Source of the DNA: an uncultured Pirellulaceae bacterium
GTDB taxonomy: Bacteria > Planctomycetota > Planctomycetia > Pirellulales > Pirellulaceae
Direction of reading: 5' to 3'
NCBI GenBank assembly: GCA_938083195.1
Contig: CALKCK010000004.1
Span: 124,001 to 188,000 of the forward strand
Length of the DNA: 64,000 nt
Shown: positions 1 to 64,000 of the stretch, one piece after another
How the letters are laid out: the number at the start of each line of letters is the position of its first letter
Position numbering within the stretch: the stretch's first letter is position 1
Translations under genes and position numbers: made by a program
The notes under the pieces: generated by a model
What the model was told of the DNA's origin: nothing
Seen by the model: the letters and a program-made list of their open reading frames with translations, nothing else
Databases searched by the model: none

Positions 1-402
1 TCTTCTAAGCGGGCGGTAAACGCAGCACGCTACGAGCAGTTAATGGTCGAAGCAGGGCTTGCTGATCAATTGCTACTGCCGCAAGCCAATACTGACTGCG
101 GTCATGTGTGGAATCAATTTACGATTCGAATCTCTGGCGGTAACCGAGATCAGGTTCGGCAACAGCTCGCGGACATGAATGTAGGCAGCGAGGTTTACTA
201 CCCAGTACCACTGCATCAGCAGGAGTGCTTTGCCTCATTGAAAGAAAACAATGTGGATTTGGTTGAGACAGAACGCGCGGCGGAAGAGGTGTTAAGCCTG
301 CCAATATTTCCTGAATTAACGGCAGCCGAACAGGCTTATGCCGTCAATTGTCTGGCTCAGATTTTGGACGTGGCCGAAATGCCATTGAAGAGGGCGGGCT
401 AA
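1..402 (+). CDS. DegT/DnrJ/EryC1/StrS family aminotransferase, C-terminal fragment (truncated by window start)
   Basis: Frame 1 is open from base 1 (SSKRAVNAARYEQLMVEAG...). The C-terminal motif NQFTIRI...VGSEVYYPVPLHQQECF...LSLPIFPELT is typical of the family. Confidence 0.88.
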   Translation, partial: SSKRAVNAARYEQLMVEAGLADQLLLPQANTDCGHVWNQFTIRISGGNRDQVRQQLADMNVGSEVYYPVPLHQQECFASLKENNVDLVETERAAEEVLSLPIFPELTAAEQAYAVNCLAQILDVAEMPLKRAG

Positions 403-450
403 CAAGTTGCAATCGATTCGATTGTAAATCGAGAAATCTAGCATACGAGA

Positions 451-476
451 AGCGGGAGTTTGCCTCCCGCTTTTTT
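451..476 (+). terminator. Intrinsic terminator downstream of the aminotransferase gene
   Basis: gcgggag-tttgc-ctcccgc stem followed by tttttt. Confidence 0.85.
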
Positions 477-508
477 CGTAGCGTGATTTACCTGAAAACC
501 CTGGGGAT

Positions 509-2755
509 TTACTTTGCCCCTGGCGGCATCTGATTTAAAAAGAAGTTTGTGATTAGATTTTGTAAGTGGACGGTCGTGTTTTCGCCTTCGTTAATTGAAT
601 GTGATCGATTGGGATACGCCATCATTGAAAACTGGCGATCCTGCTTGACCAATTCATTGATTAGCAATTCGACAGTTTGGTAGTGGCAGTTGTCATCTCC
701 TGTCCCGTGAATCACAAGCAAATTTCCGGTTAGGTTTTTCGCGAAATGAATGGGAGATCCTTCTCGGTATCCATCGGGATTGTCTGCGGGGACGTCCATG
801 TAACGTTCTTGGTAAATCGAATCGTAATAGAGCATGTTGGGCACCGGAGCAATTGAGACGCCGGTGTGATAGAGGTCTGGATGTTTGAACATTGCATTGA
901 GGGTCATAGAGCCACCACCGCTCCATCCCCAGACTCCAATTCGTTGACGGTCAATCCAGGGGTATTTTTCGGTGAGCGCTTTGACTGCTGTGGCTTGGTC
1001 CGCAGGTGGAAGGATACCGACTCGTCGGTAAACCGTTTTTCGGAAATCGCGCCCCCTCGGTACGTTGGTGCCGCGATTGTCAATGCTGCAGACGATGTAG
1101 CCTTGTTCGGCCAGCAATCGATGCCACAGGTACCGATTGCCACCCCATTGGTTGGTAACGGTTGTGCCCCAAGGTTCTCCGTAAACGTAGACAATCATTG
1201 GATATTTTAACGCGGGATCAAAGTCCTGAGGTTTCATGATCCAGACATCTAGCGGCGTGCCATCGTCCGCATTGACTCTTGTGAATTCTGATTCGACAGC
1301 CGGGAGTTTCGAAATTTCGGTTCTTGCTTTTTTGTTGCTTATGATTTCGCGAGCGACTTGGTGAGTCGGAAGTTCAATCAACTGCGTTGTGGGTGGTTGA
1401 CCAAATCGAGAGTGAGTGTGGAAGGCAATTTTTCCGTCCGGTGAAATGTCATAACTGTTCCACCCCGAATGCGCGTCGGGGGTAATTCTTTTCGATTTGC
1501 CACCTGCCAACGGAACGGAATAAAGGTACCGATCGGTCGGGCGGTCGGGAGAAGCTATGAAATAGATAAGTTCATCGGTAATTCGAACCAATTGAAACGC
1601 ATCGAAGGGGTCACTCATAATCGGTGTCATTTGGCCACTCACGCGATTGACCCCGTAAACGTGGCGGAAGCCATCTTTTTCGCTGACCCAAAGGATCTGT
1701 TTTCCGCCGTCAAATTCAACATCGTGATCGCATGTTTCCACCCAAGCTTTGTCTGAATCGGTAAACAGAACTTTCGTTGTCCCCGTTGACGCATCGCCGA
1801 TTAGAACCCGGTTTTGGTTTTGCTTGCGATTGAGATGCTGTAATCTGAGTTCATTGTCGTTAATCCAACGGGCTCTTGCGATATAGTTTTCACGAGGATC
1901 CCCAGGGACGTTAAGCCATTGAGTTTTATTTGTGTTCAGATCGACGATTCCAATTCGGACAGCCGAGTTGGTTTGGCCCGGTTTCGTATGCTTGAATTTT
2001 TTCAGGGTAGGGTAGAGCGAATCGGTATTGTTAATCAGCGTAAATTCACCGACCTCAGACGTATCGAATTCCCAAAAAGCAATGCGTTTACTGTCCGGAG
2101 ACCAGCGGAAGCAGTCCTTGAGATCGAACTCTTCTTCGTACACCCAGTCAGAGGTGCCGTTAATGATCTCAGGAGTTCGTTTTGATGTCACCTTTCGCGA
2201 GGCTCCCGTGGCAATCGATTCAACATAAACATCTCCGTCGGACACATAGGCGACACTCTTTGCGTCTGGTGATATTTTCGCGAACATCAATGAAGTCCCG
2301 GGTCGGTCGGTTCCGATTTGCCGAAGAGAACCAGATTTGCGATCCATCAACCAGTAGTCACCCCTGGAATGATGCCTCCAGACCTTGCGCGTGTTGGTGA
2401 AAATTAATGCGATTTCCCGATTGCGAGCCCACTGGTGACTGGCAATGGAGAGAGGTTTTTTCGCTCCGGCAGGAATCAACTGATCAGCAGGAATCAGAAC
2501 TGTTTCTTCGTGAGTCACTGGGTCGACGGCAATTAGGTCGACGGCATTGGAAATCGTCTTGGAATCGCGGTTGGTAACATATTTCGATCCAGACGTTTCC
2601 CAGTTGGGGGAAAACGATTTGGTCGAAAATCGACCGCTCTTGTAAATCGACTCGATCGTGAGCGGCGGAGTTAAATTAGGAGTTTGCGTTTCCTGCCCCA
2701 GAAGAGGGCAGGAAATTAGGGATACTAAAATTGTGAAATAGATTTGGTTACACAT
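509..2755 (-). CDS. S9 family peptidase (dipeptidyl-peptidase IV-like, DPPIV_N plus prolyl oligopeptidase domain), secreted
   Basis: 748 aa; signal-like N-terminus; GVWGWSGGGSMTLNAMFKHPDLY nucleophile motif; C-terminal HGTGDDNCHYQ...NRSHSI catalytic residues. Confidence 0.9.
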   Translation of the reverse strand: MCNQIYFTILVSLISCPLLGQETQTPNLTPPLTIESIYKSGRFSTKSFSPNWETSGSKYVTNRDSKTISNAVDLIAVDPVTHEETVLIPADQLIPAGAKKPLSIASHQWARNREIALIFTNTRKVWRHHSRGDYWLMDRKSGSLRQIGTDRPGTSLMFAKISPDAKSVAYVSDGDVYVESIATGASRKVTSKRTPEIINGTSDWVYEEEFDLKDCFRWSPDSKRIAFWEFDTSEVGEFTLINNTDSLYPTLKKFKHTKPGQTNSAVRIGIVDLNTNKTQWLNVPGDPRENYIARARWINDNELRLQHLNRKQNQNRVLIGDASTGTTKVLFTDSDKAWVETCDHDVEFDGGKQILWVSEKDGFRHVYGVNRVSGQMTPIMSDPFDAFQLVRITDELIYFIASPDRPTDRYLYSVPLAGGKSKRITPDAHSGWNSYDISPDGKIAFHTHSRFGQPPTTQLIELPTHQVAREIISNKKARTEISKLPAVESEFTRVNADDGTPLDVWIMKPQDFDPALKYPMIVYVYGEPWGTTVTNQWGGNRYLWHRLLAEQGYIVCSIDNRGTNVPRGRDFRKTVYRRVGILPPADQATAVKALTEKYPWIDRQRIGVWGWSGGGSMTLNAMFKHPDLYHTGVSIAPVPNMLYYDSIYQERYMDVPADNPDGYREGSPIHFAKNLTGNLLVIHGTGDDNCHYQTVELLINELVKQDRQFSMMAYPNRSHSINEGENTTVHLQNLITNFFLNQMPPGAK

Positions 2756-2903
2756 AACGCTTTAAACCTTGGATTAACTCGAAGTTAAAGGGACGTTTAA
2801 ATAAAAAAAGACGAGTTCAAAAGAGTTCAGTTTTAGGCTTTAAATTCGGGTCCTTAAATGGGGACTTTGCAAGCCGTATGAATCCATCGGGGTGATCGAC
2901 AGG

Positions 2904-3656
2904 TTAAGCCCACCAGCCTCCGTTGATATGAATTGTTTGGCCGGTGACGTACGAGGATAAATCACTAGCGAGGAATAGGACAACATCGCCGATTTCTCGT
3001 GGTTCAGCAAATCTACCTAAGGGAACCATTTTAATCATTGCCTGACGATTATCCTCGGGGATTGACTTGCCCATTTCGGTATCTACGACACCAGGAGCGA
3101 CCGCGTTCACGCGTATTTTTTGCCTCGCTAATTCCTTGCTCAAGACTTTCGTAAAGGTGATCACGCCTGCCTTGGCGGACGCGTAGTTTGCTTGGCCAAA
3201 AAAACCAGTAACGGCTGAGAGAGAAGCCACATTGATGATGGACGCACCTTCATTGAGACTGTCCATGACCGCCTTGCAACAATTAAAAACACCGGTCAGA
3301 TTTGTATCGATAACATCCGACCACTCCGAATGGGTCATCTTTTTAAAGCTGCGATCTCGTAAAATTCCAGCGTTGTTGACGAGAATGTCGACGCCTCCAA
3401 AGCGGGCGGTTATTTCGGAGCACATGTTGGCAAGTTGTTCTGGATCGCGGACGTCAGCGGGAAGTGCGAGGCACCGATCGCCGAGAGAGTCGCACGCAGA
3501 TTGGGCAATTTTTTCATTATTGCCGTCGTCGTCGGGGAAGTAATTGAGGATGACATTAGCACCGGCTTCAAAAAGTGAAGTTGCGGTGGCAAGGCCAATC
3601 CCTTGACCACCCCCAGTTACGATCGCTGTTTTTCCTGTCAGGTCGATGTTGCGCAT
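2904..3656 (-). CDS. SDR family oxidoreductase, 3-oxoacyl-ACP reductase (FabG)-like
   Basis: TGGGQGIG, NNAG, YASAKAG motifs. Start placed at MRNIDLTGK; the ORF track extends further upstream to 3782. Confidence 0.9.
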   Translation of the reverse strand: MRNIDLTGKTAIVTGGGQGIGLATATSLFEAGANVILNYFPDDDGNNEKIAQSACDSLGDRCLALPADVRDPEQLANMCSEITARFGGVDILVNNAGILRDRSFKKMTHSEWSDVIDTNLTGVFNCCKAVMDSLNEGASIINVASLSAVTGFFGQANYASAKAGVITFTKVLSKELARQKIRVNAVAPGVVDTEMGKSIPEDNRQAMIKMVPLGRFAEPREIGDVVLFLASDLSSYVTGQTIHINGGWWA

Positions 3657-3717
3657 TGTGTTGTCCCGTAAATTTTCCCGTTGATCGAGATTCAGTAGTG
3701 GTATTGGTAGTTGATCG

Positions 3718-3753
3718 GTGTTCGATCGGTAAGTGGTGTTCGATCGGTAAGTG
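3718..3753. repeat. Perfect tandem duplication of an 18-bp unit (gtgttcgatcggtaagtg x2)
   Basis: Two identical adjacent copies at 3718-3735 and 3736-3753, in the gap between the enoyl-CoA hydratase stop and the SDR start. Confidence 0.9.
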
Positions 3754-3763
3754 TAAGGCGACG

Positions 3764-4555
3764 CTAATCTTTGGGGTTCCAAGCCGGCTGGCGTTTCTCA
3801 ATAAAGGCAGCGAGCCCTTCGCGAGCGTCCTCGGTTTCACGAGCAGAGGCAGATACCTGAATCGAGTGTGAGAGTTGCTGTTCGAGGTTGAAGGGAAGGC
3901 AGTTTTGCAAGTGAGACTTGGTGATCGCCAATGCTGAGCGCGACCCAGTCAGGATGGCGTTGATAAGTTTGGCAGCTCGATCGTTTAGTTCGTCCAAAGC
4001 GGTGACGTCATAAACCAGGCCAACTTCGAAGGCTCGATTGGCATTCATTCGTTCTCCGCTGAGCAGCAAGTGATTCGCTACGCCCGGTGCGACACGGAAA
4101 TTGAGAAACGGTGTTACGATTGCTGCGGTAATGCCGCGAGCAGGTTCGGGCAGCATGAAGAAAGACGAGGTTGAGGCCAGAATGAAATCGCATGCGAGAA
4201 CCATGCCGACTCCCCCAGCGAGGGTTGGTCCTTGCATCACAGCAATGGTTGGTACTTGAATTTCAAAAATTGCCTGAAGACAACTGGCATAGACTTCGGA
4301 ATCCTTTTGCCATTCTGCTTGACCATCTTCTGAATTCGCGCGGTCTTGCATTTCACCGAGATCCATTCCAGCGCAAAAAACAGAACCTTCTGCTCTAAGT
4401 ACGACCAGACGAAGTGATTCATCTTGGGCAAGCATGTCAAAGCCGGCATGGAGTTGCTGAATCATATCCCGTGTCAACGCATTTCGTTTATCCGGACGGT
4501 TTAAAACAACCTGTCCAATTCCATCTTCGATGGATGTCTCTACAAAGGTTTCCAT
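3764..4555 (-). CDS. Enoyl-CoA hydratase/isomerase family protein
   Basis: 263 aa; LNRPDKRNALT, GSVFCAGMDL, GPTLAGGVGMVLACDF crotonase motifs. Confidence 0.92.
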   Translation of the reverse strand: METFVETSIEDGIGQVVLNRPDKRNALTRDMIQQLHAGFDMLAQDESLRLVVLRAEGSVFCAGMDLGEMQDRANSEDGQAEWQKDSEVYASCLQAIFEIQVPTIAVMQGPTLAGGVGMVLACDFILASTSSFFMLPEPARGITAAIVTPFLNFRVAPGVANHLLLSGERMNANRAFEVGLVYDVTALDELNDRAAKLINAILTGSRSALAITKSHLQNCLPFNLEQQLSHSIQVSASARETEDAREGLAAFIEKRQPAWNPKD

Positions 4556-4699
4556 ATCGTGGCTCTTGGGTTGCCTGAGAAGATTTATTTTTAGCTTTTG
4601 ATGAGATCTAACATAGTGACGTGACGGCGTCTCGTCGATACTCTGCCGTTCAGGTAGACTTGAGAAAAAGTTTTCTTAATTGATAAGGGACGTCCAGCG

Positions 4700-6082
4700 A
4701 TGGCAGATCAAGAATTGCAAAAAGATAAAGTTTTGATTGCAAACGGGCAGGGTTTTTGGGGCGACAGTATCCTGGGACCGGTTCGACTGGTTAACGAGGG
4801 GCCTCTCGATTACCTGACGCTTGATTATCTAGCTGAGGTCACGATGAGCATCATGCAGAAGCTCAAGAGCCGTGACCCACAGAAAGGTTATGCGACAGAT
4901 TTTGTTGAAATGTGCCGGCGCGTTTTACCGCTGTGTCATGAAAAGGGGATCAAAATCATTGCCAATGCGGGCGGGGTAAACCCTGTGGCTTGCCGGGAAG
5001 CGCTTGCCGCTGTGATTCGTGAGCAGGGTCTGACCGGCATGAAAATTGGAATCGTCGAAGGTGATGATATCCTTGACGATTTGAGTTCTCTGATTGATGG
5101 CGGCGAAGAATTTCAAAATATGGATAACGGCAAGCCATTGAAGCCTTATCTCGATCAAGTAAAAACTGCCAACGTTTACATTGGAGCCGAGCCGATTGTC
5201 GAAGCCCTCAAGCAAGGGGCAGATATTGTTATTACCGGCAGGGCTACGGACCCCTCAATTGTTCTCGCTCCGATGATGTTCGAGTTTGGATGGACGATGG
5301 AGGATATGGATCGTTTGGCGGCAGGAACAATTGCAGGGCATATCGTCGAGTGTGGTGCACAATGCACTGGTGGAAATTTCGTTCATTGGAAAGAAATTCC
5401 CGATATGGCTCGAATCGGCTACCCGGTGATCGAAGCTCGGTCGGATGGTAGTTTTGCGGTGACGAAACACGAGGGAACAGGTGGGCGTGTTTCGGTTGAA
5501 ACCGTGACCTCTCAGTTGGTTTACGAAATGAGCGATCCAGCAAATTATATCACGCCTGATTGCGTTGCTGACTTTACTTCGATTCAGTTGCGTCAGGACG
5601 GAGAGGATCGCGTAGAGATCAGCGGGATTACTGGTCAGCCCGCCACCGATACCTACAAAGTCTCCATTTCGTTTCATGAAGGATACAAGATCATCAGTCA
5701 ACTAACGGTGGCAGGCCCAGACGCGGTTGAGAAAGCGAAACTTTGTGCTGACATTGTTTTTGAGCGTGTGGCAATGGACGGTGTGACATTCACCGATGAA
5801 GAGAAGTTTGTTGAGATTGTGGGAACTAACGTGTGTCATCAGGGCATTGTGGAAGCTCCCGAAGATCCAGCAGAGGTAATCCTTCGCATTGGTGCGAGAA
5901 GTGAAGATCGGTCCAAGTTAGATCGACTGGGTATGGAAATTGTACCCTTGGTGACAAGTGGTCCTCCAGGAGTAACTGGTTTCGCCGGCGGCCGACCGAA
6001 AGCAACTGAGATTATTAGTTACTGGCCGGCTTTGTTAAGCAAAGGGAAAATCAAGACCCGGGTTTCGGTCGAAGAAGTATAG
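4700..6082 (+). CDS. Acyclic terpene utilization AtuA-like family protein (DUF1446)
   Basis: 460 aa; N-terminal NGQGFWGDS, IIANAGGVNP, DIVITGRATDPS, ECGAQCTGGNF motifs. Confidence 0.85.
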   Translation: MADQELQKDKVLIANGQGFWGDSILGPVRLVNEGPLDYLTLDYLAEVTMSIMQKLKSRDPQKGYATDFVEMCRRVLPLCHEKGIKIIANAGGVNPVACREALAAVIREQGLTGMKIGIVEGDDILDDLSSLIDGGEEFQNMDNGKPLKPYLDQVKTANVYIGAEPIVEALKQGADIVITGRATDPSIVLAPMMFEFGWTMEDMDRLAAGTIAGHIVECGAQCTGGNFVHWKEIPDMARIGYPVIEARSDGSFAVTKHEGTGGRVSVETVTSQLVYEMSDPANYITPDCVADFTSIQLRQDGEDRVEISGITGQPATDTYKVSISFHEGYKIISQLTVAGPDAVEKAKLCADIVFERVAMDGVTFTDEEKFVEIVGTNVCHQGIVEAPEDPAEVILRIGARSEDRSKLDRLGMEIVPLVTSGPPGVTGFAGGRPKATEIISYWPALLSKGKIKTRVSVEEV

Positions 6083-6157
6083 GTTGCTAACTGTTTTGCC
6101 GGAAACCAGCGATGATTAAATTCAGCGTCGCTGTGATGGTAACCCTTTGGTAGTCGG

Positions 6158-8035
6158 TTAGAACTTGCGTAAGCTTGTTTTTACGACCCCCTGCTCTTCA
6201 TTGTTAACTTGCATTTCGGTGATTTTCCATGCGTCATCTTTGAGCTGGATTTTAAAGTTGGCATCGTATTTGTTTTCGCGTTCATGAATGTGTCCCCAGT
6301 GTTCAATGGTGCCAATAAGGTTCCATTTGCAGGCATAGTCAAATTCCGGGAGCTCGTCGTCAGGATTGATTGCGCTTCTTGATTTTTGACCTTCGAGTAA
6401 ATTAACCTCGTTTACGCGGGCAATGGCTCCCCCTTGTTCTTTGACTTTGAGGCTTTGGTTAATGTCGAGATAGAGCTGTCGAAGGAGTTCGCCATCGACA
6501 CTCTTGGATAGGGCGTCGTAAACATCACTTTCGTTTTGGTAATCGAAAGCGCGGAACATGTTCTTGTGAAGTTGCGCAAAAACTTGGGTTGCATCTTCAT
6601 TTGACAACTCAAATTTTGGTTTTTCAGCCAAAGGATTAGGGAGCTCCACCGGTAGAAAGCGGAACAAGGTGAGCCCAATTATCACGAGTACAGCTCCGGC
6701 AATCGAGGCCTTTCTTAAATTTAATTTGAATGTAAAGCTAACGACAAGCAGCAGTAGTGCTAAGGCAACGAAAACTGTCGTGACGACTGGAAGCCGAATC
6801 ACGGAAGGCTTGAGTGACTCCAGGTCGACGGTAGAGGAAACATCGACAATGGCAGGCAGTGGCTTACGCTCTGGGGCAATCCATTGAAAGGTGTTGTTTT
6901 CTAAGAACATGGAGAATTGAGTTTTTTCAATTTTGTCATAGGCAAATACAACCGTGTCAACTGACTTGATCGCGTTGTTAAATTTATCCCAGGTAACTTC
7001 GACTTCGGTTGGAGCCCCTTTAGTGCTGTAGGACATAATGACTCCGACCCTTCCGTTGGCCATGCTGATTTTTCGTTTTTCTGCTTGGACGGCGAAATCT
7101 CGAAGGTCGAGTCCATAGAAATCAACGCGATCAAAAACAGGCTGTACTTCGACAGAATCGATAAGCACTGGGTTGCCAATTGAGAAAAAGGTTTCGATTT
7201 TTTTTGCCGCAGCTGCTTGTTCATCTATATCCAGAAAACTCTCGTCTCTTCGTTCAATCTCCATCAACGTAGCAAGAGTTGCCAACGGAATCAGGACTTC
7301 GTGTCGCACTTCGTGGGTTGTAATATAAATGAATGAATAAACGCTACTGTAGCTGGTAATACCAAGATTCTTTTCGCGTTGCTCTTCGAACCAAACTTCC
7401 CACTCTTTTTCCGAGGCATCCGTAGAGAGGATTGGCTTGTCCCAGTCAAAGCGAAAGGTTTCCGGTGCTCCGGGTTTCATCATGTGCATGTACGGCGTGT
7501 CCGAGCCGGCTTGTTTTAAAAGAATTTTTAGCTCGGACGGTAACAACGCCCCCTCAGCCACCATGTTTTGTTGAACGGTAATGAACTCTGGCGGTTCGTC
7601 GTATTTAAATTCAATTTCAAATCCCATTGGGTAGTTCATCAACATCCCAGCTTTAATTCCCTCTTCCGGAATTTCAATATCAATGATTTCAGTAACCTTA
7701 GGTTTGAATAGATTCCCGTTGGCATCGCGGATGGTGATTCGTTCAGCGAGGTATTCGGCGTGATCTTTGGTGGCATCGAGTAATTCGTCGCTATCGTAAA
7801 ACCCATTTTCAAGTGCTTCGACACCTTGCAGTAACTCAAGATCTTCGGCAAAGCATTTGAGTCTCATGGTTGTTTGGGCGCGATTGACGTAGATGTCGGC
7901 TTCTACCACGGAGACCGGATGAGCAGTCCGCAGGGAGAGAGTCGAAATTGGGGATTCTGCTTGGGAGTCGTTAACCCAAAGGATAGCGAGAAAAGTAACT
8001 GTTACCGACAGAACCAAAAGAGATGGGTATTTCAT
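6158..8035 (-). CDS. Hypothetical exported/membrane protein, two central TM helices and a soluble C-terminal domain
   Basis: Signal peptide MKYPSLLVLSVTVTFLAILWVNDSQA at the chosen start; hydrophobic segments VVTTVFVALALLLLVVSF and AGAVLVIIGLTLFRFL; family not recognised. Confidence 0.75.
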   Translation of the reverse strand: MKYPSLLVLSVTVTFLAILWVNDSQAESPISTLSLRTAHPVSVVEADIYVNRAQTTMRLKCFAEDLELLQGVEALENGFYDSDELLDATKDHAEYLAERITIRDANGNLFKPKVTEIIDIEIPEEGIKAGMLMNYPMGFEIEFKYDEPPEFITVQQNMVAEGALLPSELKILLKQAGSDTPYMHMMKPGAPETFRFDWDKPILSTDASEKEWEVWFEEQREKNLGITSYSSVYSFIYITTHEVRHEVLIPLATLATLMEIERRDESFLDIDEQAAAAKKIETFFSIGNPVLIDSVEVQPVFDRVDFYGLDLRDFAVQAEKRKISMANGRVGVIMSYSTKGAPTEVEVTWDKFNNAIKSVDTVVFAYDKIEKTQFSMFLENNTFQWIAPERKPLPAIVDVSSTVDLESLKPSVIRLPVVTTVFVALALLLLVVSFTFKLNLRKASIAGAVLVIIGLTLFRFLPVELPNPLAEKPKFELSNEDATQVFAQLHKNMFRAFDYQNESDVYDALSKSVDGELLRQLYLDINQSLKVKEQGGAIARVNEVNLLEGQKSRSAINPDDELPEFDYACKWNLIGTIEHWGHIHERENKYDANFKIQLKDDAWKITEMQVNNEEQGVVKTSLRKF

Positions 8036-8299
8036 CGATTTATTGCGATTTATGATTTGGGAGGGGGATAAGATCGCATCTGACTTTAGATTAATGCGAC
8101 CGACCCTATAAGCATACCTTCTCGAGATTGAGTTCGGCAAACGGTGAATGGCATTGCTGGGTAGATGGTGTGTCACTTTTCACATGAACTTACTGAACAT
8201 GTGCGATAGTCCGATTGCAGAGAATGCGTTTTTCTGTGAGATTTATTGGTTTGCGGGGTTCTTTCTTAGCCTCCCCAATCCTCCATTGCCTAAAAAGTC

Positions 8300-10255
8300 A
8301 TGAATCCACTATCTGAAATACGCGCTCGATTTTCCACGACTCTCTCTGGAATGGTAGAAGATCCCGCTAATTTGCTTTCCATGATTCGCCCCGCTGGCGA
8401 TTCAAAATTTGGGGATTACCAAGCAAATTGTGCAATGCCACTCGGAAAACAATTGAGTAAGTCACCGCGAGAGATTGCGAGTGAAATTTGCGAGAGTGTC
8501 CAATTAGATGGCTTGTGTCAAAAAATTGAGATTGCTGGTCCAGGGTTTATTAACCTGACCATCGATGATGATTGGCTGAAGAACGGATTAACTGCTGCTT
8601 TGGTTAATGAGCGGTTAGGTGTGACTCAAGTCAGCGAACCAAAAACATTCGTGATTGACTACTCATCGCCGAATGTTGCCAAGCCGATGCATGTAGGGCA
8701 TGTCCGATCCACCTTCATTGGCGATGCGATCTCCAAAGTTTTACGATTCGTTGGTCACACGGCTATTTCTGATAATCATCTTGGGGATTGGGGAACTCAA
8801 TTTGGAATGATCATTTATGGGTATAAGCATTTTCTCGAGGAAGGTGCTTATCAACAGGAGCCAGTTGCTGAATTGGGGCGTTTGTACAAATACGTTCGCA
8901 AGTTGATGGATTATCACGCTGCTGTAAAACGCTTGCCGGAATTAGAGGCAGCGCAGGAGGAATTAAAAAGCAAACAAGCTGATCTCGAGTCAACCGATTC
9001 GGAGGGTGATAAAAAAGCGGAAAAGCAACTTAAGAAACAGCTAAGGCAGTTGAGATCAAAAATTGAAGATCAGGCTCAGGCGGTTGTCGAGCTTAAGGCC
9101 AAGATTTCGGAAGTGGATGGCGACGCTGGATTGGCTAGAGATGCTTCCGCACATCCAAATATCACTCTAAATGCCCAGCTTGAAACGGCAGCACTGCATG
9201 AAGGGGATGCAACCAACCAAGGGCTTTGGGAAAAGTTCTTGCCACTTTGTCGGGAGGATATGCAGAAGATCTACGACCGGTTGGATATAGAATTTGACTA
9301 TGAATTAGGTGAGAGCTTCTATCACAATGAGCTGGCTAATGTTGTCAGCGACCTGACGGACAAAGGCTATACGAAAGAGAGTGACGGCGCAATCTGCGTC
9401 TTTCTTGACAACCATAATGCCCCGATGATCATTCAAAAACGGGATGGTGCCTATTTATATTCCACGACAGATTTGGCAACCATCAAATACAGGATGGAAA
9501 AATGGAATGCCGATGCATGTCTATACGTCGTTGACCATCGGCAATCAGAGCATTTTGAAAAACTGTTCGACGTTGCCAGACTCTGGGGATTTGGCGAAGT
9601 TGAATTGGCCCATGTGGCTTTTGGGACGGTCATGGGACCTGATGGAAAGCCTTATAAAACTCGATCTGGAGATACGGTTGGGTTGTCGGGATTGCTGGAT
9701 GAAGCGGAAAGCCGAGCGTTGGAAATTGCGACGAATCAGAATCCAGAGTTGACCGAAGATCGGCACCGTGAAATTGCCAATGTGATTGGGATTGGTGGCT
9801 TAAAATATGCGGATTTATCTCACAATCGCGGTTCCGATTACGAGTTTAGTTATGAGAAAATGCTTGCTCTGCGGGGGAACACGGCGACTTATCTGCAATA
9901 CAGCTATGCGAGAGTGCAGGGGATACTTCGACGCACCGAAGCGGACGTGGAGTCCATTCGCACCAATCCAGGCGAATTTATTTTTGAAAACGCGGTGGAG
10001 CGGCAATTGGGTCTGAAATTGATTCGATTTGGCGAAGCACTCGATGAAGTCTTGGTGGAGTATAAGCCAAATGTTTTGTGCAATTACCTATTCGAGCTAT
10101 CTCAACTGTTTGCACAATTTTTCGACAAATGTTCCGTAAAAGACGCAAATTCAGAAGACTTAAAGAAGAGTCGTTTGCAACTTTGCGATCTGACGGCTCG
10201 CACGATCCGAGGCGGGCTGGAATTGCTCGGAATCGGCGTTCTGGACAAGATGTAG
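8300..10255 (+). CDS. argS: Arginyl-tRNA synthetase
   Basis: 651 aa; HVGHVRST (HIGH) motif; DNHLGDWGTQFGM; C-terminal anticodon-binding DALR-like domain; extra coiled-coil segment in the middle. Confidence 0.96.
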   Translation: MNPLSEIRARFSTTLSGMVEDPANLLSMIRPAGDSKFGDYQANCAMPLGKQLSKSPREIASEICESVQLDGLCQKIEIAGPGFINLTIDDDWLKNGLTAALVNERLGVTQVSEPKTFVIDYSSPNVAKPMHVGHVRSTFIGDAISKVLRFVGHTAISDNHLGDWGTQFGMIIYGYKHFLEEGAYQQEPVAELGRLYKYVRKLMDYHAAVKRLPELEAAQEELKSKQADLESTDSEGDKKAEKQLKKQLRQLRSKIEDQAQAVVELKAKISEVDGDAGLARDASAHPNITLNAQLETAALHEGDATNQGLWEKFLPLCREDMQKIYDRLDIEFDYELGESFYHNELANVVSDLTDKGYTKESDGAICVFLDNHNAPMIIQKRDGAYLYSTTDLATIKYRMEKWNADACLYVVDHRQSEHFEKLFDVARLWGFGEVELAHVAFGTVMGPDGKPYKTRSGDTVGLSGLLDEAESRALEIATNQNPELTEDRHREIANVIGIGGLKYADLSHNRGSDYEFSYEKMLALRGNTATYLQYSYARVQGILRRTEADVESIRTNPGEFIFENAVERQLGLKLIRFGEALDEVLVEYKPNVLCNYLFELSQLFAQFFDKCSVKDANSEDLKKSRLQLCDLTARTIRGGLELLGIGVLDKM

Positions 10256-10395
10256 AATCGTGGTGGTTTCCAAGGTGTGCGATTTTGTAGAGGCAGCCTA
10301 AGAAGGCGGATAGATTTCTTTCACTCTATCTTGGAAAGCTGGTCAAACCGTTTACGATAGTGTTCCATGGTTCAGCCACACACATGGTATAAGCA

Positions 10396-11322
10396 ATGAA
10401 CTTGGAGCAAGAGGCTCTCAGCGTTGCGAATAAGAGAATGGAGTTCACCGTGAAGTCTTCTGTCGGAATCAATGTTGTCGACGAATTTCTTTGTGGCAAC
10501 GCTGTTGACGTTGCACGAGAGCTCCCTGATTCTATTGTCGATACGATTGTCACCAGCCCTCCGTACTATCGACAAAGGGACTACGGATCGGTTGAACAAA
10601 TTGGCCAGGAGATTTCACCTGCAGCGTATGTTGAACGGATGGCCGAGTTGTTTTCGGAATTAAGGCGAGTGGTCAAGCCGACCGGCTCCTTGTGGATGGT
10701 GATCGGTGATAAATATCTCAAAGGTGAATTGCTCGGGATGCCTTGGCGGGTTTGTCTCGCTTTGAAAGAAGTGGGCTGGGTTCTTAGAAGTGATTGTATT
10801 TGGCACAAACCGAATGCGATGCCCTCGAGTGTCAAGACGAGGCCGACGGTTGACCATGAATACATTTTCTTTTTCAGCCACTCGAAAAAGGATTATTTTT
10901 ACGATGCCGATGCGGTGCGTGAGCCACACGTTACTTTTTCAGAGTCTTCAAAAATGAAGGGTGGTCGACGGCATTTTGGTAAACGCGGAGGGACGCCTGA
11001 AAAAGGAAAAAATTCGGGAGATACGAATCTACATGATGGTCGCTGGGATCAGGCATTTCACCCTAAGGGGCGAAACAAGCGAACGGTTTGGTCGATCTCG
11101 CTTTCAAAATTCCGAGATGCGCATTTCGCTGTGTATCCAGAATCGTTGGTTGAGACCTGCCTGAACGCCAGCTGCCCGGCCGATGGGGTCGTTTTGGATC
11201 CCTTTTCTGGCGCCGGAACGACCGCAATGGTGGCGAAGAAGAGCGGTCGAAAATTCATCGCTATTGACTGCGTGCCCGAGTATATCGAAATCGCGAAAAA
11301 GAGAATGGAAACGCAGTCGTAG
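10396..11322 (+). CDS. DNA (N4-cytosine/N6-adenine) methyltransferase, beta-class order
   Basis: TSPPYYRQRDYG (motif IV, SPPY) precedes VVLDPFSGAGTTAMVAKKSGRKFIAID (motif I); a probable target-recognition region lies between. Confidence 0.9.
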   Translation: MNLEQEALSVANKRMEFTVKSSVGINVVDEFLCGNAVDVARELPDSIVDTIVTSPPYYRQRDYGSVEQIGQEISPAAYVERMAELFSELRRVVKPTGSLWMVIGDKYLKGELLGMPWRVCLALKEVGWVLRSDCIWHKPNAMPSSVKTRPTVDHEYIFFFSHSKKDYFYDADAVREPHVTFSESSKMKGGRRHFGKRGGTPEKGKNSGDTNLHDGRWDQAFHPKGRNKRTVWSISLSKFRDAHFAVYPESLVETCLNASCPADGVVLDPFSGAGTTAMVAKKSGRKFIAIDCVPEYIEIAKKRMETQS

Positions 11323-11478
11323 GTGATCTTCTTAAACGATTGTTGGAAGGTGGGGGTGGGTCGCTTGAGCCTTCAAGGCAGATAGTCGTCAAGTTATTTG
11401 GGACTGGCATGCCGGGTTGTCTTGGTCGACAATGTTCGTTCGCCCGTCCTTTAGCAAACGCGTTAGATTCTGGAGTGA

Positions 11479-13398
11479 GTGATGACATTAACGGTTCTTG
11501 ATTACAGTATTATTCTGCTGTATTTCGTCGTGATGCTGGGGATTGGTTTTTGGTATCGCAGTCGTGCCGGAAAGAACATCACCGAGTACTTTATTTCTGG
11601 ACGGTCGTTGCCGTGGTGGATCGCGGGCACCTCGATGGTGGCGACAACGTTTGCCGCGGACACTCCGCTGGCGGTAGTGGGGCTGACGATCCAGGACGGT
11701 ATGGCTGGGAACTGGGTTTGGTGGGCGCTGGCATTGGGGGGAATGGTGACGGTGTTCGTTTACGCCCGATTGTGGCGACGAGCCGGAGTAATGACGGATG
11801 TCGAATTGGTGGAGATTCGGTACGCCGGTAAACCTGCTGCCGCTTTGCGCGGGACTCGAGCTCTGTATGTTGCCCTGATCGTGAACCCAATCATCATTGG
11901 GTGGGTCACCACTGCGATGGTCACGGTGCTGAATGAGACTATTTTGCACGAGGTAGGCCCTAGTTCTATCGAACTAAGTTTGTTCGGTGAGGATGCCTTG
12001 TTGTACCGTCCATGGTTGATCATTTTCTTCACTCTCGTGATGGTAGCGGTTTACGGGATGATGTCAGGCATGTGGGGGGTCGCGATCGCGGATGCGATGC
12101 AGTTTTGTTTTGCGATGTTTGGCTGTACAGCGCTGGCCTATTTAGCGATTGTGGAATGCGGAGGTGCACCTGCATTGGAAGCAAAAGTTATCGAGAATTT
12201 TGGAGACAACGGTTCTGCGGCTTTTGACTTTATTCCAAGTCTGACGGGTGAGAACGCGTGGATGCCGGTCTACGTCTTTTTAATTATGTTGCTGGTACAG
12301 TGGTGGGCAACTTGGTATCCGGGGGCAGAACCTGGGGGTGGCGGTTACATTGTTCAGCGAATGGCTGCCTGCAAGGACGAGCGGCACTCAATGTTAGCAA
12401 CGCTTTGGTATCAGATTGCCCATTATTGTATCCGCCCATGGCCTTGGCTAATTGTTGCTTTCGCAGCGTTGGCTTTGTATCCAGAATTGAGAACAAGTGA
12501 ATTGGCGGACGCCAGTTTCGATTCAGGAGTCGGATTTCCGATGGTGATGCGCGATCTGGGAAAACCTGGACTTAATGGACTTTTGCTGGTTACATTTTTT
12601 GCTGCTTTTATGTCGACCCTGAGTACTCAGATGAATTGGGGCGCGTCTTATTTAGTACGTGATGTCTATCAACGGTTTATGAAACCGAATGCTACCGAGC
12701 GTCAGTTGACTCGGGCTTCCAGGGGGGCATCGCTGATCATTTTGATCGCAGGGGCAATTGCTGCAATTCAAATGGCTAATGTTTCGATTGATGCCGCGTG
12801 GAAGATCTTGTTGGCACTTGGTGCAGGGACGGGTGCTGTTTTCATGTTGCGTTGGTTTTGGTGGCGGATTAACGCTTGGAGTGAAATTTCATCCATGGTG
12901 GGATCACTGGTGTTTTTCCTCTCCTATGAATCAGTGATAACTTCGATGGCAGGTGTTGATGCTTTGCGTGCCGGTGAACTATCTTGGGCCGGTTTTGATC
13001 CAGCGTTATCGGAGGTCAAGATGTTGGCCGTCGCGTTACTGACCATTGTTTTCTGGTTACTTGTTACGTTTTTAACGCGACCGGAAAACCCAGAAACACT
13101 CGACCGATTTTACCGAAAGGTTCGACCTGGCGGGCCGTTTTGGAAGCCGGTGGCAAAACGCAACCAAGATGTAACGCCAGATGATGATGTTGGGCTTTCG
13201 ATTGCCGCGGCCATTTGTGCGACTGGAATTGTCTACACCGTCCTACCGTGCATCGGCAATATTATCTTTCAGCACTATTGGGAGGCGGCTTATTGTGGTG
13301 TCGCCGCAGTTGGATTTACATTGGTGGTTGCATTTTTAGTCCGGAAAATTCTAGTTAAAATCAAAAAGAACGAAGCTTCCAATCAGCTTTCGGATTGA
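11479..13398 (+). CDS. Sodium:solute symporter (SSS) family protein
   Basis: 639 aa, multi-TM; GKNITEYFISGRSLPWWIAGTSMVATTFAADTPLAV motif. Confidence 0.92.
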   Translation: MMTLTVLDYSIILLYFVVMLGIGFWYRSRAGKNITEYFISGRSLPWWIAGTSMVATTFAADTPLAVVGLTIQDGMAGNWVWWALALGGMVTVFVYARLWRRAGVMTDVELVEIRYAGKPAAALRGTRALYVALIVNPIIIGWVTTAMVTVLNETILHEVGPSSIELSLFGEDALLYRPWLIIFFTLVMVAVYGMMSGMWGVAIADAMQFCFAMFGCTALAYLAIVECGGAPALEAKVIENFGDNGSAAFDFIPSLTGENAWMPVYVFLIMLLVQWWATWYPGAEPGGGGYIVQRMAACKDERHSMLATLWYQIAHYCIRPWPWLIVAFAALALYPELRTSELADASFDSGVGFPMVMRDLGKPGLNGLLLVTFFAAFMSTLSTQMNWGASYLVRDVYQRFMKPNATERQLTRASRGASLIILIAGAIAAIQMANVSIDAAWKILLALGAGTGAVFMLRWFWWRINAWSEISSMVGSLVFFLSYESVITSMAGVDALRAGELSWAGFDPALSEVKMLAVALLTIVFWLLVTFLTRPENPETLDRFYRKVRPGGPFWKPVAKRNQDVTPDDDVGLSIAAAICATGIVYTVLPCIGNIIFQHYWEAAYCGVAAVGFTLVVAFLVRKILVKIKKNEASNQLSD

Positions 13399-13506
13399 AT
13401 CGATTCGCGGTAGCCAGCATTTATTCTCGCCCGAGATGGCAGACAGAAGGGTTGATCAATATTGGCCAGTTTTTGCTGTTGGGGTAATATCTTGGTTTGA
13501 CTGCCC

Positions 13507-14580
13507 ATGAAGCACGAGAATGGTATGGAAAACAAACAACCGACTCGAATTTTAATCACCCGATTAAGTCACATCGGGGACTGTATCTTGACGTTGCCTG
13601 TTTTGTCGGCAGTACGAGCTCAATACCCTGAAGCGTTCATCGCTTGGGCAGTTGAGTCTCCTTCCCAAAAGTTATTGCGTCACCATCCCGATCTGGATGA
13701 GATCATCATGATTCCCAAAGGGTGGATGAGCAAGCCAAAATGCTGGTCTCAAGTGGCGAGGAATTTGCGATCATTTAAGTTCGATATTGCGATTGATCCG
13801 CAAGGGATCACCAAGAGTGCACTTCTTGGCTGGATTAGTGGGGCACGAACACGAGTAGGAGGGCGAGGGCGATGGGGACGTGAGTTGTCCCCGGTGCTTA
13901 ATAACTGCCTGGTTGAAACGCAATCCGCTCATGTAGTCGACCGTTCGATGGAGTTGTTAGCAGCAATTGGAGTCCAGGGCGACCACCTGGAGTCGCCTCG
14001 CACAGATTTACCGCTGTGTAAACAGGCTGAAAACACGATAGCCGCCTGGATTTTAAATGCTGATTTGGACGAGCCCTTTGTGGTGATCAATCCTGGCGGG
14101 AGCTGGGCGTCTAAGAGGTGGGAAATGGATCGATATGGTGCGGTTGCAAGTTATTTGAAACGGGAATACCAGATCCAAAGCGTAGTTGTTTGGGCTAGTG
14201 ATGAGGAGCTTGAAATGGCAAACGTAATCCACGCAGTTGACCCAGAAGCGTCCATTATTGCTCCCGCGACGAGTTTGACAGAACTGGCAGCGCTGACGAG
14301 TCGTTCAGCGTTCTTTGTTGGTGGTGATACTGGGCCGTTGCATCTCGCTGTGTCTTCGGGCACACCTTGTGTGGGACTCTATGGCACCACTCGCCCTGAA
14401 GAATCAGGCGCCTATGGATCAGAGCATTTGGCAATTCAGAAGTGGTATCAAGCGGGGAGTTGTCGAGAGAGGCGGTCGGCAGCAAATGACGCGATGCGTG
14501 ACATCGACTCGTCCGATGTCATGGAAGCCTGCGACGCGATGATTTTGCAGCTTGGTTTAAAGCGTCGGTCGGTGGCGTAG
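13507..14580 (+). CDS. Glycosyltransferase family 9 (LPS heptosyltransferase-like)
   Basis: RILITRLSHIGDCILTLPVL N-terminus; VVINPGGSWASKRW; FVGGDTGPLHLAVSSGTPCVGLYGTT C-terminal motif. Confidence 0.9.
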   Translation: MKHENGMENKQPTRILITRLSHIGDCILTLPVLSAVRAQYPEAFIAWAVESPSQKLLRHHPDLDEIIMIPKGWMSKPKCWSQVARNLRSFKFDIAIDPQGITKSALLGWISGARTRVGGRGRWGRELSPVLNNCLVETQSAHVVDRSMELLAAIGVQGDHLESPRTDLPLCKQAENTIAAWILNADLDEPFVVINPGGSWASKRWEMDRYGAVASYLKREYQIQSVVVWASDEELEMANVIHAVDPEASIIAPATSLTELAALTSRSAFFVGGDTGPLHLAVSSGTPCVGLYGTTRPEESGAYGSEHLAIQKWYQAGSCRERRSAANDAMRDIDSSDVMEACDAMILQLGLKRRSVA

Positions 14581-14589
14581 ATCTTTCAT

Positions 14590-15582
14590 CTAATTTGGAT
14601 CCGTCGAGATCTCCAAGATGATTGGCAGGTGGTCAGAGCCGGTTGCCCCCCCCACAAATCGATCGTGGACGCAGACATCAGGGGAAACGAACGCATGGTC
14701 GATTGGTATTCGAAGGAACGGCGATTGTGTGGGCCACGTCGCTTGATTCCCGAAGCCACGGCGGCTGTCCCCAAGTCCTGTCGTTGCTTGGAAATCTTTT
14801 AGAAATGGCGACCACGGGGTGCAATTGAAATCGCCCACCACGACTGTTGGGATCTCAGAGTTGCCAAGCAGCTGCGCGACTTTCCTAAATTGCTGATTTC
14901 TAAAAGAGAGCCGGGCTTTGGAAGTTGGGGAATAGGCGTGAACTGCTGCGAGCCGTATCGATTGTTCGTCGAATGACACGACTGCAGACAAAAATGGATT
15001 GTCGATGTTGATCGCTGGCAGCTTGTATATTTGAATGTCGGAAAGAGGATATTTGCTAAAGATGGCAACCCCGAAACCATGCTGACGTGGTTCGCAGGCG
15101 ACATAGGGATAGGTTTGCCTTAGCTCTATCAGTTCATTATCCCATTTTCTTGAATATTCTAAAATCGTTACGACATCGGGAGTGTGCTTAACGATTTCGC
15201 CGATGACTGATTGGTAATTGCGATTGGTAACCAGAACGTTGAACGACATTATTTTGAGCGTTCGCGATGCGGTCGTTGGTTGCGCAGTCGGGTAGTACAT
15301 TGACAAGGTACCAGAGGTTGCAATCAATGCCAGAGATGCCAGCAGAACCGCAAGTCTGTATCGTCTGACCATCACTGAAGTAATGCCGATTGCAACAAGT
15401 GCCAACATGATTTGAAATCGGAAATGGCACGCAAGTTCTGCCAGAAAAAAATATCTTCCGGTAAACGTAAACAAAAATACTCCCGCCGTGAGCAGACCCA
15501 AGACGAGAGTGGCTTTTGAAATGAGCGACTGCGAAAAAGAAATTATTCCCGATCGTTTTGCTTTAGCAACTTGTTCGTTCAT
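14590..15582 (-). CDS. Endonuclease/exonuclease/phosphatase family protein with N-terminal TM segments
   Basis: MSFNVLVTN, VVVGDFNCTPWS, DHAFVSPDV, GSDHLPII motifs. Confidence 0.9.
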   Translation of the reverse strand: MNEQVAKAKRSGIISFSQSLISKATLVLGLLTAGVFLFTFTGRYFFLAELACHFRFQIMLALVAIGITSVMVRRYRLAVLLASLALIATSGTLSMYYPTAQPTTASRTLKIMSFNVLVTNRNYQSVIGEIVKHTPDVVTILEYSRKWDNELIELRQTYPYVACEPRQHGFGVAIFSKYPLSDIQIYKLPAINIDNPFLSAVVSFDEQSIRLAAVHAYSPTSKARLSFRNQQFRKVAQLLGNSEIPTVVVGDFNCTPWSPFLKDFQATTGLGDSRRGFGNQATWPTQSPFLRIPIDHAFVSPDVCVHDRFVGGATGSDHLPIILEISTDPN

Positions 15583-15594
15583 TGAGGCAATTCA

Positions 15595-16260
15595 CTAGGG
15601 CGCCGTTGCGGATTCGTTTGTTCTTTTCATGTCAGCGTGGGGTTCCGCCGGACTCATCGAAGCAGGTTGGTACAAATAAGGATTCAATGTTGGGTCATTG
15701 TACATTTTGAATTGTCGATACGTTCGATGTCGTTTTTTACCAGAGAGAATGTCATCTATTAATTGTCCAAGGGACTGGGACAAATCATCCTGTTGTAAGC
15801 GGCAGACGGCAATCTTTTTTCTTACTGACTCAAAGTGCTCCTCCGAGACATCATCACGTTCTAATTGTTCTTGGAGGTGGTAGAGTCGCAATGCCAAAAT
15901 CGATAATCGATCTATCGTGCAACCAGGCGTCTCGGTATTCATTGGAGCTGCTGGATCGATTTCCGTTTCGGATGAATCAACCATCAAGGCAATCTGGTCA
16001 TCAATTTTTTCAATCCAGTCATTTCGCTGCTGATTGTATCCGTCGATTGATCGCTTGACGCGAGCAATTTCAGCATCGGTAACATCTCTTGAACGGGCGA
16101 TGTCTTCTTCATGCCACAAAAGATAATTAAAGCTATGTTGCTCGCAGACGAGCTTTAGGAATCCCTCATAATTATTGTCAACCGGCAGTTTGTGCCAACG
16201 GTCGACTGTTAATGTTTGAAGGTCGGTGATTTCTTTAATGTCGATCATAGTTCCATCCAT
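15595..16260 (-). CDS. DUF4254 domain-containing protein
   Basis: Leu/Trp/His pattern LTVDRWHKLPVDNNYEGFLKLVCEQHSFNYLLWHEEDIAR...; located near the GT9 gene. Confidence 0.82.
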   Translation of the reverse strand: MDGTMIDIKEITDLQTLTVDRWHKLPVDNNYEGFLKLVCEQHSFNYLLWHEEDIARSRDVTDAEIARVKRSIDGYNQQRNDWIEKIDDQIALMVDSSETEIDPAAPMNTETPGCTIDRLSILALRLYHLQEQLERDDVSEEHFESVRKKIAVCRLQQDDLSQSLGQLIDDILSGKKRHRTYRQFKMYNDPTLNPYLYQPASMSPAEPHADMKRTNESATAP

Positions 16261-16558
16261 TGTTTACTATCGAATCGTCTTGGCGGCACCTTACGAATGC
16301 AGCCTCGTATTTGATGACTCTCTTAGACGTCGAATTCTACGATTATTCGAGAAAATCAACCATGCCGATTTAAGCCAGTCATGTTCGCTCTCTGTGCTCG
16401 TTCGAGTGGAAATTCGTTAAAATAATTTGGATTCGAGGGTCGCTAAGACCGGAATGAGCGTTGGATTGATGATCCGACTTGCGTATGATGAACCTGGAAG
16501 CGTTTGAAGATGCAGGGCTCGCATCTATCGTTCGCTAGCAATCAAAAGGTGGACTGGA

Positions 16559-17665
16559 ATGCGTGTTGGCCAACCGAATTACTCAATCACAATAAATTCC
16601 TTTCCAGTTTCTCTCTTGGTTTTCTTTCTGGTTAGCTCTCTAAGTTTTGTTGATGGGGCGTTTGCGATTGTGACCTCACTGCAAGATACCGATAGCTTCG
16701 GAGCGGCTACGATTGTGAAGGGGAGTCGATTGCCCCAACAAGATTCGAGCCAATTAAAGCCTCCCATACGCTTGGTTTCAAAAGATCAGAGATCTGAATT
16801 TGATGGGAAAAGGTCATTCGGCTACCTTGCCGACGTTTGTAAAATTGGCCCTCGCCCTAGTGCATCCAAGGGGATGGAAAAGCAAAAGAAATACATTCAA
16901 ACTCATTTCGAGTCGATTGGTGGCCAGTTCTTTCAACAGGAGTTTATTGCGCAAAGTCCTTATTCTGGAAAGAACGTAAAATTACACAATTTGCTGATCC
17001 GATGGCATCCAGAAAGGACGCGAAGAATCTTAATCTGTTGTCATCACGACACGCGGCCATTTGCTGATGCTGATAAACGTAATCCTCGCGCGAAATTTAT
17101 CGGGGCGAACGATGGAGGAAGCGGTGTCGCCTTACTTTGTGAATTGGGGCATCACATCGAATCACTTGACGGCGTTTATGGGATTGATTTTGTGTTTTTT
17201 GACGGTGAAGAGTTTGTCATCCAGCGTCCTCGTGACCGAATGTTTTTGGGTTCGACGTTTTTTGCTGAACAGTATTCGAGGGGGATTCCAAAATGGCGTT
17301 ATGAGTGCGCAGTGTTAGTCGATATGGTGGCTGATAAAGATCTCCAACTCCCTTTGGAGGGTAACAGTCTGCATTTCGCGCGCGGGCTGACGGAGGAAAT
17401 CTGGGATGTTGCCCGTGAAATTGGTGTGAAGGAATTTGTGCCTGAAGAATTTAAGTTCATTCGCGATGACCACCTGCCATTGAACGAAATCGCAAAAATA
17501 CCGACTTGTGATATTATTGATTTTAATTTCCCTAACCCAGTGGCGGGAAATATATACTGGCACACTCGCGAGGATAAATTAGAAAATTGTTCTGCTGAGT
17601 CGTTAGGAAAAGTCGGGGCTGTCGTGTTAGCCTGGCTTCAAAAAAGACAGCGAGCTAAAAAATAA
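16559..17665 (+). CDS. M28 family / glutaminyl-peptide cyclotransferase-like secreted zinc hydrolase
   Basis: CCHHDTRPFADAD, GANDGGSGVALLCEL, DFVFFDGEEF metal-binding motifs; signal-like N-terminus. Confidence 0.87.
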   Translation: MRVGQPNYSITINSFPVSLLVFFLVSSLSFVDGAFAIVTSLQDTDSFGAATIVKGSRLPQQDSSQLKPPIRLVSKDQRSEFDGKRSFGYLADVCKIGPRPSASKGMEKQKKYIQTHFESIGGQFFQQEFIAQSPYSGKNVKLHNLLIRWHPERTRRILICCHHDTRPFADADKRNPRAKFIGANDGGSGVALLCELGHHIESLDGVYGIDFVFFDGEEFVIQRPRDRMFLGSTFFAEQYSRGIPKWRYECAVLVDMVADKDLQLPLEGNSLHFARGLTEEIWDVAREIGVKEFVPEEFKFIRDDHLPLNEIAKIPTCDIIDFNFPNPVAGNIYWHTREDKLENCSAESLGKVGAVVLAWLQKRQRAKK

Positions 17666-17690
17666 GTAATCTTCGGCCAATTTTGTTTCG

Positions 17691-18287
17691 TTGTTTTATT
17701 CCGTCTCTTTGCGTGGGAACCAAGTTATTGTGATTGATTTTGAGTCTGTCATTCAATCGTTTGAATTGCTGGGAGCATTCGAGGGAATCAAAGGGTTCTC
17801 CTTAGTGCTGGGCATGGGTGCGGTTGCTTCGGGAGTGTTCTTGTTTTTGAATCATCGGCGACACTTGGCGGAGGTGATGTCCGACGCTCAAAAAAAGCGA
17901 ATTTTGGCGTTTGAGATTCGGAAGTATCGACGGCGGACGGCTATTAGTGCGATGATTACGTCCACCGGATTCATGCTGGCGGCACTTAATTGGGTAAATG
18001 AACCTCGCGTCTTTACTGTTTTTATATTGATGATCCTCGGCCTGCTCTTGGGGATTTTAGTGATCGCGTTCTTTGATCTCTTTCTTGTCGGCTTGCAGCA
18101 GATCGCGACGCCCGATCCAAAGTCGCAAAAAGCGATGATTGAAGCGTTTCTGAAGCAGCGGGAAGAAGCAGCGGCCCAAGCGAAGGCAGAGGGTGATTCC
18201 GAAGGCGGGCATGTGGCTGAATCAGTGGCGGCGACGCCAATCTCGACATCTCCAGAGGATGTCGAGGCCGCGGACGAGAACGATTAG
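17691..18287 (+). CDS. Hypothetical membrane protein
   Basis: 198 aa with three hydrophobic helices and an acidic/Ala-rich C-terminus. The start (TTG 17691 or GTG 17730) is uncertain. Confidence 0.7.
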   Translation: MFYSVSLRGNQVIVIDFESVIQSFELLGAFEGIKGFSLVLGMGAVASGVFLFLNHRRHLAEVMSDAQKKRILAFEIRKYRRRTAISAMITSTGFMLAALNWVNEPRVFTVFILMILGLLLGILVIAFFDLFLVGLQQIATPDPKSQKAMIEAFLKQREEAAAQAKAEGDSEGGHVAESVAATPISTSPEDVEAADEND

Positions 18288-21211
18288 TCTTCTACGTCTT
18301 CATAATCCTCATCGTCTTCTTCGTATTCTTCATACTCCTCTTCTTCCTCGTCCTCTTCGTAGTCGATGTCGTCATATTCTTCATCTTCATAGGCTTCGTC
18401 TTCGTGATCGTCTTCGGCGTCTTCAGAATTCAAATCGTCAACGACTTCGAATTCGACTTCTTCCTCTTCTTCGGGGACTTCTTCGACAGGTTTCTTTTTT
18501 CGCTTGGGAGAGAACGAAACGTTTGCCGCCAAAATCGAAGTTTGCCCGGGTTCGATTCGCTCTAATTTTTTTGGTTTCAGCTCGACTTTTTTGTCCTCTG
18601 ATTCCGGAGTTTCTTCAACCCAGTCTTCATCATTGACTGGGTTCGGATCACCAGCTTGGATGTTTGCCCATTGATCCTCGGTCATCATGACTTCACGGGC
18701 TTTGGAGCCGTTGTAGGGGCCTACGTAACCGTCCTCTGCCATAAAGTCGATCAATCGGGCGGCCCGTCCGTAGCCAATGCCCATCGCCCGTTGGAGGAGG
18801 GAACAGCTACCCCGTTGTTCTTGGACCACAATCGAGATCGCCTGTTGATAGAGTTCGTCTCGATTTTCTAATTTCTTCGGGGTGTCGTCATCGCCTTCTT
18901 CGTCTTCTGATTTGATTTTGATATTAACCAATTCGTTGACGAAGTTCTGCTCTCCAGTACTCACGCAGTCGGTAATGGAGTTGATCTCTGGATCGCTTAG
19001 GTAGGTTCCCTGTCCACGAAGTAAATTGCTGGTGCCTTTGCCAAGGAAAAGCATGTCACCCATTCCCAGTAATTTATCCGCACCATTGTCGTCAAGGACG
19101 ACGCGGCTGTCGGTTTTTGACGCAACCTGGAAGGCAATTCTTGCGGGGAGGTTCGACTTAATAAGTCCAGTAATGACATCGACCGTAGGCTTCTGGGTTG
19201 CCAAGATCAGGTGAATGCCAACGGCGCGACTTTTCTGGGCAATTCGAATGATGTGCTGCTCTACCTCTTTTCCAGCGGTCATCATCAAGTCTGCCATCTC
19301 GTCGGCTACGATCACGATAAAGGGCATGTTGACAGGAATTGCGTTCTTTTCTTCAGCCGATTCGGGCTGCATCCGCTCCATCAGTTCTTCTTCGCCAAGT
19401 TCGTTGTAGCTGGTAACGTGTCGGACGCCAGCTTTGGCGAGCAGAGTATAACGCTCGTCCATTTTATCGCAGGCCCACGCTAGGATTGCTTCAGCCTTTC
19501 GCATGTCGGTAACCACCGGATGCATCAGGTGGGGCAATCTCCCGTATCCGCTTAATTCGACCATTTTTGGGTCAATTAAAAGCATCCGCACTTCGTCAGG
19601 TCGACGGGTCATCAGGATAGATGAAATGATTGCGTTAAGGCATACGGATTTACCAGTACCCGTGCGACCAGCGATCAACAGGTGTGGCAACGCTGCGAGG
19701 TCTGCCACCAGTGGGGCTCCGACGGCATCGGCTCCAAGGAACAGCGGAATCTTCATCGATTCAATTTCTTTTTCGCTTTGTTCTATGACTTGGCGGAGTC
19801 GAACCACTTGTCGGTTTTCATTGGGGACTTCGACACCGACGGAGTTTTTGCCAGGAATCGGCGCAACGATCCTAACACTTGGGACACGCATTGCGATGGC
19901 CAAATCGTCCGCCAGTGAGGTAATCTTATTAAGCCTCAAACCGGGGGCGAGTTCAATTTCGTATTGCGAAATAACAGGGCCGGTTTCAATTTCGACGACG
20001 CGTACGTCGTAGCCAAATTCCTTGCATGTTTTCTCGAGAATTTCAGCCTTTTTAAGAGCATCTCGTTTTTGACGCTCGAATGGAACGGCATTGCTCCGCT
20101 CAAGCATCTCTAGTTGAGGAAGCTCGTAATCGGACATTTCTTCGGCAGAGGTAGACTCGTTAATTTGGCTAATGACCAATTCCCGTTCAGTCGGTTCCGA
20201 CTGCGGTTTTTGCCGGGGCATCTTGAAATGCGGTTTCGGAACCAGTGGAGCGACGGCGACTGGCTCTTCCAAAACGTCAGCTTCCTCGGAGCTCTCTACC
20301 GATTCGTCGGCATCCGAATTATCGCTGATTTTTATCGTTGTTGGCTCCCCTTCCTGTTCGGCTGCAACTTCGTATTCGCTGTCATCGTCTTCGTATTCGA
20401 CGTCATCTTCTTCGCTGTAACTTTCATCGGCAACCTCCAGCGTTTCTTCGTCTTCTTCACTGCCTTCGAATTCTCGCGTTCTAAACCTAATTGTGCGCGG
20501 TGCATCGCTCTCCTCGAACTGCTCTACATTTTGCTCTGCAATCTCTGATTCATCAATCAACTCTGAGGTGGTTCCGTTAAACCATGTCAGTAGGTTATGC
20601 ACGAGTCCGAATGGCAGGACCTTGGACGCTGCTAGGAGAGCGGGAGTAAAGACAAGCCGCCCTGCCCGAAATACCATGTATTCGGTCCACATCATCATCC
20701 CAGTGACAAGGAACATCGAGGAAATAATTAGGCTGCCAACTAAGCCTAGATAGCTTACCAGAATGCCTTTTCCCATCGCTCCAAGGTATCCCCCTGGGCC
20801 AATCAATGGACTCATTATCCGATCTGGAAGCGCAATGCTTGCCAGTGTCGTGAGTGCCATAAGGCTAAGCGTCCATCCTGTCGTTTTGATCCAGGGTGAT
20901 TCAATCGCTTGGCGTTTGAAGAGCGCCAGTTCCATCGCGATCAGTCCAATGACTAAGAAGTAGGCACCGATTCCAACGGTGTTGGTGAGCATGTCTGCGG
21001 TCCATGCACCAATGGGGCCGCAAGCATTTTCGAATGATGCGTTGGCGGGGAAATAGAGTTGATCGGGTTGGTAGATCTGATTGAGTAGCGGGGAGGCATT
21101 AAATGCAGGGTCGGCTGGATCAAAAGTCGCCAGCGCAGCAACGAGGAACACGATGGCTGCGAGCAAGCCAACGGCGAGAATATCGTTGCGTATCTTTCGT
21201 TCTTCAGACAT
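18284..21211 (-). CDS. ftsK: DNA translocase FtsK/SpoIIIE
   Basis: N-terminal TM helices; PHLLIAGRTGTGKSVCLNAII Walker A; VIVADEMADLMM; HLILATQKPTVDVITG; gamma-type winged helix QRAMGIGYGRAARLIDFMAEDGYVGP; long acidic C-terminal tail. Confidence 0.95.
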   Translation of the reverse strand: MSEERKIRNDILAVGLLAAIVFLVAALATFDPADPAFNASPLLNQIYQPDQLYFPANASFENACGPIGAWTADMLTNTVGIGAYFLVIGLIAMELALFKRQAIESPWIKTTGWTLSLMALTTLASIALPDRIMSPLIGPGGYLGAMGKGILVSYLGLVGSLIISSMFLVTGMMMWTEYMVFRAGRLVFTPALLAASKVLPFGLVHNLLTWFNGTTSELIDESEIAEQNVEQFEESDAPRTIRFRTREFEGSEEDEETLEVADESYSEEDDVEYEDDDSEYEVAAEQEGEPTTIKISDNSDADESVESSEEADVLEEPVAVAPLVPKPHFKMPRQKPQSEPTERELVISQINESTSAEEMSDYELPQLEMLERSNAVPFERQKRDALKKAEILEKTCKEFGYDVRVVEIETGPVISQYEIELAPGLRLNKITSLADDLAIAMRVPSVRIVAPIPGKNSVGVEVPNENRQVVRLRQVIEQSEKEIESMKIPLFLGADAVGAPLVADLAALPHLLIAGRTGTGKSVCLNAIISSILMTRRPDEVRMLLIDPKMVELSGYGRLPHLMHPVVTDMRKAEAILAWACDKMDERYTLLAKAGVRHVTSYNELGEEELMERMQPESAEEKNAIPVNMPFIVIVADEMADLMMTAGKEVEQHIIRIAQKSRAVGIHLILATQKPTVDVITGLIKSNLPARIAFQVASKTDSRVVLDDNGADKLLGMGDMLFLGKGTSNLLRGQGTYLSDPEINSITDCVSTGEQNFVNELVNIKIKSEDEEGDDDTPKKLENRDELYQQAISIVVQEQRGSCSLLQRAMGIGYGRAARLIDFMAEDGYVGPYNGSKAREVMMTEDQWANIQAGDPNPVNDEDWVEETPESEDKKVELKPKKLERIEPGQTSILAANVSFSPKRKKKPVEEVPEEEEEVEFEVVDDLNSEDAEDDHEDEAYEDEEYDDIDYEEDEEEEEYEEYEEDDEDYEDVED

Positions 21212-21551
21212 CTGTCAAACCATTCGGGTTCCGGCAATCAAAGCGGTGCCAGTTTCCGCGGCTATCCATGCCAACCTGCGTTCCTTCGGTAGATCTGTTT
21301 AAAATTTAAACACACTGATCCAATTTCTTTATCGGATTGAAACTTGTTATAATTTCCTCGAATTAGCGAGCACGTTGCGGTTGGAAAAACAGCGAACGGT
21401 TCTCTGATTCGTAATTTTGAATTTATTAATTTTTCTGTCTTAATCCCGACCTTTAGCCTGATCGTTTTAAAACGGAGTGTGGGTTTAAAATGTGAGTCTC
21501 AGGCAAGGGGATTTTAGTCAGCGAATCAAAAACATTAAGGTTGATAAAGCT

Positions 21552-22733
21552 ATGGCAAAGATTAATCGCAGGATTGCAATGAAGCGGACGCTGCAGTCGA
21601 CGGCCTTGCTCGGACTTGGAGCGCTTTGGCAGTCCGGCACGCCTACATCTGCGTTGGGGTTTTCCGAACGTTTTGTTCCGAGCATTGAGGATTCAACGGT
21701 TTGGTTGGATGTTGCGGACTGGGAAGTTGAGGGAAGAGCTTGGAAAAACACGTCAAAACCATTCGACCGTTTCCCTGCTAAGGCCGAAGCGAGTTTACGT
21801 AAGGCGGTTTGGGGACTAAGCCGCCACTCAGCTGGAATGGTGGCCCGGTTTTCTACAGATTCAGCCGTGGTAAAAGTGCGTTACCAATTGTCTTCGTCAA
21901 AAATTGCAATGAATCACATGCCCGCAACCGGAGTGAGTGGAGTCGATTTGTATGCCGAGACCGACGGCGGTGAATTGAGATGGGTCAATGTTTCCCGTCC
22001 GACGCAAACGGTGGTGGAGGCCACCCTCGCCAGCGGTGTCGATTCGTTGCCCGATTCCGCACCCCGTGAATTCGCACTCTATTTTCCCTTGTACAACGGT
22101 GTTGAGAAACTTGAGATCGGTATTCGGGAAGGATCTGAGTTAAAGCCAATGCCGGCTCGAAAAAAACCAATTGTGTTTTATGGAACTTCGATTATGCATG
22201 GCGCTTGTGCATCTCGACCTGGGATGAGCATTTCGAGTATTTTGGGCCGCCGTCTTAATTCCTCGGTGGTCAATCTTGGTTTTTCCGGGAATGGGAAAAT
22301 GGAGTTGCCAGTTGCGGATTTAATTGGAGAGCTTGATCCATCGATAATCGCCATCGATTGCTTGCCGAATATGAATAGTAAACTGGTTAGCGAGCGAGCT
22401 GTTCCATTCGTCCAGCGGTTGAGGCAGTTTCACCCCGAAACTCCGGTTTTGCTGGTGGAGGATCGAGCCATGACCAATTCAGTTTTCTATCAACGTTCCA
22501 GAGATTTCCATAAGGGAAATCGAGCCAGTCTCAAGGCAGCCTATCAATCATTATTGGCTGCCGGCGAGAAAAATATCTATTATTTGGACGGTCAGGAGCT
22601 ATTGGGAAAGGATGGAGAAGGGGCGACAGATGGTTCGCATCCTAGTGATTTAGGGATGGTTCGTTACGCCGATGCCTACGAGCCAGTCTTACGAGACTTG
22701 TTGGCGGGGAAGGGCACTCAGGAAACGCCTTGA
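21552..22733 (+). CDS. SGNH/GDSL hydrolase family protein, exported
   Basis: IVFYGTSIMHG block I; VVNLGFSGNGKME; DGSHPSDLGMVRYADAY C-terminal DxxH block. Start chosen at MAKINRRIAMKR. Confidence 0.85.
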   Translation: MAKINRRIAMKRTLQSTALLGLGALWQSGTPTSALGFSERFVPSIEDSTVWLDVADWEVEGRAWKNTSKPFDRFPAKAEASLRKAVWGLSRHSAGMVARFSTDSAVVKVRYQLSSSKIAMNHMPATGVSGVDLYAETDGGELRWVNVSRPTQTVVEATLASGVDSLPDSAPREFALYFPLYNGVEKLEIGIREGSELKPMPARKKPIVFYGTSIMHGACASRPGMSISSILGRRLNSSVVNLGFSGNGKMELPVADLIGELDPSIIAIDCLPNMNSKLVSERAVPFVQRLRQFHPETPVLLVEDRAMTNSVFYQRSRDFHKGNRASLKAAYQSLLAAGEKNIYYLDGQELLGKDGEGATDGSHPSDLGMVRYADAYEPVLRDLLAGKGTQETP

Positions 22734-22734
22734 T

Positions 22735-23385
22735 CTATTTGCGTAAAAGATCTTGGAGGGCTTGGGCGACAGCGGCCTGGTCGCCTAACATCCAGACTGC
22801 CGATGTAATTGCCAAGCCAGCGGAAACCACGAGGAGTGGAATGCCGGCCATGTTCGGGCCGACCGGCATTTTCTTGAGTGCTTTGTAGAGTTCTTTTTCG
22901 AGAGCTTCCCAGCCCTCGTAGCTTTGATGGTTGCCACCGGCGGTCAGTTGAACGTTTCTCAACCAGTCATTTGTTTCAATGTGTAAATGTACTTGTTTCT
23001 CAGGAAGAAAAAGACTGTCGCCGCTCCAGCGACTGCGATCGTCGAGTTTCATCGCCACGCTCGTAAGTAAAGGACGGAGTTGTTCCTGGGTCACGTTGTA
23101 AATCACAATTCTTGACCTCATCAGCAAAACGACAAGCGAAATGCAGAGGGCGTAAAAGATAATCAGCATGATCCAGACCCACGCGCCGAAACGACTCGCA
23201 GCGCCTTCCGGGAAAAATAATTCCATCGGGCCAATGATGACAAAACCGACCATTCCAATCGCTAACGCAGCACCATCCCGCGATCCAGTCGTAACGAAGG
23301 GATAGCCTTTTAAATTGAGAACGCCCAGTAAAAACAGATAAACTGCTAGAGGGGCGACGGCGATGCAAAAGTGTAAAGGATCCAT
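22735..23385 (-). CDS. Hypothetical membrane protein
   Basis: 216 aa with N-terminal TM segments and a C-terminal TM; intact ORF convergent with the SGNH gene. Confidence 0.7.
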   Translation of the reverse strand: MDPLHFCIAVAPLAVYLFLLGVLNLKGYPFVTTGSRDGAALAIGMVGFVIIGPMELFFPEGAASRFGAWVWIMLIIFYALCISLVVLLMRSRIVIYNVTQEQLRPLLTSVAMKLDDRSRWSGDSLFLPEKQVHLHIETNDWLRNVQLTAGGNHQSYEGWEALEKELYKALKKMPVGPNMAGIPLLVVSAGLAITSAVWMLGDQAAVAQALQDLLRK

Positions 23386-23571
23386 GAATCAGCTTTTCTT
23401 TCCGGCAGCTTCGAACTCGACGGAGCTCTGTTGGGCGGATTTTGTACCTAAGTCTAAATCTTGCGGTGGATAAGGTCAACGAAGGTGCCCCAACGGCACT
23501 GCGTGAAATTCTGTTGCCTCAAACGAATCAAAATCTATTTGAGAGGTTCGTTCAACTAGCGGTAATGATTG

Positions 23572-23952
23572 CTAGGCCATTTTTCTGCCGGCGAGGATCC
23601 CTAAGAATACGAAAATTAGTCCAAGTAAAACGTTGATGGCCACATTTCCAAAGGCGACGATTAAATTGCCTTCATTGACGTGCCCAATCGTCTCGGCACC
23701 GAATGTCGAGAAAGTCGTCAAGGCGCCAAGGAAACCGATCCCGAATCCTAGTCGAATCGGTTCACTTTTCTCAGAATGGCCACTTCCCATGATCAGTCCG
23801 ATTAGGAAACAGCCGATCAGGTTTGCGATGAGTGTCCCAAAGGGAAGCGACTCTGGTAGAAATCGTTTTGAGAGTTCCGCAATGCCAAATCGAGAAATTG
23901 CCCCTAAGGCGCCGCCAATTCCAATCAACAGGATTTGGATTTCCGTGCGCAT
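23572..23952 (-). CDS. crcB: Fluoride efflux transporter CrcB
   Basis: 126 aa; GGALGAISRF, GTLIANLIGCFLIGL, GFLGALTTFSTFGAE motifs. Confidence 0.94.
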   Translation of the reverse strand: MRTEIQILLIGIGGALGAISRFGIAELSKRFLPESLPFGTLIANLIGCFLIGLIMGSGHSEKSEPIRLGFGIGFLGALTTFSTFGAETIGHVNEGNLIVAFGNVAINVLLGLIFVFLGILAGRKMA

Positions 23953-24225
23953 GAGGATCGTTTCCCTTTATTGATCAACCACAGTTTCATTTTTGGGCGG
24001 GGTGACTTAACCCACTGCTAGAATCAGCTTTCGCTTTTTTATTCTATCGCTCCTGAATGCGAAATGCCGCTCAATCTAAGCCTCTGCGGATTTTTCTGAG
24101 AACTAAATAGAAAGGCTTCGCCGAGTCGGTGCCCAGTTTAACAAGGCAATCACTCCCAAGGTTGTTGCTAATTGCAATCAAAGCTGTGGGTGGGGTACCT
24201 TTTTCGTAACTTTGTAGCAGCGTCG

Positions 24226-25665
24226 TTATTTCGCTAGTTTTTTCTTGGGTTTGTAAATTTCGGTTGCCGTTCCGTAGAAAACTTCGGCGGCATTCATCAT
24301 GGTTTCTCCCAGCGTTGGGTGGGCATGAACCGTTTCGGCAATATCTCGGACAACGCAACCCATTTCGATTGCCAAAGCTGCCTCGGCGATTAGCTCACCT
24401 GCATTGGGGCCGACGATTCCACAGCCAAGAATTCGTTCGGTTTCGGGGTCAACGATCCACTTCGTCATTCCCTCGGTGCGCCCAAGTGCTTGAGCGCGAC
24501 CGCTGGCCGCCCATGGGTAGGCAACCACCTGGTGGGCGACTCCATCCCGCTTGGCTTCTTCGGCGGTGAGTCCCGCCCAGGCAATTTCAGGATCGGTGAA
24601 AACGACCGCTGGAATTGCACGTTTGTCGAAGGTGGTGGCGTGACCGAGGATGACCTCGACAGCATGACGACCTTCGTGGTTTGCTTTGTGGGCCAGCATG
24701 GGTTCACCAGCAGCATCCCCAATAACGTAGATGTTTTCTACGCCAGTTTGCAGGTTGTCATTATGAGCAATGAACCCCCGCTGATCTGTTTGAATTCCAG
24801 GTAAGTTTTCGAGGCCAATGTTTCGCGTGCTTGGGCTTCTTCCGACTGAAATGAGGACGCGATCATATTTTTCAGAGCCAAATTTTGACGGTCCTTCAAA
24901 GGTGACTTCGACTTTGTCTTCACCGGATTTTGAAACGCTGCCGACTTTGGTGTTGAGAAAGATGCGGTCTTCGAACAACGTTTTGAGTCTCTTGGCAAGC
25001 GGTCGAACCAGATCGCGATCAGCCCCCATGAGTAATCCGTCCTGCAGTTCCACGACGCTTACTTTGGTGCCCATGTTGGCGTACACGGTTCCCATTTCAA
25101 GTCCGATATAACCGCCGCCGATAACTAGCATTGTCTCTGGGATATCTTTGAGCTCCAGAGCACCTGTTGAATCCATCACTCGGTCGGAGCCAATGTTGAA
25201 TGCACCGGGGAAAGCGGGGGTGCTTCCGGTGGCAATGATGGCGTTCTCGAAATGAATTTTACCGCCTTCTGGAATTGACGGATCGTCTCCTTCAAGACTG
25301 AGGGTGTTGGCCGACTCGAATTTGGCGAAAGCTTTTACAATCGTAACGTTGCGTTTTTTGGCAAGTCCGCCGAGTCCACCCGAGAGGGTGTCGATGACCT
25401 TGTTTTTTCGTTCACGTAATTTATCTATTTCGATTGTGGGAGTTCCAAACGATACTCCCCAGTCGTGTTCCATTTCCTGAGTTTCTGAAACGACTCTTGC
25501 GACATGAAGAAGTGCTTTGGAGGGAATACAACCACGCAATAGGCACGTTCCCCCGAGTCGACCTTCTGCTTCGACAAGAACGACTTGCATGCCTTCATCG
25601 GCCGCCAAGAATGCTGCGGCATAGCCGCCGGGTCCACCACCGATAACAACGAGTTGCGTCTGCAT
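24226..25665 (-). CDS. lpd: Dihydrolipoyl dehydrogenase
   Basis: GGGPGGYAAAFLAADEG FAD motif; GGTCLLRGCIPSKALL redox-active disulfide; C-terminal HAHPTLGE. Confidence 0.95.
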   Translation of the reverse strand: MQTQLVVIGGGPGGYAAAFLAADEGMQVVLVEAEGRLGGTCLLRGCIPSKALLHVARVVSETQEMEHDWGVSFGTPTIEIDKLRERKNKVIDTLSGGLGGLAKKRNVTIVKAFAKFESANTLSLEGDDPSIPEGGKIHFENAIIATGSTPAFPGAFNIGSDRVMDSTGALELKDIPETMLVIGGGYIGLEMGTVYANMGTKVSVVELQDGLLMGADRDLVRPLAKRLKTLFEDRIFLNTKVGSVSKSGEDKVEVTFEGPSKFGSEKYDRVLISVGRSPSTRNIGLENLPGIQTDQRGFIAHNDNLQTGVENIYVIGDAAGEPMLAHKANHEGRHAVEVILGHATTFDKRAIPAVVFTDPEIAWAGLTAEEAKRDGVAHQVVAYPWAASGRAQALGRTEGMTKWIVDPETERILGCGIVGPNAGELIAEAALAIEMGCVVRDIAETVHAHPTLGETMMNAAEVFYGTATEIYKPKKKLAK

Positions 25666-25766
25666 TGAAAAGCTCCACGAAATGGAAACGAATTACGGGC
25701 TCCCATCTCTCACAAATTCGATGGGATATCGACAGGCGGTGGTTGCCACTGATTAGGCACCGCGCC

Positions 25767-25797
25767 TAAAAATGGCGCGGACTGAGCCGCGCCATTA
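25767..25797 (-). terminator. Intrinsic terminator of rpsD
   Basis: Perfect 10-bp stem aatggcgcgg/ccgcgccatt with U-rich tail on the minus strand; a second small hairpin taggc-accgc-gccta follows. Confidence 0.7.
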
Positions 25798-25819
25798 GGT
25801 TCCAATTGTCTTAGATTAT

Positions 25820-26434
25820 TTATCGAGACAAGAATTCGACCACGGTGTTCGCATCTACCGGAAGGCTGATGTCGCTTCCCGATGGCATGCCCTGAACGTT
25901 GGCAGTCAGGGTGTCAGAATCGAAGGAAACCCACTCGCAGCCTTCGCCTTCAACGCCTTGTTCCCGGATCACCTGGTACATCTTCAAGATGTTTTGGCGA
26001 GGTCGAATCGTAATAACGTCACCTGGTCGAAGCAAGTACGATGGACGATCAACTTTGACTCCGTTAACGCGGAAGTGACCGTGAGCAACGCCTTGACGCG
26101 ACTGTGATCGGGTCTTGGACAGACCGATTCGCCGAATCACATTGTCCAGTCGCTGTTCGCAAAGAAGCAGTAGGTTTTCACCGGTGTTCCCTTTTTGACG
26201 CGTCGCTTTACCAAAGTATCGTCTTAGTTGCCTCTCACCGAGGCCGTAATAATGTTTGATCTTTTGCTTTTCCATCAACGCCATTCCGTAATTGGAGGGG
26301 CGGCGGAAACGAGTGTGCATACCGGGAGGCTGGTTGCCTCTTTTTTCCAAGGCCTTAGCGGCACCGGATGTCTCGTAAATTAGCGATTGTAGGCGTCGAT
26401 TGACGCGGCCTTTTGGGCCAGAATAACGTGCCAT
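25820..26434 (-). CDS. rpsD: 30S ribosomal protein S4
   Basis: MARYSGPKGRVNRR start; EKQKIKHYYGLGERQLRRYF; S4 domain RLDNVIRRIGLSKTRSQSRQGVAHGHFRVNG. Confidence 0.97.
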   Translation of the reverse strand: MARYSGPKGRVNRRLQSLIYETSGAAKALEKRGNQPPGMHTRFRRPSNYGMALMEKQKIKHYYGLGERQLRRYFGKATRQKGNTGENLLLLCEQRLDNVIRRIGLSKTRSQSRQGVAHGHFRVNGVKVDRPSYLLRPGDVITIRPRQNILKMYQVIREQGVEGEGCEWVSFDSDTLTANVQGMPSGSDISLPVDANTVVEFLSR

Positions 26435-26651
26435 CTTCAATGAGCTCCATTGCTTCAATTGGTGAACTTTTCCGGTGAATGTCTAGGCAGACAAACACGG
26501 AAACGCAGCCATCACTCCCCGCAACGCACGAGGCGAGACTCCGATTAAGTTGTGAAATATCGCGAATCGTAGCGGGTTTGACAAGGGCTAATCTCGGTTT
26601 TTCACGAGTCGATTGGCAGTCCCTGACTGCGATGTCACCCCTCTACCATCG

Positions 26652-27698
26652 TCATTGGGTGAAGATTTCTGAGGACAGATTGGCTAATTCTTTAGCAGTT
26701 GAGAATTTTTTGCAGTTTCCAGCCGCTGTAGAGGCCTGAAGTTTTCGAAAAACCTCAGTTTCCAAAGGTCTTTCTGCGATTTCACGAATGAAAACGCCTT
26801 TGACCCGGTCTCCGAAATGCCGGCACATTTTCAGGTAAATTTTGGGGTCTTTTTCTCCAGAGTCACCGACCAGAATAAAATCTCGTTCAGGCATGTATTC
26901 CATCAGCCGTTTGATTTCGGTGGCTTTCCCTTTGCGTCTCAAAATGATTCGTTTCAAAAGTTGATCGCGCAAACGAAAATTCCGGAGGTGCATTGTTCCA
27001 TTGGGAAAGTCGTGAATCGAGTGCATCTGCTGCAGCGACTGGAACAACTGCCAGGGGCTTGAGGAAACGTAATGAAACCCAGCGCCATTGGCTTCCCATT
27101 GGCGGTAAACGTCCGACATTCCGTCGACGCTTCGAAATTCTCGAAGAAAAGTGTTGGCCAAGAGTTCGCGTCGATCGGTTACCATCGAGTCCTTGATCGT
27201 GTCATCAATGTCAGAAACGACGCTGATGCCACGGGTGGGGTATAGTTTGGCGATACATTCAACGGGTTGATTGGTTTGGGTTTCTGTGGAGACGAGCAGT
27301 TTAATTTGTGCCGTGCCGCCAACGACTGTGGACACAGAATCAATTTGGTCTCGATCGATCACAAACGAATCATCAAAATGCCCGTTTCGACGGGTTTTCT
27401 TTTTGAGGCGATATTCATTTCCATTGAATGTGACAACGATCGACTGACGGTGGTCACCCTCTGCCATGAACGGTTTTATTCGCTCCTGAAACATCTTGCC
27501 CTGCATTTGATCGGGAGTGGCCTGCATGACTCCGCCGAGCATGCGGATCATCATTCGTTGCCGCATGCTGAATACAGCAGGACTCTGGGAGATTACTCCT
27601 GAAACATGAATTCGCCAAAAGGCACCGCTCGGATAGCCAAACGCTGGGTAAGCCATTAGCGCTGTTGTCGAGTCTTTGGAGCCACGAATCTTGATCAT
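26652..27698 (-). CDS. App1-type phosphatase domain protein (DUF2183)
   Basis: VVSDIDDTIKDSMVTDRRELLANTFLREFR; FHYVSSSPWQLF; DFILVGDSGEKDPKIY HAD-like motifs. Confidence 0.88.
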   Translation of the reverse strand: MIKIRGSKDSTTALMAYPAFGYPSGAFWRIHVSGVISQSPAVFSMRQRMMIRMLGGVMQATPDQMQGKMFQERIKPFMAEGDHRQSIVVTFNGNEYRLKKKTRRNGHFDDSFVIDRDQIDSVSTVVGGTAQIKLLVSTETQTNQPVECIAKLYPTRGISVVSDIDDTIKDSMVTDRRELLANTFLREFRSVDGMSDVYRQWEANGAGFHYVSSSPWQLFQSLQQMHSIHDFPNGTMHLRNFRLRDQLLKRIILRRKGKATEIKRLMEYMPERDFILVGDSGEKDPKIYLKMCRHFGDRVKGVFIREIAERPLETEVFRKLQASTAAGNCKKFSTAKELANLSSEIFTQ

Positions 27699-27939
27699 TG
27701 CCGAATGCAGTCGCCAAACTAGGTGAGAATAGGAATTCGATGTCGTTGTTATGATTAGATAACGATTTTTATTCGTTGCAAGTCCATCTTATTTGGAAGG
27801 AACTGAAAAAAATTGTAAATGAAGGCTATTCGTGCAGTGATTTACACCGCAAATGCTTGCTTAATGGGCTGATTCTCCACGACACACTATTGGGGGAGGG
27901 ATGTCGGATTTGTTTGTGGTGCTCAATTGAATTTAATGC

Positions 27940-27970
27940 AAAAAAAAAGGCGACCCATCGGGTCGCCTTT
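27940..27970 (-). terminator. Intrinsic terminator of the DUF1598 gene
   Basis: aaaggcgaccc-atc-gggtcgccttt, with the A-tract on the plus strand giving a U-tract on the minus strand. Confidence 0.9.
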
Positions 27971-28005
27971 GTAATTCTTCATTTAAGGTCTAAAACACTC
28001 GCGTG

Positions 28006-29463
28006 TTAGTCCCACCACCACTGACCGTCGGCCAGAATTGAAAGATCAATTTGGTTTTTAACTTTCTCAATCGAGCCATCTTCATCGGCTTGGATTCGGT
28101 TTGAGTTAAGTGCAATGCGGGGTTGGATGTTGATTCCACCAGCGATTGGGGACATGAAGTAGTTCCCTTTCCAAACAGCGTTGGCAACGGGTGCAACCAT
28201 TGAGGGTGAACTCAGGATCTCCACGGGTAGTTTCGACTCATCGCCAAAGACTCCGAGGTTCCAGTTTGCCTGGCCATAAAGATCCATTTTCTGGATGAAA
28301 GCTGCGACGACTGAAAGGTCAATCACGTTTCGAAGTTCGCCCCAAAGAGCGTCTCTCTTTTCCATTTGTGAGTAGTTGCGAGTGAAAGAATTGCAGAAGG
28401 CCATGCTGGCTCGATTCACGCCTCCGGTTCGCTTACGCTCTCCGCCAGCGGCAACGCTTTCGTCTTCACCCACAAGCTTAACGCGGTTGCCAACTAGCTC
28501 CATCGCGGTTCGGTCGGCATTGACTGCGACACAGTCGTATTCAGGCTGGAAAAACCAACGCTGAAGTGAACTCTTGGCGACTGATGTAGGCGTTGCTTTT
28601 TCGATAAAGCTAGTGATTTTTACCCCTGCTGGTGGAGCTTTCAGGCCGATGCCCATGAGCTTCATTTGGTAATCTGCTTCCACCATGACGCGGGCGAAAT
28701 TCGTTTTGGTTGAAACGCCGTTGACTGTGATTTGCTGCATGCCAAGCGATTCTTTGTAGGCATTAACGACTTGGTTTTCCATGCCGCGACGGAAGTTTCC
28801 ACTTTTCGCGATCCGAGTGTAGGTGTCGCGGAATTTGGCAAGACCTTCCTGAGTTGGATCGATTGAGCATGAGATGATCGGCGTTTGATTGCCGTTGGCG
28901 TCGAAGCAGCGAAGTGCAACGATCAGATCCTGAAGTTGGAGTGTTGCCAGTCCTGACTTCATTCCAACAACGCGGTTGTCAGCGTTAATGAAATAACCTT
29001 CAGCTGGTCCAGCGATCACAATGTCTTTTGATTCTGGATAGAAGAACACGTGGCTGATTTTTGTCATGCCCGCGAGGTACTTCATGTCGGGAGGAACTGG
29101 TTGGCCTGAATTAACAATTTTTTCAACTTCCTTCTCAAGGCGAGTCAGAGAGATCTTTCTCAGCTTCGAAGACTTTTGAAGGTCCTTGTTAATAGATGCC
29201 TTGGCTGCTTCGTAGCGAGCACGGCTCAGCAATGCTGCATCGCCTTTGGTCATCCGGTTCATCAGGACACCGTTGGCATCGATTTCGATACCGCCAGTTC
29301 CGGGGCCATTGCCGCCTTGGTTGCCGCCTCCGTTGCCGCCTCCGTTACCGCCGCCATTGGCACCCTGAGCCATCACGGATGATTGGAAGGCCAGCACCAT
29401 ACTGAATGCGGCGAATAGAATTGCAAAATTTCTCACGTAACGACCAAGCATTTGGTTCTCCAA
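28006..29463 (-). CDS. DUF1598 domain-containing exported protein
   Basis: 485 aa; signal peptide followed by GGGN repeats; SRARYEAAKASINKDL...LRKISLTRLEKEV, typical of planctomycete DUF1598 proteins. Confidence 0.75.
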   Translation of the reverse strand: MENQMLGRYVRNFAILFAAFSMVLAFQSSVMAQGANGGGNGGGNGGGNQGGNGPGTGGIEIDANGVLMNRMTKGDAALLSRARYEAAKASINKDLQKSSKLRKISLTRLEKEVEKIVNSGQPVPPDMKYLAGMTKISHVFFYPESKDIVIAGPAEGYFINADNRVVGMKSGLATLQLQDLIVALRCFDANGNQTPIISCSIDPTQEGLAKFRDTYTRIAKSGNFRRGMENQVVNAYKESLGMQQITVNGVSTKTNFARVMVEADYQMKLMGIGLKAPPAGVKITSFIEKATPTSVAKSSLQRWFFQPEYDCVAVNADRTAMELVGNRVKLVGEDESVAAGGERKRTGGVNRASMAFCNSFTRNYSQMEKRDALWGELRNVIDLSVVAAFIQKMDLYGQANWNLGVFGDESKLPVEILSSPSMVAPVANAVWKGNYFMSPIAGGINIQPRIALNSNRIQADEDGSIEKVKNQIDLSILADGQWWWD

Positions 29464-29752
29464 TCAGTTGCCTGATTTTATCTGTGGAATCTAGCCGGAT
29501 TAAGTTTACTAGATTGCCTAAAGCCTAATTTTTGTTCAGTCTAATATTAGTTGCGTAATGGGGAATTAGCAAGAAAAACGAACCTTTTGGTAAGGCTTCG
29601 TGCTCAAATCCAGTCAAGACGCAGGAAATAACGGTTTTTCCGAATGGTAGCTGCCGTGTGGACCGCTTTTCGCAACCCATTGGACAGTAGGAGCTCGCTT
29701 TTGGCCTTACCAAACTCAAGTTCCATCGCAACAACGCTTTCTTTCCTTCTGT

Positions 29753-30787
29753 CTAGTTCGACAACTCCACGCCCATTTCTTTCATAAGCATCTTCATGTC
29801 CTCCCAAACGTGTCGTTTGGCAGAAGGCGTTCGAAGCAAATAAGCCGGATGATAGGTCACCAAGACGCGACTTCCCCGATAGGAATGGAACTGTTTTCTT
29901 AGCTTTCCCAAGGATTGCGTTGTTTTTAGGAGTGTTCGTGCGGCTACCGATCCAAGGCAACAGATGAATTCCGGTTGGATGATCTCTAGTTGGCGCTCGG
30001 CATAACCCCAACAATTAGAAAGTTCGTCCTGGGAAGGATTCCGATTTCCCGGAGGTCGACACTTGATTGTGTTCAAAATGAAAATATTTTCTCGTTGCAA
30101 TTTGCAGGCTGTGAGGATTTTGTCGAGTAGCTTCCCAGCTTCGCCAACGAACGGTTCCCCAATTCGATCCTCGTCAGCTCCGGGAGCTTCGCCGACGAAG
30201 ACGAGCCGAGCCGTTGGCGAGCCGACGCCAAAGACAGTTTGGGTACGCAATTTAGCCAAATCATCACATTTGGTGCATTGCGAGATTTCACTTCGAAGAA
30301 CCTCCAGAGCTGCCTGGCGCTGGTTTGTTGGCAAGCTTGGAGACTCGCTAAAATTAGCGGAGACAAGGGAAGTTGGAGTCGCCGGTGGATTCGTGCTGGT
30401 TGCCCTGTTGTATTCCGGTCGGGGCGGCTCGTTGACTTGGGCGGTGGACTGGGGGGCGGGGTGGCTCGAATTATCTTGGTTTGCCGAATCAGCGGGAGTG
30501 GTCTTGGTGTTTAATTCATTGTTTGACTGGGGAGGGGCGGAATGAAGATCGCCGTCCACTTGTTGCAAATTGAGAGTCGATTCACCATTGCTTTTGGGTA
30601 AATGCGTTAAACCTGCGGCCTGAAGGCTTAAGAGGTGTTGTCCCAACAGTTTCACCAATTGGGTCTCATTGAGGGACGAACCGGCGGTTTGACCCTGATT
30701 ATTAGAAAGATTTCCAACTTCTGGCATTGATTGACCGTCTGATTCTGCTTTAACAATTGACAAACAGCCATTATTGGAAAGAATCAC
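29753..30787 (-). CDS. Uracil-DNA glycosylase, family 4-like (Fe-S)
   Basis: [68 protein letters not shown]; long Ser/Pro/Asn-rich N-terminal extension. Confidence 0.92.
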
Positions 30788-30993
30788 AGGTCAGATGAAA
30801 AGTGGCCTCCGGAGATTGAGGCTTGTTTTTGTGATTTGTCGACAAATTAAAGCGATTCCACCTGATTTCGTGGTCGCAACTCAAAGTTTGCATTTCTTGA
30901 GTCTTCTTCCTTAAGGCAAACCCGGACTAATCTTCACTGTTCATTATTTTTCCCCTGTACAGGCGGTTTCGCCTGAGCAACCCTGAGCAATCC

Positions 30994-32355
30994 ATGGCAC
31001 TTCCTCAAGTTTCGATTATTGGCCGTCCAAATGTGGGCAAGTCCAGCATCTTCAATTGGCTGGCGGGCCGCCGCTTGGCCATTGTGGACGACATGGCGGG
31101 AGTAACCCGCGATCGCATGACATTCATGCTTGAAGAGGACGGGCGTTATTTCGAAATCGTCGACACGGGGGGAATTGGTGTCAATGATGTCGACCATCTC
31201 GATGCAGAGATTGAGACACAGATAGAGATTGGAATTCAAGGGGCCGATCTTTTGATGTTCGTCGTTGATGTTCGCGATGGAAAAGTCGCATTGGACGAAA
31301 AAGTAACCCGTCGACTTCGCGGCTTAGACAAGCCTGTATTGATCGTTGCGAATAAATGCGATGGCGATAACTGGGAGTTAGAAGCTAATGATTTCTTCTC
31401 GCTCGGATTTGGAAAGCCAGTCTGCTGTAGCGCTAAAAATAACCGACACAAGGGAGATGTCGTTGCTGCCATTATGAAACTGCTTCCGACGCAGGAGGAA
31501 GTTGACCAACGAGAAACCCGTCGCCCCGAAATGAAATTTGCACTGGTGGGACGTCGCAACGTTGGGAAAAGTACGTTTGTCAACAGCTTGGTTCAATCTG
31601 AGCGAATGATTGTCAGCGAAGTTGCGGGGACCACGCGAGATAGTGTCGACGTTCGATTTGAATTGGACGGGAAGACGATGGTCGCAATCGACACGCCTGG
31701 ATTAAGACGCGGAAAAAGTGTGCGGACTGATATTGATTGGTACGGGACCCACCGAGCACACCGGACGATTCGTCATGCCGACGTAATTCTGATGATGTTT
31801 GACTGCAGCCAACGTATCAGCAAAGTAGATCGTCAGCTCTGCAGCTACATTGAGGCGGCGTACAAGCCCGTGGTTTTTGTCGTCAACAAATGGGACCTGA
31901 TGGCGGACCACATGGCGACGGAGCGTTGGGCGGATTACATCCACGACAATTTTTCGACGCTTTGGAACGCCCCGATTGCATTTGTTACTGGCAAAACAGG
32001 ACAGAACTGTAAGCGTTTGCTGAATCACGCCCAGATGCTCTATAAGCAATCGCGTGCACGAGTCGGAACGCCAAAACTCAACCGGATTGTCAAAGAAGCC
32101 CTCGTAAAGCATCCTCCACCGATGGCCTCTAATAAAAAACGGCCAAAGATTTATTATGCCGCACAAATTGGAATAGAACCCCCAACGATTATGTTGAAAT
32201 GTAACAATCCCGATGCATTCTCAAAAACGTATCGCAGGTACTTATTAGGGGTTCTCAGAGATTCTCTCGAATTCGGTGAAGTTCCAATTCGAATGGTTCT
32301 CGAAAAAAGATCGTCCTCTGATCCGCATGAGTCAATTGAAGAATCAGTTCGGTAG
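30994..32355 (+). CDS. der: Ribosome biogenesis GTPase Der (EngA)
   Basis: Two G domains: GRPNVGKSSIFN and GRRNVGKSTFVN; C-terminal KH-like domain. Confidence 0.96.
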   Translation: MALPQVSIIGRPNVGKSSIFNWLAGRRLAIVDDMAGVTRDRMTFMLEEDGRYFEIVDTGGIGVNDVDHLDAEIETQIEIGIQGADLLMFVVDVRDGKVALDEKVTRRLRGLDKPVLIVANKCDGDNWELEANDFFSLGFGKPVCCSAKNNRHKGDVVAAIMKLLPTQEEVDQRETRRPEMKFALVGRRNVGKSTFVNSLVQSERMIVSEVAGTTRDSVDVRFELDGKTMVAIDTPGLRRGKSVRTDIDWYGTHRAHRTIRHADVILMMFDCSQRISKVDRQLCSYIEAAYKPVVFVVNKWDLMADHMATERWADYIHDNFSTLWNAPIAFVTGKTGQNCKRLLNHAQMLYKQSRARVGTPKLNRIVKEALVKHPPPMASNKKRPKIYYAAQIGIEPPTIMLKCNNPDAFSKTYRRYLLGVLRDSLEFGEVPIRMVLEKRSSSDPHESIEESVR

Positions 32356-32486
32356 TCTCAGTTTTTTGGGGTGATTTCTGTTCCCTCGTTATTTGATCTT
32401 CGGGCGGACTTAACATCTCGCCGGAACTCGATAAACTGTTGTTTTTGAAAACGGCTTTATTTCAACAATTACAGGCGAGAGATAAA

Positions 32487-33002
32487 ATGGGAACTCCAAG
32501 AGTTGGTATTTTGATGGGCAGCGACAGCGACTGGCCAAAAATTAAAAAGGTTGCCGTTGCACTGGAAGAATTCGGTATCGAATTTGAAGTCAATGTAATG
32601 AGTGCCCATCGCACACCCCACGCGGTTGCTGACTATGCAACGAGCGCTGAAGAGCGGGGCATTGGCGTCATTATTGCCGCGGCTGGCGGTGCAGCCCACC
32701 TAGCTGGCGTTGTGGCGGCACACACTGTTTTGCCTGTGATTGGAATTCCTGTTCCCACGGCAGACCTTGGTGGCATGGATTCACTCCTGGCAACCGTTCA
32801 AATGCCGGGAGACGTTCCAGTGGCTTCGATGGCGGTAGGTATGGGTGGACCTCGAAATGCTGGCTTGTTTGCAGTGCAAATTCTTTCAACCGGCGACGCT
32901 GAATTGCGAGCTGCATTCCACAAGTTCAAAAAGGAACTCGTGGGTAAGATTGAAACTAAGAACGCCAATTTCAAAGCTTCTTTGTCTGAGCCTAACGGTT
33001 GA
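32487..33002 (+). CDS. purE: 5-(carboxyamino)imidazole ribonucleotide mutase
   Basis: GILMGSDSDWP; SAHRTPHAVADYA; IIAAAGGAAHLAGVVAAHT motifs. Confidence 0.96.
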   Translation: MGTPRVGILMGSDSDWPKIKKVAVALEEFGIEFEVNVMSAHRTPHAVADYATSAEERGIGVIIAAAGGAAHLAGVVAAHTVLPVIGIPVPTADLGGMDSLLATVQMPGDVPVASMAVGMGGPRNAGLFAVQILSTGDAELRAAFHKFKKELVGKIETKNANFKASLSEPNG

Positions 33003-33089
33003 ATCTCTGGTTGAATTTCTGGTTGACGGTTTGCTTAATCTATTAGTTGGCAATGCCGATCACATTTGCCAATAAGGACCAATTGAAAA

Positions 33090-34157
33090 ATGACTGAGAC
33101 GACAAAAGTGGAAACGATGATCTGGCAAGGCGGCATCGCAGGGTGTCTTGACTTGATCGATCAGACGAAGCTTCCGACCGAGATGTTGCGGATCGAGTGT
33201 GAGGATGTCGAAACGGTTTGGGAAGCAATCAAAATGCTTCGTGTTCGTGGCGCACCTGCAATTGGAATCGCGGCGGCTTACGGAGTAGTCCTGGGGCTTC
33301 AGTCAGCGGAGGAAGGTGAAGATGCTTTTTTCGCGCGATTGGACGAAGTGGTTGAGTATCTTGCGACCAGTCGCCCAACAGCAGTCAATCTGTTTTGGGC
33401 GCTTGATCGGATGCGTCGCTTGGCTGAGACGAAGCGAGTTGATTTTGAGGGGGGCGAACAACTTCGTGAGTCTTTACTGATCGAGGCGAAGGCCATTCAT
33501 GATGAGGACCGGCGGATGTGCCACGCAATTGGCGGGCACGGGGCAGACTTGTTGAACGGAGTAGAGGGAGTTTTAACCCACTGCAATGCAGGGGGATTGG
33601 CGACGGCCGAATACGGGACTGCGCTTTCTGTGTTTTTTACGGCACAAGATCGAGGGCAATCATTGCATGTGTATGTTGATGAAACCCGGCCGCTGCTCCA
33701 AGGGGCTAGGTTGACCGCCTGGGAGTTGATGCAGCGGGGGATTAAGGCCACGCTGATATGTGATTCGATGGCCGCACAGGTCATGCGCGAAGGGCGGGTG
33801 CAAGCGATTGTGACGGGGGCTGACCGTATCGCTGCTAATGGAGATTCCGCTAATAAAATTGGTACGTATTCTCTAGCCGTTTTAGCGCGGGCTCACGGTA
33901 TCCCTTTTTATATTGCCGCCCCTAGTAGCACCTTTGATCTCGTGATTGAATCGGGCGATCAAATTCCCATCGAGGAACGTTGTTCGAAAGAAATTACGCA
34001 TGGGTTTGGTCGCCAAACGGCGCCCGATGGCGTCGAGGTCTACAATCCGGCGTTCGATGTAACGCCCGCGGATTATATACAGGCGATTATAACTGAGAAG
34101 GGTGTGATTGATCCGGTGAACCGAGAAACGATTGAAAGTGTGTTGGGTGTCGTTTAG
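33090..34157 (+). CDS. mtnA: S-methyl-5-thioribose-1-phosphate isomerase
   Basis: VRGAPAIGIAAAYGV; THCNAGGLATAEYGTAL; VYVDETRPLLQGARLTAWEL; VTGADRIAANGDSANKIGTY. Confidence 0.95.
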   Translation: MTETTKVETMIWQGGIAGCLDLIDQTKLPTEMLRIECEDVETVWEAIKMLRVRGAPAIGIAAAYGVVLGLQSAEEGEDAFFARLDEVVEYLATSRPTAVNLFWALDRMRRLAETKRVDFEGGEQLRESLLIEAKAIHDEDRRMCHAIGGHGADLLNGVEGVLTHCNAGGLATAEYGTALSVFFTAQDRGQSLHVYVDETRPLLQGARLTAWELMQRGIKATLICDSMAAQVMREGRVQAIVTGADRIAANGDSANKIGTYSLAVLARAHGIPFYIAAPSSTFDLVIESGDQIPIEERCSKEITHGFGRQTAPDGVEVYNPAFDVTPADYIQAIITEKGVIDPVNRETIESVLGVV

Positions 34158-34178
34158 CTTGGGTGGCGTCTGAGAGGG

Positions 34179-35027
34179 TCAAGATTTTGGTTTTGTCGCC
34201 TTCGTTGCAATAAAGACGTTGATCATAGCGCTAAGTTTATCATTGTCTCCCCAGCCGTCTTCAAAAAATCCAGTCATTTCAAATCCAGCCTTGAGTTGCA
34301 GTCCAATCAGGTCTTCGAGGCTGTGCCCGAATTCGACGGGCCGGTCAGGTCCAAGTAACTTTTGTCTTGTTTCCTCGGGTAAGTCAAAATCACAATACGG
34401 TATTGGGTGTCGGACTTCGAATTTGCCACGGTCCAATTTTGCCGCATCGAAAATGTAATAAACTGGATTGATAAATCCAACGATTAATGAACCGCCAGGT
34501 TTGAGGACGCGAAATGATTCGGTCCATATCTCTTCGACGCTTGGGCAAAAGCATGTGGCACAGGGACTGATGATTAAGTTGAATTGTTCATTTTCAAAAC
34601 AGCTGAGGTCGCGCATATCACCTTGAGCGGTGGCCAATGTGAGATTTTCGCGTTCTGCAATCTCGAGATCACGTTGCAATTGGATTTCACTTAAGTCAAA
34701 AACGGTAACCTTGGCCCCCGCAGCAGCAAGAATTGGGCCTTGCTGCCCTCCTCCACCAGCAAGACAGAGGACAGATTGCCCTTTAATTGAAGCGAGCCAT
34801 TTGTCGGGAACGGGGCGGGTTGGAGTTACCCTAATCTTGAACTCTAAATTTCGAGCCAATTCAATTTGTTCAGGAGTCATGCCTCGATAATACTTGTCCC
34901 CAGCGGCAGCCATTTTGTTCCAGGCAGTTTGATTGAATTTAACAGCGTCGATGAGAGCACTCCGCTTCATGAGTTGATTGGCGAATTGAATGTCTGACAG
35001 ATTACTGGCAATCAAACGGCCAGCCAA
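34179..35027 (-). CDS. Class I SAM-dependent methyltransferase
   Basis: VLCLAGGGGQQGPILAAAGAKVTVFDLS; GDMRDLSCF; FRVLKPGGSLIVGF. Start may be further downstream. Confidence 0.85.
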   Translation of the reverse strand: MAGRLIASNLSDIQFANQLMKRSALIDAVKFNQTAWNKMAAAGDKYYRGMTPEQIELARNLEFKIRVTPTRPVPDKWLASIKGQSVLCLAGGGGQQGPILAAAGAKVTVFDLSEIQLQRDLEIAERENLTLATAQGDMRDLSCFENEQFNLIISPCATCFCPSVEEIWTESFRVLKPGGSLIVGFINPVYYIFDAAKLDRGKFEVRHPIPYCDFDLPEETRQKLLGPDRPVEFGHSLEDLIGLQLKAGFEMTGFFEDGWGDNDKLSAMINVFIATKATKPKS

Positions 35028-35310
35028 AGGAGCAATTGTAATACATATCGGGTATTAGTTGCACTATTAAGGCCATCGTGGCAGTCGAGCCGATTGGCTG
35101 TTGTTGAACCGGTTAGAATACTAACAGTCGAATTAGTGAATTTGCTCAATGTTGTGAAATCGGGGCGTCACTTCCGACGGTGCTGGAAAAGTTCGTTTTA
35201 ACCCACTAACCTTAGGACATCCACGTTTTGCGGATTGAGGTAAGACTCTCGGTTAATCGCCGGATGGTTGATCGTTGGATGCGGTTTAAATAAACACATA
35301 AGGTACTGAT

Positions 35311-36840
35311 ATGGTTTCGCATATTGCGCTGGCGGGCAGACTTGGATTGTTTGCATTTGGAGTTTTCGTTTCCACAGGAATGTGTTGTACATCGGTTTGG
35401 GGGCAATATTCGCCGCCATCACCTCCGCCTGCTGATTTGAAAGCAGGGTATGACTCGATGACGATTGAGCAGGCACAGGAGTGGTTAGGAATTCTTGCTG
35501 GTCCAAAGTTTGAAGGGAGAGGTACCGGGCAACCCGGTTATGCGAAGGCTGCTCACTGGGTTGCAGGAAAGCTCGCCGAATTTGGTCTTGAGCCGATTGG
35601 AAATAACGGAACTTATTTTCAGATGCTGCCCATGAAGCGACGAATGCCCGTACTCGAGGAATGTTTTATCTCCGGGCCGGACGGACTTAAAATCGATGCC
35701 GTCGGAAACCTGGGATTTGAGCGATACTCTGATGCCCAGGAGCTAACTGGTCCCGTTGTCTTCATCAATTTCACCGGCCCCAACACGGAGCTTCCTCAGG
35801 GAACGCAACTACGGGATAAAGTCGTGTTTTATTTTGCCGATGCTGCGGCATCAAGATCGGCCGCGAATCGAATTGCCAGACTGCGTCCATTGGGAGCCAT
35901 TCGCGTAATTAAAGATGACCCTAAGTCGATCACTCAATTGGTTCGCGAGGGAGTGCCTAATCGTACGACGGGAATTTCAGGCACCATAAAAGTTGATGCG
36001 GCGAAGGCACTAATTCGTGGTCTTGGTGGAAAGCCACGCTGGATCAATCCGGCGGAAAAGCCCGGCGTCGCTCTTTATCAACCCGAGGAGACAGAGGCTG
36101 GAGCCCCTCAGGAAATCACGATCCGAATGAGGTATCGTGAGGAACAGGCTGCGGTTCCGAACGTGGTCGCGTGGTTGGAAGGATCGGATCCCGACCTCAA
36201 GAATGAATACGTGGTCCTTGGCTCACATCTTGACCATCTAGGGATTCGGGGTGGTCAGGTTTATCCGGGTGCCGATGATAACGGCTCGGGTTCGACAGCG
36301 GTCCTTAGTATTGCCAAAGCATTTGCGATGAATCCTGTGCGTCCTAAACGGAGCGTACTCTTCATTTGGTTTGCAGCAGAGGAGATTGGATTGGTTGGAT
36401 CGAAGCACTATTGTGATAATCCAACGAAGCCGCTGGAAGATATGATCTGCATGTTCAATATTGACATGGTCGGAAGGAATGAAGAAACCAAAGACGAGAC
36501 CTCAGAGGAAAACGAGGGGAGCATCCATCTAGTTGGTAGCCAGAAGGGCGAGACGGACATTCATGACATCGTATTAAAAGCCAATGAGTCCGTTGGCTTT
36601 CGTTTTGAATTAGATGAAGAAGACGTTTGGAATCGTAGTGATCAGATTAACTTTTTCCAAAAAGGCGTTCCAGTTTCGTTCTTGTTTGGAGGGTTTCATC
36701 CAGATTATCACCGACCATCGGATAAGGTGGGCGATATCAATTTTAAGAAATTGGTTTCAGCGGCTAAGCTGTACTATCTTGCGGTCAATCTCGCGAGTGA
36801 CCACGGTCCTTTTGAGATGAAGTCCCGATCAAAAAAATAG
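35311..36840 (+). CDS. M28 family aminopeptidase, secreted, with PA-like region
   Basis: GSHLDHLG; GADDNGSGSTAVL; FIWFAAEEIGLVGSKHY; HPDYHRPSDKVGDINF. Confidence 0.9.
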   Translation: MVSHIALAGRLGLFAFGVFVSTGMCCTSVWGQYSPPSPPPADLKAGYDSMTIEQAQEWLGILAGPKFEGRGTGQPGYAKAAHWVAGKLAEFGLEPIGNNGTYFQMLPMKRRMPVLEECFISGPDGLKIDAVGNLGFERYSDAQELTGPVVFINFTGPNTELPQGTQLRDKVVFYFADAAASRSAANRIARLRPLGAIRVIKDDPKSITQLVREGVPNRTTGISGTIKVDAAKALIRGLGGKPRWINPAEKPGVALYQPEETEAGAPQEITIRMRYREEQAAVPNVVAWLEGSDPDLKNEYVVLGSHLDHLGIRGGQVYPGADDNGSGSTAVLSIAKAFAMNPVRPKRSVLFIWFAAEEIGLVGSKHYCDNPTKPLEDMICMFNIDMVGRNEETKDETSEENEGSIHLVGSQKGETDIHDIVLKANESVGFRFELDEEDVWNRSDQINFFQKGVPVSFLFGGFHPDYHRPSDKVGDINFKKLVSAAKLYYLAVNLASDHGPFEMKSRSKK

Positions 36841-36868
36841 TTCGCCTTGGGCATTCAGCGGAGAATTT

Positions 36869-36903
36869 AAAAAAGGGGGCTTTTTGCAAAGTCCCCTTTT
36901 TTT
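36869..36903 (+). terminator. Intrinsic terminator between convergent genes (possibly bidirectional)
   Basis: aaaaaaggggg...tccccttttttt hairpin with A- and T-tracts on either side. Confidence 0.75.
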
Positions 36904-36931
36904 GTTTTGAGCAGAGATTAAACGATGCAAA

Positions 36932-38365
36932 TCACTGCATGGCGTCGTAGACCTTGGCTCGAAGCGACTCACCAAGATTTCGATTCCCGTAAGGCATTAT
37001 TTGAGTCATAAAAATAATAGTTAAATTCTTTTCTGGGTTGACCCAGAATCGTGTGCCAGCTGCTCCCCCCCAACCATAATCACCTTGGGGGAAAATTCGA
37101 AATCCTAATCCGAATTTAAATTGTCTTTGATTGGGCAGGGTTTCGAGTTGGTTTGAAAAGATTTGGTCGATGGTTTGGGCTTTAATGATTTCGACTCCGT
37201 CATGACTTCCCCGGTTCAGCAGCATCTCACAGAAGTTGGCGTAGTCGTCTAAGGTCGAGCAGAGCCCTCCGCCTCCGGAGAAATAAGAATTGTTGGAGTC
37301 GTAGTAGCGGGCACTCTTAATATGACTGGCTGGTTTTAATTTGTTGCCTGGTTTGGCGGTGTAAAGTAACGAAAAACGATCTAATTTTTCTTCGGGTATA
37401 GAAAAGAAGGTGTCCTTCATTTTTAGTGGTTCGAAGATGTTCTTTCGAAGGTAGTCATCGAAGTTCATTTTTGAAACCACCTCGATGACGCGTCCAAGAA
37501 CATCGGTTGAGACGCTGTAGTGAAAGGTTTCGCCAGGTTGGTGAAGCAAGGGGATGTTGGATAGTTTTTTGACGGTGATTTCGAGGTTGGGATCGGTCAC
37601 TAAGATCCCTTGTTGTCTATAGGCTTGGTCGACAGGTGAGTTGCCGAAGAAGCCATAAGTCAGCCCTGAGGTGTGACGCATTAAATCGCGGATCGTCATG
37701 GGGCGATTGAGGGGAGAAACACCGTCAGTAGATTCCTCATCACGGACTACAAGATCTTTGAATTCTGGAATGTACTGGGTCACTGGGGCGTCGAGTAATA
37801 GATCGCCTCGTTCAACAAGTTGCATGGCAGCAATACTTGTGATCGGTTTGCTCATGGAGTAGATGCGAAAGATTGTGTCCCGCTGAATTGGCTTGCTGCG
37901 GCGTTGGTTTTGATAGCCCCATTGCCCATAAGCAATTTCTTGGCCGCCCTTAAGCACCAGAGCAGAGCCTCCGATCATTTTTCCGGACTTTAAGTGTTTT
38001 GAGAAAGACGCGTCCACAAGAGATAGCTTTTTTAAATCGAAGCCGAGGTCCTCGGCGCTGTCTGAAATGGTAAAGCTGGTTTCGGTTGAGTCATCGCTCG
38101 AGATTATTGACTTTTGAGCATGGAGCGTTGAGCAAAGGGAAACGCAAAAAAACAAACTGATCAAAAGCATTTGGCTCAACTGCAGGGAATAGCTTCGATG
38201 TTTTATGATCCCTTGAAAACAGGCATCCGTTGTGATTCCAAACACGCAGGGGCAGGAATGGTTTGAGGGGAAGAGGGGCATTGAGCTTGCGGGGGGGTAG
38301 AAAGTGCTGCCGTTGGGTAGTGGTTTCTTCTCGAATAACATATCGAAATTAGAACGGGTTTCCAA
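36932..38365 (-). CDS. Serine hydrolase / beta-lactamase family protein (class C-like)
   Basis: FRIYSMSKPITSIAAMQL (SxxK); YHYS-like FHYSVSTDVLGRV; GGGGLCSTLDDYANF. The true start may lie at the internal signal peptide MLLISLFFCVSLCSTLHA. Confidence 0.87.
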   Translation of the reverse strand: METRSNFDMLFEKKPLPNGSTFYPPASSMPLFPSNHSCPCVFGITTDACFQGIIKHRSYSLQLSQMLLISLFFCVSLCSTLHAQKSIISSDDSTETSFTISDSAEDLGFDLKKLSLVDASFSKHLKSGKMIGGSALVLKGGQEIAYGQWGYQNQRRSKPIQRDTIFRIYSMSKPITSIAAMQLVERGDLLLDAPVTQYIPEFKDLVVRDEESTDGVSPLNRPMTIRDLMRHTSGLTYGFFGNSPVDQAYRQQGILVTDPNLEITVKKLSNIPLLHQPGETFHYSVSTDVLGRVIEVVSKMNFDDYLRKNIFEPLKMKDTFFSIPEEKLDRFSLLYTAKPGNKLKPASHIKSARYYDSNNSYFSGGGGLCSTLDDYANFCEMLLNRGSHDGVEIIKAQTIDQIFSNQLETLPNQRQFKFGLGFRIFPQGDYGWGGAAGTRFWVNPEKNLTIIFMTQIMPYGNRNLGESLRAKVYDAMQ

Positions 38366-38882
38366 TTTGATTTATGAATTAACACCAAAAGTTGAATTGA
38401 GGTGGTTTTTTCGGGGGGTATTTAAGCTGTAATTCGTTCAATTTCGAACTCATTGAGGTGATTAACGCCGCCGTTGAATGAGGCGAATTACCGGATCAAT
38501 AAATCGAGAAGATCTCCAGATGGCATTATCTATTTCGAATTTTCCCTTTGTTGTGTGATTAAAGGCAAATTGGCCGTGACTCTTGTTGTGATCTTTGGAA
38601 ACGTTAAAGCGCGTTTAGCGTCGCCGTTGATCTCCGTAGTTTGGTGATGCGGCAAAACGAGTTTCGAGAAATGGGAGAATTTTAAAGGTGACGTTTGGGA
38701 GTTCTACGGGGGAGTTAAAGCGAGTCTCAGCTAAACCAACTCGCTGTTAGAAAACGTTCAGATGGGCTAGGATGGAACGAGTTCTACCGACTTATTAACT
38801 GAGAAATACTTCGATTGGAAGAATGTGCAACAGCGAATGAGATTGTTGCCGTTCCAACCATCGTGAAACAAGGAGAATTCGA

Positions 38883-40334
38883 TTGTCTGACGCGGATATT
38901 GGTTTGATCGGTCTTGCTGTTATGGGAGAAAATTTAGTTCTCAACATGGCGAGCAATGGATACAACGTTGTAGTTTACAATCGGACGACTTCAAAAGTCG
39001 ATGAATTTCTGGCGGGGCGTGCAGCAGGGAAATCGATTGCTGGGGCTCATTCATTAGAGGAGATGTGTTCCAAATTGGCACGACCGCGTCGAGTGATGAT
39101 CATGGTTAAAGCAGGGGGTGCGGTGGATAAAGTAATCGATGGATTGCTTCCACATCTCGACGAAGGAGATATCCTAATCGATGGGGGGAATAGTGAATTT
39201 CCTGATAGCATCCGTCGGACTGACGATCTAGCGGCCCGTGGAATTCTTTTCATCGGAACGGGGGTTTCCGGAGGGGAGGAAGGCGCGTTGAAGGGGCCAA
39301 GCATCATGCCTGGTGGAAATCCAGCGGCGTGGCCACACGTTAAACCAATTTTTCAATCAATTGCGGCCAAGACTGACGCTGGCGAGCCGTGCTGTGAGTG
39401 GGTGGGGCGGGGAGGCGCTGGGCATTTCGTGAAAATGGTTCATAACGGAATCGAATATGGCGATATGCAGATGATTTGCGAGACCTATCAGATGATGAAA
39501 GATGGTCTTGGAATGTCAAATCAACAGATGCACGACGTATTTTCAAAATGGAATGACGGCGTGTTGGATAGTTATTTGATTGAAATCACGCGAGACATAC
39601 TGGGCTACGTCGATGAAGATGGCAATTCAACAGTCGATGTAATTCTTGATAAAGCTGGGCAAAAAGGGACTGGGAAATGGACTGCAATTTCGGCACTCGA
39701 TGTTGGTCAACCGTTAACATTAATTGGTGAAGCGGTCTTTGCTCGTTGCCTGTCGGCATTAAAAGAAGAGCGAGTCAGTGCTTCTAAAGTTCTCAAAGGA
39801 CCAGATTCAAGATTTGATGGCGACCCCGAGGCATTGGTAAACGATCTTGAACAAGCTCTGTACGCTTCCAAAATTGTTTCTTATGCCCAAGGCTATCAGT
39901 TAATGAGAGCAATTTCAGATGAAAAGGATTGGGAACTGAATTACGGTGCGATTGCGTTGATGTGGCGTGGTGGATGCATTATTCGTTCTGCCTTTCTCGG
40001 CAACATTCGAGATGCGTTTGAAAAAGACGCTGGATTAACAAATTTACTATTGGATCCGTTCTTTGAATCGGCAGTTGAGAACGCGCAATCTGCATGGCGA
40101 CGAGTCGTGGCCACGGCTGCTACTCTTGGGATTCCAATGCCTGCAATTAGTGCGGCGCTGGCCTACTTTGACGGTTATCGAACCGAGCGTTTGCCAGCGA
40201 ATTTACTTCAGGCTCAACGGGACTATTTCGGCGCCCATACCTATGAGCGCACGGATCGACCGCGCGGCGAGTACTTTCATACGAACTGGACTGGGCGAGG
40301 TGGGACAACAGCATCGTCAACCTACAACGCTTAA
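38883..40334 (+). CDS. gnd: 6-phosphogluconate dehydrogenase (decarboxylating)
   Basis: IGLIGLAVMGENLVLNMASNGYNV; GTGVSGGEEGALKGPSIMPGG; HFVKMVHNGIEYGDMQ; TTG start preceded by aaggag. Confidence 0.96.
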   Translation: MSDADIGLIGLAVMGENLVLNMASNGYNVVVYNRTTSKVDEFLAGRAAGKSIAGAHSLEEMCSKLARPRRVMIMVKAGGAVDKVIDGLLPHLDEGDILIDGGNSEFPDSIRRTDDLAARGILFIGTGVSGGEEGALKGPSIMPGGNPAAWPHVKPIFQSIAAKTDAGEPCCEWVGRGGAGHFVKMVHNGIEYGDMQMICETYQMMKDGLGMSNQQMHDVFSKWNDGVLDSYLIEITRDILGYVDEDGNSTVDVILDKAGQKGTGKWTAISALDVGQPLTLIGEAVFARCLSALKEERVSASKVLKGPDSRFDGDPEALVNDLEQALYASKIVSYAQGYQLMRAISDEKDWELNYGAIALMWRGGCIIRSAFLGNIRDAFEKDAGLTNLLLDPFFESAVENAQSAWRRVVATAATLGIPMPAISAALAYFDGYRTERLPANLLQAQRDYFGAHTYERTDRPRGEYFHTNWTGRGGTTASSTYNA

Positions 40335-40517
40335 TCTGTTGACCTTCGGTCGACGAAGACGTTCGAGTAGTTTGTTAGTGCCCTATAATTTCGCCGAATT
40401 CAAGATCTATTTGAATCGCCTTAATAGGTTAATGAGCCACTCGCTGATCAGATTTCCAGCCTCAGCGTAAAACCTCCAGATCTTTTTTAGCTAGACCATT
40501 AATTGGGATGTTGTTGG

Positions 40518-42056
40518 ATGCAAGAGCCAAACCAAGCGATTGAGCCATTGATCTTTGTCATCTTCGGGGCGTCTGGCGATTTAGCCAAACGCAAATTGAT
40601 TCCAGCAATTTATGATCTGCACAAGCGTGGCTATCTACCAAAAAAGTTTGCTATCCTCGGTGTTAGTCGCAGCAAGCTCGACGATAATTCATTTCGAGAG
40701 CAGGTCTTATTCGACAATGAATTTCTGGAGCTTGAGTCAGAGAGTGAAGCATTAGTTGCAGAGTTTCGAGATCGGTTGTTTTATCAACCAATTGATACTA
40801 ATTCCGTCGATGACTATGCGTTGGTCAAGGAGCGGCTGGAAACTCTTGATGAGACATTCCAGACTTCGGGGAATGTCATGTTCTATCTTTCGACTCCGCC
40901 GGTTCTCTATGACAAAATTCCTAAGTTCCTCTCCCATTATGGATTGAATCGCCACGAAGGAAGCTATCGCCGTCTTGTTATTGAGAAACCTTTTGGTACC
41001 GATCTTGCTTCTGCAAAGTCACTCAACAAGAGTCTGAAACAGTATTTTGATGAAGAAGACATCTATCGGATCGATCATTATCTCGGAAAGGAAACTGTTC
41101 AAAACCTGTTAGTGACGCGGTTTGCTAATGGAGTATTTGAACCGCTGTGGAATCGAAACTATATCCACCATGTTGAAATCACTAACGCGGAGCCCATTGG
41201 AGTTGGTTCTCGGGGTGGTTATTACGACACTTCCGGGGCGCTAAGAGACATGCTTCAAAACCATTTGATGCAGGTTGTGGCGCATGTTGCAATGGAGCCG
41301 CCGATTTCTCCTGACGCGGTAGCGATTCGAAATGAAAAAACAAAACTGTTCCAATCGTTGCGGCCAATTGCTGAATCAGAAGTCTCGAAATATAGTATTC
41401 GCGGGCAATATACGGCATCCAAAATGCGTGGAGAGCCAGTAAAGGGATACCGTGAGGAATACGGGGTGTCCGAGGATTCGAAAACGGAAACCTATGCGGC
41501 ACTAAAGTTTTATATAGACAATTGGCGATGGTCTGGCGTTCCGTTTTACGCTCGCACTGGCAAACGCTTGCCAACCAAGGTGACGGAAGTTTGCATTACT
41601 TTTAATAAGCCTCCGCAGACGTTATTTAGAAGACAGGAAGAAGTCCTGCATTCGGAGCACAACCAATTAATCATTAGAATCCAGCCCGATGAAGGATTGT
41701 TATTGAGTTTCGGGATGAAGGTCCCAGGCGACGGGTTCAAAGTTAAAAATGTAGGGATGGACTTTCACTATTCCGACTTGGCGGATAACGACGTACCCGA
41801 GGCTTACGAACGTTTACTGCTGGACTGTATGCGGGGAGACGCGACGCTGTATGCCCATGGTGATAGTGTTGAATACACATGGGAATTTGTGGAGCCCATC
41901 CTCAATGCTTGGAAGAATGATCCCTCGATTCCAATTTACGGATATCCCGCTGGTACATGGGGGCCGGAGATAGCCGATGAGTTAATTGAAAGTGAACACG
42001 AGTGGAGAAATCCATGTCGTCGGCTAACCGATGATACGTCTTATTGCGAACTTTAG
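40518..42056 (+). CDS. zwf: Glucose-6-phosphate 1-dehydrogenase
   Basis: FGASGDLAKRKLIPAIYDL; VIEKPFGTDLASA; RIDHYLGKETVQNLL. Confidence 0.96.
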   Translation: MQEPNQAIEPLIFVIFGASGDLAKRKLIPAIYDLHKRGYLPKKFAILGVSRSKLDDNSFREQVLFDNEFLELESESEALVAEFRDRLFYQPIDTNSVDDYALVKERLETLDETFQTSGNVMFYLSTPPVLYDKIPKFLSHYGLNRHEGSYRRLVIEKPFGTDLASAKSLNKSLKQYFDEEDIYRIDHYLGKETVQNLLVTRFANGVFEPLWNRNYIHHVEITNAEPIGVGSRGGYYDTSGALRDMLQNHLMQVVAHVAMEPPISPDAVAIRNEKTKLFQSLRPIAESEVSKYSIRGQYTASKMRGEPVKGYREEYGVSEDSKTETYAALKFYIDNWRWSGVPFYARTGKRLPTKVTEVCITFNKPPQTLFRRQEEVLHSEHNQLIIRIQPDEGLLLSFGMKVPGDGFKVKNVGMDFHYSDLADNDVPEAYERLLLDCMRGDATLYAHGDSVEYTWEFVEPILNAWKNDPSIPIYGYPAGTWGPEIADELIESEHEWRNPCRRLTDDTSYCEL

Positions 42057-42078
42057 ACGAGATTTTGTCGGCTTAAGT

Positions 42079-45000
42079 TTATTGACTTAAGAAGGAGAAG
42101 AGATCAATCACTTCGGAGTCTGTGAGTGGATTTAAGATTCCACTGGGCATTAATGAATCTTTTGTTTCGCGACGCTCGTCAACCGTGGTTAGGTCAATTG
42201 TCATCAACGAGTCTTTGGTTTGAAGTGAAAGAGTACGTTGGTTTTCATTGACGATCACGCCGCTTAGGAATCGACCGTCATCGAGCACAATCACACTTAC
42301 TTGGTAGTTTTGTGCGACAGAGGCATTGGGTGCGAGAATGTTTTCTAAAAGATAGTTGATGTTCTTTCGATCAGATCCAGTCAGATCCGGACCAATTTTT
42401 CCACCACGGCCGAACATAATATGGCACGAAGCGCAATGTTCTTCGTAAATTTTCATTCCCCTCCCCCGGCTGCCGTCGGCTAATTGTGCTGAGACTATTT
42501 TTGTCTTTAGTTGATTCATTTTTTCTTCATTCTCCGCGGAGGTGGAGCGAATCGATCCCCAGTTTGACTCTAGCAGTGAAGTGAGTGCTGAATCATTAAA
42601 GTTACTAATTTGCCGCGCGTGTGAGGCTGAGATCACTGATTTTTTAATGTTTTGCGTCGCGATGGAGTGAAGCAATTTTTCGGCCCAAGATTTTCGTGTG
42701 ACGAGGGTGTTGATTGCCGTCGATTTTCCCTCGGGGTCCATATGGGGATATCTGTTTAGAATCGCCTGCGCAGCGGCGGGCGTGTCGCATTTGACCATCG
42801 CTTGGACGACCACGGTCGTGAAAGCCTTGTTATTGAGGTGCGATCGGAAGAATTTGAAAAGCTCGGGCGCCTTGGGCGAATTAGCCAAGGTGATGATGGC
42901 TCGACGGCGTGTGGCGATATCATTTTTGCCGTCATTGGCGATGCTCTTTAATTCATCAATCGTTCGGCCGGTTCCAAAGACGACATCGAGTTCTTCCAGC
43001 ATGCGGTTGATTTTTGGATCGTTGTGGGTTGATAAAGCTGACTTGGTTGCCGTCCATTGCTGCGGCGCGGGGGCTTGGTTCCAGCCCTTCAAGGCTTCTG
43101 TCATACCGAGGAGGATCGAGCCTATCTTTTCGGGGCTCTGATTCCGGAGTTTAGCCGTTAATTTGTCAACGGTTTGCGGTGCGGATTGAATATTGAAGGT
43201 GAGTCGCCTTGCAATGTTTTGCGACAATAAGGGGATGTTCGAATCGAAAGCTAAATCGACTGCTCGGTTGGGAAGTAAGTTGGCGATGGATTCGTAGCCA
43301 TACCAAATCAGTTTAGGTTGCACTCGATCACTGGCATCTTGCGATTTTTTGGCAAGTTCTGCCGTCAGGCGATGCCCAAAATCCGGATCGAACCGCGGAA
43401 TTGAGCTGGCTAGGTATAGGCGAACCAGTCCAGACTCATCCTCCTGTGCGGTCTGGAGAATACGTTCGAGTCCTGAGTCAGAAATAGAGATTCGGCCATC
43501 GGTAAGTAAACGCACAGCCCACGCGCGCAGGTGTTCATTTGGTTCGGAGAGTCGTTGGAGAAGCCAAGATTCCTGATTGGGAAAACACGAATAGTAGGCC
43601 CACATAATTCTCAGTTTAGTTTTTGTATTGCCGGCTAGTTGAAACGCTTTTTGAAATTTTTGTATCCAGAGGTGATCTTTTAGAATGGGTTCATTCAATG
43701 CAAAAGTAGGAGGTACCGAGGAGGGGTTCTTGATTTCTCCGGCAGTAAGTTCCTGCAGCCGCCGTCGCGATTTTCTAACAACCCATTCGTTGGGGTGGGA
43801 GAGATTGTGAATGAGTTGGTCAATCGAAGATTCGGCGACGTTTACGAGGACGGGAGGGGCTGAGTCGCCATAAGTAATTCTAAATATCCGCCCAGAAGTT
43901 CGATGAATTCCGTCGTTCTCATGGCATTCGCCAATGTCCGACCAATCGGCGAGGTAAACTTCTCCAGCGCGACCGTAGATCAGTTCGATCCCTCGAAACC
44001 AGGGGTCAGCAGACTTAAAATAGTCTTTTCCATGATGGGCGACATAGGAATTGCCAGCGCGGTGGATGGAATCTGAGTTGACTCGTCGCCCGTGAAAATT
44101 TGCCGTAAACAGTTGGTTATGAAATGCTTTGGGCCATTGATTGCCTTGGTAGATCATCAGGCCAGTGTGGGCATGTCCACCACCGGCCTGATCGGTGCCA
44201 TCCGAGATGTTTTTATTTCGTCCAGCCGCCCAATGTTCCTCGCTGACGTCCCAGTGAAAATGGTCCGCGGTTTGGTCAATTAATTGGTAAAGGTGTGGAT
44301 TGAAATGGGCTCCGTACATGCGTTGGTAACGGGCGTTTGGAACGATGTGAAATAAGTGTCCAATGACGGTGTTGATCATGAACATTTCTCCATGTTCATC
44401 AAAATCAAAACCCCATGGATTCGTTCCTCCTTGTGCGACAATTTCAAAGGTCCGGTCGGTGGGATGAAAACGCCAGATCGCACAATTCATAGGTATGCGT
44501 TGGGATTCGGTGGCCCCCGGAGAACCAACAAAAGAGGTAGCTTGGATACCATGTCGTCCATAGAGCCATCCATCAGGGCCCCAGCGAAGACCGTTGACAA
44601 TGTTGTGCCGAATCACATCGCCTTCAAAGCCGTCTAGCAAAACGATTGGCTCTGCGTCGGGAATATCATCTTGATTGGCATCCGGGATAAACATGAGGTT
44701 GGGCGCTGCGGTCAGCCAGACACCGCCAAAGCCAACTTCGATACTAGTGAGTTTTTTTGCTTGGTCCCAGAAGACTGTTTTCTTGTCAAACGTTCCATCT
44801 GCATTGGTGTCTTCAAGTATTAAAATTCGATCATTTAAATCCGTGTTGAAATTCTCCTTTCGATCAGAATACGTATTACATTCTGCTACCCAGAGACGCC
44901 CGCGGGCGTCAGTGGTCATCGCAATCGGTTGGTTGACATCTGGTTCCGCCGCAAACAAAGTTGCCTCAAAACCGTTGGGAAGCGACAACATTTTGAGCGC

Positions 45001-45153
45001 TTCAGTTGGAGGCGTTTGCGGAATCAGCAGGGACTGTGTATTGGGCAGTTCTGGGGAGTCGGTTTGGATTTGCCCGTACAGCGTCATTTCAACGGGGCAG
45101 AGCAAAGGCAAACCGAAGATGCCGATGATGGCAAAAATCAAAGAAATTCGCAT
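42079..45153 (-). CDS. PVC-type heme-binding CxxCH membrane-bound dehydrogenase with HEAT-like repeats
   Basis: FEATLFAAEPDVNQPIAMTTDARGRLWVAE N-terminal domain; C-terminal CASCHIMFGRGGKIGPDLTG cytochrome-c motif; signal peptide at MRISLIFAIIGIFGLPLL. Confidence 0.88.
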   Translation of the reverse strand: MRISLIFAIIGIFGLPLLCPVEMTLYGQIQTDSPELPNTQSLLIPQTPPTEALKMLSLPNGFEATLFAAEPDVNQPIAMTTDARGRLWVAECNTYSDRKENFNTDLNDRILILEDTNADGTFDKKTVFWDQAKKLTSIEVGFGGVWLTAAPNLMFIPDANQDDIPDAEPIVLLDGFEGDVIRHNIVNGLRWGPDGWLYGRHGIQATSFVGSPGATESQRIPMNCAIWRFHPTDRTFEIVAQGGTNPWGFDFDEHGEMFMINTVIGHLFHIVPNARYQRMYGAHFNPHLYQLIDQTADHFHWDVSEEHWAAGRNKNISDGTDQAGGGHAHTGLMIYQGNQWPKAFHNQLFTANFHGRRVNSDSIHRAGNSYVAHHGKDYFKSADPWFRGIELIYGRAGEVYLADWSDIGECHENDGIHRTSGRIFRITYGDSAPPVLVNVAESSIDQLIHNLSHPNEWVVRKSRRRLQELTAGEIKNPSSVPPTFALNEPILKDHLWIQKFQKAFQLAGNTKTKLRIMWAYYSCFPNQESWLLQRLSEPNEHLRAWAVRLLTDGRISISDSGLERILQTAQEDESGLVRLYLASSIPRFDPDFGHRLTAELAKKSQDASDRVQPKLIWYGYESIANLLPNRAVDLAFDSNIPLLSQNIARRLTFNIQSAPQTVDKLTAKLRNQSPEKIGSILLGMTEALKGWNQAPAPQQWTATKSALSTHNDPKINRMLEELDVVFGTGRTIDELKSIANDGKNDIATRRRAIITLANSPKAPELFKFFRSHLNNKAFTTVVVQAMVKCDTPAAAQAILNRYPHMDPEGKSTAINTLVTRKSWAEKLLHSIATQNIKKSVISASHARQISNFNDSALTSLLESNWGSIRSTSAENEEKMNQLKTKIVSAQLADGSRGRGMKIYEEHCASCHIMFGRGGKIGPDLTGSDRKNINYLLENILAPNASVAQNYQVSVIVLDDGRFLSGVIVNENQRTLSLQTKDSLMTIDLTTVDERRETKDSLMPSGILNPLTDSEVIDLFSFLSQ

Positions 45154-45275
45154 GAAGAAGTCCCGGATGGTATGGCTGCGACAAATCGTTTCTAAAAATC
45201 GATTTTCAATGTACCAAATTTTGAGAAGGCTTGTAAAAGCTGATGGGTTGGCCATTCGCAGTGCTGGGACGGCGC

Positions 45276-45312
45276 AAAAAAAAAGGTAGTTGTGCGGGAT
45301 CACAACTACCGT
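45276..45312 (-). terminator. Intrinsic terminator downstream of csrA
   Basis: Perfect 10-bp stem ggtagttgtg/cacaactacc with a nine-base A-tract (U-tract on minus strand). Confidence 0.87.
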
Positions 45313-45389
45313 TTTCTATAATGGAAAATCCTGTGGCAACACGAGGAGTTTCAACAGAAATGATTCAAAAAAATCATAAGAGTCCGGCA

Positions 45390-45602
45390 TCATGCCGCCT
45401 TCTTTTGATCCGATTCATTTCTTTCGTTCGAGTTTTCAGGTTCAACAGTCTTCATGGGATCAAGCTCTTTTCTGAGGATTAACATGTCAGAAGGTGCTTG
45501 AATTCCCAATCGGACTCGGTCTCCCGAGACTCGGACGATCGTTAAAACAATCGAGTCGCCCAACATGATCTTTTCACTTTCCTTCCTGGAAAGAACGAGC
45601 AT
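45390..45602 (-). CDS. csrA: Carbon storage regulator / translational regulator CsrA
   Basis: MLVLSRKESEKIMLGDSIVLTIVRVSGDRVRLGIQAP; SD AAGGA upstream. Confidence 0.96.
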   Translation of the reverse strand: MLVLSRKESEKIMLGDSIVLTIVRVSGDRVRLGIQAPSDMLILRKELDPMKTVEPENSNERNESDQKKAA

Positions 45603-45644
45603 ATCGAGTATCCTTGGTATTAAGTGTTAATATGATTGCGAAAT

Positions 45645-45944
45645 CTATTGCGATAGGATTTTAGGTGCCATCGCGAGCACCGTTCTTTTAAATCGCTCAC
45701 CGGATGAGCCATAAAACAGAATCGAATTTTTGTCGGTTTCCCAAACGGCCGTTAGTTTGACGCTTCTCGGTCCATGTAGGCAAAAGAAAATGCCACATGG
45801 TCGGTTGCCTCTTGTGAGAATTCTCTCGGTGACCTGAAAAATACCTTCTTCGAAATCGTTTTGTTGGCACAACGTATGAGATACAAATTGTCGTAATTGC
45901 TGAATGTTCTTGATCTGAATTGGATCTTGTTGCATTCTCGGCAC
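45645..45944 (-). CDS. Small hypothetical protein encoded directly upstream of csrA
   Basis: 99 aa; GTG start preceded by a strong SD (aattaGGGAGGAGaagtgGTG-type context, sequence ttagggaggagaagtgccgag); 42 bp from csrA, same strand. Confidence 0.7.
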   Translation of the reverse strand: MPRMQQDPIQIKNIQQLRQFVSHTLCQQNDFEEGIFQVTERILTRGNRPCGIFFCLHGPRSVKLTAVWETDKNSILFYGSSGERFKRTVLAMAPKILSQ

Positions 45945-46423
45945 TTCTCCTCCCTAATTAATTTTGAGCGGCGAAATTCACTTCGAATGGTGTAACCTGG
46001 TCACAAATCAGGCTGACAGTAGGAGGTATCGGCAGGATAGGTTGTTTGCGGGATGTAAAAATGCGTATTTTTCGTAGCTTATTTTGATAGGGTAGCTTTG
46101 AGAAAACAACCAACATAATCCGATCAAGCAAGCTTTGCCGGACGCTCGTTTCATTCGGTACCACGATACAAACTAGACGCTTATCATTTTTGAAGGCGAA
46201 TTAATTTTGGCATGGTCGTTGTAAACGCACACCCGATATGATTTCCCATAGAAAAAACATAAGCTGACTTAAGTGGTTATTCTATTCTTAGTCAGTCGAT
46301 CTTTATTCGTTCGTCTGCCATCGGTATTCGCTCGCTTGTAAGAACGTCGTTGAACAACTTAGGCACGCGTTTTGAAGTTGATATTGCATAAAGCGCGAGT
46401 AAATGATTTTCAGGAACGGTTGA

Positions 46424-47239
46424 TTGAATTTTAGTATTGAAAGCGATTTTTTTCGGGGGCCAGTCGATCTCCTGCTTTATCTAGTGCGTCGGCACGAGGT
46501 AGAGATTTCGAAAATCGCGCTGGCCGACGTTACCGAAAAATACCTGGAATACATCGATGTCTTGAAAGAAATTTCGATTGATACGGTTGGCGACTTCCTC
46601 GAAGTCGCGAGCATATTGATTGAGCTTAAAACACGAGCCATGCTTCCCCGAACCGAGATAGAGGACGATCAGGAAACGGAAGTAGCCGATCCCCGCAAAG
46701 ACCTCGTGCAGAGATTGCTGTTGTTCAAGCGGTTTAAGGATGCCAGCTCGTTATTGGAGGATCAGGGAGTTGTGTGGCAAAAGCGATACGCCCGGATTGC
46801 GGATGATTTACCAACGCAAAAAGTCGATATGGCTGACCAGCCGATTCACGAGGTCGAGCTGTGGGACTTAGTGAGTGCTTTTGGGCGTGTATTGAGAGAC
46901 AATCGCCCTATTCCTCAGGCTAATATTACCTACGACGAGACCCCAATTCATATATACATGAAACGGATTCACGCGAGAATTGTGTCCCACCAAAGAGTGT
47001 CGTTCACAGATCTGTTTGAGGCGGGGATGCACAAATCAGCAATGGTGGGAATTTTCCTTGCAGTTTTGGAATTAACGAGGCATCACAATGTTCTCGCGCA
47101 GCAATCTGATTTGCATAGCGAGATTCAGATTGTTCCTAACGACGGGTTTAGCGAGCAGCTCGATGTTTCAAATATTGACGACTACAATCCGCATAGTAAA
47201 ACGTTGCCTACGGGCGATCCTGGTTCGATGGTCGATTGA
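46424..47239 (+). CDS. scpA: Segregation and condensation protein A
   Basis: FRGPVDLLLYLVRRHEVEISKIALADVTEKYLEYI; SILIELKTRAMLPR; C-terminal winged-helix-like VGIFLAVLELTRHHNV. Confidence 0.93.
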   Translation: MNFSIESDFFRGPVDLLLYLVRRHEVEISKIALADVTEKYLEYIDVLKEISIDTVGDFLEVASILIELKTRAMLPRTEIEDDQETEVADPRKDLVQRLLLFKRFKDASSLLEDQGVVWQKRYARIADDLPTQKVDMADQPIHEVELWDLVSAFGRVLRDNRPIPQANITYDETPIHIYMKRIHARIVSHQRVSFTDLFEAGMHKSAMVGIFLAVLELTRHHNVLAQQSDLHSEIQIVPNDGFSEQLDVSNIDDYNPHSKTLPTGDPGSMVD

Positions 47240-47266
47240 ATTTTCGACCCAAACGAAATTTCTAGG

Positions 47267-48085
47267 TTAGTGAGTCTCCGGCGGTGTCTGATCCCTTCCA
47301 TTATTGTCAATTGCGTCAACTTGCCGTTCGGGTTCGAGAATCGTGACTGATTTAATGAGATCGATATTTTTGAATCGATTTAGAATGTAGTCGTTACCTT
47401 GTTTCTTAAATTCCGCTTGAACATTTTCATTCTTTGGATTTTCGCCATACTCAGTATTTATTTTCTTGAGTACGGATTTACCAGTTTTGATCTCTGCAAA
47501 AGGGACAAATGGGCTACCTCCACCAGGTTGCTCGCTGTCTAGCATTGTATTCAGTCCAAGGTTGCAGAACATTTGTACGGAACGACTGTTGGGGTGTGGC
47601 GTTTGCGCAAATGAGAGTGTCCCTGGCGTATTCTTTTTTCCTTTTGAGGGGTCGTCTGGAAATGTCGAATTTCGCCAGGCGGCATTGACTGCAGGGTCGC
47701 CATGGATTCCGAATTGAAACATGAATCCTTCCATGGCTCGGAAAATAGCGATATCACTTTCAAAGTATCCAACTTGGATCATGTTATAGAATCGGTCGGC
47801 AGCATGAGGTGCCCAATCCCGATGAACGGTGATCGTAAAATCCCCTTTGGTAGTTTCGAATTTGGCGTCAAAGATTGATGGGGCGATTGCCGTTGCTAAC
47901 TCTGGTTTCAAAAGTGCTGGATTAAGAGCGGTGGAAGTGTTCGTCAGCGCTTTTGGGTTTAGTCTTAATAAATCGAAATGTTTAACCCGTCCTTTAGTTA
48001 CGCAACCTAATTGCGAGCTTATAAAACTGACTACCAATATCAAAAAAAGCGTGCTTGACCAAAGCTGTTTACGATACATTTCCAT
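47267..48085 (-). CDS. Peptidylprolyl isomerase, cyclophilin type (lipoprotein-like)
   Basis: TTKGDFTITVHRDWAPHAADRFYNMIQVGYF; GTLSFAQT; MFCNLG; lipobox-like SSQLGC after the TM segment. Confidence 0.9.
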   Translation of the reverse strand: MEMYRKQLWSSTLFLILVVSFISSQLGCVTKGRVKHFDLLRLNPKALTNTSTALNPALLKPELATAIAPSIFDAKFETTKGDFTITVHRDWAPHAADRFYNMIQVGYFESDIAIFRAMEGFMFQFGIHGDPAVNAAWRNSTFPDDPSKGKKNTPGTLSFAQTPHPNSRSVQMFCNLGLNTMLDSEQPGGGSPFVPFAEIKTGKSVLKKINTEYGENPKNENVQAEFKKQGNDYILNRFKNIDLIKSVTILEPERQVDAIDNNGRDQTPPETH

Positions 48086-48450
48086 CTTCCTTGAATTGCT
48101 GCGGGGCTTCAACGCGGTTGACTGCAGAAAGCTGTCACGTCGAACGTGCTGGGAAGATAGCAAAAGCTGGATTGGGAACCAATGTCGAGTTTTCGTGAAT
48201 ATGCCCACCCTCTTTGGGGGGAGGACATGCGGGCCACAAATTACAGGCGAGAGGAGGGAGGAACCGTGTTTTTTTGGGGGCAGATTGAGAGTTTTAGTGG
48301 TTTTTCCTGAAAAGCCCCATTCTGGTTATCTTCACTGGTAATCAGTGAAATTTGCTTTTTATCTAAGACCTCCTCCTGATTTGTGAGCTAAGCTTTTGTG
48401 ACAGGAATCCGCAGCCTGCGTTTATACAACACATTGAAGAGAATACTCCG

Positions 48451-48564
48451 ATGGTTGGAAAACGACGGTTATCTTCGATTGCCGCGCGTTTCCATGTAAA
48501 GTTGATCCTTGGGGTGAGACCCCCAAGGGTCAGTTTTACGAAATATTTGGTTGATTTAATTTAA
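48451..48564 (+). CDS. Possible 37-aa small protein (MVGKRRLSSIAARFHVKLILGVRPPRVSFTKYLVDLI)
   Basis: ATG...TAA in an otherwise empty gap, with an intrinsic terminator 6 bp after the stop in the same orientation. No good SD seen. Confidence 0.25.
   Translation: MVGKRRLSSIAARFHVKLILGVRPPRVSFTKYLVDLI
48496..48539 (+). other. Strong RNA hairpin (19-bp helix, 6-nt loop)
   Basis: gtaaagttgatccttgggg-tgagac-ccccaagggtcagttttac. Fully paired as plus-strand RNA with three G-U pairs, which become A-C mismatches on the opposite strand. Confidence 0.7.
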
Positions 48565-48569
48565 AATGA

Positions 48570-48603
48570 AACAAGCCGCTCAGGTGAGCGGCTTGTTTTT
48601 TTT
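48570..48603 (+). terminator. Intrinsic terminator oriented on the plus strand between two minus-strand genes
   Basis: acaagccgctca-gg-tgagcggcttgt followed by a long T-tract (ttttttttt). Confidence 0.85.
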
Positions 48604-48647
48604 GTGGTCCCGCGCGAAGCGTCACCTGTTCTAAATCTCGTCGGAAA

Positions 48648-51443
48648 CTACTTGTCGCTAGATTCCGATTTTGCCTTGTTAAAGTCTCCCGCTGTAATGA
48701 TCAGCAATCGATCTGGGTTGATGACTTTCTTCATCGCAGCATCGACCTGTTCTTTGGTTAGCGTAGAGATTCGATCATCGCTTGCATTTTGAAATTCCAT
48801 GGTTCGTCCTGTTTTCATGTTAGACAGAAGCTCGCCAGCCAGCTGTCCGTCACGCGCCCGGCCGCCCCGACGATTGATAAGAAAGCTTTCTTTTGCCTTT
48901 TGCAATTCATCGCCGGTGACGCCACTCTCAAGCATGCGGTCGACTTCTTCTTTGACGGTCTCGACGACTTTTTCAGTATTCATTGGATTTGAAATACAGA
49001 ACATCATGTACATCCCGCGTTCATCTTGATCGTCGGCTTGAAATCGAGTCATTGCGGTATAAGAAAGCCCGTCTTGTTTACGAACTCTATCTGCGATTCG
49101 TGAAGACAAAGGTCCGCCCCCCATAATGTAGTTGCCGATCAGCATTGCTTCATAATCAGGGTGGTTTTCATTGATATCAGTCGCAACGCCCGCAATGTAA
49201 ATTGCATTGGCCTTATCCGGTGTGTCCAGATTGACACGCTCCGCTTTGATATCGAGGTTGGCTGGCTCTTCAATTCGTTGGTAAGGCATTTCTGTCTTCC
49301 AGCCATCAAAGACTTTATTTAATTCTGCGAGTGTTGTGGTTGGGTCAAAATCACCGACCACCGCAATTTCACCGAACTGACCGTTGAGGAATTTCTCTTG
49401 GAGGTTTCGTACATCGTCAATATTAACATCTTTCAAGCTTTTAACTTCTTCTTCCATCGTAGGTGTGTATCGCACATTGTCGGCAGGTTGTGGATCCATT
49501 CGGCGAGAGAATTCATTAACGGCAAGGCTCATTGGGTCGGACATGCCCGACTCGATTCCAGTCACCATTTCACTCTGAATAATCTCCATGTCGCTCGGAT
49601 CCAGTTTTGGCTCTCGGAGTGCTTGCCGCATGATGGCGAGAGCTGGAACTAAATTTTTCCGTTCGGTTTGGAGATTGAAATTCAAGGTTCCCAAAGATCC
49701 GCTGAATCCAAGGCTTGCTTTAAGATTATTCAAAGCGTCTTGGTACTCTTGGAAACCTAGTTCTTTGGTTCCACGAGAGAGTAATTGCGGAAGCAAATCA
49801 GCCGCTGCCCGTTTACCTTTCAAGCTATTTTCATCGCCGTAGTGGATGGTTCCACTGAGCGTCACGCGATCTCCTCGAGTCTCTTTAGGGAGTAATGCGA
49901 ATTTCATTCCTGACGTCAATTCGCCAAAGGTTGTTCGCTTTTGAATATTCATAGGCGAAGGGTCAAAGGCTTCGCCGGCAGCCATTGCTTCGCGGCCTTT
50001 GTAGTTAGCCACCATTTTTTTGACGTTGTTTTGAGCATCAATGGCAATTCGATCTGTTTCCTCGGATGGGAAGAAAAGACCAACGGTCCGGTTTGATTGA
50101 ATCATATACTTTTTAGCAAATTCCTGTACGTCTGCCTTGGTGACCGCTTCGAGTCGGTCTCGGTGGAGGAAGTACAGTCGCCAATCACCATAGGATTCCC
50201 ATTCACTCAATGCTGTCGCAAAACGTTCTGTGTTGGCAAACTGTTGCTCTCTCCCTTTGGAGATTGCAACCACAGCTCTTTTTACGTCTTCGTCAGAAAC
50301 TCCGTTTGAGCCGATTGATTCCATCTGCTCAACGAGAATGTCCTTGGCTTTGAGCAGGTCTTTGTCGACCGGAGCTTCTGCATAGGCGAGCATGATTCCA
50401 GGGTCATATCCAATTCGGGCAAAGGCACCCGCACTGGTTGCTAACTTGGTTTCCACCAAAGACTTGTAAAGAGGTCCCGATGGTTGGTTAGAAAGAATAC
50501 GGGCAAGCACCTGTGCCGAAGCGTACTCGGTACTAGAAGCGGAGGGAATGTGATAACCAAGCCCTACAAACTGAACGTCGCCCGAGCGTCGCAGGATGAC
50601 CGTTCGTTCACCGTCCTGGGCCGGTTCCTCGGTATAGGTTTTTGGTAACTTCCGTTCTGGACGAGGAATTGAACCGAAGTTCTTCTCGACTAACTCAAGC
50701 GCGAGGTCGTTGTCGAATTTGCCCGCGATTACCAGTGTAATGTTGTCCGGTTGATAATACTTGCGATAGAAAACCCGGAGGTTGGTCGCAGGAACTCGCA
50801 TAATGTCACTTCGATTACCAATGGTTGATTTTCCGTAATTGTGCCATTGGAACGCAGCGGTCATGATTCGTTGAATCAAGATGCCTTGTGGGTTGTTTTC
50901 GCCGCGCTCAAACTCACTTCGCACAATGGTCATCTCTTTTTCAAGATGCTCCGGTTTGATCCAACTGTTGATCAAGCGATCGGATTCCATTTCGATGGCG
51001 AATTTCAAGTTGTCGTTCGCTACTTTCGGGTCGCCGTCGGGTGCCGGAAGTGTTTCAAAGTAGTTTGTTCGGTCGATCGAGGTGGTGCCGTTCATGTTCA
51101 AAACACCTCGGTTCTTCAGCAATTCCGGAATGTCCGGATGTTTATCGGTTCCCCGAAACAACATGTGTTCAAGAAGGTGAGCCATCCCGGACTCGCCGTA
51201 GCCTTCGTGTCGAGATCCGACGTTGACGGTCATGTTCATCGTAAACTGTGGCTTCGAGTTGTCGGGGAACAGTAATAGCTTGACGCCATTATCGAGGCGG
51301 TACTCGGTGATTCCTTCGACTTCGAACATCTTTTTTGGCTCTTGCGCTTCGGTCGTCTGACCGATCATCGCAACGGCTATCAACGCAACGGCGGCTCGAC
51401 AAGCGAACTGCCAAGAATGAGGAAATTTGGAATGTTTGCTCAC
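48648..51443 (-). CDS. M16 family metallopeptidase (insulinase/pitrilysin-like), exported
   Basis: GMAHLLEHMLFRGTD (HxxEH); second M16 domain with IYIAGVATDINENHPDYEAMLIGNYIMGGG; signal peptide. Confidence 0.92.
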   Translation of the reverse strand: MSKHSKFPHSWQFACRAAVALIAVAMIGQTTEAQEPKKMFEVEGITEYRLDNGVKLLLFPDNSKPQFTMNMTVNVGSRHEGYGESGMAHLLEHMLFRGTDKHPDIPELLKNRGVLNMNGTTSIDRTNYFETLPAPDGDPKVANDNLKFAIEMESDRLINSWIKPEHLEKEMTIVRSEFERGENNPQGILIQRIMTAAFQWHNYGKSTIGNRSDIMRVPATNLRVFYRKYYQPDNITLVIAGKFDNDLALELVEKNFGSIPRPERKLPKTYTEEPAQDGERTVILRRSGDVQFVGLGYHIPSASSTEYASAQVLARILSNQPSGPLYKSLVETKLATSAGAFARIGYDPGIMLAYAEAPVDKDLLKAKDILVEQMESIGSNGVSDEDVKRAVVAISKGREQQFANTERFATALSEWESYGDWRLYFLHRDRLEAVTKADVQEFAKKYMIQSNRTVGLFFPSEETDRIAIDAQNNVKKMVANYKGREAMAAGEAFDPSPMNIQKRTTFGELTSGMKFALLPKETRGDRVTLSGTIHYGDENSLKGKRAAADLLPQLLSRGTKELGFQEYQDALNNLKASLGFSGSLGTLNFNLQTERKNLVPALAIMRQALREPKLDPSDMEIIQSEMVTGIESGMSDPMSLAVNEFSRRMDPQPADNVRYTPTMEEEVKSLKDVNIDDVRNLQEKFLNGQFGEIAVVGDFDPTTTLAELNKVFDGWKTEMPYQRIEEPANLDIKAERVNLDTPDKANAIYIAGVATDINENHPDYEAMLIGNYIMGGGPLSSRIADRVRKQDGLSYTAMTRFQADDQDERGMYMMFCISNPMNTEKVVETVKEEVDRMLESGVTGDELQKAKESFLINRRGGRARDGQLAGELLSNMKTGRTMEFQNASDDRISTLTKEQVDAAMKKVINPDRLLIITAGDFNKAKSESSDK

Positions 51444-51748
51444 GTGAAATCCTTAACCAAAAGTACCATAAATGAAGAAGATTTAACCTAGTAACAATCC
51501 GCAATGAAGCTCCAGGCTTACCGCTAATGGGAGAGCTGAGCTTGATTGCTTGGCAGACGTATTAAATCTGACGAACCGTTGCCACGGATTCTAGCATTTG
51601 TTGAAGACAATCGTAAGCGAGGGGGGCTTGTTTGTCTTGCGTCGAAGATTACTTTTTAAACGTAGTCTGACAATGAATTTTGGGAAACGTGGACGAGATT
51701 GTCGGTGTGAAATTTGAAACAGTTTTTAAAGCAGACCTTTGAATTGCG

Positions 51749-52462
51749 GTGGAGTTCGAAATGCAATCAGAAGACGATATTCAGGCGTTATCTAAGATCA
51801 TTGGCGCTCGTAAGACGCTTAAAGTACTGGGGGATGTTGACCAGCCTGTTTGTTTCACCAAAGAAAACATCGAGAACTACAATCAAAAAGTGATCGAGTC
51901 GATAAAGACGGCAGGTTGGGCGCCATTTCATTATAATCGAGACCGGGACGAACTCGCGGAGCCCTGGCGAGTTTATGTCATCTGGCATGAAGATTGCCAA
52001 ACCATCGCCAGTTGCTTTCATGATTGGTTCCCGGATGTCAAAGCCTCCAACAAGCTGCCGGCGATGTTGTCGGCGTGCGGCGCGTTGATTATCACCACGT
52101 GGCTTCCGCAATTCCGTAGGAAAAATCAACAACTCGAAGGAGTTCAGAATTCGATTGGTCTACCAAAGCAGATCACGATCGACGATGAGCATCTCGCTGC
52201 AGCCGCGGCAATGGTTCAAAATTTACTTCTCCTGTTGACGGCTAATTCAATGGGAACTTATTGGTCCAGCGGCGGTCAGTTCCGGACGCCGGCGATGTTT
52301 GAAAAGCTGGGGATCAATCAGGATGAGTCGTTTCTCAGTGGCGTTTTTGTTGAATACCCAAGCACGCTTGGTGAGTCGGTAGAACGAATTAGCGGCAAGC
52401 AACGAAATAATCGAAGTCAAGATCATGCTTGGTTAAGAGAAGTTCAGTTGAATGAAGATTGA
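51749..52462 (+). CDS. Nitroreductase family protein
   Basis: SIKTAGWAPFHYNRDRDELAEPWRVYVI; AAAAMVQNLLLLLTANSMGTYWSSGG; start may be the second ATG at 51761. Confidence 0.75.
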   Translation: MEFEMQSEDDIQALSKIIGARKTLKVLGDVDQPVCFTKENIENYNQKVIESIKTAGWAPFHYNRDRDELAEPWRVYVIWHEDCQTIASCFHDWFPDVKASNKLPAMLSACGALIITTWLPQFRRKNQQLEGVQNSIGLPKQITIDDEHLAAAAAMVQNLLLLLTANSMGTYWSSGGQFRTPAMFEKLGINQDESFLSGVFVEYPSTLGESVERISGKQRNNRSQDHAWLREVQLNED

Positions 52463-52574
52463 TACCAATGTCATCTTTCGCAAAGATTCGACTCGAATTA
52501 ATTGCGAAGGAATTGGCTGACTTTTGAGTTCGCCGAAAATTATAAATGCCTCGCCTCGAGTTTTGCGTTGTTTG

Positions 52575-53636
52575 TCATTTCAGGACATCCGCAGCGGAAA
52601 CGAATTTGCCTGATTTAACAGCTTCCGACTGCATTTGACAAATCTGAATCCCATCCCGCGCGAGAGACCCGTTTAGAATGTCCGATGGACGATTCTCTGC
52701 AATTGCTCGCGTGACTTCCTCAATTTCTCTTTTAAAAGCAAAGACGGGGTCTCCATCTCCAAGTTCAGGGCGATGAACTTTCCCGTCTTCGGTGAGTACT
52801 TTGAGTGGCATGCTCTCGGGGGTATCGACGAATGCTTGAAAGTCAAATTGAAGTGTGGCGCGTTCTAAGTGGATTTCAAAGCCATGTGTAAATGGACGCC
52901 CTTGCTGATTGATTACTCCACAGGTGCAGGTAACTGCAAACTCAGCATCATCAAAGGAGAAAATCGAATTGCAATAATCTACGACTTCACCACGAGTACG
53001 TCCGCAGCTGTAAACGCCGGCAGGCATTCCAAATAGTAGACGGATGAAATGTGCATCATGGACATGGAGGTCGAAGAGTGGGCCACCAATTACATCGGGG
53101 TCATAAAATTTTGTGAGCCATTGAGGGTCAGAAATGACACGTTTAAAGGTTCCACCTAATAGCTTTCCGTATTCTCCCGAAGCGATGACTTCTCGGGCAT
53201 ATTGAAATTCCGTAAAGTACGGAAGCACTTGTCCTACCATCAGGTGGCGATCGTGTTCTTTACAGATTGCTACCGCGGTATCGCAATCCTCGAGGTTGAG
53301 TGCGAGTGGTTTTTCACAGAAAACGTGCTTCCCCGCTTTGGCAGCAGCTTGAATCGCTTCGCAATGCATCGAGGGTGGAAGGCAAATGTCGATAAAATCT
53401 AGCTCGAGATCAGGATCTTCGAGCATGGCTTGAAGATTTTCGTAGGTTTTGACGCCCGCGAGGTCAACTTGGGCTCCCGGGGGCCCAAAATTACCTTTTA
53501 TTTCGGTCCAGTCGCCGGCTCGCCGTTCTTCTTCCGGGGTGGCAATCGCAACGACTTCGACGCCTGGAAGTTCTTTGTAAGCGAGCCAGTGAATCCAGCC
53601 CATGAAACCAATTCCGGCAATTCCGACTTTCGTCAT
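52575..53636 (-). CDS. Gfo/Idh/MocA family oxidoreductase
   Basis: VGIAGIGFMGWIHWLAYKELPGVEVVAIA; HVFCEKPLALNLEDCD; DLHVHDAHFIRLLFG. Confidence 0.92.
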   Translation of the reverse strand: MTKVGIAGIGFMGWIHWLAYKELPGVEVVAIATPEEERRAGDWTEIKGNFGPPGAQVDLAGVKTYENLQAMLEDPDLELDFIDICLPPSMHCEAIQAAAKAGKHVFCEKPLALNLEDCDTAVAICKEHDRHLMVGQVLPYFTEFQYAREVIASGEYGKLLGGTFKRVISDPQWLTKFYDPDVIGGPLFDLHVHDAHFIRLLFGMPAGVYSCGRTRGEVVDYCNSIFSFDDAEFAVTCTCGVINQQGRPFTHGFEIHLERATLQFDFQAFVDTPESMPLKVLTEDGKVHRPELGDGDPVFAFKREIEEVTRAIAENRPSDILNGSLARDGIQICQMQSEAVKSGKFVSAADVLK

Positions 53637-53836
53637 TTACTTTCCAATTCCAATGTCTAGAGTTCACTAAAGCGGTTGCGAGTTGGCGATCGGCAGGGAT
53701 GTTACCTAGACGCCAATCTTTGTTATAACAGTTTGAGGCCCAGTTTGTAGGTTTGTTTTGGGTTGGCTGCGCACTGCAGCGTATAAATCACTGCCGTTTG
53801 GTCATTGCGGAGAGTGAGATTCTGAAAGGATATGAA

Positions 53837-54247
53837 ATGCCGATTGAGATGCAACTTGCCAAAATTATTATCAGTGAAATTAACGAGAACCAGATCGTTT
53901 TTCTTCGGGAAGTCGATGGGGAGCGGGAGTTTCCAATTTTAATTGGTATTTTTGAAGCAACGAGTATCGATCGTCGAGTAAAGAATATTTCCCGTCCGCG
54001 ACCGCTGACTCACGACTTGATCGTTGAGGTCGTCGATTCGCTGGGAGGCGAGTTGGACAGCGTCGTGATTACGGAATTACGAGACGCGACCTACTACGCA
54101 AATCTCCGAATCAAGCGGGACGGAGAAATTATTGAAATTGATACGCGTCCCTCCGATGCGATTGCTATCGCTGTTACTTGCTCTCCTCGATTGCCGATTT
54201 ACGTGGCAGAAAATGTACTGGATGAAGCTATTTCTACGGGAGATTGA
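53837..54247 (+). CDS. Bifunctional nuclease family protein (DUF151)
   Basis: FLREVDGEREFPILIGIFEATSI; RPLTHDLIVEVVDSLGGELDSVVITEL; SDAIAIAVTCSPRLPIYV. Confidence 0.9.
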   Translation: MPIEMQLAKIIISEINENQIVFLREVDGEREFPILIGIFEATSIDRRVKNISRPRPLTHDLIVEVVDSLGGELDSVVITELRDATYYANLRIKRDGEIIEIDTRPSDAIAIAVTCSPRLPIYVAENVLDEAISTGD

Positions 54248-55442
54248 GACCCCCGTCAGGTTCCGTTGATTGAATCAAGGTGTTGGTTTCCAGAGTATTT
54301 CTAGGAAGCTGGATACCTAATAAACCGGACAGTTTTTCGAGATTTCTGGAATACCGCTTGGAAAAGAACAGGTGTGCTTGTTGGAATCCATTGACTTTGA
54401 TTCGGTTGACTAAAATTGCGTCGTAGATCTCAAGTTGGTGGGAGTCTCGTGGCAAAATGATCGTTTTGTTACCAAGGAATAAGCGTCGCTGGGTTAATTC
54501 CCAACCCGTTTCGTGCGGGCGCAGGTGCAATCGAGCTTTGGTGGGAAAGGGCCCCAGAGGGCGGTCGGGGAAAACGATCAGTTCGGCAATATTGGGGATT
54601 TGATAGGACGGGCGGAGCAAGCACCAGAATTGGTCCCAGATTATGTTTCTGATGTAATGGACTCTTCGGTTGATCCACCGGAACACAAATAGTCCAGCCG
54701 CCAACATTAAGAAATTCAAGCACAGTGCAAGTGTCGGGCTCCAAAGGTAAACCGCTAACAGAAGTGCACATATTAATTTATTGGCTATCTCTAAGAGACC
54801 GTCAATAAATGGAATTGGAATTAACCAGACCATGACCTCAAAGAAAAACTTGATTGTGTTGATGACGACAATGTTGAAGGTTGCAAAAAGGCAAAATAAA
54901 ACACTCGAGGAGAATGTGAAGATCGAGGCGTGTACCACCGTGACTTCGTCGACGCCCGTCGGTTCACCGGGGAATACGGTCAATACGCGAATCAGAATTA
55001 TGGTGATGATTGCGGCATAGGTCTCTAATTGGTCAATTGCCTGAGCAAATGGCTTGCTGACTTTTGTAAATCTTGGAACGGATGTAAGGATCGTCAAACA
55101 CAAGAATGTCCAAAATAAATATGGATTTTGGAGCACAGGGTTATCGCTGATGAATGAATTAGGCAGCTCCCAATTCCCGCCAAACTGAGACACTCCGGCT
55201 AGGATCGTGATCCCAAAAAATGGGGAGATGGCAATGGGGGCAAGGGGGCCAAGCCAATCGCTTGCTTGAGCCATCGTTGTGATCTGAGCGATTGAGTCAG
55301 TGTCGCCAGATGGAAAGGGGGGGGCGAAGTTGAGCGATTCCCCTTCTATTTGAAAGCTCCAGAGAGTACTTGCAATGAACAGGAGCAAGAGGCAGCGAAG
55401 AATTATGAAAGCGCTCACGATTGTCCTTTGGTGGAGACCCAA
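54234..55442 (-). CDS. Hypothetical multi-TM membrane protein
   Basis: 402 aa intact ORF with several TM helices and a basic C-terminal soluble part; overlaps the DUF151 gene by 14 bp at 3' ends. Confidence 0.75.
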   Translation of the reverse strand: MGLHQRTIVSAFIILRCLLLLFIASTLWSFQIEGESLNFAPPFPSGDTDSIAQITTMAQASDWLGPLAPIAISPFFGITILAGVSQFGGNWELPNSFISDNPVLQNPYLFWTFLCLTILTSVPRFTKVSKPFAQAIDQLETYAAIITIILIRVLTVFPGEPTGVDEVTVVHASIFTFSSSVLFCLFATFNIVVINTIKFFFEVMVWLIPIPFIDGLLEIANKLICALLLAVYLWSPTLALCLNFLMLAAGLFVFRWINRRVHYIRNIIWDQFWCLLRPSYQIPNIAELIVFPDRPLGPFPTKARLHLRPHETGWELTQRRLFLGNKTIILPRDSHQLEIYDAILVNRIKVNGFQQAHLFFSKRYSRNLEKLSGLLGIQLPRNTLETNTLIQSTEPDGGLNLP

Positions 55443-55682
55443 ATTCAGAACGACTGTGATCGTAAGTCGATAGCTACCTTACGGCTTGAATCAAATTCAG
55501 AGTCACTGGTTGGCTATCTCGATCGAATTACTGAGTAGTATAGCGGAAAGCCTTGTCGAGGGGCGGCTAACTACTTTCGGTAAATCAATGGCAGTAATCA
55601 GGCGGCCTCTATGAGGCGCATGATTGGGCATTTGTGCAATTGAGGTAATCCAGCGGGCTCAACCCAAGAAATGTGCTAAGCC

Positions 55683-55716
55683 AAAAAAAAACTCCAGCCA
55701 ATTTGGGCTGGAGTTT
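55683..55716 (-). terminator. Intrinsic terminator of the downstream small-protein gene
   Basis: actccagcc-aatttg-ggctggagt with an eight-base A-tract on the plus strand. Confidence 0.88.
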
Positions 55717-55740
55717 TGTGATTCAAGCACTACGGTTGGA

Positions 55741-55977
55741 TCACTCTCGTGGACGGACAGCGCCGGTCAATCCTGAGTAATCTTCACGGTCTTCGCCGTG
55801 CCATAGGGGTTGTCCTTCAAGAACGCGTCGTCGAAGCGCCTCAATTTTTTCGTCTGATCCCGCAGGAGCATCCGTCGCCATGAATTGCTCGCCTTGGAAC
55901 GGCACGAAATCTTCATCGTGTCCATACTCAAGGATTGCTTCAAAGACGTTTTTTACTTTCTTGTTACCGTTGGACAT
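55741..55977 (-). CDS. Small hypothetical protein (78 aa)
   Basis: MSNGNKKVKNVFEAILEYGHDEDFVPFQGEQFMATDAPAGSDEKIEALRRRVLEGQPLWHGEDREDYSGLTGAVRPRE; followed by a clear terminator. Confidence 0.65.
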   Translation of the reverse strand: MSNGNKKVKNVFEAILEYGHDEDFVPFQGEQFMATDAPAGSDEKIEALRRRVLEGQPLWHGEDREDYSGLTGAVRPRE

Positions 55978-56608
55978 GGGTATGTACCTGTAGTTGGGCA
56001 AAATCTTTTTCAAGGGAAATGAGCCACAGATTGCGATTAAATTCGGGTCGCCGAATTGACGGCGTGAGCAAAAGTTTTCGCGTGGTGAAGTGGGCTCCAA
56101 AAAAAATTGGTGTGAACCATTCGTGAGATCAGGATGGTCACGACCAATTAACGAAGGCATTATTGACGAGCCGCAATCAAAGTCAAGAAATTTGTTTTCG
56201 AATTTTGAAAATGTTTTTATCAGTCAAAAACAGCCTTTGTCGAATACCGGACTCGGTTGGGTTCTTGAGTGGGAACGGCCTGCGATTAGTCGATTGTTGA
56301 GGCCGGATAAGCGACTGAGCTAAGGGTCGCTTGGTGACTTTAAATCAATTTAACGGTGCAATCCTCTGCAGGAAGTTAAAAATGAACGATTTTACGCATC
56401 TTCTTGGCTTTGGCTAAAACGCGGAACAGGTTAATCTAAGCCATTAAGTTCCCCTCAAGCGTTGTCACTATCGTTCCACTTGTGGGACATTTTGCCGCGA
56501 TTAACGGCAAGTAAAAAAACTGAGTTTCCACGAGATGGACAGTCGACACGGGGTGGTTTACCTAGAACCGTCCGGACTTTGTGAATGAGAAGGAAGCGAT
56601 TAACGAGA

Positions 56609-57037
56609 ATGTCGGAATATTATCAAACTTGCGTCTCCCTTCCGCCTCGGTCTCGCGGGTTTCATTTAATCACTACCGAGATTCTCGATGCGATTCCTGA
56701 GATTCAACGTTTTGAAGTCGGTCTTTGTCACGTTTTCATTCAGCACACCTCGGCGGGGTTAACGATTAATGAGAATGCTGACCCTGACGTTCGGGTCGAT
56801 ATGGAGACCGCTGCGAATCAGTTATGCCCCGAGGGAAGTCCATTTATTCACACTTGCGAAGGCTCGGATGATATGCCGGCTCACGTCAAAGCCTCTCTTT
56901 TCGGGGCGAGTGTGACAGTGCCAATTCAGTCCGGTCGCCTTATGCTTGGTACGTGGCAGGGTATTTATCTGTGCGAACATCGCAACAGCGGCGGGCCGCG
57001 TCGGTTAGTGATTACAATTCAAGGGAAATTGAAATGA
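56609..57037 (+). CDS. YjbQ family (UPF0047) secondary thiamine-phosphate synthase-like protein
   Basis: CHVFIQHTSAGLTINENADPDVRVDME; HVKASLFGASVTVPI; LGTWQGIYLCEHR. Confidence 0.93.
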   Translation: MSEYYQTCVSLPPRSRGFHLITTEILDAIPEIQRFEVGLCHVFIQHTSAGLTINENADPDVRVDMETAANQLCPEGSPFIHTCEGSDDMPAHVKASLFGASVTVPIQSGRLMLGTWQGIYLCEHRNSGGPRRLVITIQGKLK

Positions 57038-57417
57038 ATAGCATCAGACTAAAACAATTGATTACCGGTGTTTTCGCTGGCGTTGTGGGGGGGATCATTG
57101 GCGGGCTGTTTTGCAAAATCATCTCGAGTTACGGATATTACAGTGGCATCATGCCGGGGGCAGCAGTTGGACTCGCATTTAGTACGGTCTGTCGATCGGG
57201 TGGCTGGTTATACGCGGGAGTTTCAGGGTTAATGGGGTTAGTGGCTGGGTTGCTGGTTCAGTGGATGGTTTACAGTAACTCGCCAACATTTTTCGAGTTC
57301 TTAATTGACCCTCCCACCTTTGGATGGCTCGAATGGGTAAGCATTGGCTGTGGTGCCGTTATTGCATTCTTTTTGGTTCGCCCCCGTGATTTGGGTGTGC
57401 CAACGGTGAGTCGCTAA
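57034..57417 (+). CDS. Hypothetical small membrane protein
   Basis: Four Gly-rich hydrophobic segments; start ATG overlaps the yjbQ stop (ATGA). Confidence 0.65.
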   Translation: MNSIRLKQLITGVFAGVVGGIIGGLFCKIISSYGYYSGIMPGAAVGLAFSTVCRSGGWLYAGVSGLMGLVAGLLVQWMVYSNSPTFFEFLIDPPTFGWLEWVSIGCGAVIAFFLVRPRDLGVPTVSR

Positions 57418-57493
57418 TCTTGGCGATCTGGTTTAACACTGCCCTTTAGTAATTCGGAGATAGGGGCATTAATATTGTCCTCGTTGATAAGAC

Positions 57494-60331
57494 GTGCAAA
57501 ATACAAACTCTCAAAAAGCGGAAGCGGAAGCGGATGGAGCGGTGTCAGATAAATCGGTCCAAATCATCGGTGCGCGGACTCATAACTTAAAAAATATTAG
57601 CGTTGAAATTCCTCGCGACCAGGTTGTCGTAATTACAGGATTGAGTGGCAGTGGGAAGAGCTCACTCGCATTCGACACTCTCTACGCAGAAGGCCAGCGT
57701 CAGTACGTTGAGAGTTTGTCAATATTTTCACGTCAGTTTTTTAATCAGATTCCCAAAGCCGATGTGGATCAGATAATTGGTCTGCAACCCACGCTTTGCC
57801 TCGACCAGTCTCATCATTCATCAAACCGGCGAAGTACCGTTGGAACGATTACTGAGATTTATGACTATCTGAGACTTTTGTTTGCTCGCGTAGGCGATAT
57901 TCATTGTTATCAATGCAGTCAGGCGATTAAACAGCAAACGCCTCAGCAGATTCGTGATCGATTACTCGAATTGCCCGAGCGAACGAAGGTGATGATTCTG
58001 GCCCCGCTGGTAAAGGGGCAGTCTGGACAGAGTAGCGAGACTATAAAAAAGATTCGTCGGGAACGATTGGTTCGAGCCCGCGTCGATGGTGTGGTTCACG
58101 ATATTGATCAACTCCCAGTCCTACTGGAGGACCAGGCCTATCACATCGAAGCCGTAACCGACCGAATTATTATTAGGGAGGGTATTGAGTCGCGGTTACT
58201 CGAGTCGCTTGATAATGCTATTCGAATTAATGGTGAAGGGAATTTAGTTTGTTCCTATTTAAAATCTGGCAATGGGACGCCTGATTCAGATACATGGGAA
58301 GACCTTGTTTTTAATACGAGGTATTCGTGCCCAGATTGTGATATTTGCTATTCTGAAGTGCAACCACGAAGTTTTAGTTTTAACAGTCCAATTGGAGCAT
58401 GCGATGAGTGTTCTGGGCTCGGGCAGTTGCTTCAGTTTGATCCGACGCTTGTGGTTAATCGCCGCCTATCGGTATTGGACGGTGCCGTGATTCCCTGGAC
58501 GGGCTTAACTAAACCCAAGTTCAAAAAAATGCAGGTTGCAATTGAACCGCTCTTGGTTTCAATCGGTTGTGAGATGACAACGGTAATAGGGTCGTTGGAT
58601 GCTTCGCAATTCAATCAGCTTTTTTATTCTGTTGATAAGGAGAGGTTAGGCCTTCAGGCTCTGCTCCAAAAAGAACTTTCTACGACCTCTTCGGAGGAGC
58701 GGCAGTTTGAATTGGAATCGTATATTTCAGACGTCGCCTGCCATCAATGTCTTGGTTCTCGAGTTTCGAAGCAAGCGAGGTCCGTGTTGATCAATGGTCA
58801 GCACATTGGCGAGTTGGTGGAACTGTCGCTTGAGGAATTGAAAGAGTTTTTTAGTGATGTTCATTTTGAGGACGAACGGGAAGTTGTTGCGTCGCTATTG
58901 ATTTCCGAGATCGCACATCGACTCGATTTTTTGAAAAAAGTCGGGATTGGATATTTGACCCTTGGTAGATCTGCGGTGACTCTGAGCGGAGGTGAGCATC
59001 AGCGAGTTCGGCTTGCCAGTTCCATTGGAACTGGAATTACCAATGCCTGTTTTATTTTGGACGAACCATCCATCGGGCTGCATCAGCACGATAATGATCG
59101 TTTAATCAATGCCATTACCAAACTCAAAGATTCGGGTAATTCTGTCATTGTAGTCGAGCATGATGAGGCGATGATTCGTTCGGCTGATTATGTGATCGAT
59201 ATGGGGCCTGGAGCTGGACCGGGTGGCGGTCGTGTCGTGGCTTCTGGAACGGCAGAAGAGGTCATTGGAAAAGGAGATGGGTTGACGGCGCAGTACCTTT
59301 CCGGCGAACGTGAGATCAGTAGCGTGTCGAATCGGCGGAAAATAAATTCGGAGAAGTGCATTCAATTATTTAACGCTTCGGGCAATAACCTAAGATCCGT
59401 CGATGTCAACATTCCACTGGGAGTCCTGTGTTGTATTTCCGGTGTTAGTGGCAGTGGGAAAAGCACGCTGATCAATCAAACGTTTGCTCCCGCAATTTCA
59501 CGGGAGCTAGATCAGGGAGGCAATTTGCCATTACCATTTGAGCGTCTTGAAGGAACTGGCCAAATAAGTCGATTGGTGATGGTCGATCAAAAGCCGATTG
59601 GTAAGAACTCCCGTGCATGCCCCGCAACTTTTACGGGGCTAATGAGTGAATTGCGTCGAATGTTTGCCGCCACCAAGGCGGCGAAGCGACTGGGTTACGG
59701 TCCGGGAAGGTTCAGTTTTAATACCCGGGCTGGCTGGTGTCCGGATTGCCAGGGGCAGGGGATTCGCCGCATGGATATGAATTTCATGCCGGATATATTC
59801 GTCACCTGCGACGCTTGCGAAGGTCGTCGATTTAACGTGCAGACGTTGCAGGTTCGATTTGGTGAGTTAACGATTGCGGACGTTTTGGATTTGACCGTTG
59901 ATCAAGCGAAATTAAGATTCGAAGGATTTTTTAAATTGTCGATGATTTTGGAATGCCTTGCAGATGTTGGGCTGGGCTATCTCAAGCTTGGGCAAGCGTC
60001 TAGTACTTTGTCTGGCGGTGAGGCTCAGCGGGTGAAACTGGCCACGGAGTTGTCGAAGTCGAGTTCGAATGGACAGTTGTATGTGCTCGATGAACCAACA
60101 ACTGGATTGCATTTTGAGGATATTCGGTTGCTGATGGTGGCAATTAATCGATTGATTGATCGAGGTAATTCGATGGTGGTTATCGAGCACAATATCGATG
60201 TTTTACGTTGTGCCGATTGGATAATTGATATGGGTCCCGGGGGTGGTTTAGCTGGTGGTCAAGTCGTGGCCGTGGGAGCTCCTGAACAGGTTGCTAAAAA
60301 TCCTGACTCATTGACCGGGCGATATCTCTAA
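57494..60331 (+). CDS. uvrA: UvrA-family excinuclease ABC subunit A ATPase (somewhat divergent)
   Basis: GLSGSGKSSLAFDTLYAEGQRQYVESLS; two ABC signatures TLSGGEHQRVRLA and TLSGGEAQRVKLA; Zn-finger CxxC pairs. Confidence 0.88.
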   Translation: MQNTNSQKAEAEADGAVSDKSVQIIGARTHNLKNISVEIPRDQVVVITGLSGSGKSSLAFDTLYAEGQRQYVESLSIFSRQFFNQIPKADVDQIIGLQPTLCLDQSHHSSNRRSTVGTITEIYDYLRLLFARVGDIHCYQCSQAIKQQTPQQIRDRLLELPERTKVMILAPLVKGQSGQSSETIKKIRRERLVRARVDGVVHDIDQLPVLLEDQAYHIEAVTDRIIIREGIESRLLESLDNAIRINGEGNLVCSYLKSGNGTPDSDTWEDLVFNTRYSCPDCDICYSEVQPRSFSFNSPIGACDECSGLGQLLQFDPTLVVNRRLSVLDGAVIPWTGLTKPKFKKMQVAIEPLLVSIGCEMTTVIGSLDASQFNQLFYSVDKERLGLQALLQKELSTTSSEERQFELESYISDVACHQCLGSRVSKQARSVLINGQHIGELVELSLEELKEFFSDVHFEDEREVVASLLISEIAHRLDFLKKVGIGYLTLGRSAVTLSGGEHQRVRLASSIGTGITNACFILDEPSIGLHQHDNDRLINAITKLKDSGNSVIVVEHDEAMIRSADYVIDMGPGAGPGGGRVVASGTAEEVIGKGDGLTAQYLSGEREISSVSNRRKINSEKCIQLFNASGNNLRSVDVNIPLGVLCCISGVSGSGKSTLINQTFAPAISRELDQGGNLPLPFERLEGTGQISRLVMVDQKPIGKNSRACPATFTGLMSELRRMFAATKAAKRLGYGPGRFSFNTRAGWCPDCQGQGIRRMDMNFMPDIFVTCDACEGRRFNVQTLQVRFGELTIADVLDLTVDQAKLRFEGFFKLSMILECLADVGLGYLKLGQASSTLSGGEAQRVKLATELSKSSSNGQLYVLDEPTTGLHFEDIRLLMVAINRLIDRGNSMVVIEHNIDVLRCADWIIDMGPGGGLAGGQVVAVGAPEQVAKNPDSLTGRYL

Positions 60332-60375
60332 GTGGTCTTTTGGGGTTTACGCAAGTTAGGGGTGGTAAGCCGTAG

Positions 60376-60453
60376 GCAAATCAATCTAGGCTGCGTGTTG
60401 CGTCGCTTCAGCGATTGCAGTAACTTCGTGCTGGTTCGATCCAGCGGATTTGT
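60376..60453 (+). other. tRNA-like/multibranch RNA fold (78 nt), not a functional tRNA
   Basis: Closing helix gcaaatc/gatttgt; hairpin gctgg-ttcgat-ccagc; hairpin around tcgc-ttca-gcga; followed by a T-rich run. Confidence 0.35.
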
Positions 60454-60492
60454 TTTTAGTTCGTTTTCTTTTTCTTGAAATTTCATAGATTT

Positions 60493-60945
60493 ATGACAGT
60501 CACGATTCGTAATGCAATCCCGAGCGACGCGGCAACGATCGCTGAGTTTCAGTTAGCGATGGCTCAAGAGACCGAAGAAAAGCAGCTTGAGCTGGAGGTC
60601 GTCCGACCGGCGGTCGATGAGGTGTTTGCCAATCCTGCGCGGGGATTTTATCTCGTGGGGGAGATTGGTGGAGACGTGGCCGGTAGCTTAATGGTTACTT
60701 ATGAATGGTCCGACTGGCGGAATAGTAATATCTGGTATATCCAATCGGTGTACGTTCAGAAGCAGTATCGCGGACGCGGTGTTTTTAAAAATCTCTACCA
60801 AACGGTTCTCGAGCAGGCGCGATTGCAGCAAGCTGGATATGTCAGGCTGTATGTTGAGACCGACAACGAACGGGCTCAAAAAGTGTACGAGTCGCTGGGG
60901 ATGAAGCGTTTGCCGTACTATATGTACGACATCAAGGTAGATTAA
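60493..60945 (+). CDS. GNAT family N-acetyltransferase
   Basis: IWYIQSVYVQKQYRGRGVFKNLYQTVLEQA; LYVETDNERAQKVYESLGMKRLPYYMYDI. Confidence 0.92.
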   Translation: MTVTIRNAIPSDAATIAEFQLAMAQETEEKQLELEVVRPAVDEVFANPARGFYLVGEIGGDVAGSLMVTYEWSDWRNSNIWYIQSVYVQKQYRGRGVFKNLYQTVLEQARLQQAGYVRLYVETDNERAQKVYESLGMKRLPYYMYDIKVD

Positions 60946-60975
60946 GAACGGTCTGGCTGGTGCAAATATGCGAGG

Positions 60976-62358
60976 TTAAAGGAGTTTTGCGTCGGTCTCC
61001 GAAGGCGACGTTAGTCCTTGTTCAAGTTTAAGAACTCTCATTTTAAATTGAAATCGCAGCGTTAATAAAACGGCGGCAGTCGCTAACCCCGTGGTCATAC
61101 CAATCCAAAGTCCAACACCTTCTAGTTTGGCGCCGAAACAAAGGTAGGCTCCGACGACGCAACCGACTAGCCAGTAAGATACGAGGGTTAGCGCCATTGC
61201 GGCTTTGGTATCTTTGATACCTCGAAGTGACCCAGAGGCCGCGACTTGAAGTCCATCAACGACTTGAAACAAGGCGGCGAGGGCGAGAAAGGAAATGGCA
61301 TAGGCGACGACCGGTGCGTTGGCCTCGACGTTAACGTCGATGTACATTCCAATGATGGGGCGCGGCAGCAGCCAGAAAATTAAGCCGCTAATGCTCATGG
61401 CACCGATACAAAGCAGCATTCCAGCGTGTCCAGCGATTTCGGCGCGGTGAGGCGAACCGGCGCCAATGGCCTGACCGACCCGAACTGAGGTGGCAATGGC
61501 GAGTCCAAGAGGAATCATGAACGAAATCGAAGCCGTTTGTAAAGCGATTTGATGCGCTGCTAATTGGGTTTCACTGATCGTTCCCATTGCAAAAGCGGCA
61601 GCGCCAAACATGCCCGCTTCAAATGCAAGTGTCATCCCAATGGGTCCGCCGACACGGGCGACCTCCTTGAGTGTGGTAAAGTCTGGGCGGCGCAATTTTG
61701 AAAAGATATGAAGATCTGAGTATTGGTGCGAAACGTAAATGCACAAGGCAATGAATACAATGCCGTACACTAGGCTACTTGCATATCCCGTTCCAACTAA
61801 CCCCAACGCAGGTAGCCCGTAATGCCCAAACATCAGCGCATCGTTTGCAAACACATTCAGGGCAACGCCGATAAGGCTGATGATCATGATCGGCTTGGTG
61901 TTAGATTTGCCTTCGAGAAGTCCTCTCAATCCCATAATCCAAAGCGCTGGTAACAATCCCCAAGAAATTGCTTTTAAATATTCGCTACTTGCCAATGCCG
62001 TTTCAGGGCTTTGGTTAAACCAGATTAGTAATGGATATGCGTTTCGATACAGTAGAAAAGCCGGGGTAAAAAGCAGCACCCCCATCCAAAGACCCTGGCG
62101 TGTTGCTCGACCACATAGATCGTCATCTTTGGCGCCAGTCGCCTGAGAGACAATCGGGCTAACACCGATGATGACGCCTGAGAGGACGATTAAAATAAAG
62201 TGAAAAAGTGTACTGCCAATCGCAATCCCTGCGAGTGCTTCTTTCCCTAGTCGCCCCACCATTATTGTGTCGACAAACGAGATCGTATTTTGGGCGACCT
62301 GAGCGAGGACTAGCGGCACTGCGACAGTAACGAGTTCTTTAAATTCCTTCCGATACAA
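60976..62358 (-). CDS. MATE family efflux transporter
   Basis: AVPLVLAQVAQNTISFVDTIMVGRLGKEALAGIAIG; RVGQAIGAGSPHRAE; multi-TM. Confidence 0.93.
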   Translation of the reverse strand: MYRKEFKELVTVAVPLVLAQVAQNTISFVDTIMVGRLGKEALAGIAIGSTLFHFILIVLSGVIIGVSPIVSQATGAKDDDLCGRATRQGLWMGVLLFTPAFLLYRNAYPLLIWFNQSPETALASSEYLKAISWGLLPALWIMGLRGLLEGKSNTKPIMIISLIGVALNVFANDALMFGHYGLPALGLVGTGYASSLVYGIVFIALCIYVSHQYSDLHIFSKLRRPDFTTLKEVARVGGPIGMTLAFEAGMFGAAAFAMGTISETQLAAHQIALQTASISFMIPLGLAIATSVRVGQAIGAGSPHRAEIAGHAGMLLCIGAMSISGLIFWLLPRPIIGMYIDVNVEANAPVVAYAISFLALAALFQVVDGLQVAASGSLRGIKDTKAAMALTLVSYWLVGCVVGAYLCFGAKLEGVGLWIGMTTGLATAAVLLTLRFQFKMRVLKLEQGLTSPSETDAKLL

Positions 62359-62550
62359 GGCTTTACTCGTTAGTTGATGGCTGAGGATGATTGCTAAAGC
62401 AATGCAAGGTAGTGCTCGCTTGGATCAAAATATAACCGGTATATCTTAATCCGGCGATTGGGCTAATATAGTGCGATGGTTACCGAGGTGCCTTGTATTT
62501 CTAGATCTAAAATGGACATTTTGCCTCCATTTGACTGTGAATATAAATAT

Positions 62551-62580
62551 CCAGATTGGATGAAGCCAGATTGGATGAAG
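62551..62580. repeat. 15-bp tandem repeat ccagattggatgaag x2 plus degenerate third copy
   Basis: Exact copies at 62551-62565 and 62566-62580, followed by ccaatctgg. Confidence 0.9.
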
Positions 62581-62699
62581 CCAATCTGGTCCCAGATGAA
62601 ACCGGAGTTTTCATCCCCACGAGCTGGCAACGATTGTGGTTCTCCATGCGGTTATTCATTCGTGGCTCAGGCCTGTGAGATTCATTAGAGACACAATCA

Positions 62700-63935
62700 A
62701 TGCAAGGTATTTTTTCATTCGTCTTCCAGAACGCCCGTTGGCTGCTGGGCGGTTTGCTTCTTACTTTTTTCTCAAGCTTTGGGCAGACCTTTTTTATATC
62801 CCTTTTTTCGGGTGAAATTCGAGGGTCGTTTGAATTGTCTGACGGGGAGTTTGGTGCGATTTACATGGCCGGAACTCTTGCCAGCGCCGTGACATTGATA
62901 GGGTTAGGGAAAACACTCGATCGATTTTCGATCTCTGCAGTATCGCTTTGTGTTATTTGTGCACTTGCGATTGCGTGTCTGGGGATGTCATTTGTTAATT
63001 CATGGGTTCTGTTGTTAATTGTCATTTACGCTCTGCGCTTATTCGGGCAGGGGATGATGACTCATACTTCTCAAACAGCCATCGGGAGATGGTATGATGC
63101 TGATCGTGGTCGCGCGATTTCGTTGACTTCAATGGGGCATCAAATTGGTGAAGCTTTATTTCCAGCTACCGTGTTGGTGTTGTTAGGGTGGTATGATTGG
63201 CGTGTCACCTGGCGAATTTGTGCCGTGGCGTTAGTCGTTGTTGCCTTGCCGACGATCGTACTGTTGATGCGAGTTGAGCATCAGCCCAGTATTGAGCACC
63301 AATCAAAGTTGGAAAATAAGACGCGTGACTGGACTCGGGGAGAAGTCATTCGGGACGGCGTCTTTTGGATTCTCTGCCTCGGGATTCTCGCTCCGGCGTT
63401 TATTGGAACGTCGGTGTTTTTTCATCAGGTCAGAATCGTGGAATCCAAAGGTTGGTCACCGAGCGTATTTGCCGTTTCATTTTTGGTTTTATCAATAACG
63501 ACGGTCTTCTTTACACTCGTTGCTGGGCAACTGGTTGACCGTTATCACGCTCGGCGAATTTTACCCGTATTTTTGATTCCATTGGGAATTGCCTGCCTGG
63601 TCTTAAGTTGGGGGCAGGCTCCTTTGGCAATCTATGGGTTTATGTTCCTGCTGGCGATTTCCTACGGATTTTCGAGCGCAATCTTTGGAACGATTTGGCC
63701 TGAAACCTACGGAACAGCACACCTTGGGGCGATTCGAGCGGTTGCTGTTGCCGCCATGGTATTTGCTTCGGCGATTGGTCCGGGAATAACTGGTTGGTGT
63801 ATCGACCGGGGGATTGGTTTCGATTTTCAACTGATGGTGATGGCGGTTTATTGTTTGTTTGCGGCAATGGCGATGGTTGCCGCAGTGAAAATCTTGGAAA
63901 GACGCCGACAGATCGTTTCAGTTGAAATCGATTAG
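62700..63935 (+). CDS. MFS transporter
   Basis: 411 aa with about 12 TM helices; GRWYDADRGRAISLTSMGHQIGEA; GQLVDRYHARRILPVFLIPLG. Confidence 0.9.
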   Translation: MQGIFSFVFQNARWLLGGLLLTFFSSFGQTFFISLFSGEIRGSFELSDGEFGAIYMAGTLASAVTLIGLGKTLDRFSISAVSLCVICALAIACLGMSFVNSWVLLLIVIYALRLFGQGMMTHTSQTAIGRWYDADRGRAISLTSMGHQIGEALFPATVLVLLGWYDWRVTWRICAVALVVVALPTIVLLMRVEHQPSIEHQSKLENKTRDWTRGEVIRDGVFWILCLGILAPAFIGTSVFFHQVRIVESKGWSPSVFAVSFLVLSITTVFFTLVAGQLVDRYHARRILPVFLIPLGIACLVLSWGQAPLAIYGFMFLLAISYGFSSAIFGTIWPETYGTAHLGAIRAVAVAAMVFASAIGPGITGWCIDRGIGFDFQLMVMAVYCLFAAMAMVAAVKILERRRQIVSVEID

Positions 63936-64000
63936 TTGTTTTCAGGTTTGCCAAGAGGGCGACTTCTTCCTGAATCGATAATTTGTGTAAGCGTTTTTTT

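Follow-up and report, generated by a model that had tools for sequence, protein, structure and literature searches.

Comparison with described small RNAs

The seeds of base-pairing small RNAs (sRNAs) are mostly single-stranded and sit at the 5' end of the molecule. Within a window of 64,000 nucleotides (the whole stretch of DNA analysed, from an uncultured Pirellulaceae bacterium), we characterized an element that shares the layout of trans-encoded base-pairing sRNAs, such as the Enterobacterial Hfq sRNAs: it is intergenic, stand-alone and shorter than 200 nt, and it possesses a conserved single-stranded 5' region, hairpins and an intrinsic terminator with a T-tract. It differs from the Enterobacterial Hfq sRNAs in being restricted to one Mariniblastus clade, in having a candidate target only, and in residing in genomes with no detected Hfq gene. 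Hfq (PF17209) was absent from 10 Mariniblastus genomes, the assemblies of which are incomplete, with control genomes positive, which suggests that the RNA would act without Hfq or with another chaperone.

The best near miss over the whole element is the trpB ncRNA motif (RF04312; 31.2 bits, E 0.018), which likewise comprises a hairpin, a linker and a terminator hairpin. However, this score lies far below the gathering threshold of 59 bits, at about half of it; the shared features end at hairpin and terminator and do not extend to conserved letters, and the relatives tested gave no match. The element is also similar in length to 6S RNA (RF00013), but it forms three separate hairpins instead of a long rod with a central bubble, and has no covariance-model match to that family; no match to the same Rfam model was detected in 10 Mariniblastus genomes, control genomes again being positive. 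Over the window and its relatives, nothing reached an Rfam gathering threshold, the weak matches being terminator hairpins or chance, and a literature search retrieved no report of this Mariniblastus RNA. We class the element as a new family within an established kind, the intergenic small regulatory RNA with a terminator.

Genomic context and conservation

The putative RNA gene occupies the gap between the genes of a cyclophilin and an M16 peptidase in all eight carriers, which share the gene order scpA, cyclophilin, RNA, M16 peptidase (Table 1). The carriers are eight related marine Mariniblastus (planctomycete) genomes that form one clade, with a support of 96/96 in a tree of the C-terminal part of the M16 peptidase. 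In a DNA search of related genomes, 8 of the 28 Mariniblastus genomes carried the element and no genome outside the genus did; sampling the order more widely added no further carrier, and phages and plasmids gave no match. In IMG/VR, 16-mer matches were at about chance level, and the covariance model gave nothing convincing. Covariance-model matches below 35 bits in other genomes were rejected as look-alikes of the terminator hairpin.

The alignment across relatives, which the preliminary description had proposed as a check, revealed conservation of the element in all eight genomes. The block 48443-48600 has a mean pairwise difference of 6% between genomes; the intergenic DNA on either side of the core differs by 46-47%, the four-fold degenerate sites by 51% in the M16 gene and 47% in the cyclophilin gene, and the whole M16 coding sequence by 15%. 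Conservation has sharp boundaries, one at 48443 and the other where the T tract ends. A candidate gene had been placed at 48367-48603 before; the conserved unit is shorter, with an extent of about 48443-48606. The moderately conserved block further upstream may be a promoter or regulator site that serves either the RNA or the divergent cyclophilin gene. The ~45 poorly conserved bases between this block and the RNA (48398-48442) evolve at a neutral rate yet keep their length. At the cyclophilin gene, the mechanical ORF (47267-48208) begins with a GTG at 48208; relatives L003 and L008 begin at the ATG equivalent to 48081, and a start there gives the protein a lipoprotein-like signal peptide (..SSQLGC).

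Table 1. Features of the putative sRNA locus in window coordinates
Feature	Coordinates	Strand	Basis
Cyclophilin-type peptidyl-prolyl isomerase, likely lipoprotein	47267..48081	-	PF00160 and ORF
Upstream block, moderate conservation	48347..48397	.	Mean pairwise difference 23%, versus 44-46% on either side
Conserved small RNA core (5' end unmapped)	48443..48606	+	90-96% identity in 8 genomes; sharp edges
Invariant 5' tag ATACTCCGATGGTTGG, proposed seed and/or transcript start; may overlap -10 element	48443..48458	+	Invariant in 8 genomes
37-codon ORF, rejected as gene	48451..48564	+	Broken or run-on in 6/7 relatives
Hairpin H1, three short helices and bulges	about 48456..48494	+	Consensus fold
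Hairpin H2, 19 bp, loop GUGAGA	48496..48539	+	Fold; 98.7% of cells paired
A/U-rich single-stranded linker, 3' half variable	48540..48567	+	Alignment
Intrinsic terminator, 14-bp stem and T8	48568..48603	+	Stem invariant in 8 genomes, variation in loop only
M16 family peptidase, convergent with RNA	48648..51443	-	PF00675, PF05193

Predicted secondary structure and probable strand of the RNA

Compared with 200 dinucleotide shuffles, the plus strand of 48367-48610 gives a fold that is better by 6 standard deviations (-90.7 versus -61.8 +/- 4.8 kcal/mol). The consensus fold consists of three hairpins; the final one, followed by eight T on the plus strand, forms an intrinsic terminator. Two of these hairpins had been recognized in the preliminary description and hold up in detail: H2 comprises 19 pairs, including three G-U pairs on the plus strand, and the plus-strand terminator has a 14-bp stem (48568-48599), a 4-nt loop and a T8 tract. 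The third, H1, was missing from that account. All 14 pairs of H1 are kept in the eight genomes, with two changes, both to G-U on the plus strand; H2 shows one G-G mismatch (G003), one lost end pair (G018) and nothing else, and the terminator stem has no change at all. Taken together, the three hairpins keep 99.5% of cells paired across the eight genomes. Variable columns lie mostly in bulges, loops and linkers, accounting for 26 of the 60 unpaired columns compared to 8 of the 110 paired ones (Fisher p = 9e-8).

The consensus fold is also more stable on the plus strand than on the minus strand (-64.3 versus -57.5 kcal/mol), with four versus eight broken cells, and the two G-U changes of H1 would become A-C mismatches on the minus strand. 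The better fold and these changes together point to an RNA on the plus strand. As for covariation, which had likewise been proposed as a check, no two-sided covariation was found at any pair among the eight genomes, the stems being too conserved for the test, while the pairing itself is kept. The data agree with the three-hairpin structure and favour it, short of proof by covariation. Terminator-like sites of a generic kind are no more frequent in the area than expected (3 found versus 4.2 expected); it is because of the comparative evidence that we take this terminator to be more than chance. The eight-genome conservation and the placement of substitutions thus strongly support the earlier proposal of a structured sRNA that is encoded on the plus strand and has its own terminator. 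By contrast, a leader-type element, suggested as another reading, is unlikely, since the plus strand 3' of the element is the antisense of the 2.8-kb M16 peptidase gene and offers no gene just downstream to control.

The 5' tag in a distant relative

In the more distant genome G021, the cyclophilin of which is ~53% identical, TACTTCCGATGGTTGG occupies the equivalent position, but the hairpin and the terminator behind it differ (loci L077, about 2588-2690, and L106, 1497 onwards). By our estimate, the odds of meeting this 15-letter run by chance in the 0.7-kb gap of G021 are roughly a few in a million, and the covariance model gives a full-length match at the locus (21.6 bits, E 0.0014 in 100 kb). 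The RNA body of G021 looks as if it had been replaced behind a kept 5' tag. Because the tag survives in G021 while the hairpin and terminator sequences differ, the tag is, on this comparison, the oldest part of the gene. The G021 terminator (AAAG..GGGG..CCCC..UUUU) resembles H2 of the clade, a likeness suggesting that H2 may be a former terminator. The tag is absent from G024, both in the syntenic gap, which was read, and in the family-wide pattern search. Outside the genus, the tag pattern occurs at chance level (9 matches versus 8 for the reversed control), mostly in coding-like sequence.

Proposed function and candidate target

The element is very probably a non-coding RNA. The plus-strand gene is predicted to yield an sRNA of ~150-160 nt that ends at its own Rho-independent terminator. 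Its invariant, mostly unpaired 5' tag CUCCGAUGGUU would pair with complementary sites AACCAUCGGAG at the ribosome-binding sites of mRNAs and block translation of these targets, and the stable hairpins H1 and H2 would give the RNA protection and might also be bound by a protein. A stand-alone, trans-acting antisense sRNA that uses the tag as its seed is the best explanation overall and, its transcription being predicted, somewhat probable; that it is a base-pairing regulator acting through the tag, with a putative mechanism and seed, we consider an evenly balanced proposition.

The complement of the tag, AACCATCGGAG, includes a Shine-Dalgarno-like GGAG. A candidate target is the Shine-Dalgarno region of a gene for a 217-residue membrane protein, which is complementary to the tag in all seven carriers in which the start of the gene is assembled. 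In G008, G022 and G017, AACCATCGGAG lies 11 bases before the ATG; in G000, G007, G019 and G003 the site reads AACCGTCGGAG or AACCGTTGGAG, and the only changes, A to G and C to T, keep G-U pairing. The run is absent in relatives without the RNA, and also in G021 despite its tag. Conservation of the site constitutes weak evidence because the whole 5' UTR of the gene is conserved. We sampled 448 kb with 343 genes of the window's genome as background; 2 of the 343 genes score at least as well as the candidate in contiguous pairing, and 24 are at least as good in duplex energy. As its site does not exceed chance, the gene is a doubtful candidate for the actual target.

Querying for target sites with the tag's reverse complement gave 43 matches, of which 8 are the RNA itself; the reversed control gave 12, but a word containing GGAG should be enriched at ribosome-binding sites anyway. 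Among these matches, just two orthologous groups turn up repeatedly, and one of them is antisense to its gene. The 217-residue protein (L161, G000:C9:201919-202569) has no Pfam match and occurs in 23 of the 28 genomes of the genus, and the 5' UTR of its gene is unusually conserved in the RNA-bearing clade. In G008, G017 and G022, it follows an AGCS-type symporter gene, which, from our reading of its sequence, we take to resemble the AGCS sodium:alanine symporter.

Alternative interpretations

A small-protein gene or dual-function RNA had been suggested for the 37-codon ORF, which is indeed present in the window with a frame open back to 48367. Across relatives, however, the ORF runs into a TAA at codon 4 in G019 and G007; in G018 it is interrupted by a TGA at codon 7, and a 1-nt deletion shifts its frame; in G017, G008 and G022 it lacks an earlier stop and reads through the terminator. 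A second plus-strand frame, ..ILRWLENDGYLRLPRVSM (48384-48499), stays open in each of the eight genomes, NTG starts lying upstream and compensating indels keeping the frame; but in the window a TAA occurs at its codon 3, counted from the aligned GTG, its peptide is not conserved over the first half, and only 1 of its 6 variable core columns is synonymous (hand count). Three peptides from the element had no Pfam match, and the variable sites are better explained by RNA structure. The openness of the second frame is probably chance, with small residual doubt, and a protein-coding or dual-function gene in either frame is exceedingly improbable. Hardly more credible is the reading that the locus is only a bidirectional terminator, or the 3' UTR of the minus-strand M16 peptidase gene, with no plus-strand transcript. 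In keeping with this reading, the stem of the terminator has near symmetry, is located 49 bases past the stop of the M16 gene, and is picked up on the minus strand as well. Against it, sharp-edged conservation continues for 125 bases past the terminator, the T tract lies on the plus strand, the minus-strand fold is poorer, and the G-U changes fit the plus strand only.

More weight attaches to a protein-binding or sponge RNA, the invariant hairpins of which, chiefly H2, would bind or titrate a regulator or RNA polymerase, although we still judge it unlikely. The stems make up most of the conserved length and are almost invariant, including the three G-U pairs of H2, and 6S RNA was not found by the Rfam model in these genomes. 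The tag would then be a promoter or start sequence instead of a seed. A sigma-70 promoter search found no clear sigma-70-like site; besides the upstream block, a candidate promoter element is a weak -10-like RATACT (48442-48447) at the tag itself, and the upstream edge of the tag coincides with the edge of conservation. On the other hand, the fold lacks a 6S-like central bubble, reading of the sequence found a single GGA and no known array of protein-binding motifs, and G021 retains the tag and not the hairpin sequences, a pattern suggesting that function resides in the tag. More speculative, and improbable in our view, is an RNA family in which the short 5' tag would be kept over long distances while hairpins and terminator are replaced, being either a modular Hfq-free sRNA or an RNA that binds a protein and stands in for the 6S RNA, which was not detected in these genomes.

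Implications for planctomycete RNA biology

Only 8 distinct Rfam sRNA families are recorded for the PVC group, compared to 345 in Proteobacteria (PMC9029176), and the element described here would add a new RNA family in a phylum with very few known small RNAs. Current annotation omits this gene, the DNA of which changes more slowly than that of the protein-coding genes beside it (6% versus 15% in the M16 gene). As a well-supported candidate from a genus with no detected Hfq or 6S RNA, it may offer a concrete way into the question of how base-pairing sRNAs operate there, if they do so at all.
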